From: Gemmatimonadota bacterium | GTDB lineage: Bacteria > Gemmatimonadota > Gemmatimonadetes > Gemmatimonadales > GWC2-71-9 | Direction of reading: 5' to 3' | Assembly: GCA_003221035.1 (NCBI GenBank) | Contig: QHUB01000026.1 | Span: forward strand, 1-64,000 | Length of the DNA: 64,000 nt | Part shown: positions 1 to 64,000 of the stretch, piece after piece | How positions within the stretch are numbered: position 1 is the stretch's first letter | Layout of the letters: each line of letters opens with the position of its first letter | Translations under genes and position numbers: made by a program | The notes under the pieces: model-generated | The model's input: the letters and a program-made list of their open reading frames with translations, nothing else | Database searches by the model: none | Told to the model about the DNA's origin: nothing

Positions 1-422
1 ACGGTAATACAGTCGAAGGTGGTCGCGGTGCCGAAATCCACGACGATCGTGTCCTGTTTGAAGAGCTCCGCGGCCGCGAGGGTGTTGACGATCCGATCGG
101 CGCCCACGGTGAGTGGCTCGTCCACGTCGAGCACCATCGGAAGTTGCGCGCGCGCGTCGATCTTCGCGGGCTGGCGCGTCGTGGCGAGCGCGACCCCCTC
201 GCACAGGCTTTCGGTGATCTGCGGTGAAACAGAGGCGACGATCGCCGCGCGGATCTCCTGCGTCGAATGTCCCGCCTGCGTCAGATGCGCCGTGAAGATT
301 GCGGCCCACTCGTCCGGCGTGCGCTGCGTCGTCGAATGCAATCGCCAATGCGCCTCGAGGCGATCTTCCGCAAACAGCCCGACCGTCGTCTCGGTGTTGC
401 CGATGTCGCAGGCGAGGAGCAT
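1..422 (-). CDS. coaX: Type III pantothenate kinase, C-terminal part outside window
   Basis: Phosphorylates pantothenate in the first step of coenzyme A synthesis, in the cytoplasm. The visible 140 residues open with MLLACDIGNTETTVGLF, the DIGNT phosphate-binding motif of CoaX. Further in they carry VGADRIVNTLAAAELF and the DFGTATTFD motif, both diagnostic of type III kinases. The family is about 250-260 residues long, so roughly the last 45% lies beyond the window edge. The ATG at 420-422 is chosen because DIGNT normally starts within the first ten residues. It follows birA by 8 nt, and the birA-coaX pairing is a common bacterial arrangement. Confidence 0.93.
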   Translation of the reverse strand, partial: MLLACDIGNTETTVGLFAEDRLEAHWRLHSTTQRTPDEWAAIFTAHLTQAGHSTQEIRAAIVASVSPQITESLCEGVALATTRQPAKIDARAQLPMVLDVDEPLTVGADRIVNTLAAAELFKQDTIVVDFGTATTFDCIT

Positions 423-429
423 GGGGCGG

Positions 430-1203
430 CTAAGATAGCTCGACGTGGCCGCCCTGCACCATCGTCGTGCCCGCGCCGGTATCCACGAGCAATGCGCCGT
501 CCGGTCGAATGCCGGCGGCGCGTCCCGCGAGCGGCGTGCGGATCTGGCGGCCGCGCAGCCAGTCGCGGCGTGCGAAGGCGGCACACTCGAATTCCGTGAG
601 CCGTCCGCCGTGAGCCGTGAGCCGCACGAGTGCCGGGACAAGTTGATCAAGGACGTCGATTCGCCGGACGCTGGACCGCAGGTCACGCAGGGCGATGGCG
701 CGGTCGGCAAGCTCGCCGGGAATCTGGTTCGCGACGTTGATGCCGACGCCGACGCCGAGCCATTGCAGCGCGTCGCCCTGCCAGCGACTCTCACAGAGAA
801 TGCCGGCGACCTTGCGGTCGCCCACCAACACGTCGTTCGGCCACTTGAGCGCTGCGCGCGGTCCGGACAGTGCGTTGGGGCGAACGCCAAGTACGGCTTC
901 GACGACGTCGGCGAGCACCAGGCCAACGCGCAGTGACAACACGCCGGGCGCGGGGAGTGGCGGGCGGAGCAGCATCCCCAGCCACACGCCTCCGGCCGGG
1001 GACTGCCACGTCCGGCCGTCGCGTCCCCGCCCCGCCGTCTGCGCCTCGGCCAGCACGACGGTTCCCGCCGGCGCGCCCTGCGCGCCGAGATCGTGGATCG
1101 CGTCGAGACTCGAACCGAGTGTGCGGAATACGCCGCACTGCGGGATGCCCCAGCGGCGCGCCAGGGCTGCGGCGGGTATGTCGTCGATCGTCAGCCGTGC
1201 CAC
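430..1203 (-). CDS. birA: Biotin--[acetyl-CoA-carboxylase] ligase
   Basis: Activates biotin as biotinyl-AMP and attaches it to the biotin carboxyl carrier protein of acetyl-CoA carboxylase. The 257 residues contain the biotinyl-AMP loop TAGRGRDGRTW (about residues 56-66) and the catalytic KWPNDV motif (about 120-125), followed by the small C-terminal SH3-like domain. There is no N-terminal helix-turn-helix, so it is a monofunctional (class I) ligase without the E. coli-type repressor domain. Its start overlaps the end of uppP by 13 nt. A tandem heptamer (594-628) encodes the stretch RLTAHGGRLTEF between the catalytic and C-terminal domains. Confidence 0.94.
   Translation of the reverse strand: MARLTIDDIPAAALARRWGIPQCGVFRTLGSSLDAIHDLGAQGAPAGTVVLAEAQTAGRGRDGRTWQSPAGGVWLGMLLRPPLPAPGVLSLRVGLVLADVVEAVLGVRPNALSGPRAALKWPNDVLVGDRKVAGILCESRWQGDALQWLGVGVGINVANQIPGELADRAIALRDLRSSVRRIDVLDQLVPALVRLTAHGGRLTEFECAAFARRDWLRGRQIRTPLAGRAAGIRPDGALLVDTGAGTTMVQGGHVELS
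594..628. repeat. Tandem heptamer CCGTGAG inside birA
   Basis: Five consecutive 7-nt units: CCGTGAG, CCGTCCG, CCGTGAG, CCGTGAG, CCGCACG. The array lies in frame in the interdomain stretch of birA. It is one of several unrelated-sequence heptamer arrays in this window. Confidence 0.7.
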
Positions 1204-1982
1204 AGCGCGTAGGCGAGGGTGAAGAGCCCGATCGCGACGCAGTAGGGCGCGAAGGCATAGAACCGGCCGCGCTTCAGCATCGCGACGAGAAAGCGAATCG
1301 CCGCAATGCCGCTTGCGAACGCGACAACAAAGCCTGCGGCGAGCGGGACGGCGCCCACGGCGCCGACATTGCTCACGGCGTGCCGAGCTTCGAAGACGCC
1401 GCTGCCGGCGATGATGATGACGGCCAGCAGAAAGCTGAACTCGGCCGCCTCGACGGGCGGCAGGCCACGCCAGAGCGCGGCGCTCACGGTCGACCCTGAC
1501 CGCGAGATTCCCGGAAAGATCGCGACGGCCTGCGCGATGCCGATCTGCAGCGCCCCACCGACGCTCAGCGGCTCGGCGCGCGCTTGCGCCCGGCGCGTCG
1601 ACCAGAGAACCAGCCCGGTGACGATGAAGGCGGCGCCGATGAATCGCAGCGAGCCGAATGCTTCCTCAAAGCGCTCGTGAAAGAGCGCGCCGAGCAGCGC
1701 GCCGGGAATTGTTCCGACGATGAGCAGGATCGCGTAGCGCCGGTCGGGGCCGCTCCCGCGCAGGGTACCGAATACGACCTGCGCGAGCTTACGGCCGTAT
1801 ACCACCAGGACGGAGCAGAGCGTGGCCACGTGGAGAGTGACCGCCACAAAGACAAAGATTTCGTCGCTGATCCGCATATTCGTGACCGAGCGCAGCAGCG
1901 CGAGATGTCCCGAGCTCGAGACGGGAAGAAACTCGGTGAGTCCTTGGACCAGTCCGAGCAGAATCCCTTGCCAGAGCGTCAT
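1191..1982 (-). CDS. uppP: Undecaprenyl-diphosphatase
   Basis: Integral membrane enzyme that recycles undecaprenyl diphosphate to the monophosphate carrier used in peptidoglycan synthesis; also called BacA. The protein is 263 residues. It starts MTLWQGILLGLVQGLTEFLP and continues with VSSSGH, the first conserved motif; the second, FPGISRSGST, follows at about residue 155. Both active-site motifs are intact and the rest is hydrophobic helices. The reading frame is open further upstream, but the ATG at 1980-1982 overlaps the upstream stop in an ATGA junction and matches the family N-terminus. Confidence 0.95.
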   Translation of the reverse strand: MTLWQGILLGLVQGLTEFLPVSSSGHLALLRSVTNMRISDEIFVFVAVTLHVATLCSVLVVYGRKLAQVVFGTLRGSGPDRRYAILLIVGTIPGALLGALFHERFEEAFGSLRFIGAAFIVTGLVLWSTRRAQARAEPLSVGGALQIGIAQAVAIFPGISRSGSTVSAALWRGLPPVEAAEFSFLLAVIIIAGSGVFEARHAVSNVGAVGAVPLAAGFVVAFASGIAAIRFLVAMLKRGRFYAFAPYCVAIGLFTLAYALWHG

Positions 1983-2797
1983 GCGACCTTTCCCGCGACG
2001 AGCGCGATCAATCCTATCACCATGGCGCCTTTGAGCACGACACTGACGCGTCGAACCCGACCCAGCAACAACCACGTCGCGGCGACGAGCACCACCATTT
2101 GGGCCGGGAGCGAAATCAGGAAGTATCCCCAGCGGTAGCCGGTGTTCCAAGGCAACAAGAGACTCGCCGGTACGAACAGCAGCCCCACGCCCGCGGCCAC
2201 GACCATCGCGGGCCGCTGACCCACGGCGATCGGCAGCGTGCGACGTCCGATCGTCCGATCGCCGGGCTCATCCTCGACGTCCTTGACGATCTCACGCATG
2301 AAGTGCAGCCAGGCCGCGAGGATCCACGGCACAAGACCGGCCACCGGCAGACCCAGCGCGAGGGCGCCGTAGAATGGCGGCGATCCCGCCACGACCGCCA
2401 CCGCGACGTTGCCCAGGACCGGCGCGGGCTTGAGCAGCGGCGAATAGACCATCATGACCGCGAGCGCCGCGCAGGCAGCCAGCACCTGCACGCCGCTGAT
2501 CAGGCCGGCGGCGGCCAGACCGGCCAGCGCGCCGCCGCAGACGATTAGATCGGCCGTGCCGCGGGACACCTGCCCTGCCGCGAGCGGGCGCGTCCCGGGA
2601 CGATTGACACGATCCGCGGCGATGTCGCGGATGTCGTTCCACGCGTTGCCGGCCGCACCCAGCGCGAACGCGGAAAGAGCCGCGAACACGAGCTCCTTCG
2701 GAAGCGCGATGCGGTGCAAGGCAATCCAGCCGCCGGCGCACACCCCAACGGCTGCGATGAGAAGGTTCGATACCCGAATCAGCTTGAGCAGCGGCAT
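1979..2797 (-). CDS. UbiA-family prenyltransferase
   Basis: Membrane-embedded aromatic or glycerophosphate prenyltransferase. It is 272 residues of mostly hydrophobic helices with the two Asp-rich motifs of the superfamily: NAWNDIRDIAADRVNRP (about 51-67) and KDVEDEPGDR (about 171-180), which bind the Mg-prenyl diphosphate. UbiA enzymes make quinones, heme O, chlorophyll side chains or prenylated glycerol lipids. The sequence alone does not fix the acceptor; the NDIRD...NRPGTRPL form resembles the (di)geranylgeranylglyceryl phosphate synthase-like subgroup. It overlaps bshA by one nucleotide and uppP by 4 nt. Confidence 0.85.
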   Translation of the reverse strand: MPLLKLIRVSNLLIAAVGVCAGGWIALHRIALPKELVFAALSAFALGAAGNAWNDIRDIAADRVNRPGTRPLAAGQVSRGTADLIVCGGALAGLAAAGLISGVQVLAACAALAVMMVYSPLLKPAPVLGNVAVAVVAGSPPFYGALALGLPVAGLVPWILAAWLHFMREIVKDVEDEPGDRTIGRRTLPIAVGQRPAMVVAAGVGLLFVPASLLLPWNTGYRWGYFLISLPAQMVVLVAATWLLLGRVRRVSVVLKGAMVIGLIALVAGKVA

Positions 2798-3924
2798 TAT
2801 GCGAGGACCTCTTCGTACAACGCTTCGTAGCGGGGCACGACTTTGTCGGCGGAGAACTCGAGCGCGTGCGCCGCGGCCGCCCGCTTGAGACGCGCCTGCT
2901 CATCGGGGTGCTCCAGCACGCGCAGCGCGCGCTCGGCCATGGCCGTGACATCGCCCACGGGCGCCAGGTAGCCCGTCAGGCCGTCTTCCACGACTTCGGG
3001 AATCCCGCCGGCCGCGCTTGCAACGACGGGGACGGCGCAGGCCATCGCTTCGAGCGCAGCCAGACCGAACGACTCCGTGGCGGACGGCAGCAGAAACAGA
3101 TCGGCGCCGCGCAGCACGTCGCCGACGTTTTCCACTTTTCCGAGGAAGCGTACGTCTTTGCGCAGTCCCAGGGTGTCGACTTCGTGCTCGGCGCCGTCAC
3201 GGTCCGGTCCGTCGCCCACAAGCACGAGCGTGGCGGGAAGTTTTCGGCGCACGCCCGCAAAGATCTTCACGACGTCGCCGACGCGTTTCACCGGCCGGAA
3301 GTTGGAGACGTGAACGAGGACGCGATGTCCCGCGGGCGCGAGCCGGCGGCGGAACGAGTCGTCGGTTGCAGGATGGTAGTCTGCGCTCGAGATGAAGTTC
3401 GGGATGACGCGAACGTCGCACTGCCCACAGCCGAACGCGCGATAGGTCTCTTCGCGCAGATACGCAGAGACCGCCGTCACGGCGTCGGATTTTTCGATGG
3501 AGAATTTTGTGAGTGTGTAGTACGACGGATCCTGGCCGACCAGGGTGATGTCGGTGCCGTGCAGCGTGGTGACGATCTTCAGGTCGAGTCCCTCGTCCTC
3601 CAGCATTTGCTTGGCGAGCCACGCGGTCGCTGCGTGCGGGATCGCGTAATGCACGTGCATCAGATCGAGCTGCTCGCGCTTCGCGACTTCGTGCTGTTTG
3701 ACCGCCAGCGCGAGCGCATACGGCGACGACTGCTCGAACAGCGGATACTCGAGCTGCGTCACTTCGTGGAAGGTGACGCGCTCGGCGAAGCCGCGGAGCC
3801 GAAACGGACTCGCGTACGAGACGAAATGGATTTCGTGGCCGCGCCGCGCGAGCTCGAGTCCGAGCTCGGTGGCGACCGCACCGGAGCCGCCGTAGGTCGG
3901 GTAGCAGGTGATGCCGATTCTCAC
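2797..3924 (-). CDS. bshA: N-acetyl-alpha-D-glucosaminyl L-malate synthase
   Basis: GT4-family glycosyltransferase joining N-acetylglucosamine from UDP-GlcNAc to L-malate, the first step of bacillithiol synthesis. The 375-residue product begins VRIGITCYPTYGGSGAVATE, the hallmark BshA N-terminus, followed by GLELARRGHEIHFVSYASPF. The C-terminal Rossmann lobe carries the nucleotide-sugar motif ESFGLAALEAMA. The GTG at 3922-3924 forms a GTGA overlap with miaA; upstream in-frame codons do not match the family. bshB and bshC are not in the window, so a bacillithiol-type thiol is inferred from this gene only. Confidence 0.92.
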   Translation of the reverse strand: MRIGITCYPTYGGSGAVATELGLELARRGHEIHFVSYASPFRLRGFAERVTFHEVTQLEYPLFEQSSPYALALAVKQHEVAKREQLDLMHVHYAIPHAATAWLAKQMLEDEGLDLKIVTTLHGTDITLVGQDPSYYTLTKFSIEKSDAVTAVSAYLREETYRAFGCGQCDVRVIPNFISSADYHPATDDSFRRRLAPAGHRVLVHVSNFRPVKRVGDVVKIFAGVRRKLPATLVLVGDGPDRDGAEHEVDTLGLRKDVRFLGKVENVGDVLRGADLFLLPSATESFGLAALEAMACAVPVVASAAGGIPEVVEDGLTGYLAPVGDVTAMAERALRVLEHPDEQARLKRAAAAHALEFSADKVVPRYEALYEEVLA

Positions 3925-4833
3925 GCGCGCTCCCCCGCGCCAGCCCACCGGTCGAGGAGACGCTCGGCAATGACGGCGGCCGAGTCGGTCGCGTTGATCG
4001 TCCACACCTGCGACTCGCGGAGCTGATTGCGAAACCACGTGTCCTGCCGCTTCGCGTATTGCCGCGTCGCCGCGAGGATCGCGTCGCGCAACAGCGGCTC
4101 CGGCAGGCTGCCTTGCAGCATCGCTACGACCTCCCGGTATCCGATTCCGTCGAGTCCTGGGGCATCGGACGGGATCCCCCGATCGAGCGCCCGTCGTACT
4201 TCGTCAACCAGCCCGCTCGCCAGCATCTGATCCACTCGCATGGCGAGACGACGATGCAGCACGTCTCGCGGCATGGTGAGGTGAATGTACCACGGGCGGA
4301 GCACGCCGCTCGCGCGCGCCTCGCGCTGCCACCACGACAGCGCGCGGCCCGTCAGCAGTGCAACCTCGACGGCGCGCGCAGCGCGCTGACGGCCTCCACC
4401 GGGAAAGCTGGAATCGAGCCGCCCCGCCCAGCGCACCAGCTCCCCCGCTTCCATTTCGCTGCACCACTCGCGCAATCCTTCGCGCCGGTCGGGGTCCAGG
4501 ACCGGCTCGTTGAACAGCCCCTCGGCGAGCGCGCGAATGTAGAGGCCGGTGCCGCCTACGACCACCGGAATCCGCCCTTCGGCGCGACTCTGCGCGACCC
4601 ACCCCGCGGCATCCCGCGCGAATCGCCCCGCACTGTAGCGCTCACCCGGCTCGAGCAGATCCAACCCGCGATGAGGGACCCGAGCCAGCACCTCGGGGCC
4701 CGGTTTGGCGGTGCCGATGTCGAGCCCCCGATAGAGTTGGCGAGCGTCGGCGGAAATGACGGTGATGCGCTTGAGACCCGCGAGCGCGACGGCAACGGCG
4801 GTCTTGCCGACGCCGGTGGAGCCTACGATGACT

Positions 4834-4851
4834 GGTGTCAGGTGTCGGGTG

Positions 4852-4854
<3 letters not shown>
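4834..4854. repeat. Tandem heptamer GGTGTCA at the mutL/miaA junction
   Basis: Three exact-length units GGTGTCA, GGTGTCG, GGTGTCA. The last unit contains the mutL stop codon (TGA on the minus strand, 4852-4854). The array also encodes the residues just before the miaA P-loop region, where a start codon would be expected. Confidence 0.75.
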
Positions 4855-6557
<1,703 letters not shown>

Positions 6558-6561
<4 letters not shown>

Positions 6562-8930
6562 AATCCGGCGATCTCCTCTCCAAGCACCCATCCGTGGATG
6601 CCGTCCCGGCGGTGCACCTCGACCCAGGGACCGTAGCTCCGATCCACGAGCACCGCGCCACCGCCAGGAACTGTTGCGGGTGCGCTCGCGCCGCCATACG
6701 GCGCGGCACGCACCGGCGCGCCTCCCCCCTCGGCGATCACCACGGCGACGGGCCGGTCGCGGCGCCACGATTCCAGCGCGCCGAGGACCGATGCCGTAAT
6801 GGCGACGGCCGCGAAAAGCACCAGCATGATCCGGCGCCGGCGAGCGAAAGCAACCACGATCCACAGCAATAGCCAACCCGCGGCCGCGACGAATCCCCAT
6901 TCGGCGGGCGTGGCCCAACCGACCTGGAGCAGATCCGCGGTGACAGGATCTGGCGCCGGCAGCAGACGAAGGGCTCTGCGAATTGTGGCATCGCGGGGCG
7001 CGAGGCGCGCGGCGCGCGTCCACGCCGCCATTGCCTTCCCGTCGGCGCCGGCGCGGTACAGTGTGGCGCCCAGGTTGTACCAGTGCGTGGGATCGTATGG
7101 CTCGCGCGCGGCCCGGGCCGCGAACGAATCGGCCGCGGCGCGCAGCGCCCCGGCTTCGAACAACGCCTCGGCACTCGCCGTTTGGGCGAGCGCGGTCTGG
7201 GCCTGGATGGCGGCCGCACCCAAAGCCATCACGAGGATCGCGATGGCGCCGCTCGTGAGCGCATGCGGTCGGCGTGCACCCATGGAGCCCTCCGCCCCTA
7301 GGACGCGCAGCACCTGTTCGATCTCCGCGCCGAGTTCCGCGGCATCGCCCAGCCCGCGGGGTCCGTAGCGGGCCGCGCGTAGCCGGTCGCGCAGCCGCTT
7401 CACGTGGTCGGCGACGGCGCTGTCCACCCCGGCGGCCCGCAACGCCTGCGCAAGTCCATCGCCGTCGCGAGCGAACGGATCGGAGACGTAGCTCGCCAGC
7501 ACGGCGAGGAATTCGCGCTCGAGCTTTCCCAGCGGCGTCAGGGCTGGACCGGCTGGAGCAGGCACGTGAGTCGGTGGGCGCCGGGCGCGGCCTCGAATCA
7601 GCAAGGCGAGCATCGGAGGGATAAGAAAAGCCGCGAGCCATCCCTGCCACCCCACGCGCCGGCCGATACGATCCACCGCCGGTTCGCCATGCGCGGGCAG
7701 CAGCGGCGGCAGTACGCGCGCAGCCCTCGGCTCGGCGCCGCGCGCCACGGCGAGCGCGCGCGGGGGAGCCGTCGCGGTCTCATAGCGGACGGCCGTCGCG
7801 TCGAAGTACGGATACCGGACTTCCGGGAGCACAAAGTTGCCCGACGAATCAGGCACGGCCAAAAAGTGGAACGTCTTGCTGCCCGCGACGCGCCCGGCAT
7901 CGGCGGCGACACGCACCTCCGTCTGCGCGGGATAGACACGAAAGCCCGTCGGCCACTTGAGCGCTGGTTCGGGCCACAGCGAGACGTTGCCGGTGCCCGT
8001 GACCGTCACCGACGCTTCGACGGGCTCGCCCGCGCGCGTGCTGGCGGGATCGATCTTGAGGTCGAGACTCAGCTTCTCTCCCACCACGCTCGTGGAGACA
8101 TTCGACGCCGGCAACGGCAGCACGACGATCGAGAGCGAGTCACTGCGCAACGTGTACCGCTCTTCGCGACTGAAAAATGAGAACGTGACCGGCAATGCAT
8201 ATTCGACCGACGCCGGCGGGATGATCAGCCGTCCGGGCGCCAGCGGAAACACGATCTGATGCGCGATGAACAGATCCATCCAGCGACCGCCGACCTGACG
8301 CGAGAGCGCCGCCCCTGACGAGATCGCGACGGGATAGGCCCACACCCCTTCCGGCGTCATGAGCGTGAGCAGCGGCGGGCGACGCATCCGCGCGCCGAGC
8401 TCGCGCGGAATCCACGCGGCGGCGATGAGGTCGACTTGTTGTCCCGCGTACACCGTATCGCTGGGCACGAGGACCGTGAGCGCGACACGATCCTCGCGAC
8501 GCGAGACGGGCGGCGGCGCGCTTTCGAGCAACGACCGCGCCAAGGGACTCAGCGTAGCCGTCGTCCGATCCGCCGCGCTGTCGACCGTGATGAGAATCGG
8601 GTCCGTCGAAACGACGCTCTCGCCTTGGCGCGCGCGCACCGGCCCAATGAGCAACGCGCCGGCCTGCTGCGCGCGCAGCTGCAGCTCGCGCACGGTTGTA
8701 CGCATCGATCCACCCGCGCCACTGAACGCGACTTCCGTCATGTCGCGCGAGCCTTCGATGGCAAAGCCGTTGAGCGTGGGCAACATGATTTGGACGGGAT
8801 CGGCCGCGCGGCTCCGCGCGCGGATCGTCAACAAGAGCTGCTCACCCACGCGCAGGCGCGTGCGATCGACGCTCGCGGTGACCTCGGCGCCCTGCAGCAG
8901 CGCCAGGGCGGACAGCAGGTGCAGCATCAC
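6558..8930 (-). CDS. batD: BatD-like protein fused to TPR and SH3 (BatE-like) regions
   Basis: A 790-residue envelope protein starting with a signal peptide (MMLHLLSALALLQGAEVTAS). The first ~430 residues are the BatD beta-sandwich region (VDRTRLRVGEQLLLTIRARS). Then come a transmembrane segment (GWLAAFLIPPMLALLI) and a helical cytoplasmic-type region. A second membrane segment precedes TPR-like helices (AREPYDPTHWYNLGATLYRA), and the protein ends in a bacterial SH3 domain. BatD and BatE are usually separate proteins of the Bacteroides aerotolerance (Bat) system, so this is a fusion. It sits last in the Bat operon, joined to batB/C by an ATGA overlap. The role in stress tolerance is inferred from the family. 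Confidence 0.82.
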
Positions 8931-10591
8931 CAGTCTTTGACTCCCGGCGGCGCGGCTCGACGCGTGCGGCCGGTGCGATCACGCCGCGTCCGGAGCTCCT
9001 CCTGACCGATGGACCGCAGCACCTGGTCCGCCTGTGATTCACTCATGCCGCCGCTTGCCGCCCCGGGCGGCGGTGGCGGCGGGCTCGCGCCTCCTCCTCC
9101 GCCGCCTCCGCCGCCTCCACCATTCGGCGACGGCGGTGGCGGCGGATTCGGTTTGTTCGATTGGCCGCCGCCGCTGCGCAGTCGATTGACGAGCTCGAGA
9201 TTCCATTTCGCGCGGAGGTGATGGGGCTTGAGCAACAACGCTTCCCGATAGGCGCGCTCGGCGTCCGCGAGGTGCGTCTCACGGTTCGCCGTGTCGGCGC
9301 GAGACTCGAGCAGGCCGAGCAGGCCAAGATTGTACAGCGCGCGGAAGCGGAGCTCGGGATCGAGCGAGGCTGCGGCGCGCGCGAGCGTGGAACGCGCGAG
9401 CGCGGGATCGCCCGCGGCGAGCGCCGCGGTGCCGGTGTTGTACCACGCCGTGTCGTCGTCCTCGTGCAGCTTGAGGTGCGCGAGATACTCCGCCGCCGCA
9501 TCGCGCGCGTCCCCGCGGTCCCACGCTTTTTCCGCATTCGAGCGCGGCCGCGGGGTCTGCGTCGTGAGCGCAGCCGGAACGAGGACGAACAGCAATCCGA
9601 CCAGCGCCGCCGTGCGCCGGGTCAGCGCCTGCGCCCCCAGGACAAGCGCTGCGAGGAGCAAGGGGATCCAGGCTCGCGGCCGCCCCCGCTGCGTTCGGCT
9701 CTCGGTCGCGGTCGCGCGCTTGTACGACGCCACTAAGTCCCGGACGGCCCCGGCCTGGTCCGGCAGCTCTGCCGCCACAATCGTCCCCTGTGCCGCGTCC
9801 GCCGTGGTGCCGAGGATGTCGTCGCGCCGGCCGGTGAGGACCGGCGCTCCGGTCTCATCCTGCTGCCACGACACCAGCGTGCCGCGCTCGTCCCGCACCG
9901 GAATCTTGACCGGATCGCGTCCACCCTCGGCGACAAGAATCAGATGGATGCCGAGGCCTCCGAGGCGCTTGGCCTCCGAGATCGCCTGTGAGACGGAATC
10001 GTGGCCCTCACCGTCGGTGAAGATGACGAGCACGCGATCGGCAATCTCGGGACTCGCGGCGAGGAGGTCGATGCCCTGGGCGATCGCCGGCGCGAGCGAT
10101 GTGCCGCCCTCGGATGCGACGTCGGGATCCAGAGCGTCGAGGTAGAGCGTGAGCGCGGAGCCGTCCACCGACAAGGGCGACAGGATGTAGCTCGTTCCGG
10201 CGAACGCGGTGAGTCCCAGCCGATCGCCGTCGAGATCCTGGACCAGCCGTCGCGCCTCGCGCAGCGCGCGCCCGAGGCGACTGGGCTTCACGTCTTCCGC
10301 GAGCATCGAGCGCGAGATGTCGATCGCGATCACGAGATTGAGTCCGCGCGTCTCGGTCACGATGCGCTCTTCACCCCAGCGCGGCCCCGACAGGGCGACG
10401 GCGGCGAGCCCGGCCGCGAGGCCCAACGCCGGCGCGCCCAGCCGTCCCGCGCTGCGCGCAATGCGTGCCGTGGCTTCCGACCACGCCGCCGCGCGGCGAA
10501 TGCGGGAGCGGCGCGCCCAGACTGCGGCCGCCCACACCGCGCCACCGACGATCGGGGCCAGCAGGACGACGACCGGGGCGTCGAACGTCAT
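8927..10591 (-). CDS. batB: BatB/BatC fusion: von Willebrand A domain plus TPR
   Basis: Membrane-anchored 554-residue protein. Two N-terminal helices precede a VWA domain whose metal site is LVIAIDISRSML (about residues 87-98), with TSLAPAI and FTDGEG as the other MIDAS loops. After a further membrane pair (about 310-345) come TPR repeats (DDTAWYNTGTAALAAGDPAL) typical of BatC. A low-complexity tail of Pro and Gly runs follows, then a short charged C-terminus ending RAAPPGVKDW. BatB and BatC are usually separate. It overlaps batA and the batD fusion by 4 nt each. The VWA domain probably pairs with MoxR or BatA. Confidence 0.85.
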   Translation of the reverse strand: MTFDAPVVVLLAPIVGGAVWAAAVWARRSRIRRAAAWSEATARIARSAGRLGAPALGLAAGLAAVALSGPRWGEERIVTETRGLNLVIAIDISRSMLAEDVKPSRLGRALREARRLVQDLDGDRLGLTAFAGTSYILSPLSVDGSALTLYLDALDPDVASEGGTSLAPAIAQGIDLLAASPEIADRVLVIFTDGEGHDSVSQAISEAKRLGGLGIHLILVAEGGRDPVKIPVRDERGTLVSWQQDETGAPVLTGRRDDILGTTADAAQGTIVAAELPDQAGAVRDLVASYKRATATESRTQRGRPRAWIPLLLAALVLGAQALTRRTAALVGLLFVLVPAALTTQTPRPRSNAEKAWDRGDARDAAAEYLAHLKLHEDDDTAWYNTGTAALAAGDPALARSTLARAAASLDPELRFRALYNLGLLGLLESRADTANRETHLADAERAYREALLLKPHHLRAKWNLELVNRLRSGGGQSNKPNPPPPPSPNGGGGGGGGGGGASPPPPPPGAASGGMSESQADQVLRSIGQEELRTRRDRTGRTRRAAPPGVKDW

Positions 10592-11568
10592 GGCACCCGC
10601 ACCGCGAATGTGCCCGCGAGCACCAGCTCGAGCGCGAGGGCGAGCAGCCCGATGGCGAGGGGCACGCGATAGGCTTCTTCATAGCGGTGATAGACGAGAT
10701 GCTGCACCGGCGTTTTCTCGAGCCGGTTGATCTCGCCGAAAATGTTCGACAGTGAGGCGGCGTCCGTCGCACGGAAGTACCGGCCACCGGTCGTGTGGGC
10801 GACTTCACTGAGCAGCTGTTCGTCGATCTTCACCGGCATCGTCTCGTAGCGCAGGCCGAGCGGTCCCTGCCCCGTCGGCACCGGCGCCTCGCCCTGCGTC
10901 CCGACGCCGATCGTGTAGATCTTGATGCCGAACGTCGCGGCCGCCTGCGCCGCCGTGCGCGGATCGACAATTCCCTTGTTGTTCTCGCCGTCCGTGAGCA
11001 GCACAACGACCTTGCTCTTGCCCGGCGCGCGGCGCAGCCGGTTCGCGGCCGTCGCGATCGCGGTGCCGATCGCGGTGCCATCTTCGAGGATCCCGACGCG
11101 CATCTGGCGAATCGCTTCCTCGAGCACCTGATAATCGGTGGTGATCGGGACCTGCGTCAGCGCCTGCCCCGCGAAGGCGACCAACCCGATCCGATCGGAC
11201 GAGCGGGCGCGCACGAATTCGGTCGCGGTGCGCCGCGCGACGTCGAGCCGGTTGGCCGGAGAAAAATCCTCGGCCAGCATGCTGCTCGAGATGTCGAGCG
11301 CCAGCACGATCGAAATCCCCTCGCTGCGCAGCTCGGCGCGCGCCGAGCCCAGGCGCGGCCCCGCGGCGGCGATGATCCAGGCGCCGAGGCACAGCGAGCG
11401 CAGCCACATCGGGAGGCGCGCGATCCACAGTCGCTCCGTGGGCCCCATCGCCGGTCGCACGTCGCTCATCGGGGCGCCGCTGAGCCGTGCGAGGCGCTGC
11501 CGGCGCCACCACCACCACAGCGGCAACGCGGCGAGGAGCAGAAGCAGGAACGGTCGCGCGAAACTCAA
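10588..11568 (-). CDS. batA: BatA-like von Willebrand A domain membrane protein
   Basis: 326 residues: an N-terminal membrane segment (LSFARPFLLLLLAALPLWWW), a second around residue 70, a VWA domain with an intact MIDAS (LALDISSSMLAEDFSPANRL; also EDGTAIGTAI and LLTDGENNKG), and a C-terminal helix. The start is the TTG at 11566-11568, which makes a TTGA overlap with the upstream gene; in-frame residues further upstream are shadow-like Arg-rich sequence. BatA and BatB are classically co-encoded with MoxR and DUF58 proteins, as here. Confidence 0.87.
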   Translation of the reverse strand: MSFARPFLLLLLAALPLWWWWRRQRLARLSGAPMSDVRPAMGPTERLWIARLPMWLRSLCLGAWIIAAAGPRLGSARAELRSEGISIVLALDISSSMLAEDFSPANRLDVARRTATEFVRARSSDRIGLVAFAGQALTQVPITTDYQVLEEAIRQMRVGILEDGTAIGTAIATAANRLRRAPGKSKVVVLLTDGENNKGIVDPRTAAQAAATFGIKIYTIGVGTQGEAPVPTGQGPLGLRYETMPVKIDEQLLSEVAHTTGGRYFRATDAASLSNIFGEINRLEKTPVQHLVYHRYEEAYRVPLAIGLLALALELVLAGTFAVRVP

Positions 11569-12386
11569 GGCTTGAGCTCCCGCGCCAGGGTGCGCGCCCG
11601 CGCGGCCAGCGGCGCGACTTCGACCACGTGTGCGGTGGCGAACGACACCTGGTCGAGCGCGACCAGCAGCTCGCGCAAGTCGCGGACGGGCGCATCGGGA
11701 TGGGTCCGTTCGATCACCGCGAGGCACTCCGCGGTGCTCAGCGCTTCGTGCGCTGCCGGGATCGCCTGCGCGACGGCGCGGCGCAGACCCTGGGACGCGC
11801 GCGCGGCGACGGCCTTGGGCTCTCCCGCCGACAACCAGCGCGCATCGGAGACGGGCGAATCAACGGTCAGCGCATCACCCAACGCGACGCTGCGCGGCGC
11901 ACGCCGTCGCCACAGAATCAGCAGCAACAGCATGCCGGACGCCAGGAGGACCGCGGCGATCACGGGAATCGCAGTCGCGCGGTCGAGTCGCAATGGTCCG
12001 AGCGCGGGCTGGGGCGCGGGGTTTCGCACGCTGTCCGGGATCACGCTGGCGACCTGCAGCGTGGCCGTTCCACCGTCGAGCGAGTCCGCCGTCCCGTCGG
12101 GGGCAAGGCGCCAGATCGCGGGCATCTGGAGACTCACGGGTCCAGGCGACCAGGCGACCACAGACATCCGCACCGTCCACCCGTTCGCCCCGGCGATCGT
12201 GACCGCATCGCCGAGTTGCTCTGCATCCGCGCCCGTGTCGAGTTTCCCGACGCGCACACGCCATCCCGCCGGGGCGGCGATCGTTCGCTCGAGCCAGATC
12301 GTGTCGCCCACGGTCGGCTGACTCGGTGTCGCGACCCAGGCGTCTCCCGGGCCTTGCAGCGCGAATGCCAGCAGCGCGATGATCAC
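11565..12386 (-). CDS. Membrane-anchored protein of the Bat cluster, possibly DUF4381-like
   Basis: 273 residues with an N-terminal hydrophobic signal (VIIALLAFALQGPGDAW), an extracytoplasmic beta-rich region, one central transmembrane helix (AIPVIAAVLLASGMLLLLIL) followed by RRRAPR, and a cytoplasmic helical domain. This organisation and its place between DUF58 and batA match small DUF4381-type proteins of MoxR-Bat operons, though I cannot confirm the family from motifs. The GTG at 12384-12386 forms the usual GTGA overlap and is followed at once by the signal sequence. Confidence 0.7.
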   Translation of the reverse strand: MIIALLAFALQGPGDAWVATPSQPTVGDTIWLERTIAAPAGWRVRVGKLDTGADAEQLGDAVTIAGANGWTVRMSVVAWSPGPVSLQMPAIWRLAPDGTADSLDGGTATLQVASVIPDSVRNPAPQPALGPLRLDRATAIPVIAAVLLASGMLLLLILWRRRAPRSVALGDALTVDSPVSDARWLSAGEPKAVAARASQGLRRAVAQAIPAAHEALSTAECLAVIERTHPDAPVRDLRELLVALDQVSFATAHVVEVAPLAARARTLARELKP

Positions 12387-13257
12387 CGGCTCATCCGTCT
12401 GGCCCGCTCCGCGAACGCCCGGCGCAGCGGCACGCCATAGGGCACCGTCGTGAGCAGCGCGACGCGGTCGACGCCCGCCTGCACCAGCTTGCGACTGCGC
12501 TCCTGCTGCATCCGCTCCGCCGCGACGCGGATCCGGGTGCGCGTCGGCGCGTGGCTCGTGTCGACGAGGAGGCGCTGGCCGGTCTCGGCGTCCTCGAGCT
12601 CGACCCACCCGGCATCGGGGAGATCGTACTCTCTCGGGTCATCGATCGTGATTGCCACCACTTCGTGCCGCGCGGCCAATTGCCCGAGCGGCTCTTCCCA
12701 TCCTTCGGCACGGAAGTCCGACAGCACCACGATGATCGCGCGGTGGCGCAGCAGCTTCATGGCGTAGCGCAGCGCGCCGGACAGGTTGGTGCCGCGCCCG
12801 CGGGGCGTGAAAGCCACGAGATCGCGGATCACGCGGAGCGCATGCGCGCGTCCTTTGGCGGGGCGCACCACCAGCTCCGGGCGGTCCGCGAACAACAGCG
12901 CGCCGACGCGGTCGTTGTGGCGTGCCGCCGCCAGCGCGAGCACCGCGGCGACCTCGACCGCGAGCCCCGCCTTGGTGTACGGCCGGCCGAAATGGAGCGA
13001 GCCCGATTGATCGACGAGGAGCAGGAGCGTGATCTCCCGCTCTTCCATGTATGTCTTGACGAAGGGATGGCCCATGCGGGCCGAGACGTTCCAGTCGATC
13101 GCGCGAAAGTCGTCGCCATGCTGGTAGGCGCGGACCTCCGCGAACTCGATCCCCTGGCCGCGAAAGACGGAGCGGTATTCGCCCGTGAACAGCGTGTTGA
13201 CGAGGCTGCGAGTCCGGAGCTCGATCCCCTTGACCTGCTTGAGGACGTCCCGGGTGA

Positions 13258-13261
<4 letters not shown>
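12383..13261 (-). CDS. DUF58 domain protein (VWA-like)
   Basis: 292-residue soluble protein. It carries the DUF58 signature RAYQHGDDFRAIDWNVSARM (about residues 44-63) and then a VWA-like fold with LLLLVDQSGSLHFG and GRGTNLSGAL. DUF58 proteins accompany MoxR ATPases and are thought to be adaptors or chaperone clients in envelope stress and metallo-enzyme maturation. It has a 4-nt overlap with moxR. No membrane segment is visible, unlike BatA and BatB. Confidence 0.88.
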
Positions 13262-14228
<967 letters not shown>

Positions 14229-14232
<4 letters not shown>

Positions 14233-15791
14233 CGGAGCGACGCCTCCGCCGCGCGTTTCACGGTCGGCTCTTTATCGCGAGCGTAGAGTTCCAGCAACGC
14301 TTTTGCCTCCATTCGGTCGAGTCGCGCCAGGCCTTCGATCGCCGCGGCGCGCACAAAGGGCGTGCGTCGCGGGCGGCCTCCGGGCTCGGCGTACTTCGCG
14401 AGCACCTCCAGCGCTTCTTTGGCACCGAGCTGCCCGATGGCGTTCAGCAACGCCGCCAATACCCCTTCATCAGGCTCCTGCTCCAGCCGCCGCACCAGCA
14501 CGGTGGTCGCACCGGCATCCCCCGCCGCAGCGACGGCGCGCGCCGCGGCCGTCCGCACGAGCACCGATTCATCTTTCAGCGCCGGCATCGCGGGACGCGA
14601 AATCTCACGCCCACCGAGCTCCGCGAGTCCGAGCAGCGCCGCCTCGCGCACGCGTTCATCCGAATGCCGTGTCAGCCGAATCAGCGACTCGGTCACTTCC
14701 GGGCTCCCGCTCAATCCCAGGAACTCCGCCGCCGCCGCGACGACCTCGGGGACTTTGCTTTCGATGCGGCTCTGCAACAGCTCGACGGTGCGCTCGCCCG
14801 CCGCCCGCATCGCCGCGCGATAGGCCTCGCGCAGCTCCGGGGCGACGTGCAGGTACGCATCCACGACGAGGCCGGCCGCAACGGCGCCGAGCGCGCCAAC
14901 CGCATTCACGAGATGCGCACGCTCGGCGGGCGGCACGCGCGCCTCGCCGAGCCGTGCCACCATACGCTCCACTATACTCTCATCCGCAAGCGTCCCCGCC
15001 ACCTCCCCGATCGCTTCCTGAATGTCGGGGTCTTGAATCTTCGATAAAGCGCGATCGAGACTGGCGACGATCTCCGCGATCGCTCCAATATCGCGCAACC
15101 CCAGCACCGCTGGTGTCAGGGCCCGGAGCTTCTCGATGAGATCGCGCTGCTCCTCTGGTCGCGATGCCTGCTGCAGCGCCTGCGCCGCACGTCGCACTTC
15201 AACGTCGGCCGGGAGCACATTCGGCCCGAACAGCCCACTCGCGCGTGCAGGACTCACCGCCTCGGAAGGCGTCTGCGTGGGCGGGGCGGCGGGCACGAAC
15301 TCGGGCGCGGGTGGCGGCGATTGCGGGGGCGCCGATTGAACCGGCGGCGAGGGGGCGGCGGCCACCTCTCCAAGAATCCGTGATGCAGACAGGCGCTGGC
15401 TCGCGCGGCGACCGAGGTGCACGCTGATGCGGCCGAGCACGGCGTCGTCGGGCGACACGTTGCCGACCGCCACACCAAACAGCCCGAGCCAGTGCTCCGG
15501 AGTCACGCCGGGATTTACCTGAACCGAGCGCACGCCGCGCGCGAACAGCAAACCGGCGAGCTCGGCGACCTGCGTGTTACGCGGCAGCAGGTGTTGGCCG
15601 TGCCATAGCAGACCGGTCGCGCCGACTTTCCACTCGACGGTTCCCAGCGCGGCGAGGCCCGGCAACGCCCCCGTGATTTGCTTCATCGCCTCGACCACCG
15701 CGGGGTGCGACGGTGGGTAGAGGCGTGTCAGCCGGAACGTCGAGCCGATCGCGCCGAGCGCGCGCTCTACTGCGGCAGTATCGATCGCCAT
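14229..15791 (-). CDS. HEAT-repeat protein
   Basis: 520 residues, function unknown. The first ~130 residues form a distinct helical/beta region (LYPPSHPAVVEAMKQITGAL). A Pro-rich linker (about 138-180) follows. Residues 190-520 are HEAT/PBS-type helical pairs, for example LIRLTRHSDERVREAALLGL and LVRTAAARAVAAAGDAGA, ending RAAAIEGLARLDRMEAKALL. Such proteins are scaffolds. Being co-transcribed with moxR (4-nt overlap) suggests, but does not prove, a link to the Bat system. The ATG at 15789-15791 is used; 36 nt separate it from rluB. Confidence 0.75.
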
Positions 15792-15827
15792 GACTCAGCG
15801 TTTGATGCGGGCAACATCACCGTCCGG

Positions 15828-16547
15828 TCAGCGAGGTCCATGAAGCCGCTCGATCGCTCCAATCTCTTGAGACGTGAGCTCGCGCCACTTCCCCTCGGCC
15901 AGCTTGCCGAGCCGCACGGGCCCGTACGCGACGCGATGCAGCCATTCGACTTTGAGGCCCAGCGCTTCGGCGACGCGACGGACGATCCGCTGCCGCCCTT
16001 CAGCCAGCGTCAGCTCGATTTCGACCGACTTCCCCTGCGGCCGCACGCGCGACTCGACGACGCGCACCGCGCGGCCGTCGATCACGATGCGTTGCGCGAG
16101 CGCCGCCCGGATCGCGGCGGCGTCCGCGCCATGCACGCCGAGCCAATACGTGCGCGGCACCTCGTAGCGCGGGTGCATGAGCCGGTGGGCCGCCGCGCCG
16201 TCGGTGGTCAGCAGCAGCAGCCCGGAGGTCATCACGTCCAGCCGACCAACGTACGTGAGACCGGGCACCTTGGGGAGCAGTCCGAAGATGGTGCGCCGGC
16301 CCTCCGGGTCGGAGCGGCTCACCACGTAGCCGAGCGGCTTGTTGAGCGCGAGCCAGGTCGTGCGCGCGGCGCTGCGCACGGCGCGGCCGTCGACGGTGAT
16401 CTTCTGGGAATCGGGATCGACGCTCATGCCGATCGTGGCGGTCTCGCCGTCCACCTTCACCCGTCCGGCGCGAATGAGATCTTCGGCCTTGCGGCGGGAG
16501 GTAACGCCCGCGCGCGCCAGGGCGCGCTGCAGGCGCATGAGCGTCAT
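15828..16547 (-). CDS. rluB: Ribosomal large subunit pseudouridine synthase, RluB/RsuA family
   Basis: 239 residues: an N-terminal S4 RNA-binding domain (LQRALARAGVTSRRKAEDLI, about residues 5-24), then the pseudouridine synthase core with LNKPLGYVVSRSDPEGRRTI and the catalytic Asp in VGRLDVMTSGLLLLT (about 98-112). The late motif VRRVAEALGLKVEWLHRVAY is RluB-like. It modifies 23S rRNA near the peptidyl transferase centre in known cases. The ATG at 16545-16547 overlaps the scpB stop as ATGA; a second ATG three codons on is possible. The scpA-scpB-rluB order is widespread. Confidence 0.92.
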   Translation of the reverse strand: MTLMRLQRALARAGVTSRRKAEDLIRAGRVKVDGETATIGMSVDPDSQKITVDGRAVRSAARTTWLALNKPLGYVVSRSDPEGRRTIFGLLPKVPGLTYVGRLDVMTSGLLLLTTDGAAAHRLMHPRYEVPRTYWLGVHGADAAAIRAALAQRIVIDGRAVRVVESRVRPQGKSVEIELTLAEGRQRIVRRVAEALGLKVEWLHRVAYGPVRLGKLAEGKWRELTSQEIGAIERLHGPR

Positions 16548-17083
16548 TCGGGTTCGTCGGCGGGCATGGGACGCCGCAGGGCGACCGACAGCTCTTCGAG
16601 CCGCGGCAAGTCCTCGAGGTCTTTCAGCCCGAGAATCTCCAGAAACGAGGGTGTGGTGCCGTAGAGCAGCGGGCGGCCCAGGCCCTCCCCGCGCGTGACG
16701 ACTTCGATCAGGCCGCGCTCGACCAGCTTGTCCATCACGGCGCCCGAATCGACGCCGCGGATTTCGTCGACCTCGAGGCGGCCGACCGGTTGCCGGTACG
16801 CGATGATCGCGAGCGTCTCGAGCGCGGCGGGAGAAAGGCGCCGCGGCCGCAGCGCGAACTGCGCCCGCTCGATCGTCTCGGCGTACTCGCGGCGTGTGAG
16901 GAACTGCCATCCCTCCGCGATCTCGACCAGCTCGACGCCGTGGTCGCCCTGGTATAGCGCGCGAACCTCATCCAGGGCCGGCTGGATGTTTTCTCCGGGC
17001 GCGAGCGAGCTCAGCTCCTCGAGCGTGAGGGGCCGCGACGCCGCGAACAGCGCGGCTTCAAGCAGCTTCGCGAGGGGGTGCAC
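16544..17083 (-). CDS. scpB: Segregation and condensation protein B
   Basis: Kleisin-interacting winged-helix subunit of the bacterial SMC condensin complex. It is 179 residues and starts MHPLAKLLEAALFAASRPLT, the normal ScpB N-terminus. Two winged-helix domains follow, with LSPAALETLAIIAYRQPVGR as the most conserved stretch and GRPLLYGTTPSFLEILGL in the second wing. It overlaps the end of scpA by 26 nt. The smc gene itself is not in the window. Confidence 0.94.
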   Translation of the reverse strand: MHPLAKLLEAALFAASRPLTLEELSSLAPGENIQPALDEVRALYQGDHGVELVEIAEGWQFLTRREYAETIERAQFALRPRRLSPAALETLAIIAYRQPVGRLEVDEIRGVDSGAVMDKLVERGLIEVVTRGEGLGRPLLYGTTPSFLEILGLKDLEDLPRLEELSVALRRPMPADEPE

Positions 17084-17795
17084 GCGTGATCACCATCGGG
17101 CCGAATGGTTCGGACTGCGACAGCGTGAGCGAGCTGCGTTTCGCGAGCTCGAGCAGAGCGATGAATGTCGAGAGCACGTCTACCAGCGTCGCGTTCGGAC
17201 CCACCGCTTCGCTCCAGCTGAACGTCTCGCGCTCCGCGAGCAGCTGGTTGATGCGCGCGGTGGCGCCTTCGACGTCCAGCGGACGCGGCACCACGCGATG
17301 CAGCATGGGCTCGGGGATGAGCGCGATGACGCGCTCCGCGGCGCCGAGCAAGTCGTTCAGATCGATCTGGAGCGGGGCGGGCGGCGCATCGGGAGGCGGC
17401 GCTTCGTAACCGCGACCGAAGCGTTCGGCGCGGACGTCCGCGGCATGGCCGAGCCATTCGACGAGCTCGCGGATCTGCTGGTACTCGAGCAGCCGCCGCA
17501 CCAGCTCGGCGCGGGGGTCCTCCCATTCGTCGTCGCCCAGGCGACGCGGGAGCAGCATCTGCGCCTTGATACGCAGGAGCCGCGCGGCCATTTCGAGGTA
17601 ATCGGCTGCCTGATTCAGGCCGAGGTCGTTGATCACCGCGAGGAATTGAACGGCGATCTTCGCGATCGGGAGGTCGGTGATGTCGACCTCGTCCTCGCGA
17701 ATCAGGTGGAGCAGCAAGTCGAGCGGGCCGGAAAACTTCTCCAGCTCGACGACGAAGCCGGCGCCCTGTGGGTCACGCATCGTGGGACTCGTCAT
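17058..17795 (-). CDS. scpA: Segregation and condensation protein A
   Basis: Kleisin subunit of SMC-ScpAB, 245 residues. The N-terminal SMC-neck-binding region reads FVVELEKFSGPLDLLLHLIR, then EDEVDITDLPIAKIAVQFL, both strongly conserved. The C-terminal winged helix (TFIALLELAKRSSLTLSQSE) binds the SMC head. The ATG at 17793-17795 overlaps the protease gene as ATGA; the frame is open further upstream but only as shadow of the protease gene. Confidence 0.94.
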   Translation of the reverse strand: MTSPTMRDPQGAGFVVELEKFSGPLDLLLHLIREDEVDITDLPIAKIAVQFLAVINDLGLNQAADYLEMAARLLRIKAQMLLPRRLGDDEWEDPRAELVRRLLEYQQIRELVEWLGHAADVRAERFGRGYEAPPPDAPPAPLQIDLNDLLGAAERVIALIPEPMLHRVVPRPLDVEGATARINQLLAERETFSWSEAVGPNATLVDVLSTFIALLELAKRSSLTLSQSEPFGPMVITRAPPREAA

Positions 17796-18493
17796 GACGG
17801 CACGTGCACCCGCATCGGGCCGACGAGTTGGAGGGCGACATCCAGCAGCTGGAACGCGGGCCACAGGAAGAACTGGATCACACCCGGCAACATGAAACTC
17901 ACGACCATGATCGGCAAAAACCCGAACCGCTGCAGTTGGCGGTACTGCAGCCCCGCTCCCGGCGGCAATAGGTGATAAAAAACGTGGCTGCCGTCGAGCG
18001 GCGGGATCGGAATCAGGTTGAAGAACGCGAGCGTCAGATTGAGCCACACGCCATAGAACATCATGCGCTGCAGGATGTCGAGCGTCGGCGCGAGCACCGG
18101 AACCGCCTGCGCGAGCATGCCGACGGCGGCGAACAACCCGGTGAAAAGGACGAACAACACGAGGTTCACAACGATCCCGGCCAGCGAGACGATGATGTCG
18201 CCCCGCACATACTCTCGATAATTGCGCGGATTGACCGGCACGGGCTTGGCCCCGCCGAAGGTGTAGCTCCCGTGCGAGCCGAACCACAGCACGAGCGGGA
18301 GAATGACCGTCATGAACGGGTCGATGTGCTTCGCGGGATTGAGCGTCAGCCGCCCGAGCATGTAGGCGGTGGAGTCACCCTGCCGGTACGCCGCCTCGGC
18401 ATGGGCGTACTCGTGAGCCACCATCGAGAAGAGCAGGATGGGAGCCCAGAGAAGAAACTCGACGATAGGATGTGCTCGGGTCGGTGACGGCAA
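17792..18493 (-). CDS. Site-2 protease family (M50) zinc metalloprotease
   Basis: Polytopic membrane protease of 233 residues. The zinc motif HEYAH is at residues 27-31 inside the first membrane helix, and the second motif (NLIPIPPLDGSHVFYHLLPP) lies near residue 165, supplying the Asp ligand. It is the short SpoIVFB/Rv-type without a PDZ domain. The substrate is unknown. The start is a TTG at 18491-18493, only 6 nt after a TATACA box, so the transcript may be leaderless. Downstream it overlaps scpA by 4 nt. Confidence 0.86.
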   Translation of the reverse strand: MPSPTRAHPIVEFLLWAPILLFSMVAHEYAHAEAAYRQGDSTAYMLGRLTLNPAKHIDPFMTVILPLVLWFGSHGSYTFGGAKPVPVNPRNYREYVRGDIIVSLAGIVVNLVLFVLFTGLFAAVGMLAQAVPVLAPTLDILQRMMFYGVWLNLTLAFFNLIPIPPLDGSHVFYHLLPPGAGLQYRQLQRFGFLPIMVVSFMLPGVIQFFLWPAFQLLDVALQLVGPMRVHVPS

Positions 18494-18545
18494 AAGATAT
18501 GTATAGCCTTGACCTGATGCAACTTACCGTCTAGCTTTTCGCACC
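18491..18545. promoter_or_regulatory. Divergent promoter region between the site-2 protease and rpsT
   Basis: Plus strand: TTGACC (18509-18514), 17-nt spacer, TAGCTT (18532-18537), with the rpsT ATG only 8 nt beyond the -10 box. Minus strand: TATACA (18505-18500) lies 6 nt before the TTG start of the protease gene. Neither start has a Shine-Dalgarno sequence. Both spacings fit leaderless transcripts. Confidence 0.55.
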
Positions 18546-18812
18546 ATGCCGAAGATCAAGTCCGCCAAGAAGGCGATGCGACAGGCGCGCACGCGCACCG
18601 TGCGCAACAGGGCGCAGCGCTCCACGCTGCGCACCGCACTGAAGCGGGTCCGTGCCGCGGCGACCGCCGATGCCGCCGCCGGGGCGTACGCACTCGCCGC
18701 CCGCGTGCTCGATCAGGCCGCCCGCAAAGGACTGATCCACAAAAACAACGCCGCCCGGCAAAAGTCGCGTTTGGCGGCGTTGGTCAAAAAGCTCAAAGAG
18801 AAGGCCAAGTAA
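18546..18812 (+). CDS. rpsT: 30S ribosomal protein S20
   Basis: Small-subunit protein binding 16S rRNA. It is 88 residues, basic and all-helical, starting MPKIKSAKKAMRQARTRTVR and ending KSRLAALVKKLKEKAK, typical S20 in length and composition. It stands alone on the plus strand between two minus-strand operons. Its stop at 18812 abuts the stop of the zinc-ribbon gene at 18813, so the two converge with no spacer. No Shine-Dalgarno is visible before the ATG; see the promoter entry. Confidence 0.96.
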   Translation: MPKIKSAKKAMRQARTRTVRNRAQRSTLRTALKRVRAAATADAAAGAYALAARVLDQAARKGLIHKNNAARQKSRLAALVKKLKEKAK

Positions 18813-19574
18813 CTACATCGCGGCGAGCTCGCCGCCGCAGTTTTCGCAATACCACTCCGTCGCCAGATTCATCGTCCCGCACTCACGGCATTTCAGGGTC
18901 TTCTCCACCGGCGCATTTTCGTTCTCCGGCGCTTCCAGCGTCGCGCTTTCGTCGATCTGATACTGTGCGCCGCTCGCGCGCCGCGGCGAAGGGCTCTTGT
19001 CCTCGTCCCCGACTGATTTGAGAAATGCCAGCTCGTCGAACGGCGTCTTGCGCTTCTCGGGTTTGGGAGGCGGAGACGGCGTCAGCGTCAGCTCCGCCGC
19101 TGCACCCTCTGAGGGCGGCGCAGGAGCGGCCGTCGGTTTGGCTTTGACGAGCGCATCCAGCTCCGCGAGCCGGGTGATGTCGCGCTCGATGTCCATCAAC
19201 TCGTCGCGGACGGCTCCGAGATCGGCGAGGGCATCCTTGTGCACCTGGGCCCACTGCCCTTCATCGTACTCGCCCACCTCGTGGCGCAACTCAGTCTCGG
19301 CCAACCGTTCGGCGGCGGCCTTTTCCTTTTTCTGGAGCTCGAGCAGCATCTCTTTCCGCTGCGTGATCATCTGGCGCGCGGCGTCGGCGTGAGACTTGAG
19401 CTCCTCCATGACGGCTTTGAGCCGCGCCTCGTAATCGGCCTTCACGCGCGTACGGACGTGCTCCGGCGCCGAGTCGGCTGTGGCTCTGATGCGCGCAAGC
19501 CAGGCCTCGTATTGCCGACGCTCTTCCAGCAGCCGCTCGATCGCGGCCGCGTTCTTGGACGATCCTTTAGCCAT
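18813..19574 (-). CDS. Coiled-coil protein with C-terminal zinc ribbon
   Basis: 253 residues, function unknown. Residues ~5-130 are long charged helices with coiled-coil character (MITQRKEMLLELQKKEKAAA). A low-complexity Pro/Glu-rich region follows. The last ~25 residues hold a zinc ribbon with two CxxC knuckles (KCRECGTMN and WYCENCGGEL). It resembles zinc-ribbon tail proteins placed downstream of metabolic genes. It overlaps the aldolase gene by 8 nt, so it is probably the last gene of the pyr operon. Confidence 0.75.
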   Translation of the reverse strand: MAKGSSKNAAAIERLLEERRQYEAWLARIRATADSAPEHVRTRVKADYEARLKAVMEELKSHADAARQMITQRKEMLLELQKKEKAAAERLAETELRHEVGEYDEGQWAQVHKDALADLGAVRDELMDIERDITRLAELDALVKAKPTAAPAPPSEGAAAELTLTPSPPPKPEKRKTPFDELAFLKSVGDEDKSPSPRRASGAQYQIDESATLEAPENENAPVEKTLKCRECGTMNLATEWYCENCGGELAAM

Positions 19575-20205
19575 CCCTCCCCCGCTGCAGTCGTTCGACG
19601 GTCTGGGCGGTTAGCGCTTTCGGCTCACCGACCGCTCGCGCCGCCATGATGATTCGCGCCGCGTGCTCGAGGCTCTCCATCCCAATCCAGGCCTCGTCGA
19701 GCGTCCGGCCCAGCGTCACCGCGCCGTGGTTTGCCAGCAGCAACGCCTGATGCCGCCGGTCTTCGAGATACGGGACGATGCGATCGCCCAGCTCCGGCGT
19801 TCCAGGCATGCCGAAGGGCACGAGCGGCACCGGTCCCACCACGAAGATAAGCTCCGGCAACAAATTGCCCGGAATCGCGTCGCCCGCAACGGCAAATCCT
19901 GTCGCCGCAGGGGGATGCGCGTGCACCACGGCCTGGGCGTCCGGTCGCTGCCGCAGGATCCGCAAGTGTAAGTCCAACTCGCTGGTAGGCTTGCGTACTC
20001 CACGCCGCAGCGGCTTTCCCGAAAGGTCCACCTCGACCATGTCGGCCGGCTCGAGCAGCGATTTGATGAGCCCGCTGGGCGTGACGAGCACACGGTTCGC
20101 GCCAAGACGCACGGAAAGATTGCCGTCGCGACCGGCGATCAGTCCGTGCGCTGCGAGCTGCCGGCAGCACAGCGCCATGCGCCGAGCCGCCGCAGCGCGA
20201 TTCAC
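19567..20205 (-). CDS. Class II aldolase/adducin family protein
   Basis: 212-residue zinc-dependent aldolase-fold enzyme. It carries GLIAGRDGNLSVRLG near the N-terminus, VHAHPPAATGFAVAG with two zinc-ligand histidines, and LLANHGAVTLGRTLDEAW with the third. Relatives include L-fuculose-phosphate aldolase and L-ribulose-5-phosphate epimerase; the substrate cannot be told from sequence. The GTG at 20203-20205 overlaps the pyrC stop as GTGA, and its Rossmann-like start matches family length. Its link to pyrimidine synthesis is positional only. Confidence 0.86.
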   Translation of the reverse strand: MNRAAAARRMALCCRQLAAHGLIAGRDGNLSVRLGANRVLVTPSGLIKSLLEPADMVEVDLSGKPLRRGVRKPTSELDLHLRILRQRPDAQAVVHAHPPAATGFAVAGDAIPGNLLPELIFVVGPVPLVPFGMPGTPELGDRIVPYLEDRRHQALLLANHGAVTLGRTLDEAWIGMESLEHAARIIMAARAVGEPKALTAQTVERLQRGRDG

Positions 20206-21485
20206 AGCTCGTGAACGATGCTGCCCGCGACGATCGTAAGCACCGCGCGACCCGTGAGCGCGCGGCCGGCGAACGGCGTATTCCGACTCTTGGAATGGAA
20301 CGCGGCGGGATCCACGGACCATTTGGCCGCGCAGTCGAACACCGAGACGTCGGCGACTGAGCCGGCCGCGAGAGTCCCGCCGCCCAGGCGAAACACGCGC
20401 GCCGGCTCGGTGCTCATGCGGCGAATCAGCTCGGGCAGCGTGAAGATGCCGCTCTCCACCAGCTCCGTGTGCGCGACCGCGAACGCGGTCTCGAGTCCCA
20501 CGACGCCGAACGGCGCGTCGTCGAACGCCGCTTCTTTTTCATCGTAGGCATGCGGCGCGTGATCGGACGCAATGCAGTCGATCACGCCGTCCTGCAATGC
20601 GCCCCGGAGCGCGGCGACGTCGGCGGCCTCGCGGAGCGGCGGGTTCATCTTGGCATGCGTGTCGTACTCCTCGCACGCATACTCCGTGAGCGTCAGATGG
20701 TGCGGCGTCACCTCGGCGGTGACATTGATGCCGCGCTCCTTCGCTTCACGGATGATCGCGACCGAACCCCGGGTGGACATGTGGCAGAGGTGTACGTGCC
20801 CGCCGGTCAACTCCGCGAGCAGCACGTCGCGCGCCACCATGATCTCCTCGGCGGCAGCGGGAATCCCTTTTAAGCCGAGCCGCGCGGCCACGAGTCCTTC
20901 GTGCATCACGCCACCCGACGCGAGCGTGGGGTCCTCGCAGTGATCCGCGACCGGGATGGAGAACGTGCGCGCGTATTCGAGTGCGGTGCGCATGAGGTGG
21001 CTCGACACGACCGGCTTGCCGTCGTCCGACACAGCCACCGCGCCGGCGCTGACCATCTCGCCGAACTCGGCGAGCCGTTCGCCCTTCTGGCCGATCGAGA
21101 CGGCGCCGACCGGATGCACGCGCGCGAGCCCTGCCCTGTCCGACTGGCGGACGATGAATCCCACAGCGGCCTGATTGTCCGTCACGGGATCGGTGTTAGG
21201 CATGGCGCAGATCGCGGTGAATCCGCCCGCGGCAGCCGCGCGCGCGCCGCTCGCCACGGTCTCTTCATCCTCATTGCCCGGCTCGCGCAGGTGCACGTGC
21301 AGGTCCACGAGGCCCGGCGTCACGATCCTGCCGCTCATATTGCGGACGATGGCGCCATCAGGCGTGCCGAGGCCCCGGCCGACGGCGGCGATCTTGCCAT
21401 CCTGAATCAGGACGTCCATCGCCTGATCGAGGTCCTTGCCCGGATCGATGACGCGCCCGCCTTGCAGCAGAATGGGCTGGGTCAT
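20202..21485 (-). CDS. pyrC: Dihydroorotase
   Basis: Closes carbamoyl-aspartate to dihydroorotate, the third step of pyrimidine synthesis. The protein is 427 residues, a type I (long) dihydroorotase. Zinc ligands lie in [20 protein letters not shown] and in [11 protein letters not shown], and the catalytic Asp is in [15 protein letters not shown]. The [12 protein letters not shown] substrate loop is present. ATG at 21483-21485, ATGA overlap with pyrB. Type I enzymes can complex with aspartate carbamoyltransferase, which fits the tight pairing here. Confidence 0.95.
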
Positions 21486-22456
21486 TCGCTGCTCCCCGCC
21501 CCGCGCTTCGCCGCGTCCGCGAGCTCGGCGCGTCCACCGGCGAGCAGGTAGAGGACCGCCATGCGGACGGCGACGCCGTTCGTGACCTGATCGAGGATGA
21601 CGCTGTGCGGCCCGTCGGCGACGCGCGAATCGATTTCGACGCCGCGATTCATGGGGCCAGGATGCATGATCGTGATCTCGCGGTTCGCGCGCTCGAGCCG
21701 CTCCGGCGTCACGCCAAAGACCCGGTAGTACTCGCGCAGACTGGGGATGAATCCTTTCTCCATGCGCTCGAGCTGCAGGCGCAGCACGTTCAGCACGTCC
21801 GCCCACTCGATCGCCTCTTCCACTCGGCTGAACACTTTGACGCCGAGCTCCTCGATGCCGCGCGGCAGCAGCGTCCACGGTCCGCACACCGCGACTTCGG
21901 CGCCGAGCTTGCTCAAGCCCCAGATGTTCGAGCGGGCTACGCGCGAGTGCAGGACGTCGCCCACGAGGCAGACCTTGAGTCCCTGGATCTTGCCGTGCTT
22001 GTCGCGAATCGTCAGCAGATCGAGCAGCGCCTGCGTGGGATGCTCGTGCTTGCCGTCGCCGGCGTTGATCACGTTCGACGCGATACGGTTGCCGAGAAAC
22101 TCCGCGGCGCCGGAGGAGCCGTGACGGATCACGACCATGTCGATGCGCATCGCCTCGAGATTCTTGGCCGTGTCCACCAGCGTCTCGCCTTTCGAGACGG
22201 ACGAGCCGGTCGCCGCCACGTTGACCGTGTCCGCCGACAGCCGCTTCTCGGCGAACTCGAAGGAGATGCGGGTGCGCGTGGATGCTTCGAAAAAGAGATT
22301 GACGATGGTCTTGCCGCGGAGCGCCGGGACCTTCTTGATCGGCCGCTCGGAGACTTCCTTGAACGGCTCCGCCGTATCCAGGATGAGCCGGATCTGCTCC
22401 GGCGTCATGTGCTCGAGGCCGGTGAGATCTTTGCCGAGCGTCGAGTTCGCGGTCAC
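21482..22456 (-). CDS. pyrB: Aspartate carbamoyltransferase catalytic subunit
   Basis: Condenses carbamoyl phosphate with aspartate. It is 324 residues. The carbamoyl-phosphate loop is [19 protein letters not shown], followed by [12 protein letters not shown] and, near the C-terminus, [13 protein letters not shown] for aspartate binding. No regulatory subunit (pyrI) is adjacent. The GTG at 22454-22456 makes a GTGA overlap with pyrR and places the first conserved helix ([16 protein letters not shown]) at the right distance. Confidence 0.96.
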
Positions 22457-23004
22457 TGGATCAAGTCCACCTGATCCTGGCCGTCGAGCTCGTGCACCAG
22501 CACGTCCACGCGATCGCCGGGACTCGTCTTCACCGATTTTCCTGTGATGTCGGCCTGGATCGGCAGCTCGCGTCCCCCGCGGTCCACGAGCACGCACAGC
22601 GAGATGCGTTTCGGCCGGCCGAAGTCGGCCAGCTCGTCGAGCGCCGCGCGCACGGTCCGGCCCGTGTAGAGCACGTCGTCCACGATCACGACGTGGGTGT
22701 CGCTGAGATCGCCGGGAATGTGCGTCTCACCGATCACCGGTTTGGGACCGACGGTTTCGAGATCGTCGCGATAGAGGGTGATGTCGAGCGAGCCGCACCG
22801 AATCCGGGCGGAGCCGCCTTCTCCCTGCTCGATGAGTCTGGCGATGCGTTGGGCGAGCTCGACGCCGCGGCGTTGAATCCCGATCAGGACCAGATCTTCA
22901 GTTCCGGCGAGCTCCGTGATCTCCACTGCCATACGCTGCAACGCCCGCGACATCGCGCGGGCGTCGAGGAGAGTCGTGCGGTCTTCCGCTTTTGGCCGGG
23001 GCAT
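22453..23004 (-). CDS. pyrR: Bifunctional pyr operon regulator / uracil phosphoribosyltransferase
   Basis: PRTase-fold protein of 183 residues. The PRPP motif is [20 protein letters not shown], and [20 protein letters not shown] is the conserved PyrR N-terminal stretch. In Bacillus it binds UMP and pyr mRNA to control attenuation, and it has weak uracil phosphoribosyltransferase activity. As first gene of pyrRBC it probably regulates this operon. I did not find a clear anti-terminator/terminator pair in the ~45-nt leader, so the mode of control here is uncertain. Confidence 0.93.
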
Positions 23005-23057
23005 TCTGAAGGGTGAAACCTACTACGGCGGCGAGAGACTCGGAAGCGTACGCACCG

Positions 23058-23063
23058 ATTATA
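23058..23063 (-). promoter_or_regulatory. Candidate -10 box for the pyrR operon
   Basis: A perfect TATAAT on the minus strand 54 nt upstream of the pyrR ATG, in a locally AT-rich patch. No convincing -35 hexamer lies 16-19 nt upstream, so this is a -10-only call. Confidence 0.4.
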
Positions 23064-23200
23064 TTCAGCGGAGCGCCGCCAGGGCGGCCCACGGTCCGCG
23101 TGAAGGGTCTTTGGCCCACCCCAGTGGTGTTGCCGACATAACCTGACTTCCTCGCCCCATCACGCGGACAACGGGCGGTTCTTACGGAAGGAAGGTTCCC

Positions 23201-24481
23201 GTGAAGCCCAACCTCGAGTGGCTCCGCAAGCAGGCCAAGCAGCAGCTCGCCGAGCTCCGCAAGACCGATCCCAACGCCAAACTCGCCGACGCGCAGCTCA
23301 CCGTGGCGCGGGAAAATGGCTTTTCGAGTTGGCGCGCGCTCAAAGCCCACATCGATTCCCTCACGATCGACGGCCGGCTCTTCGATGCCGCCCGCACGGG
23401 CGACGTCGCGACGTTGACGACGTTGCTCGATCGATTCCCGGAGAAGGTGCAGGCGCGCGACGAACCCTATGCCTTCACGCTGCTCCATGCCGCGGCACGC
23501 GAGGGACAGCTCGCCGTCGTGGACCTCCTGCTCCGCCGCGGGCTCGACTCCAACGCGCGGGAGAAGGGCGACAACACGACGCCACTGCACTGGGCCGCCG
23601 CCGCCGGCAAGCTCGACGTCGTGCGCCGGCTCGCCGACGCCGGTGGCGATGTCGTCGGCAGGGGCGACGATCACGAACTGGAGGTCATCGGCTGGGCGAG
23701 CTGCTGGGAAGGAACCGATGACGACGCGCATCGCGCCGTCATCGACTTTCTACTCAGTCGCGGCGCGCGCCATCACATCTTCTCCGCCGTCGCCATGAAT
23801 CTCGCCGACGAAGTGCGGCGCATCGTTGCCGCCAATCCGGCGGCGTTGAGCGCGCGCCTGAGCCGTAACGAGAATCACCAGACGCCGCTGCACTTCGCAG
23901 TCGGACACAACCGGCCACAGATGGTTCAGCTCCTGATCGAACTGGGCGCCGATCCGCTGGCCGCCGATGGGTTCGGATTTCCACCGGCGATGTACGCCCT
24001 GTCCCCCGAGATCGATCGGCCTGTGATGGAAGCGATTCACGCGCTTACGGCCGGCGAATTGCGCAGCGCCGATCGCGGGAACCGCGCAACCCGGGCCGGC
24101 GCCCTGGATCTGCTGGCCGCGATGACGCTCGGCGACTGGCCCGCTGCGACGCGCCTGGTGCAAGACAATCCGGAGCTCCTGCGCGGCGGCGGCGCCGGTG
24201 CACTCCACTTGGCGACGAAACGCGGCGACACGCGCGCCGTGCGCTGGCTGCTCGACCACGGCGCCGATCCGAATGCCCGATGGGCGCATTGGGATTCCGA
24301 CGTGACCGCTCTGCACGTTGCCGCATTGGCGAATCATCCGGAAATCGTGCCGCTCCTGCTCGAGGCCGGCGCCGATCCCGCGATTCACGATACGAAACAC
24401 GACAGCGACGCTCTGGGGTGGGCCGAGTTTTTTAACCGTGGAGAGATCGTAAAGCTTCTGAGGGCGCGAACCGCCGGTTAG
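23201..24481 (+). CDS. Ankyrin-repeat protein
   Basis: 426 residues with a short N-terminal helical region (LEWLRKQAKQQLAELRKTDP) common to bacterial ankyrin proteins, then about nine ankyrin-type repeats, for example YAFTLLHAAAREGQLAVVDL, NTTPLHWAAAAGKLDVVRRL and GALHLATKRGDTRAVRWLLD. There is no signal peptide, so it is probably a cytoplasmic protein-protein adaptor of unknown partner. The GTG at 23201-23203 is preceded by a strong purine-rich GGAAGGAAGG ribosome-binding site, unusual in a window where most starts lack one. Its stop overlaps the convergent dehydrogenase stop. Confidence 0.88.
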   Translation: MKPNLEWLRKQAKQQLAELRKTDPNAKLADAQLTVARENGFSSWRALKAHIDSLTIDGRLFDAARTGDVATLTTLLDRFPEKVQARDEPYAFTLLHAAAREGQLAVVDLLLRRGLDSNAREKGDNTTPLHWAAAAGKLDVVRRLADAGGDVVGRGDDHELEVIGWASCWEGTDDDAHRAVIDFLLSRGARHHIFSAVAMNLADEVRRIVAANPAALSARLSRNENHQTPLHFAVGHNRPQMVQLLIELGADPLAADGFGFPPAMYALSPEIDRPVMEAIHALTAGELRSADRGNRATRAGALDLLAAMTLGDWPAATRLVQDNPELLRGGGAGALHLATKRGDTRAVRWLLDHGADPNARWAHWDSDVTALHVAALANHPEIVPLLLEAGADPAIHDTKHDSDALGWAEFFNRGEIVKLLRARTAG

Positions 24482-25413
24482 TAGACCGGCGTCAGGGGCG
24501 GTTTACCATGCAACACGGACTGCACATTGGCAATTGCTATCGTCGCCATCTTGCGCCGCGTCTCTTCGGTCGCGCTCCCCAGATGGGGCGACAGGACCGT
24601 GCGCGGGGCCGCGAGCAGCCGCGGGTGGATCTTCGGCTCGTCGGTATAGACGTCGAGCCCGGCCGCGCCGAGGTGACCGAGCTCGAGCGCCATCGCGAGG
24701 GCTTCCTCTCGAATCAGATCGCCGCGCGAGGTGTTGATCAGAATCGCGCCGCGTTTCATGCGCGCCAGGGTTTCGTCGTTGATGATTCCCTTCGTTTGCG
24801 GCGTGGACGGCACGTGCAGGCTCACGATATCACTCCAGGCGAGGAGCTGATTCGTGTCTACACGCGTTGCGCCGGTGTCGCTCTCGAACTCGGGCTTGGC
24901 GGTACGGGCGCCATAGAGGATCCGGAGGCCGAACGCAGGTGCCCGGCGCCCGACCGCCTGACCGATCCGGCCGGCACCGAAGAGGCCGAGGGTGCGGCCG
25001 CGCAGCTCGAGCCCGAGCAGCTGCTCGGGATGCCAGCCCGTCCAGTGGCCGCTGCGTACGAGGTCCACGCCTTCGACCAACCGGCGCGCCGTCGCGAGAA
25101 TGAGTGCCCACGTGAAGTCGGCCGTCGCTTCCGTGAGCACGCCCGGCGTGTTCGTGACGACGACTTTGCGTATCTCGGCGGCCACGACGTCCACGTTGTT
25201 GTAGCCGACCGCGCAGTTCGCGACGATGCGGAGCTGGGGAAGGTTCTTGAACTCGGTGCCACCCATCCAGCGCGTGAGCAGCGGGACGATCGCGACCCAG
25301 TCGCCCTTGGGCGTCGGTTCGTTCGTGGCAATCCAAGTGACGTCCAGGCCGTCCAGCTGCATCGGCTCGATGAGCTTGCGAAGCTCGGCCGCCACAAGGA
25401 TACGGTGACTCAA
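24478..25413 (-). CDS. D-isomer specific 2-hydroxyacid dehydrogenase
   Basis: NAD(P)-dependent dehydrogenase of the glyoxylate/hydroxypyruvate reductase type, 311 residues. The nucleotide-binding motif is GLFGAGRIGQAVG (about 144-156). Catalytic residues are the Arg in LINTSRGDLI, the Glu in VYTDEPKIH and the His in LSPHLGSATEE. The start is a TTG (25411-25413) lying at the very edge of a GGCGGCGA repeat array, with no ribosome-binding site visible. Its stop overlaps the ankyrin gene stop on the other strand (TTAG). Confidence 0.9.
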   Translation of the reverse strand: MSHRILVAAELRKLIEPMQLDGLDVTWIATNEPTPKGDWVAIVPLLTRWMGGTEFKNLPQLRIVANCAVGYNNVDVVAAEIRKVVVTNTPGVLTEATADFTWALILATARRLVEGVDLVRSGHWTGWHPEQLLGLELRGRTLGLFGAGRIGQAVGRRAPAFGLRILYGARTAKPEFESDTGATRVDTNQLLAWSDIVSLHVPSTPQTKGIINDETLARMKRGAILINTSRGDLIREEALAMALELGHLGAAGLDVYTDEPKIHPRLLAAPRTVLSPHLGSATEETRRKMATIAIANVQSVLHGKPPLTPVY

Positions 25414-25527
25414 GGGCGGCGAGGTGAGGCGGCGGCGCGGGGCGGCGAAGTAAGACGGCGGCGATGGGGCGGCGAGGTGATTCGGCGGCGAAGGGGCGGC
25501 GAGGTAAGACGGCGGCGATGGGGCGCC
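25414..25527. repeat. GGCGGCGA array, copy 1
   Basis: GC-rich tandem array. It contains nearly three units of 27 nt, each an 11-nt GGGGCGGCGAA-like block plus a 16-nt GTAAGACGGCGGCGAT-like block, and ends at 25511-25527 with GGCGGCGATGGGGCGCC. That terminus is the inverted form of the left end of copy 2. Confidence 0.75.
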
Positions 25528-25590
25528 AAAAGGCTCACCGCGAAACGATAATTGATAACGCGTTGACCAGCGAACCCATTATTCAAACAC

Positions 25591-25941
25591 ATGGGACCGC
25601 ACAAGCGATTTCTCGCATGGCAGGAATGCAATAAGCTGGTCCTCGCTGTCTACAAGACCACCGCCTCGTTCCCGAAACACGAACTCTATGGTTTGACTTC
25701 TCAGGCGTGACGCGCAGCATTCTCTGCGGCTGCGAACATTGCTGAAGGCGCGTCACGGAAGGGGCGCAATGAACTGCGGCGCTTCCTAGACATCTCCCTC
25801 GGCTCACTAGCTGAACTCGAATATGCGCTCGAGGTCGGCCTCGCACTCGAGTATGTGAAGCCTGAGGATTATCACGCGCTAGAGGCACTCCAAAAGCGAG
25901 CGCGTTTCTTCACGTGGAAGCTGCAAAAGTCGATGCGCTAG
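25591..25941 (+). pseudogene. Four-helix-bundle (23S rRNA intervening-sequence type) protein, broken by one stop
   Basis: The frame from the ATG at 25591 to the TAG at 25939 translates to 117 codons with one internal TGA at 25708-25710 (codon 40). The product reads MGPHKRFLAWQECNKLVLAV, then KHELYGLTSQA, stop, RAAFSAAANIAEGASRKGRN, then ELRRFLDISLGSLAELEYAL. This matches the four-helix bundle family (TIGR02436-like: LTSQ-x-RRA...NIAEG) over its whole length. An Arg is normal at the stop position, so one C-to-T change (CGA to TGA) would explain it. The region looks less GC-rich than its neighbours and is enclosed by opposed repeat arrays, which suggests transfer. Distant relatives include the Avd accessory proteins of diversity-generating retroelements. 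Confidence 0.82.
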
Positions 25942-25950
25942 CCGCGCTTT

Positions 25951-26056
25951 GGGCGCCCCTTCGCCGCCGTTGTAGTCGCCGCCCCTCGCCGCCGATTCAA
26001 TCGCCGCCCCTCGCCGCCGCTTCATTCGCCGCCGATTCACCTCGCCGCCGCTTCTA
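25951..26056. repeat. GGCGGCGA array, copy 2 (opposite orientation)
   Basis: TCGCCGCC blocks alternate with short spacers (CTTCATT, GATTCAA, CCCC). The left end, 25952-25968, reads GGCGCCCCTTCGCCGCC, the inverse of the right end of copy 1. The right end contains the stop codon of citrate synthase. Confidence 0.75.
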
Positions 26057-27205
26057 TTCGCCGACCTTCAGGTTCCGTGGACCGACATACTCCGACTGCG
26101 GGCGGATCAGGTGATCCTCGGCGTGCTGCTCGATGACGTGCGCGCACCACCCCGCGACGCGGCCACACGCGAACGTTGCGACGAACGACCGCGGCTCGAG
26201 GCCCACCGCCTGCAGCAGCAGGGCCGTATAGAATTCGACATTGGTCCTGAGATTCCGGCCCGGCTTCACCTCCTCGAGCACTGTGAGGATCGTCTGCTCC
26301 GCCGAGCGCGCCAGATCGAACAGCTTCCGATTCGCGAGGGTGTCCTTCCCGGCCGAGGCCAGCGCGTCAGCCGCTTTGCTCAGGACGTCCGCCCTCGGAT
26401 CGCGCACCTTGTAGACGCGGTGGCCGAATCCCATGATGCGCCGGCCGGCGGCGAGCTCGTTCCGGACCCACGGCTCAGTCCGATCGGCAGACTTGATGTC
26501 CTGCAACATGTCGAGCACCGGTCCCGGCGCGCCGCCGTGCAGCGGGCCCTTCAGCGCACCGATCGCGCCCGTCACCGCACTCACCATATCCGAGCGCGTG
26601 CTCGCAATGACACGGGCGGTAAATGTCGACGCATTCATCCCGTGGTCGATAACGGTCACCCAGTACGTATCGATGGCGCGCGCGGCACTCGGATCGGGCT
26701 CCGTGCCGTGCACCATGTACAGAAAGTTCGCGGCGAGCGAGAGGTCGGCTCTCGGCGCAATCGGCTCCTTGCCCGCCGAAAGTCGCGCGTGCGCGGCGAC
26801 CACGGTCGGGAAGCGCGCCGTGAGCAGTTTGGCGGCCTGCGTGTCGGCCGCGGGCGAGATGTCGTCGGGGTTCGGGAGATCGAGCGAGAGCGTCGCGCAC
26901 GCCATCCGCAGCGCGTCGATGGGGGGAGTCTTCGTCGCCGCCCGCACCACGCGCATCGTCTCTTCGGGGAGCGCGCGGATCCCACTCATCTCGCGCCGGA
27001 GTGCGGCGAGCTCGCTCTGTGATGGCAACGCACCACACCACAACAGATGCGCTGCTTCCTCAAAACTGACGCGCCCGGCCAGCTCCCGAAGTTGGTAACC
27101 GCCGATGATCAGCTCTCCTGCCTGCCCGTCGACGTGACTCAGTCGCGTCTGGGCAGCGACGACGCCGTCCAGTCCGCGCGCCGGACCTTTGGATGGGCTC
27201 GTCAC
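26054..27205 (-). CDS. gltA: Citrate synthase
   Basis: Condenses acetyl-CoA and oxaloacetate at the entry of the TCA cycle. It is 383 residues, the short (Gram-positive/archaeal-like) form. Catalytic histidines lie in GPLHGGAPGPVLDML and GFGHRVYKVRDPRADVL, and the DHGMNASTFTARV motif is intact. The third catalytic position, normally Asp in NVDF, is Glu here (RTNVEFYTALLL). A 2-methylcitrate synthase role cannot be excluded. The GTG start at 27203-27205 lies a few bases from another repeat array, and the stop (TAG, 26054-26056) is inside copy 2. Confidence 0.88.
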   Translation of the reverse strand: MTSPSKGPARGLDGVVAAQTRLSHVDGQAGELIIGGYQLRELAGRVSFEEAAHLLWCGALPSQSELAALRREMSGIRALPEETMRVVRAATKTPPIDALRMACATLSLDLPNPDDISPAADTQAAKLLTARFPTVVAAHARLSAGKEPIAPRADLSLAANFLYMVHGTEPDPSAARAIDTYWVTVIDHGMNASTFTARVIASTRSDMVSAVTGAIGALKGPLHGGAPGPVLDMLQDIKSADRTEPWVRNELAAGRRIMGFGHRVYKVRDPRADVLSKAADALASAGKDTLANRKLFDLARSAEQTILTVLEEVKPGRNLRTNVEFYTALLLQAVGLEPRSFVATFACGRVAGWCAHVIEQHAEDHLIRPQSEYVGPRNLKVGE

Positions 27206-27207
27206 GC

Positions 27208-27257
27208 TCGGCGCCCCTTCGCCGCCCCTTCATCACGCCGCCGCTTCACCTCGCCGC
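27208..27257. repeat. GGCGGCGA array, copy 3
   Basis: Begins with the shared terminal motif GGCGCCCCTTCGCCGCC (27210-27226) and continues with CGCCGCC blocks. It covers the gap between citrate synthase and the M20 peptidase, including the peptidase stop codon (27246-27248), so the last peptidase residues (GPAAR) are encoded by the array. Confidence 0.7.
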
Positions 27258-28667
27258 CGGTCCCGAGACTTCCTTCACGAGCTGATAGATGTACTCGGCG
27301 CCGTCGTAATAATTCTGCACGCCGATCCGCTCGTCGCGCCCGTGCGCGCGAATGTCGTTGATGTCCACAAACACGCCGGAGATGCCGTAGACCGGAATGC
27401 CGGCATTGCGCAGATAGAGCCCATCCGTCGCGCCGGTCTCCATCACCGGGATCACGGGAATATTCCACAGCCGCTTGGTCACGCGATCGACGGCATCCAT
27501 GACGTCCGGCTTCAGCGCCGCCAGCGGACTCGGCGCCGCCGGTGTCACAACACTCATCTTCACCGCGGTGTCGGCCACCACCTGCGTCAGCGTGCGCTGC
27601 ACCACCTCCTGAGGCGTGCCCGGCAGCATCCGGCAATTGATCGTCGCCGTCGCGCTCTGCGGCAGCGCATTCTCGGCATGACCACCGGCGAGCTCGGTGG
27701 CGACGCACGTCGTGCGGAGCTGCGCGTTGTACAAGGGGCTCGCGTCGGAGAGTCGCCGGATCGCGCCGGAGTCCGGCGCGGGCTGCGCGACCGCCGCCAT
27801 GTCCGCCGCGAGTGTCCGTTCACCGGCGGCAGCCTGCAGCGGGGACCATTTCGCGAACGACGCGCGCGTGATCTCGTTCAATTGCGCCGGAAAGTCGTAG
27901 GCGCTCAGCCGGCCCAGCGCGGCCGCCAGGCGGTAGATCGCGTTGTCTCTGGTCGGCAACGAGCTGTGACCGCCGGGATTGTGGACCTCGAGCTTGAAGG
28001 TCACGTAGACCTTCTCCGCGGCCTGCACCGATCGGAACACGCGCCGGCCGTTCATGATCACGGGATCGCCCGCATCCATGTTGATGACGTAGGCCGACTC
28101 GATCAGGTCGCGGTGGTTCTTGAGCAACCAGTCGACGCCGTTATAGTCGCTACCGCCCTCCTCACCGGTCGTCAGCGCGAGAATCAGGTCCCGGGTCGGC
28201 CGATAGCCCTCCCGTTTGAGCCGGACCATGGTCGCGACGAGGATCGCGTCGCCGTCTTTGACGTCCAGCGTGCCGCGCCCGTAAAAGAAGCCGTCCTTCT
28301 CGGTGAGCGTGAACGGGTCGACCGACCAGTCCTCGCGCCGCGCCTCGACGACGTCGAGGTGGGCGAGCAGCAGGATCGGCTTCTCCCGTCCCGTGCCGCG
28401 ATAGCGCGCGACGAGGTTGAAATTCTTGGAACCCTCCGGGCCAATCACCTGCACGTCGGCCGGCGGGAACCCGGCCTTGATCAGCCGGTCGGCCATGGCT
28501 TGCGCCGCGACGGTGGTGCTCCCGCTCGAACCTGTGGTGTTGATGTCGATCAACTGCTCGAAGATGTCGCGAGCGCGCTGATCATTAGGAGATAGGCCTC
28601 GTGGAGCCTGCGCACAGAGCGACAGCGGCCCAACGAGAAGCAACGCAACCAGTACTGCACGCCTCAT
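27246..28667 (-). CDS. Secreted M20-family zinc peptidase
   Basis: 473-residue dinuclear-zinc aminoacylase/dipeptidase-type enzyme with a signal peptide (MRRAVLVALLLVGPLSLCAQ). Zinc-site motifs are LLLAHLDVVEARREDWSVDP, GRGTLDVKDG, the catalytic Glu pair in TGEEGGSDYNG, INMDAGDP, and a late His in AHGRDERIGVQ. The lid domain spans about residues 215-375. The ATG at 28665-28667 is preferred because GGGGGA lies just upstream and it heads the signal peptide; ATGs at 28679 and 28682 are also in frame. It probably degrades peptides in the envelope. Confidence 0.88.
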   Translation of the reverse strand: MRRAVLVALLLVGPLSLCAQAPRGLSPNDQRARDIFEQLIDINTTGSSGSTTVAAQAMADRLIKAGFPPADVQVIGPEGSKNFNLVARYRGTGREKPILLLAHLDVVEARREDWSVDPFTLTEKDGFFYGRGTLDVKDGDAILVATMVRLKREGYRPTRDLILALTTGEEGGSDYNGVDWLLKNHRDLIESAYVINMDAGDPVIMNGRRVFRSVQAAEKVYVTFKLEVHNPGGHSSLPTRDNAIYRLAAALGRLSAYDFPAQLNEITRASFAKWSPLQAAAGERTLAADMAAVAQPAPDSGAIRRLSDASPLYNAQLRTTCVATELAGGHAENALPQSATATINCRMLPGTPQEVVQRTLTQVVADTAVKMSVVTPAAPSPLAALKPDVMDAVDRVTKRLWNIPVIPVMETGATDGLYLRNAGIPVYGISGVFVDINDIRAHGRDERIGVQNYYDGAEYIYQLVKEVSGPAAR

Positions 28668-28688
28668 TGTGTCCCCCATCATGGTGAA

Positions 28689-28710
28689 CGCCCTTCGCCG
28701 CCCGTCGCGG
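28689..28710. repeat. Single GGCGGCGA-type unit, copy 4
   Basis: One CGCCCTTCGCCGCCC unit fills the gap between the M20 peptidase start and the stop codon of the TPR gene. It is related to the longer arrays but too short to be independent evidence. Confidence 0.45.
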
Positions 28711-29520
28711 TCATCGTGCTTTGCGGCTCCGCAGCTCGACTTCCGATACGATGAAGCCGAACGCCGGCCAGCCGCCGGACGCCACAGACCGCTCGAACCA
28801 GCTCCGCGCCTTGGCGGTGTCGCCGCGAACCAGGTACCAGTCGCCGATGCCGTAGCTCAACGTGGCGATCTGAATGTCACTCGTGTCCGCCGGTGTGAAG
28901 ACGGAATCGGGTGAGACCCCGCCGCGATAGAGGCGCAGTCTCTGCGCGTACGCGTTCCCCGCGTTGGGCATATCCGGGTGGCGATCCAGCAGCGCCTGGG
29001 CCTCGGCATTTCGTCCGGCGCGCGACAGCGACATCCAGAGCCAGTCGGTCGAGCCCGCGCGCTCGCCTGAATCGGGCGCCATGGGCAATGCGCGCGTGAA
29101 TGCCACGGCGGCACCGGCAAAATCCTTCCGCACGAACCGCACGATGCCCAGGTGATACCAGATGCCGTAGATCGTGCTGTCGAGCTTCGCGCCGCGCGTG
29201 AGATCGTCCATCGCCTTGTCGAACTGCCGCGTGGAGAGATAGCGGTGCCCGCGCCAGCGATAGAGCAGCGCATTGTTCGGCGCGATCTTCAGGCCGCGCG
29301 TGAATGTCTCGATCGCTTCGCGGTACTGCCGCACCCCGGATTGCGCGACGCCGAGGGCGATGATGCGATCGATGTTGCGCGGGTCGGCGGCGAGCGCGCT
29401 TTCGGCCCGCGCGACGGCTCCGGTATCAGGCTGTGATCGATAATCGACGCCAGCCGGGGAGCGATACTCGACGTTCTGTAGCAGGAACAGCGGCGCGAGA
29501 ATGCTGAGGAAGGCACTCAT
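28711..29520 (-). CDS. TPR-repeat protein
   Basis: 269 residues with a hydrophobic N-terminus (MSAFLSILAPLFLLQNVEYR), then at least four tetratricopeptide repeats, including RIIALGVAQSGVRQYREAIE, IWYHLGIVRFVRKDFAGAAV and LSYGIGDWYLVRGDTAKARS. It is probably an exported or membrane-tethered scaffold; no catalytic motif is visible. ATG at 29518-29520 in an ATGA overlap with the upstream membrane protein, so the two are likely a pair. Confidence 0.8.
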   Translation of the reverse strand: MSAFLSILAPLFLLQNVEYRSPAGVDYRSQPDTGAVARAESALAADPRNIDRIIALGVAQSGVRQYREAIETFTRGLKIAPNNALLYRWRGHRYLSTRQFDKAMDDLTRGAKLDSTIYGIWYHLGIVRFVRKDFAGAAVAFTRALPMAPDSGERAGSTDWLWMSLSRAGRNAEAQALLDRHPDMPNAGNAYAQRLRLYRGGVSPDSVFTPADTSDIQIATLSYGIGDWYLVRGDTAKARSWFERSVASGGWPAFGFIVSEVELRSRKAR

Positions 29521-30272
29521 GAGGTCCCCAATGTGTATCGTACCCGACAGACGAGTGACGCAGACAATTCCGCTTCCGAGCTGACGCTGAGCACATAGAC
29601 GCCGGAATCGGCAAACACGCGTTCCGGTGTGCTGCCCGGTGACACGCGACCAGCAATAGTATCCGTCGCCAACGCTACCCGCTCGATCCACGCAAATCCC
29701 TGACCCGGCTGGGCGCGCTTCGCCCTGTACGGAACAATCACGAGCGCGCGGCCTTTCGGGGTGAACACACTCAGCTCGCTCCCATGCGGCACGCGCATGC
29801 GCAGGGTAATCTGCTCGCCGGGCCTCACGCGCTGCGGAGCGCACACCAGCGCGGGCCGCGGATTGGGAAAGGGCCATTGATTGGGCGCCATGAGATCGAA
29901 GATCAGGAACGCACCAGACAACATGGCCGGCAGCACGAACCCCCACGTCCAAATCATGCCGTACACGCGCAGGCCATTGTCGAGCCACGTCTCTTCCTCT
30001 TCCCGCAGCGCGGCAGCCTGGCGGTTCTCGAGGAATCGCATCGTCTCCCAGTAGAGCACGAACAGGAGCAGCGGGATGACGAGGATGCCCATGTCTTCGC
30101 GAATGCCGGGATTGACGTACGCCAGCAAACATGCGGCGCAGGAGAGATCTGAGACGACCTGGCCGCCGGCGTGCCAGGGACCGACGCGACGCCGGAGCAG
30201 CAGGGCAATCATCGCCCCCGCAAGCAGGGTGCGCGCGCCGACATAAACAAGCGTGCCGTTCCAGATGCCCAT
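29517..30272 (-). CDS. Unrecognised membrane protein
   Basis: 251 residues. Four hydrophobic segments are visible: near the start (VGARTLLAGAMIALLL), about 40-52, about 60-77 (DMGILVIPLLLFVLYWETMR) and about 105-128 (WTWGFVLPAMLSGAFLIFDL). A C-terminal extracytoplasmic domain of ~120 residues follows, predicted beta-rich (RVRPGEQITLRMRVPHGSEL). I do not recognise a family. It lies directly downstream of the tRNA-Ser genes on the same strand and is coupled to the TPR gene. Confidence 0.65.
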   Translation of the reverse strand: MGIWNGTLVYVGARTLLAGAMIALLLRRRVGPWHAGGQVVSDLSCAACLLAYVNPGIREDMGILVIPLLLFVLYWETMRFLENRQAAALREEEETWLDNGLRVYGMIWTWGFVLPAMLSGAFLIFDLMAPNQWPFPNPRPALVCAPQRVRPGEQITLRMRVPHGSELSVFTPKGRALVIVPYRAKRAQPGQGFAWIERVALATDTIAGRVSPGSTPERVFADSGVYVLSVSSEAELSASLVCRVRYTLGTS

Positions 30273-30277
30273 GGGGA

Positions 30278-30364
30278 CGGACAGGGAGGGATTCGAACCC
30301 TCGAAGCCCTTGCGGGCTTACCGGTTTTCGAGACCGGCGGTTTCAACCGCTCACCCACCTGTCC
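30278..30364 (-). tRNA. tRNA-Ser (anticodon CGA)
   Basis: 87 nt on the minus strand. The 7-bp acceptor stem is perfect (GGACAGG with CCTGTCC) and the discriminator is G. The anticodon stem CCGGT/ACCGG encloses loop CTCGAAA, giving anticodon CGA (codon UCG). A long variable arm (AGCCCGCAAGGGCT) and a TTCGAAT T-loop confirm the class II Ser type. CCA is not encoded. Confidence 0.92.
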
Positions 30365-30479
30365 TTAACATCTAGACGCCTAGCCGCCGGAGCCGCTGAG
30401 TCAATCACGTGGTGTTCGTTAGTCCTCACTCCTCATAACCGCTCAGCGTCTCGACGTTCTCGGCGTCTTTCTTACCATA

Positions 30480-30566
30480 CGGACAGGGTGGGATTCGAAC
30501 CCACGTAACGGTTGCCCGTTAACACGCTTTCCAAGCGTGCGCCTTCAGCCACTCGGCCACCCGTCC
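30480..30566 (-). tRNA. tRNA-Ser (anticodon GGA)
   Basis: 87 nt on the minus strand. Acceptor GGACGGG pairs with CCTGTCC with one G-U; discriminator G. The anticodon stem CACGC/GCGTG encloses loop TTGGAAA, giving anticodon GGA (codons UCU/UCC). A long variable arm and the TTCGAAT T-loop are present. It lies 115 nt upstream of the CGA tRNA and probably shares its transcript. Confidence 0.93.
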
Positions 30567-30596
30567 CGGCACAACAAAGTAATCGCTGCCCTGCGC

Positions 30597-32123
30597 TCAT
30601 TGAAGCCGGAGCTTCCCGCGATCCACCTTGCCGAGATGCGTGCGTGGCAGCACATCGAGAAACTTGACCGCACGGGGCGCCTTGTAGGCCTCCAAGCGCT
30701 CCCGGGCGAATGCCTGAAGCTCTTCCGCGAGTCCAGGGCGCTGCTCGATCGCGACGACGAAGGCATGCGGCTTCGTGAGGCCATTGGCATCCTCGACGCC
30801 GACCACCGCGACTTCCTTCACGAGCGGATGCCGCAGCAAACAGCCCTCCACCTCCTGGGGCGCGAGCCACTTCCCGGCCACCTTGAGCAGCTCGTCGGCC
30901 CGGCCGCAGTACGTGAAGTACCCGTCGGAATCGCGCCGGACGAGATCGCCCGACACATACCACTCGCCGCGAAATGCCGCTTTCGTCTTCTCCATCTGTT
31001 GCCAGTAGCCGATCGCGCGCGAGTCACCGCGCACCCACAGCATTCCGACTTCACCATCGGGCAGATCGTGCCCCAGATCGTCGCGGACGCGCACGTCGAA
31101 GCCCGGAACAACGGTTCCGAGGGTGCCGGGCTTCACCGCACCGTGGCGGTTGGAGATGAAGATGTGCCACATCTCCGCGGTGCCGAGTCCATCCAGCAGC
31201 TCGACGTCGAAGGTCCGCCTCCAGCGCTCGTACAGCTCGGCGGGCAGCGCTTCGCCGGCGGACGTGGCGACGCGAATGGACGACAGGTCCTGCTCTGCCG
31301 CGTCGGGATGCGAGACCATCTGATTCACCATCGTCGGGACATTCACCAGCACCGTAGGACGGAATTTCCGGATCTTCGCGAAGATCGTTTCGGCCGTACT
31401 CTTCTCCGGGAATAGCGCCGAGGCTGCACCCACGGAAAAGGGGAAGAACAGATTCGACCCGGTCGCGTACCCAAAGAAGAGTTTGGGGACGGCGAGCGTG
31501 ATATCACGCTCGGTGAGCTCGAGCACGCCCTGGCCATAGCACACGGTCGTATTGGCAAACGAGCCGTGACTCTGCACTACGGCCTTGGGTTGGCCCGTCG
31601 TCCCACCCGAAAACAGCCAGATCGCCGCATCGTCCCGGTGACTGGGGAAGGTGTCGAGCTCGCCGGTCGCGCTCGTGAGGACTCGCGTCGTTCCCGGTTC
31701 GCCAACGACGATCACCTGCTTCAGGTGATCCCCCGCCCCGCTCAGCGCCGCCTGAAAGGCGGGCGCCGTGTGCCGGTGCACCAACGCGACCGACGCGCGG
31801 GTATACCGGTAGAAGTACTCGATGGCATCGACAGCGAGTTGCGGGTTGACCATCACCACCACCGCGCCAACTTTGAGTGTGCCGAACAGCGCCGCCACGA
31901 ACTCCGGCCCGTCGGGGAGCGCGATGATCACGCGCTGCTCGGGCTCGACACCGGCGTTCGTGAGCAGGTGCCCGAACCGGTTGGCGAGCGCCTGTGCGTC
32001 GCGGTAGGTGAACGTGCCCTGGTCGGTGAGCAGCGCCGGCCGCTCTCCCCTCCCCTCACGCACGCGCGCGTCGAGGAGCCAGTCTGCGATGTTCAATCGT
32101 TCAGGAAGCGGTTTGCTCGGCAT
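30597..32123 (-). CDS. Aryl-CoA ligase, probably 2-aminobenzoate (anthranilate)-CoA ligase
   Basis: ANL-superfamily acyl-CoA synthetase of the benzoate-CoA ligase family, 508 residues. The phosphate loop is LFSGGTTGQPKAVVQSHGSF. FFGYATGSNLFFPFSVGAAS is typical of benzoate-type ligases. DGLGTAEMWHIFISN is the A5 motif, and the C-terminal catalytic Lys lies in LPRTHLGKVDRGKLRLQ. It activates an aromatic acid as AMP ester and then thioester. Anthranilate is inferred from the neighbouring kynureninase and monooxygenase/reductase. The ATG at 32121-32123 is chosen over a GTG 12 nt upstream that falls in repeats. It is divergent from the rest of the pathway. Confidence 0.86.
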   Translation of the reverse strand: MPSKPLPERLNIADWLLDARVREGRGERPALLTDQGTFTYRDAQALANRFGHLLTNAGVEPEQRVIIALPDGPEFVAALFGTLKVGAVVVMVNPQLAVDAIEYFYRYTRASVALVHRHTAPAFQAALSGAGDHLKQVIVVGEPGTTRVLTSATGELDTFPSHRDDAAIWLFSGGTTGQPKAVVQSHGSFANTTVCYGQGVLELTERDITLAVPKLFFGYATGSNLFFPFSVGAASALFPEKSTAETIFAKIRKFRPTVLVNVPTMVNQMVSHPDAAEQDLSSIRVATSAGEALPAELYERWRRTFDVELLDGLGTAEMWHIFISNRHGAVKPGTLGTVVPGFDVRVRDDLGHDLPDGEVGMLWVRGDSRAIGYWQQMEKTKAAFRGEWYVSGDLVRRDSDGYFTYCGRADELLKVAGKWLAPQEVEGCLLRHPLVKEVAVVGVEDANGLTKPHAFVVAIEQRPGLAEELQAFARERLEAYKAPRAVKFLDVLPRTHLGKVDRGKLRLQ

Positions 32124-32130
32124 ATCACCC

Positions 32131-32170
32131 CTCACGGCCCCTCAGCCTCTCGGCCTCTCGACGTCTGTGC
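32131..32170. repeat. Degenerate octamer array between divergent catabolic genes
   Basis: Five 8-nt units: CTCACGGC, CCCTCAGC, CTCTCGGC, CTCTCGAC, GTCTGTGC. It occupies nearly the whole 47-nt gap between the CoA ligase and the creatininase-family gene. A similar but poorer octamer run is seen at about 30440-30470. Confidence 0.55.
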
Positions 32171-32932
32171 ATGGGGATTCTGATGCCCATCCATGAGCTT
32201 GCGCAACTCACGTGGGAGGAAGTGCGCGATCTGGAGCGCGGCCAGACGATCGTCGTGCTGCCGGTCGGTGCGATCGAGGCGCACGGCCCTCATCTGCCTC
32301 TCGACAGCGACGTCGTGATTGCAACGGCGATGGCGCGGTCCGGCGCCGAGCAGCTCGCCGCGCGGGGACACACGGTGCTGGTTTTGCCGGCGCTCGCGTA
32401 CACGGCCGCGAGCTTCGGCGCCGCGTTCCATGGCACCCTGTCGATTTCCGGCATCACCGTCACCGCCGTCATGGTCGATCTGGCGCGCAGTCTCTCTCAG
32501 CAAGGTTTTCGGCTTCTGGCATTGGCGAACGCGCACCTCGACCCCGAGCATCTCACGGCACTCTCGGACGCTGTGAAACTCGCGCGCGCCGACCGGCTCT
32601 TGCCGATCGTCTTTCCCGACCTCACGCGCAAGCCGTGGGGCGCGCGACTGGGCGACGAGTTCCGCAGTGGCGCATGCCACGCCGGCCAGTTCGAGAGCTC
32701 CATCGTCCTGAAGGAACGGCCGCGCGACGTCCGCGAGCAGATTCGTATAGGGCTGACGCCGAACCCCAGCTCGCTGTCGCAAGCGATCAAAGCGGGTAAG
32801 CGCACGTTCACGGACGCGGGCGGTCCGCGCGCGTATTTCGGCAATCCGGCAGCCGCGAGCGCCGACGAGGGCTCGCAGCTCATCGACGCGCTCGGATCGA
32901 TTCTGGCGGAGGCCGTGCTTGCCGAGATTTGA
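32171..32932 (+). CDS. Creatininase-family amidohydrolase, candidate N-formylkynurenine hydrolase
   Basis: 253 residues of the creatininase fold, a metal-dependent amide hydrolase. The first metal motif is strong: LPVGAIEAHGPHLPLDSDVV (Glu, His, Asp ligands). The later NGHGGN-type motif is altered to ANAHLDPEH, keeping the His, and ACHAGQFESS retains HAG and Glu. It is the first gene of the plus-strand catabolic operon and overlaps the SDR gene by 14 nt. No standard KynB formamidase is in the cluster, and the family includes formamide hydrolases (ArfB), so it may do that step. This is inference. A second ATG at 32183 is possible. Confidence 0.8.
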   Translation: MGILMPIHELAQLTWEEVRDLERGQTIVVLPVGAIEAHGPHLPLDSDVVIATAMARSGAEQLAARGHTVLVLPALAYTAASFGAAFHGTLSISGITVTAVMVDLARSLSQQGFRLLALANAHLDPEHLTALSDAVKLARADRLLPIVFPDLTRKPWGARLGDEFRSGACHAGQFESSIVLKERPRDVREQIRIGLTPNPSSLSQAIKAGKRTFTDAGGPRAYFGNPAAASADEGSQLIDALGSILAEAVLAEI

Positions 32933-33689
32933 CGGGAGCCTCGCAGTGGTCACCGGCGGCGGATCCGGGATCGGCGCGGCCGTCGCGGCGGAGTTGGCGC
33001 GCGAGGGGGCGGCGGTCGTCGTCACCGCGCGGCGCACCGATCGGATCGAGCGCGTGGCAACGGAGATCCGCGGTGCGGGCGGCCAGGCCTGGGCCGTACA
33101 CTGTGATGTGACCGACCCGGGAAGCGTCACCGATCTCGCGAAGTCGGCGGCCAGACACGGCAGCGTGGACATTCTCGTGAACAACGCCGGCGTGGCGCAC
33201 AGCGCACCGCTCGCCAAGACGTCGCTCGAGGACTGGAATCGCGTCCTCGCGGTGAATGCGACCGGCACGTTTCTGTGTACGCGCGCGTTTCTCAGCGGAA
33301 TGCTGGAGCGCAAGCGCGGCTCGATCGTCAACGTCGCCTCGGTCGCCGGGCTCGAAGGCGGGGCGGGCCGCTACATCGCAGCGTATGCGGCGGCGAAGCA
33401 TGCGGTGATCGGATTGACGCGGAGCATCGCAGCCGAGGTCGAAGGGACCGGCGTCACCTGCAATGCGGTGTGTCCTGGCTTCGTTGATACGGAGATGACG
33501 CAAGAATCGGTGGATCGCGTCGTCGAGAAGACGGGTAAATCACCCACCGATGCGCTGCAAGCGCTGCTCGCGTCCGCGTCGCAGCGCCGGTTGATCACGG
33601 CCGACGAAGTGGCCCAAGCCGTGCTCGCATTGGCGGACTTGAACGGCAAGCGGGTCAACGGCACGGCAAAGGAGCTCCATGGCGTTTGA
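32919..33689 (+). CDS. Short-chain dehydrogenase/reductase
   Basis: 256 residues, classical SDR. Cofactor motif VTGGGSGIGAAVAAELA (about 11-27), NNAGVAHSAPL, catalytic Ser in IVNVASVAGLEG and the YxxxK pair in YAAAKHAVIGLTRS. PGFVDTEMT follows. The TTG at 32919 is the only start that gives the normal N-terminus; no ribosome-binding site is seen, and the gene overlaps its neighbours on both sides. It is probably the hydroxyacyl-CoA or ring-hydroxyl dehydrogenase of the pathway; the substrate is inferred from context. Confidence 0.88.
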   Translation: MPRFDGSLAVVTGGGSGIGAAVAAELAREGAAVVVTARRTDRIERVATEIRGAGGQAWAVHCDVTDPGSVTDLAKSAARHGSVDILVNNAGVAHSAPLAKTSLEDWNRVLAVNATGTFLCTRAFLSGMLERKRGSIVNVASVAGLEGGAGRYIAAYAAAKHAVIGLTRSIAAEVEGTGVTCNAVCPGFVDTEMTQESVDRVVEKTGKSPTDALQALLASASQRRLITADEVAQAVLALADLNGKRVNGTAKELHGV

Positions 33690-34059
33690 GATCATCAATC
33701 CCGACGTTTTCGGCGCGCGTCCCAGCGGCTGGAACCACGGCATGTTGTCGAACAAAGGCGGCCGCCTCCTGTTCGTCGCGGGCCAGATCGTCCCCGTGGG
33801 CGACTTCGTGACGCAGTGGGACGGCGCACTCGGCCGCGTACTGGAGGTTGTGCGCGCGGCCGGCGGCACGCCGGAGAATGTGGGCCGCATGGTTGTGTAC
33901 GTGACCGACCGCCCCGCCTATCTCGCCAATCTCACGCCGCTGGGCGAAGTTCACCGCAAACACATGGGGCGTCATTATCCCGCCATGGCGGTCGTCGAAG
34001 TGAAGTCGCTCGTGGACTCGCAGGCGCTCGTGGAGATCGAGGCCATCGCCGTCTTATGA
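33679..34059 (+). CDS. RidA (YjgF/YER057c/UK114) family protein
   Basis: 126 residues, RidA fold: GRLLFVAGQIVPVGDFVTQW, then EVVRAAGGTPENVGRMVVYV and VEVKSLVDSQALVEIEAIAV. RidA proteins are trimers that hydrolyse enamines/imines, using an Arg in the PARS-type motif. Here that position reads YPAMAVVEV, with Met in place of Arg, so this is not a canonical RidA deaminase. Its place within the 2-aminobenzoyl-CoA operon, whose ring product is an enamine, still suggests a role there. It overlaps the SDR by 11 nt and the hydratase by 4 nt. Confidence 0.85.
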   Translation: MAFEIINPDVFGARPSGWNHGMLSNKGGRLLFVAGQIVPVGDFVTQWDGALGRVLEVVRAAGGTPENVGRMVVYVTDRPAYLANLTPLGEVHRKHMGRHYPAMAVVEVKSLVDSQALVEIEAIAVL

Positions 34060-34850
34060 CGTTGAAGCCCAGGTCGTTCCTCTACGAGGTGGACGGCGCG
34101 GTCGCCACGATTACGCTGAACAGGCCGGAGCGGCTCAACGCACTGACCTTCGAGGTCTACACCGAGTTGCGCGACGCATTCCGCGCGCTCGATACGGAGC
34201 CTGGCTGCCGGGCTATCGTGATCACGGGCGCGGGCCGCGCGTTCTGCTCGGGCGGCGACGTCGAAGACATCATCGGGGCGCTGCTGGGCCGCGATCTCAA
34301 GGCGCTGCACGAGTTCACGCGGCTCACCTGCGACCTGATCCTGGCGATGCGCCGCTGCCGGAGGCCCATTGTCGGCGCGCTGAACGGCACGGTGGCCGGC
34401 GCGGGCGCCGTGATCGCCGCGGCCTGCGACATGCGCATCGCGTCCGAAACCGCCAAGATCGCTTTCCTCTTTACGAAGGTCGGCCTGTCCGGCGCCGACA
34501 TGGGCGCGGCCTGGCTGCTTCCCCGCATCGTAGGCTACGGGCTCGCGTCCGAGATGCTCCTCAGGGGCGAGTTCATGGACGCCAAACGAGCGTACGACAT
34601 CGGCCTCTACAACCGCGTCGTCGCCCAGGGCCAGGTATTGACCGACGCGCGCGCCATGGCCGAGCAGCTCGCGCGCGGGCCCTCGATGGCGCTCGGCGTG
34701 ACGAAGCAGGCGCTGGAAGCCGAGGCGACGCTCGATCTGGAAGCCGCTCTCGCGTATGAGGCCGAGGTGCAGGCTCGGCTCATGCAGGGCCCGAATTTCC
34801 GCGAGGCGCACGAGGCATTCCGCGCCAAGCGGGAAGCCAGGTTCCAGTGA
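34056..34850 (+). CDS. Enoyl-CoA hydratase/isomerase family protein
   Basis: 264-residue crotonase-fold enzyme. It begins with the usual VDGAVATITLNRPERLNALT. The first oxyanion-hole loop is VITGAGRAFCSGGDVEDI, and the second is GALNGTVAGAGAVIAAACDM. KVGLSGADMGAAWLLPRIVG follows, where classical hydratases place a catalytic Glu; Asp and Ala are found nearby, so the exact reaction (hydration or C-C hydrolysis of the ring) is open. ATG at 34056 in ATGA overlap with the RidA gene. Confidence 0.88.
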   Translation: MTLKPRSFLYEVDGAVATITLNRPERLNALTFEVYTELRDAFRALDTEPGCRAIVITGAGRAFCSGGDVEDIIGALLGRDLKALHEFTRLTCDLILAMRRCRRPIVGALNGTVAGAGAVIAAACDMRIASETAKIAFLFTKVGLSGADMGAAWLLPRIVGYGLASEMLLRGEFMDAKRAYDIGLYNRVVAQGQVLTDARAMAEQLARGPSMALGVTKQALEAEATLDLEAALAYEAEVQARLMQGPNFREAHEAFRAKREARFQ

Positions 34851-35983
34851 CCCTCGATACTACGCCGGTTCGCGCCTTTCTCGACGAGAAGCATGTCACG
34901 CTGGCCGCGCGCGTCTCCGAGTTCGCGACGCGCGTCCTCACGCCGCTCGCCGAGCCGGCGGACGACGCCGCGGCGCGCCAGCAGGCGCGCGATTTGCTCG
35001 GCAAGCTCGGCGCCGCCGGATGGTTCCAGCCGATTCGCGATCAGGATTGGCGTGCCTGCTGTCTCGTCCGCGAAGCGCTCGCCGCCGCCTCACCGCTCGC
35101 CGACGCGGTGTTCGCGCTGCAGGCCCTGGGCGTCGTGCCGATGCTGCTGTCGTCGAACGACGCGATGCGCAAGCGCTGGCTCGAGCCCGCGATTCAAGGA
35201 CGCGCGATGGCATCGTTCGCGATGACCGAGCCGAACGCCGGCTCGGACGTCGCGTCGCTGGGCGCCACGGCCGAACCGGATGGCGACGGCTACGCACTCA
35301 CGGGCACCAAGACCTTCATTTCGAACGCGGGCATCGCCGACTTCTACACGGTCTTCGCGACCACCGATGCGGCGAAGAAGGACAAAGGGATCGGCTGCTT
35401 CGTCGTACCGGCGGACACGCCGGGGCTGCGCTTCGTGCGGCCGCTCGTCCTCTCCGCGCCACACCCGCTGGGCGAGATCGCGTTTCAAAAGGCGCGCGTG
35501 CCGGCCGAGTGCCGGCTCGATGCAAACGACGGATTCAAGCTTGGTCTCGCCACGCTGGATCGGGTACGCGCCACGGTCGGCGCGGCGGCGTGCGGCATGG
35601 CAGCCCGCGCACTCGCGGAGGCCCTCGCGCACGCGAAATCGCGCCAACAATTCGGCAAGCCGATCGCGGACTTCCAACTGATCCAGGAAAAGCTCGCCCG
35701 GATGGCCACCGACCTCACCGCCGCGCGGCTGCTCGTCTACCGCGCGGCGTGGGAGAAGGACCGGGGCGCGCCGCGCGTGACGCTCGAGGCCGCGATGGCC
35801 AAGGCGTTCGCCACCGAAGCGGCGCAGCGGATCGTGGACGATGCCGTCCAGATCCTCGGCGGCCGCGGCGTGCTGGCGAATCACCCGGTGGATCGCCTGT
35901 ACCGATCGGTACGCGCCCTGCGCATCTATGAAGGAACAACTGAAATCCAGCATCTGATTATCGCAGGGCAGCTCATCAAGTGA
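34847..35983 (+). CDS. Acyl-CoA dehydrogenase
   Basis: FAD-dependent dehydrogenase, 378 residues. Flavin-binding [20 protein letters not shown] and [20 protein letters not shown], with [20 protein letters not shown] in the C-terminal helical domain. The catalytic base region is [15 protein letters not shown], with the Glu of YEGT. Start is GTG at 34847 (GTGA overlap). It probably oxidises the alicyclic or ring-opened CoA ester formed after dearomatisation; substrate inferred from neighbours. Confidence 0.92.
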
Positions 35984-38229
35984 AGATCGTCTGCGTCGGG
36001 GGCGGGCCCGCGGCCCTCTATTTCAGCATCCTGATGAAGAAGGCGCATCCCCGCCACGAGATCACCATTCTCGAGCGCAACCGGCTCGAGGATACGTTCG
36101 GCTTCGGCGTCGTCTTCTCCGACGCGACGCAGAACAACCTCGCCGCGGCCGATCCCGAGACGTACGACGCGATGGCCAGCCACTTCGCGCACTGGGACGA
36201 CATCGACATCCATTACCGCGGGCTCGTGATCACCTCCAGAGGACACGGGTTCAGCGGGCTCTCGCGCCAGGCGCTGCTCAAGGTGCTCGGAGTCAGGAGC
36301 CGGGCGCTGGGGGTCTGCCTCGAGGTCGGCACGGAGGTGATCGATCCCGGGGCCTACGCCGACGCCGATCTCGTCGTCGCCGCCGATGGCTTCAACAGCA
36401 TCGTCCGCGCGACCTATGCCGATCACTTCCAGCCGAGCATGGATGAGCGCCCGAACCGATTCGTGTGGCTCGGCACGACGCGCCCCTTCCCCGCCTTCAC
36501 GTTCTACTTCAAGCGCGACAAGCATGGCCTGTGGCGCGTGCACGCCTATCAGTACGAGCACGGACACTCGACCTTCATCGTCGAGACGACGGAGCCGGCG
36601 TGGCGCAAAGCGGGTCTCGACCAGGCGAGCGAAAACGAAACCGTCGCGTTCTGTGAGGCTCTGTTCAAGGAAGAGCTGCAGGGACATCGGCTGCTCAAGA
36701 ACCGCTCGGTGTGGCGCAACTTCGTCACGATCAAGAATGCATCGTGGTCGCACGGCAATGTCGTCCTCGTGGGCGACGCGGCGCACACCGCGCACTTCTC
36801 GGTGGGTTCGGGGACCAAGCTGGCGATCGAGGATGCGATCGCCCTGGCCGGAGCGCTCCAGCGCCAGCCGGACGTCCGCACGGCCCTGACCGAGTATGAG
36901 GCCGAGCGGCGGCCGGCGGTGGAGAGCCTGCAGCGGGCCGCACAAGTGAGCCTGCAGTGGTTCGAGGAGACGGAACGGTATATGAGCCTCGAGCCGCCGC
37001 AGTTCGCGTTCAATCTGCTGACGCGGAGCCTGCGGATCACTCACGATAACCTCAAGATGCGCGACCCTGGATTCGTGGAACGGGTGGATCAGTGGTACGA
37101 CCAGCAGGCCGAGAAGCAGTCAAACGTACGACGCACGACGCACGACGCACGTCCACCCATGTTCACTCCGTTTAGGCTGAGAGACTTGGTCCTGAGCAAC
37201 CGGGTGGTGGTGAGCCCGATGTGCCAGTACGTCGCCGAGGATGGCATGCCAAATGAATGGCACTTGGTGCACCTCGGCAGCCGGGCGATTGGGGGCGCCG
37301 GTCTCGTCTTCTCCGAGATGACCGACGTATCGCGCGAAGGGCGGATTTCGCCGGGTTGCACCGGCATGTACAAGCCCGAGCATGTCGCCGCATGGAAGCG
37401 GATCGTCGACTTCGTGCACGTGAACAGCAGCGCGAAGATCGCCATGCAGTTGGGTCATGCCGGACGTAAGGCATCGACACAGCGCATGTGGGAAGGCATG
37501 GACGAGCCGTTGCCCGATGGGAACTGGCCCATCATCTCGGCTTCGGCGCTTCCCTACTTTCCTTATAGTCAGGTGCCAAAGGAGATGACGCGCGCGGACA
37601 TGGATGAGGTGAAAACCGACTTTCTTCGCGCCGCTGAAATGTCGAACGAAGCGGGGTTTGACCTGCTCGAGCTGCACATGGCGCACGGCTATCTGCTGGC
37701 AAGTTTTATTTCTCCGCTCACCAACCAGCGCACCGATGAGTACGGCGGCTCGCTCGAGAATCGCATGAGGTTTCCGCTGGACGTGTTCGACGCCGTGCGC
37801 GCGGGGTGGCCCGCGCACAAGCCGATGTCGGTGCGCATCTCGGCGGTGGACTGGGCGCCCCGCGGCATGCAGCCCGCGGATTCCGTGGCTGTCGCGCGCA
37901 TGCTCAAGGAGCACGGCTGCGACATCACCGACGTCTCGGCCGGCCAGACGGTCGCGGACGCCAAACCGCAGTATGGCCGGCAATTTCAGACGCCGTTTGC
38001 GGACCGAATTCGTCACGAGGTGGGGATCGCCACCATGGCGGTCGGGAACATCTCGTCGTATCAGGACGTGAATACGATTCTCGCGGCGGGGCGCGCCGAT
38101 CTGTGCGTGCTCGCGCGCGCGCACCTGTGGGATCCGTATTGGACTCGGCATGCGGCTTATGAGCAGGGATATCAGCTTCCCTGGCCGGATCCGTACGCGA
38201 CACTTAACCGATATCGCCCCCGCACCTAA
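35980..38229 (+). CDS. 2-aminobenzoyl-CoA monooxygenase/reductase (two-domain flavoprotein)
   Basis: 749 residues, two fused enzymes. Residues 1-~385 are a class A flavin monooxygenase: [20 protein letters not shown] at the N-terminus and [20 protein letters not shown] as the GD motif. From ~390 on is an old-yellow-enzyme reductase: [52 protein letters not shown], then [15 protein letters not shown]. This is the architecture of Azoarcus evansii 2-aminobenzoyl-CoA monooxygenase/reductase, which hydroxylates and reduces the ring. Salicylyl-CoA 5-hydroxylase is the alternative name in databases; the kynurenine context favours anthranilate. A heptamer array forms the interdomain linker. GTG start, GTGA overlap. 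Confidence 0.88.
37124..37151. repeat. Tandem heptamer ACGCACG in the interdomain linker
   Basis: Four units: ACGTACG, ACGCACG, ACGCACG, ACGCACG, in frame, encoding part of the Arg/Thr/His-rich linker ([10 protein letters not shown]) that joins the monooxygenase and reductase domains. An ATG and a clean reductase N-terminus follow within 10 nt, as if two genes had been joined here. Confidence 0.75.
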
Positions 38230-38233
38230 ACAA

Positions 38234-38301
38234 GGGAGAAGGGAGAGGGGAGAGGTACCTTACGGTGCAACGGAGAGTACATCTCCCATCTCCCTTCTCC
38301 C
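38234..38301. repeat. Inverted heptamer arrays forming a long hairpin before kynA
   Basis: Left: GGGAGAA, GGGAGAG, GGGAGAG (38234-38254). Right: ATCTCCC, ATCTCCC, TTCTCCC (38281-38301). 38234-38252 and 38283-38301 pair over 19 bp with a single mismatch, with a 30-nt loop. It lies between the monooxygenase stop and the tryptophan dioxygenase start. There is no U-run, so it does not look like a simple intrinsic terminator. Confidence 0.75.
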
Positions 38302-38312
38302 AGGATTGAGGG

Positions 38313-39095
38313 ATGACCGTCACCTACTCGAGTTACCTGAAGCTCGACGAGCTCTTGGCTCTCCAGGCCCCGCGTCCGGGTGTGCTTGAACACGATGAGA
38401 CACTGTTCGTGATCATCCACCAGGTCTACGAGCTCTGGTTCAAGGAAGTCCTGCACGAGCTGGATTACCTGCAGGCTCGGCTCAGGGCCAACGACACGCC
38501 GAACTCGGCTGCGACCCTCAAGCGGATCCTCACGATTCTCAAAACGCTGGTCGCGCAGATCGACGTACTCGAGACGATCACCCCGCTCAACTTTCTCGCC
38601 TTCCGCGACCGGTTGGAGTCCGGCAGTGGCTTCCAGTCGCACCAGTTCCGCGAGATCGAATTCATGATTGGCAAGAAGGGGCGGCCGTCGTTCGAGCGTT
38701 ACCCGGAGGGGAGTGAGCCGCGCAAACAGGTCGAGCGGCGGTTCAACCAGCCGACGATCTGGGACGCGTTCCTTCATTATCTAGCAGCAAATCAATACCC
38801 AATCCCCAATACCTTGCTCACGCGAGACTTCAGCAAGGTCTACGAACCGTCGCCAGATGTGCAGAGGATCCTGGTCGAGGTCTACAAGAAGAACCCGAAC
38901 GTCGCGCAGATAGCTGAGCGCCTTGTGGATCTCGATGAAGGCTTTATGGAATGGCGCTACCGCCATGTAAAAATGGTGCAGCGAACAATCGGCACGAAGC
39001 CCGGCACTGGTGGGTCAGCAGGGGCCGAGTATTTACTGACCACGCTCAACCAGCCGGCGTTTCCCGACCTCTGGGCAATTCGCTCGGAATTGTGA
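38313..39095 (+). CDS. kynA: Tryptophan 2,3-dioxygenase
   Basis: Heme enzyme opening the indole ring of L-tryptophan to N-formylkynurenine. It is 260 residues and fully helical. It begins with YSSYLKLDELLALQ and the substrate-binding FVIIHQVYELWFKEVLHELD. FQSHQFREIEFMIG comes next, then the heme-ligand region WRYRHVKMVQRTIGTKPG followed by TGGSAGAEYL. All signature residues are present. A heptamer array encodes the loop NQYPIPNT at about residue 160. It has an ATG start and its own ~80-nt leader carrying a large hairpin, so it may be controlled apart from the upstream genes. Confidence 0.96.
   Translation: MTVTYSSYLKLDELLALQAPRPGVLEHDETLFVIIHQVYELWFKEVLHELDYLQARLRANDTPNSAATLKRILTILKTLVAQIDVLETITPLNFLAFRDRLESGSGFQSHQFREIEFMIGKKGRPSFERYPEGSEPRKQVERRFNQPTIWDAFLHYLAANQYPIPNTLLTRDFSKVYEPSPDVQRILVEVYKKNPNVAQIAERLVDLDEGFMEWRYRHVKMVQRTIGTKPGTGGSAGAEYLLTTLNQPAFPDLWAIRSEL
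38793..38813. repeat. Tandem heptamer CAATACC inside kynA
   Basis: Three units CAATACC, CAATCCC, CAATACC, exactly 21 nt, so the reading frame is kept. They encode seven residues of a surface loop (QYPIPNT) between two conserved helices of tryptophan dioxygenase. Confidence 0.7.
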
Positions 39096-39101
39096 TGCCT
39101 T

Positions 39102-39149
39102 TCGGCGCCCCTTCGCCGCCCTCTCGCCGCCCCTTCGCCGCCCTATTGC
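39102..39149. repeat. GGCGGCGA array, copy 5 (11-nt period)
   Basis: Units TTCGGCGCCCC, TTCGCCGCCCT, CTCGCCGCCCC, TTCGCCGCCCT fill the gap between kynA and kynU. The left end, 39104-39120, is the shared terminal motif GGCGCCCCTTCGCCGCC. The array starts 6 nt after the kynA stop. Confidence 0.75.
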
Positions 39150-39150
39150 C

Positions 39151-40269
39151 GTGATCAACCCGGAGGAGCTGGCCAAGCATTACACCCGCTTCCGGGTAAC
39201 CGAACGAATCCTGCTCACGGGTCATTCCCATCAAGCCTGGCCCGACGTCGCTTTCGAGGCGCAGCAGCAGGCGTGGCTCGATACCGCCGAGCATGTCGAT
39301 GACGTGTGGGACCTCGCGTTCCAAAAGGCCAACGAGGTGCGGCGCGGTTTTGCGCGGCTGCTGGACGACACGCCGGAGCGCATTGCGCTGGCCGAGAACA
39401 CGCACGAGCTAGTGGTGCGGTTCTTATCGGGTTTGAATCTGCGCAAGCGCCCGCAGCTCGTAACAACGGATGGCGAATTCCACACGATCCGCCGCCAGCT
39501 CGATCGCCTGGCCGAGGAAGGGATCGAGGTTATCAAAGTCCCGGCGATGCCGGCGACGACGCTGGCCGAACGGTTGGCGATCACGGTGGATGAGCGGACG
39601 GCGGCCGTGCTCGTGTCGGCGGTGCTCTACGCCAACGCGCACATCGTGCCGAATCTCAGAGCAGTCCAGGAAGCCTGTGAGCGGGTCGGCGCCGAGCTGC
39701 TGGTGGACGCGTATCACGCGCTGAACGTCGTGCCGTTCGGCCTCGTCGATGCGGGCTTGCAGCGCGCATTCGTGGTCGGCGGAGGTTACAAGTACTGCCA
39801 GCTTGGACCAGGCAATGCGTTCCTGCGATTTCCTCAGGACACCGATCTGCGGCCCGTCGTAACGGGGTGGTTCAGCGAATTCACCGATCTCAGTCGCGCG
39901 CCGGCGGGTGGACGCGTCACGTATGGCCCAGGGGCCGCGCGGTTTGCGGGCGCCACCTACGACTTTACGAGCCACTATCGCGCCGCCCGCGTGTTCAAGT
40001 TCTTCGAGGAGCAGAAGCTCACTCCGGCGAAACTGCGCGAGCTGAATCAGCATCAGATCGAAATTCTGTCCGGAAGTACGCGGAATGACGCGATTGGCGG
40101 CTTCCTGGCAATTCCTGTGACACGCACCGGAAAGATTCAGCAGGTGTTGCGGAAAAAGAATGTGTGGACTGATTACCGTGGCGACACGCTGCGATTGGGA
40201 CCCGCGCCGTACGTGTCGGACGCGCAGCTTCAAGAGGCTGCAAAAAAAGTGAACGATGTGATCCGCTGA
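39151..40269 (+). CDS. kynU: Kynureninase
   Basis: PLP enzyme cleaving kynurenine to anthranilate and alanine. It is 372 residues, fold type I. GHSHQAWPDVAFEAQQQAWL is near the N-terminus, with LVTTDGEFHTIRRQLDRLAE after it. LLVDAYHALNVVPFGL carries the cofactor Asp, the PLP Lys is in VVGGGYKYCQLGPGNAFLRF, and a late VWTDYRGDTLRLGPAPYVSD closes the fold. GTG start at 39151 directly after the repeat array, with no clear ribosome-binding site. The product anthranilate is the expected substrate of the divergent CoA ligase. Confidence 0.94.
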   Translation: MINPEELAKHYTRFRVTERILLTGHSHQAWPDVAFEAQQQAWLDTAEHVDDVWDLAFQKANEVRRGFARLLDDTPERIALAENTHELVVRFLSGLNLRKRPQLVTTDGEFHTIRRQLDRLAEEGIEVIKVPAMPATTLAERLAITVDERTAAVLVSAVLYANAHIVPNLRAVQEACERVGAELLVDAYHALNVVPFGLVDAGLQRAFVVGGGYKYCQLGPGNAFLRFPQDTDLRPVVTGWFSEFTDLSRAPAGGRVTYGPGAARFAGATYDFTSHYRAARVFKFFEEQKLTPAKLRELNQHQIEILSGSTRNDAIGGFLAIPVTRTGKIQQVLRKKNVWTDYRGDTLRLGPAPYVSDAQLQEAAKKVNDVIR

Positions 40270-40428
40270 GGGATAGCCGCGCACGAAAAGTCATATGTAG
40301 CACTCACGCAGCTTGACGTTGTTCCGCCGCCACATTCGTCACTCCCTCCGCAAAGCTGTAGCGTTCCTCGCTGCACGGCACGCGCATTGCGGCACTGACT
40401 CCGAGTCGAACTGAACTCGGAGGTACCG

Positions 40429-42120
40429 GTGTCCTCGAACTCCTATCGCGCGTCCGCGGTCACGCTGCTCACTCTGCTCGCCTATACCGCCGCCTGCGAT
40501 CGCCCGGCGGTTGCTCCCTCGCTCGATGTCGCGGCGGTTGATACTAATCCCCAGGGTCGCATTGCCTTCGTGAGCACGCGCGACGGCAATGAAGAGATCT
40601 ATGTCATGAACGCCGACGGCAGCGGCGTCACGCGACTCACCGACAACCCTGCGGTCGATCGAAATCCGGCGTGGTGGCCCGACAGCTCGCGGATCCTGTT
40701 CGAAAGCTCACGCGATGGCATCGGCGAGCTGTATGGGATGAACCCCGATGGCAGTGGCGTGGCCCGGCTCACCATCGACTCCTCCAGGGCCACACTGCCC
40801 GCGGGGTGCGGCAACCGCATCGCGTTTGCAAGCGATCGCCGGCTCCCGCCCTTCACCGAGATCTACGTCATGAACGCGGACGGGACGGGCGTGACACGCC
40901 TGACCACCAACAACTCGTTCTCCGAGTATCCCGGGTGGTCGCCCTCCTGTGACCGCATCGTCTATAACTATGACCCGGGCAGCTCGGATGCCTCGATCGT
41001 GATCATCAATGCGGACGGCTCACATTCAAACAACGTCGCAGGCGGAGGCGGCTCTGGCCAGAACCGGCACCCCGTCTGGTCGCCCGATGGGACCCGCATC
41101 GCCTTCGCAAGCGACCGCGACAGGCAGGGCAGCTTCGAGATCTACGTGCTCTACACCGACGGGAGCGGGAGGCCACCGACTCGGCTGACCGTGAATAGCG
41201 CCTTCCACATCTACGACTTCCCCGCGTGGTCGCTTGATGGGACCAAGATCGCGTTCGAGAGCTATGGGGGCGGTATCGCGCCCAGGATATACGTCATGAA
41301 CGCCGACGGAAGCGGGGTCACACAGATCGCCGACAGCGTTTCCGCCACCCGGATCGCCTGGGTCGGCGCTGGGTCATTGGCGCCGCCGCCGCCGCCGCCG
41401 CCACCCCCGCCCCCGCCCCCGCCCCCACCCAGTGGGTGGCCCGACGAGCCGGCGGGATTCGCGGTCATGATCGACGAACCATTCAATGCACTCGATGAAA
41501 ACGGCTGGTGGAGCGTGCAAGGCCAGACGACGAACGGTTCGGGGCTGGCGCTCGCGAGGGACTCGGGCGCGCCACACTCGCCCTCCAGTGTCTTGCAGTT
41601 CACCTATGCGGCTGGATTCCAGGGCGGGAGCCCGCCGGGTGTGGAGTATTACGGACCGCCCGCGCCGGTGCGGGAGACGTACTTTGCGTTCTGGTGGAAG
41701 CCGAGCAATCCGTGGCAGAATCATCCGAGCAACATGAACACGATTGCGGATCTCTTTCCGGCGACATCGGGCCCGCTGTACATCGTGTTCGAGGGATCCA
41801 CGCAGACCCTCAACGTCATGCCGGAGTTCGAGAACGACACGCGCAATCTGACGCCTAATGTCACGGCAACACCGGTCACACTCGGTGCCTGGCATTTGGT
41901 CGAGTGGTACGTGAAGTACAGCAGCACGGCGACCAGCCGGGATGGCCTCACGCGCTGGTGGGTGGATGGGGTGCTACAGGGGGACTACCGTGACCTGCAG
42001 ATGCCGGACGACGCAGGTTTTACTGAGTATGACCTGGCGCCGAGCTGGGGCGGCGTGGACGGGACCAAGACCGAGACCGATTTCTTCTGGTTCGACCATG
42101 TCCGCATCAGCACGCGCTAA
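40429..42120 (+). CDS. Lipoprotein with PD40 beta-propeller and C-terminal ConA-like domain
   Basis: 563 residues. Signal peptide with lipobox-like LLAYTAAC (Cys at about residue 23). Residues ~40-300 hold TolB/PD40-type propeller repeats ([20 protein letters not shown], with [20 protein letters not shown]), each carrying the [10 protein letters not shown] strand. A run of 17 prolines (about 317-333) leads into a ~230-residue beta-sandwich domain resembling polysaccharide-lyase or laminin-G folds ([20 protein letters not shown]). It is probably a surface carbohydrate-binding or degrading lipoprotein. GTG start. The 159-nt gap before it holds no other gene I can see. Confidence 0.78.
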
Positions 42121-42175
42121 CAAGAAAGGCGGCGCCGGCACGGCGATCACCGTGAATGGTCAACCCTCTTGAGAA

Positions 42176-42598
42176 CTAGAGCTTCAGCAGGGCGATTAGG
42201 GTCCCGACCGTCCCCACCCAGAAGAGAAACATCCAGCGCACTATGCGCGTCTCGAATGCGCTGAGCTTCGATTCCAGCTCGGCACGTAACCCGACCACCT
42301 TGCCCGTCAGGTCGCCGCGCAGCTCGCCTAGTTCGGTATGCAGCTCGGCGCGCAGCTCGCCTAGCTCTGTACGCAGCTCGGCGCGCAGCTCGCCTAGGCC
42401 CGTATGCAGCTCGGCGCGCAGCTCGGCGATACGCTGCTCGAGCTTCGCGTCGAAGCGCGCGAAGTTTACGTCAAACAGGTCGCGGAACTCGCTGCGGTAT
42501 GTGGTATCCACCTGGTTGAACCACTCCACGAGCTCGTTCGTGAGGTCGTCCCCGAACCGTTCGTAGAATTTTCTGGACAGTCTCGCCGTCACCGGCAT
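42176..42598 (-). CDS. DUF1640-like coiled-coil protein with C-terminal membrane helix
   Basis: 140 residues. An N-terminal helical region (ARLSRKFYERFGDDLTNELV) precedes a long coiled coil built from 11-residue repeats (ELRAELHTGLG, ELRAELRTELG, ELRAELHTELG). The last ~22 residues form a membrane helix (WMFLFWVGTVGTLIALLKL). This resembles the DUF1640/CCDC90 group. The repeat is exact at DNA level as 33-nt units (about 42313-42420). Function unknown; probably a membrane-anchored coiled-coil oligomer. No operon partner: 57 nt from tadA. Confidence 0.75.
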   Translation of the reverse strand: MPVTARLSRKFYERFGDDLTNELVEWFNQVDTTYRSEFRDLFDVNFARFDAKLEQRIAELRAELHTGLGELRAELRTELGELRAELHTELGELRGDLTGKVVGLRAELESKLSAFETRIVRWMFLFWVGTVGTLIALLKL

Positions 42599-42655
42599 CC
42601 GAGCTCCCTGGAGAATCCGGCGACAAGATCAGCATACGCTCGGCCCGGCAGATAA

Positions 42656-43120
42656 TCAATCGAGCGCGCGTTTAGCCAAAAAAAACGCTCTCACCAGCTC
42701 CGCGCACGCTTCGGTTTCGATTCCGCCCCGCACGTCGACGCGATGATTCAGCCGCGGATGCCGCACTAAATCGCCTAACGACCCGCACATGCCCGCCTTC
42801 GCGTCGTACGCCCCAAACACCAGGGTCCCGACTTTGGCCAGGACAATCGCTCCCGCGCACTGCGCGCACGGCTCGATCGTGACATACAGCGTGCACTCCG
42901 TCAGGCGATCGGTCTCCAGCGCCTCGAGCGCCCGTTCGATCGCCAGAAACTCGGCGTGATAGGTGGGGTTCCGGCGCGCGACAGTCTCGTTGTGCGCCCG
43001 CGCGACGATTTCGCCGTGACGGGTGACCACGGCCCCGATCGGCACTTCGTCCTTGGAAGCGGCAAGCCGCGCCTCGTCCAGCGCGGCTAGCATACCCAGC
43101 TCGTCAGCCTTCCCGCGCAC
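42656..43120 (-). CDS. tadA: tRNA-specific adenosine deaminase
   Basis: Converts A34 to inosine in tRNA-Arg(ACG). 154 residues. Zinc site: HAEFLAIERALEAL (His and catalytic Glu) and PCAQCAGAIVLAKVGTLVFG (two Cys). KDEVPIGAVVTRHGEIVARA and NPTYHAE are typical of TadA rather than other cytidine-deaminase-fold enzymes. The start is the GTG at 43118-43120, inside a heptamer array, or the ATG at 43091-43093, which better matches the family (MLAALDEARLAASK). It lies 3 nt after the clpB stop. Confidence 0.93.
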   Translation of the reverse strand: MRGKADELGMLAALDEARLAASKDEVPIGAVVTRHGEIVARAHNETVARRNPTYHAEFLAIERALEALETDRLTECTLYVTIEPCAQCAGAIVLAKVGTLVFGAYDAKAGMCGSLGDLVRHPRLNHRVDVRGGIETEACAELVRAFFLAKRALD

Positions 43121-43123
43121 CGC

Positions 43124-45751
<2,628 letters not shown>

Positions 45752-45800
45752 GTGCCCTCTCCAAGCAACCTGCGTGCCCCGAGAAGATGCCAAAAAGACA

Positions 45801-45880
45801 TGGCGGCGAAAGAGACGGCGGCGAAGGGTTTACGCCGCCCCCTCGCCGCCGTTGTTATCGCCGCCGCTTTTCTTCGCCGC
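45801..45880. repeat. GGCGGCGA array, copy 6, self-inverted and terminator-like
   Basis: Blocks face each other: CGGCGGCGAAGGG (45816-45828) pairs with CCCTCGCCGCCG (45840-45851), 12 bp with one bulge and an 11-nt loop. Further TCGCCGCC blocks continue to 45880. It starts 3 nt beyond the stop of the sorting-domain gene and is followed on the minus strand by clpB 50 nt on. It could act as a bidirectional terminator or a transcript-end stabiliser. Confidence 0.6.
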
Positions 45881-45882
45881 CC

Positions 45883-46320
45883 TTACTTCATAATGATCAT
45901 CTTCTTCGTGAACCTGCGCCCATCCACCACCAGCTGGTAGATGTACACGCCGGACGACGCCTCTTTATCGGTGTCCAGGACGTTGCCGTTCCAATAGGCA
46001 CTGAACGCGCACGGCTCCGATGCCGACGGCGTGCATGTGAGCTCGAGATCCTGCAACTTCTCGCCCGTACCCTGGAGGATAGGTACGGCCACGAGCTGCG
46101 CGAGCACGTTGTAGATCTTCAGCGAAACCCTTGGCCGGTGACCATTTGCAAACAGATCGCCGCTCAGCGTGAACGGGATCGTGGTCGCCGGGTTAAACGG
46201 GTTCGGGTAGTTCTGCCTCAGCTCCACCAGCGGCGGCGCGGGCGATTGCCCCAGAACTCCGCCTCCTCCCGCTAGCAGCCCGAGCCCCGCGAACAGCACT
46301 GCCCAGGCGTACAGCTTCAT
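45883..46320 (-). CDS. Signal peptide plus lone type IX secretion-like C-terminal domain
   Basis: 145 residues: a signal peptide (KLYAWAVLFAGLGLLAGGGG), then immediately the T9SS/FlgD-like sorting-domain motif VELRQNYPNPFNPATTIPFT, LKIYNVLAQLVAVPILQGTG, and the terminal SSGVYIYQLVVDGRRFTKKM. A two-cysteine insert (TCTPSASEPC) sits in the middle. Normally this domain is the last ~90 residues of a large secreted protein; here nothing else is present. The ATG at 46318-46320 has a GAGGAG ribosome-binding site. A promoter is visible upstream. Confidence 0.82.
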   Translation of the reverse strand: MKLYAWAVLFAGLGLLAGGGGVLGQSPAPPLVELRQNYPNPFNPATTIPFTLSGDLFANGHRPRVSLKIYNVLAQLVAVPILQGTGEKLQDLELTCTPSASEPCAFSAYWNGNVLDTDKEASSGVYIYQLVVDGRRFTKKMIIMK

Positions 46321-46407
46321 CTCACCAACTCCTCTGCAGACGTAAAGATGCGTTAGACCGCTCTCCTTGGTTGGTACAGGGCGCAAAGGTTAATACCGCT
46401 AGACGAA

Positions 46408-46435
46408 AAGCTAGGAACCGCCACTGCACTGTCAA
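46408..46435 (-). promoter_or_regulatory. Promoter of the lone sorting-domain gene
   Basis: Minus strand: TTGACA (46435-46430), 16-nt spacer, TAGCTT (46413-46408), followed by TTCG. The -35 box overlaps the selB stop codon. The leader to the ATG would be about 80 nt. The downstream half (CTAGCTTTTCG) is identical in the rpsT promoter. Confidence 0.6.
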
Positions 46436-48303
46436 GCACGTAAAACCCTGGTATCGCCCTTCCGACTCGTTATGCCGCGCCTATCCGCCCACTCGAGCAG
46501 CGGGATCAAGTACTTGCGCGTCAACCCCAGCCGGTCGCGAAACTGCGCGGGTGTCGCCTCGCCGAGCTCCCGCAAGGTCTCCTCCACCGCCCGCCGAAAC
46601 TCCTCCAGCGCCTGTTTCAGCGCATAGCGCTCCTGATCCACACGCTCGACCGATCCTTCGCGGGCGAGGTGCGCGAGCAACGCCGGTACGGACGGATCGG
46701 AGAACTCTTTCTGCAACTCCGAGACCGTCGGCAACTGCCAACGCGCTTCGGCCAGTCGCTGGGCCAGGCGCCCGCCGGCATCCCCGGCCCGCTCGCGCAG
46801 CGCCGCTTGCCAGCCCGGCCTGCGTACGAATGCGCCGCCCTCCACCGGCTCCCACGCCTGCTTCTTCGCCCCGTGCTCAACGAGCAGGTCCAGCACTTCG
46901 GAGGGAGCGTTGACGCCGGCGCGAAGTGCCTGCAGCGAGAGACCCGGATCCAGCGGATGCTGCTCGTGATGCTCCGCCACCAGAACGGTAAGCCTTTCGA
47001 TTTCTTCTGCGATTGCGCGTCGGGGCACCAATACATCTCCTGCGGAGAGGACGCCTTTTCCCGCCGCGGCGATCGTATTGGTCCCGTCAGCGGGACGGAT
47101 GCCGAGCCGGACGGGCAGAACGGAGACGTGCACCCCGGCGAGGCCTGCCTCATCCACGAATCGCCCGAGCCGCTCGCCGGCTGGTTGGGTCGCCGCCAGG
47201 CCACGCTCGGACACGCGCGGCCGCTTGGGTGGATAGGGGTCGAGGACGATGCCGCCGCCGATCGTCGTCACGGGCGAGAAGCTGCGAATGACGAATCGAT
47301 CGCCCGCGCGTGCGACAATCGGCCGTTCCAGGAGTAGACGGGCGAGGCCGGTTTGGCCCGGGGCGATTTCCCTGACCTGCGCGAGTCGTCCCAGGACCTC
47401 CGCGGTGCCAAGATGAACGCGAATTCGCGTGCGGACCGCCAGCGGTTTCCGGAGCGTGGGCAGTACTTCCAGCGAGACGTCCAGGATGCTCGTCGCGGCC
47501 CATCCCGGCCCGGTCACGGCCACGTGCCCGCGTGCGAGCTCCGTCTTGTCCACGCCCACGAGCGCGAGCGCGGTGCGCCGGCCGGGCCCTGCCTGGTCCG
47601 CCGCATGGCCGTGCACCTGGATCGAGCGCACGCGGACGTCGCGATCGAGCGGAAGCAGTCGCACCATGTCCCCCGCGGCGACTGCGCCGCTCCAGGTCGA
47701 TCCGGTCACGACGGTCCCAGCCCCGGGCAGCGCAAACACGCGATCGATCGGAAGACGGAAGAGATCGTCCTCAGGTCTATCTTGTAAACCTTCGACGACC
47801 TCCACCAACGCCTTTTTCAGCTCCTCCAAACCCTCTGATTTAAGCGCGCTGACCGCGATGGGCGCAGCCCAGCGGACACGACTGCGCTCGAGTCGTTGCG
47901 CCACCTCGGTCCGCACCAGCGCGAGCCACTCCTCGTCGACGAGATCCCGTTTGGTCAGCACCGGAATGCCGCGGCGTACGCCCAGCAGCTCGACGATTGC
48001 GAGATGCTCCTCCGTCTGCGGCATGATGCCTTCGTCGGCGGCGATGACGAGGAGTGCGACATCTATGCCGGTCGCGCCGGCGAGCATGTTCTTGACGAAG
48101 CCTTCGTGACCCGGGACATCCACGATGCTCGCCTGGATATCACCGGGCAGCGCGAGCGGGGCGAATCCGAGATCGATCGTGATGCCACGCCGCTTTTCTT
48201 CTTCCCAGCGATCGGTGTCGACGCCGGTCAGCGCCTTCACCAGCGCGGTCTTGCCGTGATCGATGTGCCCGGCGGTGCCGACGACTAGGCGGTTGGCGCC
48301 CAC
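46432..48303 (-). CDS. selB: Selenocysteine-specific translation elongation factor
   Basis: GTPase delivering Sec-tRNA to UGA codons with a SECIS element. It is 623 residues. G motifs are [33 protein letters not shown] and [11 protein letters not shown]; the TKRD form and [13 protein letters not shown] are SelB-specific. Domains 2 and 3 (about 175-340) follow, and the C-terminal ~250 residues are winged helices for SECIS binding, ending [20 protein letters not shown]. selA, selC and selD are not in the window, so selenocysteine use is predicted from this gene only. It overlaps recO by 19 nt. Confidence 0.94.
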
Positions 48304-49067
48304 GCGCGGCGCTCCCAGATATCGATGGCGGTGGCCCTGGGCTCTCGCCCGTTCCGTCCGGTTTCATCCATATGGTGCCGGATGAAGCGCGCGACGAGCC
48401 GGCGGTGCGCCGCGGCATGGGCGGCATCCAGCGTGGGGAGCTCCGCCGCTACGCTGTTCAGGGCGACCAGATCGCGATAGGCCTGCGGCGGCAGCTTGGT
48501 CGGCGGCTGCGGGCCCGCGCACGTGGCGCACAGCACCCCGCCCTCGGCCAGACTGAACGCGACGGTTCCATTGGAAGCGGGCGAATTCCCGTCGCGCACG
48601 CACGAATCGAGCTGCGGCGCAAAGCCGAGCACGCCGACCAGCAGCCAGAGCCAGCGCACGGCGACCGCGTCGGTCTGTGCCGGCGTCGCGTGCACGAGCG
48701 CATCGAGACCAAGCGTGAATGTTTCATAGGCGGCGGGCAGGGGCGCGGGCGGCGCCATCTTCAACATGACTTCGCACAGCGCCTCGGCCCCGGCGAAGCG
48801 GCCGAGATCACAGGCCAGGTCGCGCCGCAGCTGCACGACGTCAAACGCGGCGAGGGTCTGCAGCTCGCGCGTTTCCTTGTGGTAGAGCTGCGCGACGCCC
48901 TCACTCAACGTTTCGAGCGCGGCGCCGAACGGGCTGCGCGGGCGCAGCACGCCTTTGGCGATTGCGCTCTGCACGCCGTAATCGCGCGTCGCGAGCCGGA
49001 CGATCTTGGACGTCTCGCTGTAGCGGTACGTACGGAGGACGATGGCGGGTGTGGAGACAAGACTCAC
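48285..49067 (-). CDS. recO: DNA repair protein RecO
   Basis: RecFOR-pathway mediator that loads RecA at gaps. It is 260 residues. N-terminal OB fold: STPAIVLRTYRYSETSKIVR and GVQSAIAKGVLRPRSPFGAA. The helical C-terminal domain holds a Cys cluster (LDSCVRDGNSPAS and GGVLCATCAG) resembling the RecO zinc site. The GTG at 49065-49067 is the start; the 67 nt upstream are repeat array copy 7 and contain no gene. Confidence 0.91.
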   Translation of the reverse strand: MSLVSTPAIVLRTYRYSETSKIVRLATRDYGVQSAIAKGVLRPRSPFGAALETLSEGVAQLYHKETRELQTLAAFDVVQLRRDLACDLGRFAGAEALCEVMLKMAPPAPLPAAYETFTLGLDALVHATPAQTDAVAVRWLWLLVGVLGFAPQLDSCVRDGNSPASNGTVAFSLAEGGVLCATCAGPQPPTKLPPQAYRDLVALNSVAAELPTLDAAHAAAHRRLVARFIRHHMDETGRNGREPRATAIDIWERRAWAPTA

Positions 49068-49078
49068 GGTGGAAATAT

Positions 49079-49131
49079 ACGGCGGCGAAAAAGACGGCGG
49101 CGAGGTGAAACGGCGGCGAAGGGACGGCGGC
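49079..49131. repeat. GGCGGCGA array, copy 7
   Basis: Four ACGGCGGCGA-type blocks with 14-16-nt spacing (GGCGGCGAAAAAGAC, GGCGGCGAGGTGAAAC, GGCGGCGAAGGGAC, GGCGGCAG). It lies between recO and the stop codon of the corrinoid-binding gene (49135-49137). Confidence 0.7.
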
Positions 49132-49134
49132 AGA

Positions 49135-49932
49135 CTAACCAGGATGCAGCGCTGATGCGAGGATTTCGAGGCCTTCCACGACTCGCGGACCCGATCGGCT
49201 GAAGTATGCGGACGCGTCGAAGAGCTGCACGCGCCCGCCCACCGCTCGCAGATCGAGGCGATGGCGCGCCGCTTCGCGCTGAGTCGCAGCGAGATCGAAG
49301 CCGCAGGGCATGATCAACAGCACGTCCGGACTGAGCGATTTCAGGTCCGACCAGTCCATTCGGTACGATGGTTTGCGGGTCGTGCCGGCGAGCAACTCGC
49401 CGCCCGCGAGGTCCACGAGCTCAGGTACCCAATGCCCGGGCATGTACGGCGGATCGAGCCACTCGAGCGCGATGACGCGCGGCCTGGGGCGCCCCGCGAC
49501 TTTGGCGCGCACCGCATCGATGCGGCGCTGCATCTCGGCGATCAGCCGTTCGGCGCGCTCGCCGACTCCGGTGACGATGCCGACGGCCCGGATGCTCTCG
49601 AAGATCGCAGAGAGATCATGCGCATCGAGTGAAAGGACTCGAATCGGCTCGACGAGCGTGAGCACCTGGCTCTCCGGCACCGCGCACACGTCACATATCC
49701 CCTGCGTCAGGACGAGATCCGGTTCGAGCGCTCGAATCGCGGCCACATAGATCTCGTAGACGCTACCGTCCTCGTGCAGCGCAGCACGCACCGCGGCGTC
49801 GATCTCGCCACTCGACAGGCCGGTGAGATCACGGCGCGGTCGGGTGAGTCTTGGCAGATGGTTGATGCTCGGCGGATAATCACAGCTGTGCGAGATCCCG
49901 ACGAGGCGATCCTCGAGACCGAGCGCGCACAC
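49135..49932 (-). CDS. BtuF-like corrinoid-binding protein, no signal peptide, unusual start
   Basis: ABC-type periplasmic-binding fold (COG0614), 265 residues from the GTG at 49930-49932: VCALGLEDRLVGISHSCDYP, VLTQGICDVCAVPESQVLTL, then EWLDPPYMPGHWVPELVDLA. The conserved family opening (IVSLLPSATEIVCALG) is encoded in frame just upstream, but no ATG, GTG or TTG precedes it; the first codon of that stretch is ATA (49965-49963), overlapping the upstream TAG as ATAG. Either ATA is used or the N-terminus is truncated. Being last in the B12 operon fits a cytoplasmic corrinoid-binding role. Confidence 0.8.
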   Translation of the reverse strand: MCALGLEDRLVGISHSCDYPPSINHLPRLTRPRRDLTGLSSGEIDAAVRAALHEDGSVYEIYVAAIRALEPDLVLTQGICDVCAVPESQVLTLVEPIRVLSLDAHDLSAIFESIRAVGIVTGVGERAERLIAEMQRRIDAVRAKVAGRPRPRVIALEWLDPPYMPGHWVPELVDLAGGELLAGTTRKPSYRMDWSDLKSLSPDVLLIMPCGFDLAATQREAARHRLDLRAVGGRVQLFDASAYFSRSGPRVVEGLEILASALHPG

Positions 49933-49961
49933 GATCTCCGTCGCGCTGGGCAGCAGCGAGA

Positions 49962-51926
49962 CTATTGACCGGGCTTCAGCACGATGAATTTGACGTCGTC
50001 CTTGGAGATCGCCCGGAGCCAGCCGATCAGCGCATCGATGCGGTCCGGCGGCGCCGTTCCGCGGGCGCCCGTCATGCGCCGCGTGACCTGCAGCTCCCGA
50101 CCGTTCTGCGCGTACTGGGCGCTGTAGGTCCCGAACTCACTGGTCTCGGTGAGGTTCTGGGGCAGCTCCGCCTGCCAGCCCGCCGGCAGCGTCATCCGCA
50201 GCTCCGACACCGTCTCGATCGGGCCGATCACCTCGCCGATATCGATCGGATAGAGGCGCGGCTTCCGGCGTTCGAGCTGCGACGCGAGGCCGAGTGACTC
50301 GAAGTTCGGCAGCGCGGTGGGCAATGTGAAGATGCGCGTCCCGCCGCCGCTCGACAGCACGGGGGCATCGTGCACCGCCAGGCTGACGCTCGGCGTCGCC
50401 TGGAGGTCGCGCCCGTCGAACAGCTTCAGGCTGTCGCCCGATGCGCCCGAGAACACACCGTTCGCGAGCGCCTGCGTGAGCCGGCTCAACTCGTCCTTGC
50501 TGAAGACGCGGGCGTACGCGCTCCGCAGCGAGTACTGCAGGCCGCCGGTCTTCGACTCGCTGTAATGTCCCGCGAAATTTCCGTCGGCGTTGAGCTCTCC
50601 GACGATCCGCGTCTCGGCGCGGTTCGCCCCCGGCGCGCTCTCGGGCAGCGTGATGCCCTCGTACGTGCCGTCGTCATGCACGACCAGCGCGAACGAACCC
50701 TCTTCCGCCGGCGGCAGCTCGCCATACGGCGTCAGATCCGAGGTCAGATCGAGATAGATGCGGCCGCCGAGGCGCGCCGGCCGGTCCACCGCCGCAATCA
50801 TATGATCGAATTGCTGCACCGTCGGCAGCGTCGAATCGGCGCCGCCGCTCGCGCTCAACAGCACGGGATAGGCCGTCAGGCCCATGCGGCGGGCCAGCGC
50901 GATGAACAGCGTCGCCTTGTCCTTGCAGTCGCCGTAGCGTGTCTCGAGCACCTGCGCCGGCAGACGCGGCAAGTAGCCGCCGATGCCCAGCGACAGCGAA
51001 ACGTAGCGGAAATCCTGCGACACCCAGCGATGCGCCGCGCGAATCGAGTCTTCGAGCGTATGCGCATCCTTCACACGCTCGGCAAGCTGCGTCTCGAGGG
51101 CGGGACTCAGCGCATAGCGTCCGGTGGACAGCTTGGCATACCAACGCGCGAGATCGCCCCAGTTCAGCGGAGATGAGACGTCGATATGCACCGAGAGCGT
51201 GTTGGGCGACGCGGCGAATGGCTCGCCGCGCAGCTTTTGCACTTCTTTGGTCGCCCAGGTATAGACGCGGCGGCCACGGCCCTCCTGATCCAACCGCTTG
51301 AAGTGGACATTCGCTTCGTGAATACGCGGGTTGACCGTCGCGGGCACATCCACGATCAGGCGCGAGCGCCGGGTCAGCAGTCCCGTCGTCACGCGCCAGC
51401 CGGTGTAGTAATCGCCCGGCACGAGCGGCTTCACGCGCTCGACGGTGTAGCTCCAATCGACCAGCGTCCCCGGTGCGACGCCGCTCAGCGTCACCCGACG
51501 CACCTTCTGATCGGAATACACCGGCGCATCGAACGCGACGGGCGCGAGCGATTCCTGCTCGTGCGCGGGCTGCGCGCTGATGACTTCGCCGGTCGGCTTG
51601 ACCACGCGGATCCAGTTGACCGTGAGCTTCTCGGAGCCGCTCGAGTACGAGAAACTCTGCTCGCCCCACGCTTCGGCGCCGTCCTGATTCAGAATCTGCA
51701 CGACCTGACGATAGGTGCGGCTGCTCCGCCCGTCTGCTTCGAACCGGATCACGCCATCGTCGAGCAGATAGACGTAGTCGTCATCCGCATAGTCGGCGGG
51801 ATTCACGGCGAGCTTGTAGATCGTATCGTTGCGCACCGAGGGATCGCCCGCCGGCGTGATATGAGGAGCCTGCGAGGCGAGTGGCGTCGCGAAAAGCAGG
51901 AGCGGTACCAACAGAGACCGGCGCAT
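49962..51926 (-). CDS. DUF3857 and transglutaminase-like domain protein, exported
   Basis: 654 residues with signal peptide MRRSLLVPLLLFATPLASQA. Residues ~25-220 are the DUF3857 domain (RTYRQVVQILNQDGAEAWGE). A transglutaminase core follows at ~285-400 with the triad Cys in ETRYGDCKDKATLFIALARR, His in VQQFDHMIAAVD and Asp in YLDLTSDLTPYGEL. The remaining ~250 residues are beta-rich. It is a putative envelope peptidase or amidotransferase; the substrate is unknown. It lies 37 nt downstream of btuB within the B12 operon, although such genes are not usual partners of B12 uptake. Confidence 0.85.
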   Translation of the reverse strand: MRRSLLVPLLLFATPLASQAPHITPAGDPSVRNDTIYKLAVNPADYADDDYVYLLDDGVIRFEADGRSSRTYRQVVQILNQDGAEAWGEQSFSYSSGSEKLTVNWIRVVKPTGEVISAQPAHEQESLAPVAFDAPVYSDQKVRRVTLSGVAPGTLVDWSYTVERVKPLVPGDYYTGWRVTTGLLTRRSRLIVDVPATVNPRIHEANVHFKRLDQEGRGRRVYTWATKEVQKLRGEPFAASPNTLSVHIDVSSPLNWGDLARWYAKLSTGRYALSPALETQLAERVKDAHTLEDSIRAAHRWVSQDFRYVSLSLGIGGYLPRLPAQVLETRYGDCKDKATLFIALARRMGLTAYPVLLSASGGADSTLPTVQQFDHMIAAVDRPARLGGRIYLDLTSDLTPYGELPPAEEGSFALVVHDDGTYEGITLPESAPGANRAETRIVGELNADGNFAGHYSESKTGGLQYSLRSAYARVFSKDELSRLTQALANGVFSGASGDSLKLFDGRDLQATPSVSLAVHDAPVLSSGGGTRIFTLPTALPNFESLGLASQLERRKPRLYPIDIGEVIGPIETVSELRMTLPAGWQAELPQNLTETSEFGTYSAQYAQNGRELQVTRRMTGARGTAPPDRIDALIGWLRAISKDDVKFIVLKPGQ

Positions 51927-51945
51927 CGAACTGCCTCCAACAGAG

Positions 51946-51966
51946 GGACTCGGAACCCGGAAGCTA
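51946..51966. repeat. Heptamer array over the btuB stop codon
   Basis: Units GGACTCG, GAACCCG, GAAGCTA, degenerate but in 7-nt register and close to the GGAGCCG units of the mutL linker. The btuB stop (TAG on the minus strand, 51964-51966) is part of the last unit. Confidence 0.5.
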
Positions 51967-53853
51967 ATTGAGCACCACCCGCAGCCCAAGGAGCACGGCG
52001 CGACCGCGCGGCCGATACCCGGGAATCTCCTGACTCTGATCGTTGAACAGGTTGTCGACGGTGCCCAGGAGCGCTGTGCGATGCAATGTATACTCCGCAG
52101 ACACGTTGACCCGAGTGTAGGGATCCTGCGACACCCGCCGCGCACCAATAGGCCGGCTGAAATCGAGATCGTCGCGCTTCCCCACCCAGCGCGCACCAAA
52201 CGTCACACGCGTGGCGCTCCCGAGCCGGACCATGACCTGCGGCCGCAACGTATGGGCGGGACGGCGAATCAGCGGCTTGCCAGGCACGAATAGACCGTCC
52301 GGGTCGCTGCCGGAGCCCGATTCCAATACCCGCGTGTGCAGATAGGTGTACGCGAGCGTGATCTCCACACTCCGCGTCAGCGCGCGGTCAAGATTCGCTT
52401 CGACCCCGTTCGCCAGCGCACTGCCGACGTTGAAGTAGTTGGGCGTGCCGGGAGGCGGCGCGGGGTTGTACTCGATGAGATCACGGAAGCGCTGGTCGAA
52501 ATAGGTCACCGTGACGCCGCCACGCTCGATGCCGAGCTCCCAACTCCGGGAGCGTTCGGGGTCGAGATCGGGATTTCCGAGTGTGAATCCGTGCGCATAG
52601 TTCTCGAAGAAGGTCGGTTCCTTGAAGCCGGTGCCCGCGGAGGCGCGAAGGCGCGTGTCGGCCGCGAGCGAGTACACGAGCCCCACGCGGTAAGTCCCGT
52701 GCGACCCGAACTGCGAGTTGTCGTCCAGCCTTCCCCCCGCCATCACGACACTCCGCCCAACGATCATGGTCGCCTGCGTGAAATAGCCAGTGGTGTTGCG
52801 CTGCACGGCGATCGAATCGGGAAACGTTCCGTACGACGCGCTGAACTCGCTCGTGCCGCTCTGGCGCTCGTCCTCGTAGTCGATGCCCCCAATCAGACTG
52901 ACCCGGTCGTGGGTGCGCCAGGTCACGAGTCCACCGGCGCCCGAGCGCCGCACATAGTCTCGACTCCAGAACGTGCCGTCTTCGCCGGGAGAGTCGGGCT
53001 CGTCGTTGTAGAAGGCACGTGACTCTTTGAGACTGGCGCTGGCCGTCGCCGAGAGCGTGGTCCCGAGCGATCGTGTCACGCTGAGACTGAAGAGCGGCCC
53101 ACGCTCCGCCGAGCGCTGGTTGGAATCGACGGGCGCACCCTGACCATTGGTCGGGAAGTGATAGCTGCCGTCGCCGTAGCGATAGCTAACCGTCGCCTCC
53201 GTGCGCGCATCCGGCGTTGCATGGAGCGCGGCGCTGAGCACGGTGTTGCGATAATCATTGTTGTAGGCGTAGAGCCCGGTGGACGCGAAGATCGACCCTC
53301 GCGCGCTGTAGGTGAGCTTCTGTGTGCCACCCGCCACATCGACTGCGCCTGCATCGGTGCCATACGTGCCGCCGCGCAACTCGGCGCCGAATTGGGGCGG
53401 CGTCATTGCGCCTCGGCGCGTGAAGATCTGGACTACCCCGGTCATCGCGTCCGAGCCGTACAGCACGCTCACGGGCCCGCGCACGATTTCGATGCGATCC
53501 ACGTTGTCCGTCGTGAGGTTCGCCAGATCGATGCCGCCGCCCGCCTGATTCAGCGGCACGCCGTCCAGCAGCACTTTGACGTAATCGCTTTCGCCGCCCC
53601 GCACGAACAGCGACGTCTGTCCTCCATAGCTGCCGGTCTCGACGATGTGCGCGCCGGGGACGGTCGCGAGGGCATCCGCCACGCTGCGAATGCCCTGCGC
53701 CGCGAGATCCGCGCCGCGCAGCACCGTCACAGCCGCCGGAACGCGGTCGGCCGTCGCCGGGACACGCGTCGCAGTCACGACGACGGGCTTGAGGACGACC
53801 GTATCCCTGGGTTGTTGCATGACCACGAACAGGGCGAGCAGCGTGACATTCAC
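51964..53853 (-). CDS. btuB: TonB-dependent outer membrane receptor, BtuB-like
   Basis: 629-residue outer-membrane receptor for cobalamin, inferred from its operon. It has a short signal sequence (NVTLLALFVVMQQ), a TonB-box-like DTVVLKPVVVTATRVP, and a plug domain with GAHIVETGSYGGQTSLFVRG, DGVPLNQAGGGIDLANL and the plug end DRIEIVRGPVSVLYGSDAMT. A 22-strand-type barrel ends YRPRGRAVLLGLRVVLN, finishing in Asn rather than the usual aromatic residue. GTG start, GTGA overlap with btuD. The signal peptide is shorter than usual. Confidence 0.88.
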   Translation of the reverse strand: MNVTLLALFVVMQQPRDTVVLKPVVVTATRVPATADRVPAAVTVLRGADLAAQGIRSVADALATVPGAHIVETGSYGGQTSLFVRGGESDYVKVLLDGVPLNQAGGGIDLANLTTDNVDRIEIVRGPVSVLYGSDAMTGVVQIFTRRGAMTPPQFGAELRGGTYGTDAGAVDVAGGTQKLTYSARGSIFASTGLYAYNNDYRNTVLSAALHATPDARTEATVSYRYGDGSYHFPTNGQGAPVDSNQRSAERGPLFSLSVTRSLGTTLSATASASLKESRAFYNDEPDSPGEDGTFWSRDYVRRSGAGGLVTWRTHDRVSLIGGIDYEDERQSGTSEFSASYGTFPDSIAVQRNTTGYFTQATMIVGRSVVMAGGRLDDNSQFGSHGTYRVGLVYSLAADTRLRASAGTGFKEPTFFENYAHGFTLGNPDLDPERSRSWELGIERGGVTVTYFDQRFRDLIEYNPAPPPGTPNYFNVGSALANGVEANLDRALTRSVEITLAYTYLHTRVLESGSGSDPDGLFVPGKPLIRRPAHTLRPQVMVRLGSATRVTFGARWVGKRDDLDFSRPIGARRVSQDPYTRVNVSAEYTLHRTALLGTVDNLFNDQSQEIPGYRPRGRAVLLGLRVVLN

Positions 53854-54662
53854 AGGTGAAGCTCCTCACGTTTGCGAAGCGGGATCATTTGCGGCCGTCC
53901 ATCGATCGTTTGCATGGCGACGGGCCAGGAGAACACGGTCTCGACGGTTTCTTGCGTCAACACATCGGCGGGAGCACCAGACGCGACGGGGCGTCCCTCG
54001 GCGAGCAGGAGCAGCGAATCGGCGAAGCGGGCGGCGAGGTTCAAGTCGTGGGTGATCATCAGCACGCCCAGGCCCTGTTGATCCACGAGCCCGCGCACCA
54101 GCTCGAACAGCTCCATCTGGTGCTTCAGGTCCAGCGACATCGCCGGCTCGTCGAGGACGAGCAGCTGCGGCTGCTGTGCGAGGGCGCGCGCGAGGCGCAC
54201 GCGCTGGTATTCGCCACCCGACAGGGTCCAGAGCCAGCGGTCGGCGAGCTGCGCGGCGTCGCACGCGCGCAACGCGCGATCCACGGCCTCATGATCTTCG
54301 GCCCGCTCGGCACCCCAGAGCGTCAGATGCGGGTAGCGGCCGAGGAGCACCGTCTCGCGGACGCGCTGCGGGAAGAGATTGTCTTCGCGCTGCGGGACGA
54401 CGCCTACGACTCGAGCCAACTCTTGTCGTGACCACTGCGATGCAGGAACACCGATCACGTCGGCACGTCCCACGAGTGGCACGAGCGCTCCCAGCGCGAC
54501 TCGGACGAGAGTCGTCTTGCCGCTGCCGTTTGGGCCGAGCACGGCGTGGAATTGATGGGGTGCAATCGCCAGCGAAACGTCGTGCAACGCGTCCTGTGTT
54601 GCGCCCGAGTAGCGGTAGCGCACCCCGTTGAGACGGAGTAACGGGAGTAACGGTGCTGTCAT
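53850..54662 (-). CDS. btuD: Cobalamin ABC transporter ATP-binding protein
   Basis: 270 residues. Walker A GPNGSGKTTLVRVALGAL, Q-loop VVPQREDNLFPQRV, signature LSGGEYQRVRLARALAQQP, Walker B LLVLDEPAMSLDLKHQMELF and switch His in MITHDLNLAARFA. The family is shared with iron-siderophore importers (FecE/FhuC); the cobalamin riboswitch and receptor upstream fix the likely substrate. It lies 14 nt downstream of btuC. Confidence 0.92.
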   Translation of the reverse strand: MTAPLLPLLRLNGVRYRYSGATQDALHDVSLAIAPHQFHAVLGPNGSGKTTLVRVALGALVPLVGRADVIGVPASQWSRQELARVVGVVPQREDNLFPQRVRETVLLGRYPHLTLWGAERAEDHEAVDRALRACDAAQLADRWLWTLSGGEYQRVRLARALAQQPQLLVLDEPAMSLDLKHQMELFELVRGLVDQQGLGVLMITHDLNLAARFADSLLLLAEGRPVASGAPADVLTQETVETVFSWPVAMQTIDGRPQMIPLRKREELHL

Positions 54663-54676
54663 TGCCTAATGTCGGT

Positions 54677-55618
54677 TCATGGGATCGTCCACCGTCTCAA
54701 AAGCATCGTGAACACCGGCACGCCGATCAGTGCCGTGACGACACCGACCGGCAGCTCGCGCGGGGCCACAACAGTGCGTGCGAGGACGTCGGCAAAGGCG
54801 AGCAACGCGCCGCCGCCGAGGAATGCGGCCGGCAACAGCACCCGGTGGCGGTGACCCCAGGTGAGCCGCGCGATGTGCGGAACGACCAGACCGACGAATC
54901 CGATCACACCCGAGACCGCCACGGCGGCCGCGGTGAGCAACGACGCCGCGAGGTAGACGCGCCGCTTGACCTGCTCGACATCGGCGCCGAGGTAGCCGGC
55001 GGATTCTTCACCGAGTGCAAGCAAGTCGAGCGGACGCGAGGCAGCGAACAACACGATCAGCGGGATGGGCGCGTACAGCGCGACGACGAGCACCGTGTCC
55101 CACGACGCGCCGGACAGACCACCCCACAGCCACAGAAAGGCGTTGCGCAGCTCCGCCGCGTCGGCGAGTGAAACGATCGCCGTCGTGACGGCGGCGGCAA
55201 AAGCGCCGATCGCGACTCCGCCGAGCAACAGGATGCGAGGATCGAGCGCGGCCCCGCCGATCAGACCCAGCCGGTACACGAGTCCGAGCGCGGCGAGCGC
55301 GCCGACAAACGCCGCGAGCGGCAGCGCCCATGGTCCCGGGGCGTGCAGCGCGATGGCGAGGACGGCGCCCAGCCCCGCGCCACCCGATAGACCGAGCAGG
55401 AAGGGGTCGGCGAGCGGGTTACGAACCAGGGCCTGCAAGCCGGCGCCGGCGACGCCGAGCGATCCGCCGACCAGAAATGCGAGCAGAGCGCGGGGCACGC
55501 GCAGGTTCCAGACGATGTCGGAGTGGAGCAGCTCCCCGAGCGGCACTGCCGCGGGCCCGAGTGCAACACTCGCGAGCAGCGCGAGCAGCACGAGTACGAC
55601 CAGCAGCGTCCATCTCAT
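54677..55618 (-). CDS. btuC: Cobalamin ABC transporter permease
   Basis: FecCD-family permease, 313 residues, about ten membrane helices. Conserved stretches are VWNLRVPRALLAFLVGGSLG, GLQALVRNPLADPFLLGLSG, and GVIGFVGLVVPHIARLTWGH, the coupling region that contacts the ATPase. The ATG at 55616-55618 overlaps btuF as ATGA; the longer open frame upstream is shadow of btuF. Confidence 0.93.
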   Translation of the reverse strand: MRWTLLVVLVLLALLASVALGPAAVPLGELLHSDIVWNLRVPRALLAFLVGGSLGVAGAGLQALVRNPLADPFLLGLSGGAGLGAVLAIALHAPGPWALPLAAFVGALAALGLVYRLGLIGGAALDPRILLLGGVAIGAFAAAVTTAIVSLADAAELRNAFLWLWGGLSGASWDTVLVVALYAPIPLIVLFAASRPLDLLALGEESAGYLGADVEQVKRRVYLAASLLTAAAVAVSGVIGFVGLVVPHIARLTWGHRHRVLLPAAFLGGGALLAFADVLARTVVAPRELPVGVVTALIGVPVFTMLLRRWTIP

Positions 55619-56433
55619 CGCGTGAGCATCCGCCGCAGTTCGGCAATCGCCTGGCCCGACCGGGGACCGGGACGGCCAAACAACGAGCCCGCGAGCAGGA
55701 GGAAGCGCCCATCGCGAACGGCGGCGACCGCGCGCCATTCGCGGCGCCGAGCAAAATCCGGCGTTTTGCCGGAGTCGGACAGGACCGCAATCCAATGCGG
55801 ATCGCGCGCCACGATCGTCTCGAGCGAGACCTGCGCGGACGGCGCGGCGATGTCATGGAACACGTTTCGCGCCCCCGCCTGACTCGCGAGCTGATCGAGA
55901 TAACTGCCGCGGCCGATGACGATGGGCGGATCGTCCCACACAACGAAAGCGATGGAGGCGGTAGGAGGCGGTAGGGGGCGGGAGGCGATGCTGTCCATTC
56001 GTGCGGCGAGTGAGTCCCCCTGGGCTTCGTGCCCGGTCAACCTGCCCAACGCATGCGCCGCGGGCCCGAGGTCTTCGAGCCGGTTCAGATCGATCAGCTC
56101 CGCGCGAACACCGACGCGCTCGAACTGGTGCGCGGCGCTGACGTTGGGGCCTGAGTTGTAGAGCAAAACGAGATCGGGCTTCCGCGCGAGCACCGCTTCG
56201 ACATTGGGCGGCAACCCTTCACCCACGCTCGGCACCTGCAGCGCTTCCGGCGGGTAGTCGCACCATTGCGTCCTGCCGACGGTCTGATCACCGGCGCCTA
56301 TTGCAAAAAGGATTTCGGTGAACGACGGAAGCAGCGAGACGACCCGCTGCGCCGGCGCAGCATCGTGCCGACGTGCCGGCGTGTGGCAGGAAGAAACGAG
56401 GAGTACGGCGACGAAGAGTCTTCGCAGCACCAT
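55615..56433 (-). CDS. btuF: Cobalamin ABC transporter substrate-binding lipoprotein
   Basis: 272 residues. Signal peptide with lipobox-type LLVSSC (MVLRRLFVAVLLVSSCHTPA), then the BtuF opening QRVVSLLPSFTEILFAIGAG, GRTQWCDYPPEALQVPSVGE and RKPDLVLLYNS. A loop around residue 150 (SRPLPPPTAS) is coded by decamer repeats. It is the first gene after the riboswitch. The ATG at 56431-56433 is preceded directly by GGGAGGG, which lies in a hairpin (see riboswitch). Confidence 0.93.
   Translation of the reverse strand: MVLRRLFVAVLLVSSCHTPARRHDAAPAQRVVSLLPSFTEILFAIGAGDQTVGRTQWCDYPPEALQVPSVGEGLPPNVEAVLARKPDLVLLYNSGPNVSAAHQFERVGVRAELIDLNRLEDLGPAAHALGRLTGHEAQGDSLAARMDSIASRPLPPPTASIAFVVWDDPPIVIGRGSYLDQLASQAGARNVFHDIAAPSAQVSLETIVARDPHWIAVLSDSGKTPDFARRREWRAVAAVRDGRFLLLAGSLFGRPGPRSGQAIAELRRMLTR
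55951..55990. repeat. Tandem decamer GTAGGAGGCG inside btuF
   Basis: Four 10-nt units: GATGGAGGCG, GTAGGAGGCG, GTAGGGGGCG, GGAGGCGATG. In frame, encoding the Pro-rich loop SRPLPPPT of the binding protein. Confidence 0.6.
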
Positions 56434-56630
56434 CCCTCCCGCGAGGGAACCAACGGTGGCGCGAACGAAGACGTCTCCTGGCTCCGGGCGAAGCGCGGGG
56501 TCTTCCCGGGAATTGTCCCAGTGACCGGACCGCGATTGTAGGGGCGCAGCAGCCCCTACCGCAAAACATGCCCGTTACAGTGGCGGGGCCGCGCCGGACT
56601 CACACCGGCTTCCGTATCCCCGTTCGCAAT
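56433..56630 (-). promoter_or_regulatory. Cobalamin riboswitch with ribosome-binding-site hairpin
   Basis: Minus strand upstream of btuF. The core reads AAGCCGGTGTGAGTCCGGC (about 56612-56594), then GCGGCCCCGCCACTGTAACG (56593-56574), the conserved AdoCbl aptamer sequence. The B12 box AGCCAGGAGACG is at 56483-56472. Between them a GTAGGGGC palindrome (56538-56559) replaces a variable stem. The expression platform is TCCCTC-GCGG-GAGGGA (56448-56433), which folds the GGGAGGG ribosome-binding site into a hairpin up to the start codon, pointing to translational control. It should repress the btu operon when cobalamin is plentiful. Confidence 0.9.
56538..56559. repeat. GTAGGGGC palindrome, copy 1 (in the riboswitch)
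   Basis: Perfect 8-bp inverted repeat GTAGGGGC/GCCCCTAC with loop GCAGCA. It shares AGGGGCGCAGCAG with copy 2 near 57590. Confidence 0.7.
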
Positions 56631-56633
56631 GAG

Positions 56634-57536
56634 CTACGCGCTCAGTCTAGGCGGAGCCACGCGGCGGCGCAATGCCCAGATCAGCGCCAACACCATCGCC
56701 GCCGCGAGCACGCCAATCACGTACGGGAGCAACATCTGTGCGCGGAATTTTCCAGCGGGCAGCTCGATCTCGACAACGGCGCCGGCCGCGAGTGGACCGC
56801 TGCGCCACGCCGCGAAGCGCCGTCCTTCGATCTCCTGGATGCCCAGGCTGTCGAGCGTCGGCGCGTGCACCGGCGCCAGCGTGTCTTCCACGAGGAGGTT
56901 CACCTCGGCCGTGGCCTGGTCGATCGGAATCACGAACCGGCGCGTGCCGGCGGCCACCGTATACGCGTAGCTCACTTGCTTGGCAGGTCCGGGACCGATC
57001 GGCGCGAGCACGAGCACGCTGTCATTGCGGAATCGCATCGCTTCCGCCGAGATGTCGCCCTGGCCGCCGCGGAACTGACTCGTGCGCTCGGGCACGCGGC
57101 CCGCCCAGGTCGGCTGAATGGAATCCCGGGCGACCCGCGTCGTTGCGCCACGATTCTCGAGCTCGAGGATCTCCAGGACCTCGCGCGTACCCTGGTCCGT
57201 CGCCCGTGCGATCGTGGCCAATCGCCGCGTGATGGCGATCGGCGGACCGTCGGTCGTCGTGCGATAGGTCACGATGTCGTCGACATGCGCGATCGGGCGA
57301 TCGCCGGCTACGAATGCGGACGAGACGTAGGCGATGCTGTCGAACCAGACGGTGACGACGTAGGCGCCCGTCGTATCGGGATGGCGCAGCTCGATGCGAT
57401 AGCGCCCGCGCGCGTCGCTGCGGACCGAATCGATCGGCCCCGCGCTCTCGCGCGACACATGATGCAGCACGACCATCGCCTTGGAGAGCGGGACGGTATC
57501 ACCCCCACCGCGCAGCACGCGGCCGCTCACGCTCAC
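56634..57536 (-). CDS. Exported protein with carboxypeptidase-regulatory-like domain and C-terminal membrane helix; start disturbed
   Basis: 300 residues from the GTG at 57534-57536, function unknown. The N-terminal domain is Ig/CarboxypepD-like (SVSGRVLRGGGDTVPLSKAM, SVRSDARGRYRIELRHPDTT), the centre is beta-rich, and the C-terminus is a membrane helix (MLLPYVIGVLAAAMVLALIW) followed by RRR. In-frame codons directly upstream encode a good signal-peptide end (AIISISFAPAALSAQAVSVS), but no standard start codon precedes it; a palindromic repeat occupies that place. The gene may use CTG, or its start may have been lost. It lies downstream of DUF151 and just upstream of the riboswitch. Confidence 0.72.
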   Translation of the reverse strand: MSVSGRVLRGGGDTVPLSKAMVVLHHVSRESAGPIDSVRSDARGRYRIELRHPDTTGAYVVTVWFDSIAYVSSAFVAGDRPIAHVDDIVTYRTTTDGPPIAITRRLATIARATDQGTREVLEILELENRGATTRVARDSIQPTWAGRVPERTSQFRGGQGDISAEAMRFRNDSVLVLAPIGPGPAKQVSYAYTVAAGTRRFVIPIDQATAEVNLLVEDTLAPVHAPTLDSLGIQEIEGRRFAAWRSGPLAAGAVVEIELPAGKFRAQMLLPYVIGVLAAAMVLALIWALRRRVAPPRLSA

Positions 57537-57585
57537 GGCTTGGGCAGAGAGCGCCGCCGGTGCGAAGCTGATGGAGATGATTGCG

Positions 57586-57613
57586 CAGGGGCGCAGCAGT
57601 GCTGCGCTTCTAC
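57586..57613. repeat. GGGCGCAGCA palindrome, copy 2 (over the DUF151 stop)
   Basis: GCGCAGCA (57591-57598) and TGCTGCGC (57600-57607) form a perfect 8-bp inverted repeat with a 1-nt centre, flanked by AGGG on one side and TTCTAC on the other. It contains the DUF151 stop codon (57610-57612) and shares 13 nt with copy 1. Confidence 0.7.
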
Positions 57614-58125
57614 GGCGTAAACTTCCCGAAATCTTCAGGATCGAGGTTCTGGAGGTATGACTTCAGCGTGTCGGCATCGAGCGGCGAGCTGCCGGCCGGA
57701 CCCGCGCCGGGTTGAACCGTGCCGTCGCTCGTATCCACCGAGGTCAGCTCGAGCAACGTCTCACTCGTCATGATCGGCGCCTTGAGACGCAGGGCCAGCG
57801 CGATCGAGTCCGACGGTCGTGCGTCGATCTGAATAATCGTGTCGCCGCGGTAGATGTGCAGCTCGGCGAAGTACGTGTTGTCCTTGACCTGCGTGATGAT
57901 CACCTTGCGCAGCTCGGCGCCCAGGCCGACGATCACCTGCTTGAGCAGGTCATGCGTGAGCGGGCGGGAAAACTTCACGCCGGCGAGCTCCATCGCGATG
58001 GCGCTGGCTTCGGCCGGGCCGATCCAGATCGGCAAGACGCGCTGTCCGTCATTCTCCTGTAGAATCACGACCGGCGTATTGGTGGTGCGATCCAGCCCGA
58101 GGTGAGCTACTCGAACCTGCAGCAT
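57610..58125 (-). CDS. Bifunctional nuclease family protein (DUF151)
   Basis: 171 residues. DUF151 core: LQVRVAHLGLDRTTNTPVVI, RVLPIWIGPAEASAIAMELA, SRPLTHDLLKQVIVGLGAEL and IQIDARPSDSIALALRLKAP. Members have been described as combined RNase/DNases; the fold is small and soluble. A divergent C-terminal tail (~45 residues) follows. The ATG at 58123-58125 is preferred, with GGGGGAG just before it; a GTG at 58146 abutting the ahcY stop is in frame too. It is co-transcribed with ahcY. Confidence 0.9.
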   Translation of the reverse strand: MLQVRVAHLGLDRTTNTPVVILQENDGQRVLPIWIGPAEASAIAMELAGVKFSRPLTHDLLKQVIVGLGAELRKVIITQVKDNTYFAELHIYRGDTIIQIDARPSDSIALALRLKAPIMTSETLLELTSVDTSDGTVQPGAGPAGSSPLDADTLKSYLQNLDPEDFGKFTP

Positions 58126-58145
58126 GGCTCCCCCGGAACCGGCCA

Positions 58146-60717
<2,572 letters not shown>

Positions 60718-60729
60718 GTTCTTGAGTCC

Positions 60730-62544
60730 TTAAGTTTTCAAGCTACCGGAGCGCCGTCCGGCGGGCAACCGCGCGTCAGGATCGAGCAGCGTCAGATCCA
60801 CCGCTTCCGCCAGTGCAAATCGCAAGATGTCGAGCGCGAGCTCCGCCGATCGCGCCGCGAGTGCCGCCTCCGCGGCCGCTCGCGCTTGCGCCGTGGTAAC
60901 CTGGCGAATCAGCCACTTGATCAATGGCAGAGCCGGCGGCGCGACGGACAGGGTTTCGTAGCCCAGGCCAAGCAAGAGGAATGCCGAAAGCGGCTCTGAG
61001 GCCATTTCGCCGCAGACGCTGGCGGGTTTGTTAGCGGCTCGTGCCGCTTCTGCCACTACCTTGAGCAGGCGCAAGACGCTCGGATCGTGCGGCGTGAACC
61101 GATCTGCCAGACGCGCGTTGCCGCGATCCACGACCAGGGTGTATTGGGTGAGATCGTTGGTGCCGACGCTGAGAAAGTCGCTCACCTCCGCCAGACGATC
61201 CGCGAGCACCGCGGCCGCCGGCGTTTCGACCATCACGCCGAGCGGCACCGATTTCGCCGCGGGGATGCCGGCCTGTTCGAGACGCACGGCCTCTTCCTGC
61301 ATCATCTCCCGCGTGCGCTCCACTTCGTCCAGGCGGGTGACGAGCGGAATCATCAATTGGATATCTGCGGTGGCAGCGGCGCGCAGCACGGCGCGAATCT
61401 GCGTGCGAAACATCGCGGGCTCGTCGAGGCAGACTCGGATCGCGCGCCAACCCAGGAACGGATTCGCTTCCACAGGACCGCGGAACGGCGCGGGAAATTT
61501 GTCGCCGCCCAGATCGTACGTGCGCACGACCACCGGATAGCCGGCAAACGCCTCACCGATGCGCCGGAAATACGTCGTCTGCGTCTCCTCATCGGGGAGC
61601 TCGCTGTGACCCGTGATGAGAAACTCGGTGCGCAAGAGTCCCACACCTTCGGCGCCGTGCGCCTTGGCGTACTCGAGCTCGTCGGGAAGATCGACGTTGC
61701 CGCGCAGCGCGATCTTCACGCCGTCCACCGTGACCGACGGCTGCGCGACGGCTTCCTCGAGCCGCGTGGCGAGCTCGCGCCGCCGCCTGTCGGTCCGCTC
61801 GGCCTCCTCGATTTCGGCCGGCGTCGGATCGAGCAGCACGGTGCCGCGCGTGCCGTCCAGAATCGCCGTCGTGCCGGGCCGAATCCGCGCCACCGCGCCC
61901 CGCACCCCAAAGATCGCGGGAATGCCGATCGAGTGGGCGAGAATCGCCGCGTGCGACGTGCGCGTCCCCTCTTCACTGATGAGGCCGACGATCTGATCGC
62001 GATCGAGCTGCACCGTCAGGCCAGGCGACAGCTCGCGGGCGACCAGAATCGACGGCTCCGACAAGCTCTCCCACACGTCGGACACGCCGCGCTTGTGCAT
62101 GAGATGCTGGATGACGCGGATGGCGACGCCGGTCAGATCGGCGAGCCGCTCCTTGAGCAACGGATTGCCCGCCGCGGTCCAGAGATCGCGCACTTCCAGG
62201 GTCTTGAACTCGAAGGCTTTCTCGGCGGTCAGATGATTCTCGCGAATCAGCTCTTCGACGCCGCCGATGAAGTCTTTGTCTTCGAGCATGAGGAGCTGCG
62301 CATCGAAGATGCGCGCTTCATCCACGCCGGCGCGGTCCTCGGCGCGGGCCCGCAACTCGCTGAGCTGCTTCCGCACGTCCTTCAGCGCGGCCCGCAGCCG
62401 CCGCACTTCCTTTTCGACCTGGGTGCGGGGCACGACGCGATGCGGAACTTCGGGCAACGCCCACCGGACCGTCACGGTCGGCCCCATGGCGATGCCCGGC
62501 GAGACGCCGATGCCTTTCAGCAGGCGGTCGGCTGGCGGATTCAC
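60730..62544 (-). CDS. ptsI: PTS enzyme I (phosphoenolpyruvate-protein phosphotransferase)
   Basis: Transfers phosphate from PEP to HPr. It is 604 residues: an HPr-binding helical domain, the phosphohistidine in EEGTRTSHAAILAHSIGIPA (about 190-209), and the PEP-binding barrel with GLLRTEFLITGHSELPDEET, GTNDLTQYTLVVDRGNARLA and the catalytic Cys region KPASVCGEMASEPLSAFLLL. Length and motifs are typical of sugar-type enzyme I; no GAF domain, so not PtsP. ATGA overlap with ptsH. Confidence 0.96.
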   Translation of the reverse strand: MNPPADRLLKGIGVSPGIAMGPTVTVRWALPEVPHRVVPRTQVEKEVRRLRAALKDVRKQLSELRARAEDRAGVDEARIFDAQLLMLEDKDFIGGVEELIRENHLTAEKAFEFKTLEVRDLWTAAGNPLLKERLADLTGVAIRVIQHLMHKRGVSDVWESLSEPSILVARELSPGLTVQLDRDQIVGLISEEGTRTSHAAILAHSIGIPAIFGVRGAVARIRPGTTAILDGTRGTVLLDPTPAEIEEAERTDRRRRELATRLEEAVAQPSVTVDGVKIALRGNVDLPDELEYAKAHGAEGVGLLRTEFLITGHSELPDEETQTTYFRRIGEAFAGYPVVVRTYDLGGDKFPAPFRGPVEANPFLGWRAIRVCLDEPAMFRTQIRAVLRAAATADIQLMIPLVTRLDEVERTREMMQEEAVRLEQAGIPAAKSVPLGVMVETPAAAVLADRLAEVSDFLSVGTNDLTQYTLVVDRGNARLADRFTPHDPSVLRLLKVVAEAARAANKPASVCGEMASEPLSAFLLLGLGYETLSVAPPALPLIKWLIRQVTTAQARAAAEAALAARSAELALDILRFALAEAVDLTLLDPDARLPAGRRSGSLKT

Positions 62545-62840
62545 GCGCCGTCCTTCTGCGGCTTCAGGTGCATTTCGTGGAACCCGGCGGCCACGAGCTC
62601 GAGCAGCGCCGCCATCGCCTGCTCGGCGTCATCGCCCTCGCACCTGATGCGAATCGACGAGCCGCATTCCGCGGCCAGGGTCATCATGCCGAGGATACTC
62701 TTGCCGTTGACGACGGCGCCGTCCTTGTGCACCTCAACGGACGACTTGAACTTGTTCGCCACTTTCACGAACTCCGCCCCCGGCCGCACGTGCATGCCGA
62801 GCGGATTCACGATGCGCGCGTCGCGCTCGACTAGGGCCAC
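62541..62840 (-). CDS. ptsH: Phosphocarrier protein HPr
   Basis: 99 residues. Active-site His lies in VNPLGMHVRPGAEFVKVANK (the usual form is LHARP), and the regulatory Ser in GKSILGMMTLAAECGSSI matches the HPr kinase site (Ser46 type), which suggests HprK-linked control as in other bacteria with mannose-type PTS near hprK. GTG start at 62838-62840, overlapping the EIID stop by 10 nt. Confidence 0.95.
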   Translation of the reverse strand: MALVERDARIVNPLGMHVRPGAEFVKVANKFKSSVEVHKDGAVVNGKSILGMMTLAAECGSSIRIRCEGDDAEQAMAALLELVAAGFHEMHLKPQKDGA

Positions 62841-63583
62841 AGGACCCCCGCGACCAGCGCCAGCGCCGCCACCGCGAGTGAGAGCCGCAGTCCATTGACG
62901 CGATCGCCGCGGAGGCGCAGCAGGATGAAGCTCAGCGCGGCCACAATCGCGAGGGCGATTCGGGCCCACGCGTCGAACGGCCCTGACAGAAAGGCTGCCG
63001 TCAGCGGCAAGGCAGCGCCGACCGCGAATGCCATCGCGGGACCGAGGACCGCGCCGGCCTTCTGCAGCATCGGATGGTGCAGCGCGACGGAGACGCGCGT
63101 GCCGTGGGTCCAGCCGGCTTTCAGCGCCCACCAGCGCAGCGCGACGTGGCCGATGTTGTAGACACAGAGGAATGCCGCCACCGCGATCCATCCGGCGCCG
63201 AGCGCGATGGCAGCCATCGTCAGTCCCGAAAGGAATGGGAGCCACCCGGCCCAGACCAATCGGTCACCCAGAGACCCCAGCGGCCCGCAGAGCGCTTCGC
63301 GCAGGCGCTCGATCTGATCCGGTGACGCGCCGTCGTGCTCGGCGCGCGCGGCCGCGCCGATCGCCAGCCCGGCCAGGTATGGATGGGCATTGAAGAAATG
63401 CCCGCCGCGCGCCACCGCCGGGCCATACCTCGTCGCGTCGAGATCGCGGAGCAGCGGCTCCTCGGCGACGCCGACACCGACGCCGAGCATCCGCTCGTAA
63501 TTGTACGAGCCCTGCACCGCGAACAAGCGGAGCAACGCGCGCGCGAGCGCCCCTTTTCCTCGGGCGCCGTTCACCGCAGCCAT
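62831..63583 (-). CDS. PTS mannose/fructose/sorbose-family component IID
   Basis: 250-residue membrane component. The family signature appears early: RLFAVQGSYNYERMLGVGVG, followed by FFNAHPYLAGLAIGAAARAE and LGDRLVWAGWLPFLSGLTM. Several membrane helices fill the C-terminal half. It works with IIC as the sugar channel, although in such minimal operons transport may be vestigial and regulation the main role. The ATG at 63581-63583 overlaps the IIC stop by 13 nt. Confidence 0.88.
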   Translation of the reverse strand: MAAVNGARGKGALARALLRLFAVQGSYNYERMLGVGVGVAEEPLLRDLDATRYGPAVARGGHFFNAHPYLAGLAIGAAARAEHDGASPDQIERLREALCGPLGSLGDRLVWAGWLPFLSGLTMAAIALGAGWIAVAAFLCVYNIGHVALRWWALKAGWTHGTRVSVALHHPMLQKAGAVLGPAMAFAVGAALPLTAAFLSGPFDAWARIALAIVAALSFILLRLRGDRVNGLRLSLAVAALALVAGVLWP

Positions 63584-64000
63584 AGTGTCGCCACCAGGCC
63601 GCCGCCAAGCCCGGCGGCAAACCACGCGAGGTTGGGACCGCGACCCACGAGGCGCAGCGTCCCTGCCGCGCCGGCCGCGAGCGCGGTCGCCACCGCGGCG
63701 ACCGCGAGGATCACGGCGCCGCGGACGGTGAGCGCGTTCGCGAGGAGCGGGCGAGCCAGCCAGGCGAGGACGAGCCCGACCATCGTCACCAGCGCCGCGC
63801 GCACTGCGTCGCGCAGCAGTCCGCCAACATGGACGCGGACCAGTGCGCCCGGATCTCCCGATTCGAGCTGCGCCGCGGCGGCGTGGACGATCCGCGAATT
63901 GATGCGCCGCAGCAGATTGATCGTCAGGCCGCCGGTCAGGCCGGTCACCAGGCCCACGAGCGCGCCGAGGCCCAGGCCGAGCACGCCGGCGGACGCGTGC
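63571..64000 (-). CDS. PTS mannose/fructose/sorbose-family component IIC, N-terminus outside window
   Basis: The last ~142 residues of a IIC membrane protein: HASAGVLGLGLGALVGLVTG, then LLRRINSRIVHAAAAQLESG and VGGLLRDAVRAALVTMVGLV, ending GLGGGLVATLWLR. The LLRRxNxRxV segment and helix pattern match the PTS IIC-Man family, usually ~230-260 residues, so about 100 residues lie beyond the edge. It is the first visible gene of the IIC-IID-HPr-EI operon. Confidence 0.82.
   Translation of the reverse strand, partial: HASAGVLGLGLGALVGLVTGLTGGLTINLLRRINSRIVHAAAAQLESGDPGALVRVHVGGLLRDAVRAALVTMVGLVLAWLARPLLANALTVRGAVILAVAAVATALAAGAAGTLRLVGRGPNLAWFAAGLGGGLVATLWLR

What the first reader, a model, noticed from the sequence alone, without database searches (positions are those of the whole stretch)
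25414..26056. A family of GGCGGCGA arrays with a shared terminal motif, placed at gene ends
Seven places (25414-25527, 25951-26056, 27208-27257, 28689-28710, 39102-39149, 45801-45880, 49079-49131) carry GC-rich arrays built from GGCGGCGA blocks with 11-, 16- or 27-nt periods. Four of them end in the same 17-nt motif or its near-identical inverse, GGCGCCCCTTCGCCGCC (25511-25527 inverted, 25952-25968, 27210-27226, 39104-39120). Most start within a few bases of, or contain, a stop codon. A defined end plus variable internal copy number looks more like a mobilised or recombining element than random GC-rich sequence.
Basis: seen in the sequence. Interest (0 to 1): 0.72.

Follow-up and report, generated by a model that had tools for sequence, protein, structure and literature searches.

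The report
Mobile tandem-repeat hairpins with S23 gene
The GC-rich arrays are the ends and leftover fragments of a hitherto unrecognised kind of jumping DNA: mirrored arrays of very short repeats that surround a small gene of unknown function (S23) in bacteria of many phyla. This may explain scattered 7-letter repeats that have puzzled microbiologists since about 1990.

Summary
In detail: GGCGGCGA arrays are far above chance in the window. The two arrays at 25414-25527 and 25951-26056 are the inverted arms of one element around a PF05635 gene (23S-rRNA IVS / S23 four-helix-bundle protein), here broken by a TGA. All eleven PF05635 genes of this genome, 88 of 97 in its order (random places 0.9%), 59 of 78 across many phyla and all 15 plasmid loci checked lie between inverted arrays. 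The repeat unit differs from locus to locus and is mostly 7 nt. Arrays also occur as gene-less hairpins and as single arrays. Nearby pairs always point towards each other (38 of 38). In rsmA the same site carries different units in different species, always alike on both arms. The Xanthomonas S23 gene is flanked by GGGAATC, the known dispersed heptamer of that genus. Reverse transcriptase is absent in 30 of 31 relatives, and many S23-bearing genomes lack a Y1 transposase. How the element moves, and whether S23 drives it, is inferred. I found no publication linking S23 genes to these repeats.

The parts
25414..25527 (+). Left arm of a full element: G-rich array (11/16/27-nt periods of GGCGGCGA)
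   Evidence: inverted match to 25951-26056 (I3-I10)
25591..25941 (+). S23/IVP four-helix-bundle gene (PF05635), interrupted by in-frame TGA at 25708-25710 where the relative L035 has Arg
   Evidence: PF05635 99.6 bits, E 3.2e-28, 1 TGA; protein comparison
25951..26056 (-). Right arm of the full element, inverted; its outer end supplies the stop codon of citrate synthase (GGCGAATAG)
   Evidence: G008 and G006 are empty at this junction
27208..27257 (-). Solo array between M20 peptidase and citrate synthase; G003 and G008 carry full S23 elements here, G005 and G007 are empty
28689..28710 (-). Single TTCGCCGCCC unit; doubtful member
   Evidence: one unit only
39102..39149 (-). Solo array between two overlapping genes; present in G001 (same orientation), G003 and G008 (opposite orientation); absent in G004, G005, G006, G007, G009
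45801..45880 (.). Gene-less hairpin: G-rich arm, short loop, inverted C-rich arm
   Evidence: sequence; RNA fold -46.5 (+) and -52.5 (-) kcal/mol, z -4.2 and -4.8
49079..49131 (+). Solo array between two genes
4827..4855 (+). Solo array of another family, GGTGTCN heptamers, whose full element is L031 (G000:C85)
37124..37151 (-). Array of the CGTGCGT heptamer family, whose full element is L038 (G000:C34)

Best explanation
The arrays belong to a class of mobile hairpin elements. A full element is: inward-pointing G-rich tandem array, S23 (PF05635) gene, the same array inverted. The arrays consist of short units, typically 7 nt, specific to each element family. Gene-less hairpins (two arms and a short loop) and single arrays are the non-autonomous or decayed forms, as REPINs and MITEs are for their transposases. 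SHOWN: architecture, fixed polarity, dispersal of each unit family, gain or loss at orthologous junctions, repeated and oppositely oriented insertion at one junction, turnover of the unit on both arms together. INFERRED: the element is copied through a folded single strand. Either arm can template the other, which would keep both arms alike and let copy number and unit change together. It enters between overlapping or closely spaced genes, where the array can supply a stop codon or a few residues are harmless. The S23 pentamer, same fold as the RNA-binding Avd scaffold of diversity-generating retroelements, binds the array strand and serves the copying with host enzymes. The 23S rRNA intervening sequences with S23 ORFs are members that landed in an rRNA gene.
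For: Eleven PF05635 genes in the genome, each between inverted arrays with a different unit. Inverted-flank score >=17 in 88/97 loci of the order against 0.9% of random places; the direct-orientation control passes the 99% line in 1 of 97. 59/78 loci from many phyla above the 95% line of mismatched pairs; all 15 plasmid loci examined above their shuffles, L387 only barely. Period 7 or 14 in 55 of 77 periodic arms, and G>C on the inward strand in 131/140. Gene-less pairs within 150 bp: 38 convergent, 0 divergent, 0 same strand. Whole-genome copies with near-zero reversed controls: 33, 23 and 128 in G000 and 327 in X. arboricola. Full, solo and empty states at citrate synthase junctions, atpG-atpD, rsmA and 39102-39149. 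A 23S rRNA IVS (L137, inside LSU rRNA by Rfam) has the same arms. Fold equals 2gsc and resembles Avd.
Against: No movement was observed and S23 has no known enzymatic activity; it may be a passenger. The window's own S23 copy has a nonsense codon. Between unrelated loci, S23 proteins 60-80% identical have similar arms in only 13% of pairs, so protein and unit are only loosely coupled. G021 (8 S23 genes) and G025 (3) gave no period-7 arrays in 200 kb samples. In rsmA, and probably a hemW-like gene, the arms flank host sequence rather than an element interior, which simple cassette insertion does not explain. No consistent target-site duplication: 4-5 bp (GTGAT) at one site, none evident elsewhere.
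Confidence: 0.74

Rival explanations
1. Host-driven repeats with a passenger gene: the arrays grow by slippage and spread by template switching or gene conversion between short repeats. S23 genes are caught between them or benefit from a flanking stem, but do not drive the process.
For: Arms flank host segments in rsmA with no S23 gene present, and units swap there. Weak coupling of S23 sequence and unit. No recognised recombinase; reverse transcriptase absent in 30/31 relatives.
Against: Does not explain why PF05635 genes in many phyla are the ones between such arrays (88/97 against 0.9% of random places), the absolute polarity (38/38), or whole S23 elements inside operons such as cas6-cas4 and nrdB-nrdA.
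Confidence: 0.15
2. The arrays and hairpins are conserved cis-acting RNA structures (terminators, attenuators, RNase III sites) and not mobile.
For: Hairpins are very stable (atpG-atpD -50.3 kcal/mol, z -7.7) and lie at gene ends. IVS stems are RNase III substrates in Coxiella (PMC4990558).
Against: Empty sites at the same junctions in congeners, opposite orientations at one junction, positions inside operons and inside rsmA coding sequence. Single arrays do not fold better than shuffles (39098-39155 z -1.0).
Confidence: 0.05
3. A RAYT/REPIN-type or retroelement system: the hairpins are moved in trans by a Y1 transposase or reverse transcriptase and S23 is accessory.
For: REPIN-like anatomy. 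Y1_Tnp is found in 9 of 10 genomes of the genus. Avd, the structural relative of S23, serves a reverse transcriptase.
Against: PF00078 in only 1 of 31 genomes. Y1_Tnp absent in G007 and in several S23-bearing genomes of the order, e.g. G021 and G025. No Y1 gene in or beside the S23 loci examined.
Confidence: 0.05
4. Base composition: chance GC-rich low-complexity sequence.
For: High-GC genome; some sites lie in coding sequence.
Against: 13 matches against 1.6 expected; 33 against 0 reversed; the same architecture with A/T-containing units in cyanobacteria.
Confidence: 0.01

Closest known systems
23S rRNA intervening sequences (IVS) with S23 ORF (Leptospira, Coxiella)
   Same: Same protein family, inverted repeats on both sides; the Coxiella IVS has GACAGAT heptamers before its ORF (PMC4990558); the Azospirillum IVS L137 has the same kind of arms.
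   Different: Ours lie in protein-coding neighbourhoods, in up to 17 copies per genome, with dispersed gene-less hairpins and solo arrays.
REP/REPIN with RAYT (TnpA-REP)
   Same: Dispersed hairpins of fixed polarity with a cognate flanked gene; insertion between genes.
   Different: Tandem short units instead of one palindrome; S23 instead of a Y1 HUH transposase; the unit changes on both arms together.
STRR heptamers of heterocystous cyanobacteria; GGGGA(C/T)T of Nostoc (PMC4692102)
   Same: G-rich heptamer arrays; cyanobacterial S23 genes lie between such arrays (TAGGGAG, GGGAACA, AAGTCAG and others).
   Different: Not linked to S23 in the literature found; the exact classical GGGGACT unit was not seen beside an S23 gene here.
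GGGAATC repeats of Xanthomonas (PMC4692102)
   Same: Identical unit on the S23 gene (XCC0516 orthologues L138-L141); 70-75 convergent pairs per genome reported there.
   Different: Interpreted there as G-quadruplex elements of unknown origin; S23 not mentioned.
TAACTGA repeats of Beggiatoaceae (PMC4679880) and GGGACCG elements of Geobacter metallireducens (PMC2700814)
   Same: Dispersed tandem heptamers, intergenic and intragenic.
   Different: S23 linkage not tested here for these genomes.
Avd of diversity-generating retroelements
   Same: Same four-helix fold (4dwl, 8ube).
   Different: Avd works with a reverse transcriptase, which is absent here.
Foldback elements of Drosophila (from memory)
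   Same: Long inverted ends made of tandem repeats.
   Different: Eukaryotic; other genes; no known relation.

Membership tests
23S rRNA IVS / S23 protein family (PF05635, TIGR02436) | Encodes an S23/IVP four-helix-bundle protein | tested here: met
   PF05635 above cut-off in 11 genes; TIGR02436; fold 2gsc
23S rRNA IVS / S23 protein family (PF05635, TIGR02436) | Inverted repeats around the ORF | tested here: met
23S rRNA IVS / S23 protein family (PF05635, TIGR02436) | Located inside an rRNA gene | tested here: not met
   Window element lies between two protein genes; only L137 lies in LSU rRNA
23S rRNA IVS / S23 protein family (PF05635, TIGR02436) | Excised from RNA by RNase III | not testable with these tools
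   needs RNA data
REPIN/RAYT | Dispersed hairpins of fixed polarity | tested here: met
   38/38 convergent
REPIN/RAYT | Cognate Y1 (HUH) transposase between repeats | tested here: not met
   Gene between arms is PF05635; Y1_Tnp missing in many S23-bearing genomes
Diversity-generating retroelement | Reverse transcriptase and template/variable repeats | tested here: not met
   PF00078 absent in own genome and 29 of 30 relatives
DDE insertion sequence / MITE | Single-copy terminal inverted repeats and constant target-site duplication | tested here: not met
   Ends are tandem arrays; 4-5 bp GTGAT doubled at one site, none evident at atpG-atpD
CRISPR array | Repeats separated by unique spacers | tested here: not met
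   Head-to-tail units without spacers
Intrinsic terminator | Hairpin followed by a run of T, at operon ends | tested here: not met
   No T run after the atpG-atpD hairpin, which lies inside an operon
STRR repeats | Dispersed tandem G-rich heptamers | tested here: met
   GGTGTCN, AATGCGN, GGGAATC; the window's own GGCGGCGA family has 11/16/27-nt periods

The most novel reading that the evidence does not exclude
S23/IVP four-helix-bundle proteins are the drivers of a separate class of bacterial (and probably archaeal) mobile DNA that uses no known recombinase. They copy mirrored arrays of short repeats through folded single strands, renew both arms together, and are the source of 23S rRNA intervening sequences and of the dispersed heptamer repeats (STRR, GGGAATC, TAACTGA, GGGACCG) of many phyla.
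Probability: 0.4. Interest if true: 0.95.

Novelty: categorically new. Interest (0 to 1): 0.88.

Why it matters
It gives the orphan S23 family (solved structures, no function) a context, ties rRNA intervening sequences to a genome-wide element class, and offers one origin for heptamer repeats described separately in cyanobacteria, Xanthomonas, Beggiatoaceae and Geobacter. It makes testable how a mobile element without a recognisable recombinase moves and how both of its ends change together. Practically, many genes annotated 'four helix bundle protein' and many unexplained intergenic or in-frame repeats would be read as mobile DNA.

Tried and rejected
Retroelement or DGR in trans: PF00078 found in 1 of 31 genomes. 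Y1/REP system: patchy and missing in S23-bearing genomes. Arrays as all-frame stop cassettes (period 7 is coprime to 3): only a modest excess, three frames closed in 31/140 arms against 8.6% of shuffles and 21/140 outward, and several units have no stop. Tight protein-repeat co-evolution: weak. Association of array density with S23 copy number: period-7 arrays only in G000 and G002 samples, none in genomes without S23, but also none in G021 or G025. Phage carriage: no tblastn match in 50,697 phage records. A 15-sequence protein alignment could not seed the genome scan; a Xanthomonas S23 fragment was used instead.

Full report
Observation. The arrays exist at the stated coordinates and are not a product of composition: 13 matches to CGCCCCTTCGCCGCC against 1.6 expected, and 33 genome-wide matches to a 20-mer against 0 for the reversed control. 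Only 28689-28710 is doubtful. The stretch between the two longest arrays is a gene. 25591-25941 encodes a PF05635 protein (23S_rRNA_IVP; 'S23', TIGR02436 'four helix bundle protein') with one in-frame TGA. The arrays at 25414-25527 and 25951-26056 are inverted copies around it. The 17-nt motif is the gene-side end of each arm.

Generality in the own genome. The genome has eleven PF05635 genes. Every one lies between short tandem repeats that are inverted between left and right, and each locus has its own unit: GGTGTCT, GGGGCCTA, GGGACGGTAA, CGTGCGT, GGGATGT, AATGCGA and others. Most units are also found elsewhere in the genome as gene-less copies. Reversed-pattern controls are near zero for most families; the L033 unit was not above its control and L036 had no copies in the sample (whole genome).

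Generality beyond. PF05635 is found in 27 of 31 genomes of the order, up to 17 copies. Comparing the left flank with the reverse complement of the right flank, 91 of 97 loci reach a score of 14 and 88 reach 17. Random places with the same spacing reach 17 in 0.9%. Direct repeats between the flanks pass the 99% line in 1 of 97. Among 80 loci from many phyla, 78 could be scored and 59 exceed the 95% line of mismatched pairs, mostly with periods 7, 14 or 21. All 15 plasmid loci examined, nearly all cyanobacterial, score above their shuffles, L387 only barely. One of them, in Azospirillum, is a classical 23S rRNA intervening sequence: Rfam places it inside LSU rRNA. In Xanthomonas the S23 gene, orthologue of the solved XCC0516 (2gsc), is flanked by GGGAATC (L138-L141). 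That is the heptamer found dispersed in Xanthomonas (PMC4692102); I count 327 overlapping three-unit matches in X. arboricola against 0 reversed.

Anatomy. In 140 arms the strand pointing into the element has G>C in 131, and the period is 7 or 14 in 55 of 77 periodic arms. Copies without the gene occur as compact inverted pairs. For two families all 38 pairs within 150 bp point towards each other, none away and none in tandem. They fold very stably (atpG-atpD copy -50.3 kcal/mol, z -7.7; window 45795-45885 z -4.2 and -4.8), whereas single arrays do not.

Mobility. Junctions within one genus: (a) citrate synthase/dehydrogenase: full element in G000 and G003, solo array in G005, none in G007, and direct overlap of stop and start in G008 and G006. 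(b) M20 peptidase/citrate synthase: solo array in G000, full S23 element in G003 and G008, empty in G005 and G007. (c) atpG/atpD: hairpin in G000, G001, G002 and G003, reduced in G009, empty in G005, G006 and G007. (d) 39102-39149: array in G000 and G001 in one orientation and in G003 and G008 in the other; clean empty sites (stop and start overlapping) in G004, G005, G006, G007 and G009; the GTGAT of the overlap is doubled in the G000 filled site. Opposite orientations at one junction imply at least two insertions. (e) rsmA coding region: no array in G000, G005 and G007; in G002, G003 and G009 arms of GGTGTC or GGTATC, in G008 CGTACGC/CGTGCGC, in G004 GCGGTGC, each time inverted around the same host segment. 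Thus the unit can change while the place stays, and it changes on both sides.

Mechanism (inferred). No gene but S23 lies between the arms. Reverse transcriptase is absent in 30 of 31 genomes and a Y1 transposase is patchy, so neither is an obligate partner by these data. S23 has the fold of Avd, which scaffolds an RNA-reverse transcriptase complex in DGRs (PDB titles). I therefore propose copying through a folded single strand with S23 as the array-binding protein and host enzymes for synthesis and joining. Folding would let one arm template the other, which would explain concerted change of both arms and the variable copy number. Insertion is best tolerated where genes abut or overlap, since the array can bring a stop codon. 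The proposal does not fully explain the rsmA case, where the loop is host sequence.

Local spread. The GGCGGCGA family has three of about 20 non-S23 sites within ~20 kb of the S23 copy (binomial p about 0.003 for a 50-kb interval; site count taken by eye). The AATGCGA family has several copies within 3 kb of its S23 gene. This hints at short-range movement; the sample is small.

Prior knowledge. Searches of open-access papers found IVS papers, heptamer papers and DGR papers but none that links S23 genes with heptamer arrays. That IVSs might be mobile or remnants of transposition had been proposed (cited in PMC4990558). Subscription-only literature and preprints were not covered, so priority is not certain.

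Limits. Most genomes are drafts of uncultured bacteria without names. Gain versus loss was not polarised on a species tree. Protein similarity and unit similarity are only loosely linked at unrelated loci. Array density did not simply follow S23 number. Nothing here shows S23 acting.

Noticed in passing
L132 (Anabaena sp. 90), L136 (Pseudanabaena galeata), L387 (Picosynechococcus PCC 7003), L131 (Nostoc edaphicum): S23 elements sit inside conserved operons on plasmids: between cas6 and cas4 (twice), between cas10 and cmr3, and between nrdB and nrdA.
   Followed up: partly
L264 (G000:C65) 4540-4861: Inverted AATGCGA arrays flank the first ~260 nt of a hemW-like gene; the right array appears to be read in frame inside the gene.
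   Followed up: partly
L005 (G000:C93 ~42485) and L006 (G000:C4 ~23069): GGCGGCGA arrays appear to lie in frame in coding sequence, one near the C-terminal end of a DnaK-like protein and one in a membrane-fusion-like protein.
   Followed up: no
GGTGTC family edges in several loci (e.g. L073, L268, L282, L289): 17 array edges are preceded by ATA, giving ATAGGTGTC, often with TAG as the neighbouring gene's stop; the empty atpG site has GGATAGG natively, which hints at target preference.
   Followed up: partly
window 42308-42425: 33-nt tandem repeat, 3.6 copies, probably coding, unrelated to the arrays.
   Followed up: no
window 55954-55985: GGAGGCGGTA x3.2, possibly a further array family (period 10).
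   Followed up: no
window 56453-56652 (-); 30278-30364 and 30480-30566 (-): Cobalamin riboswitch; two tRNA-Ser genes 115 bp apart.
   Followed up: no
G000:C85:1-100 and G000:C100:260-310: The two contigs share the same sequence at an array, probably an assembly overlap, so this copy is counted twice.
   Followed up: no
G021 loci L084, L087, L093, L100, L109, L056: S23 genes of this genome have long inverted flanks that are much less tandem; perhaps an older or different subtype.
   Followed up: no
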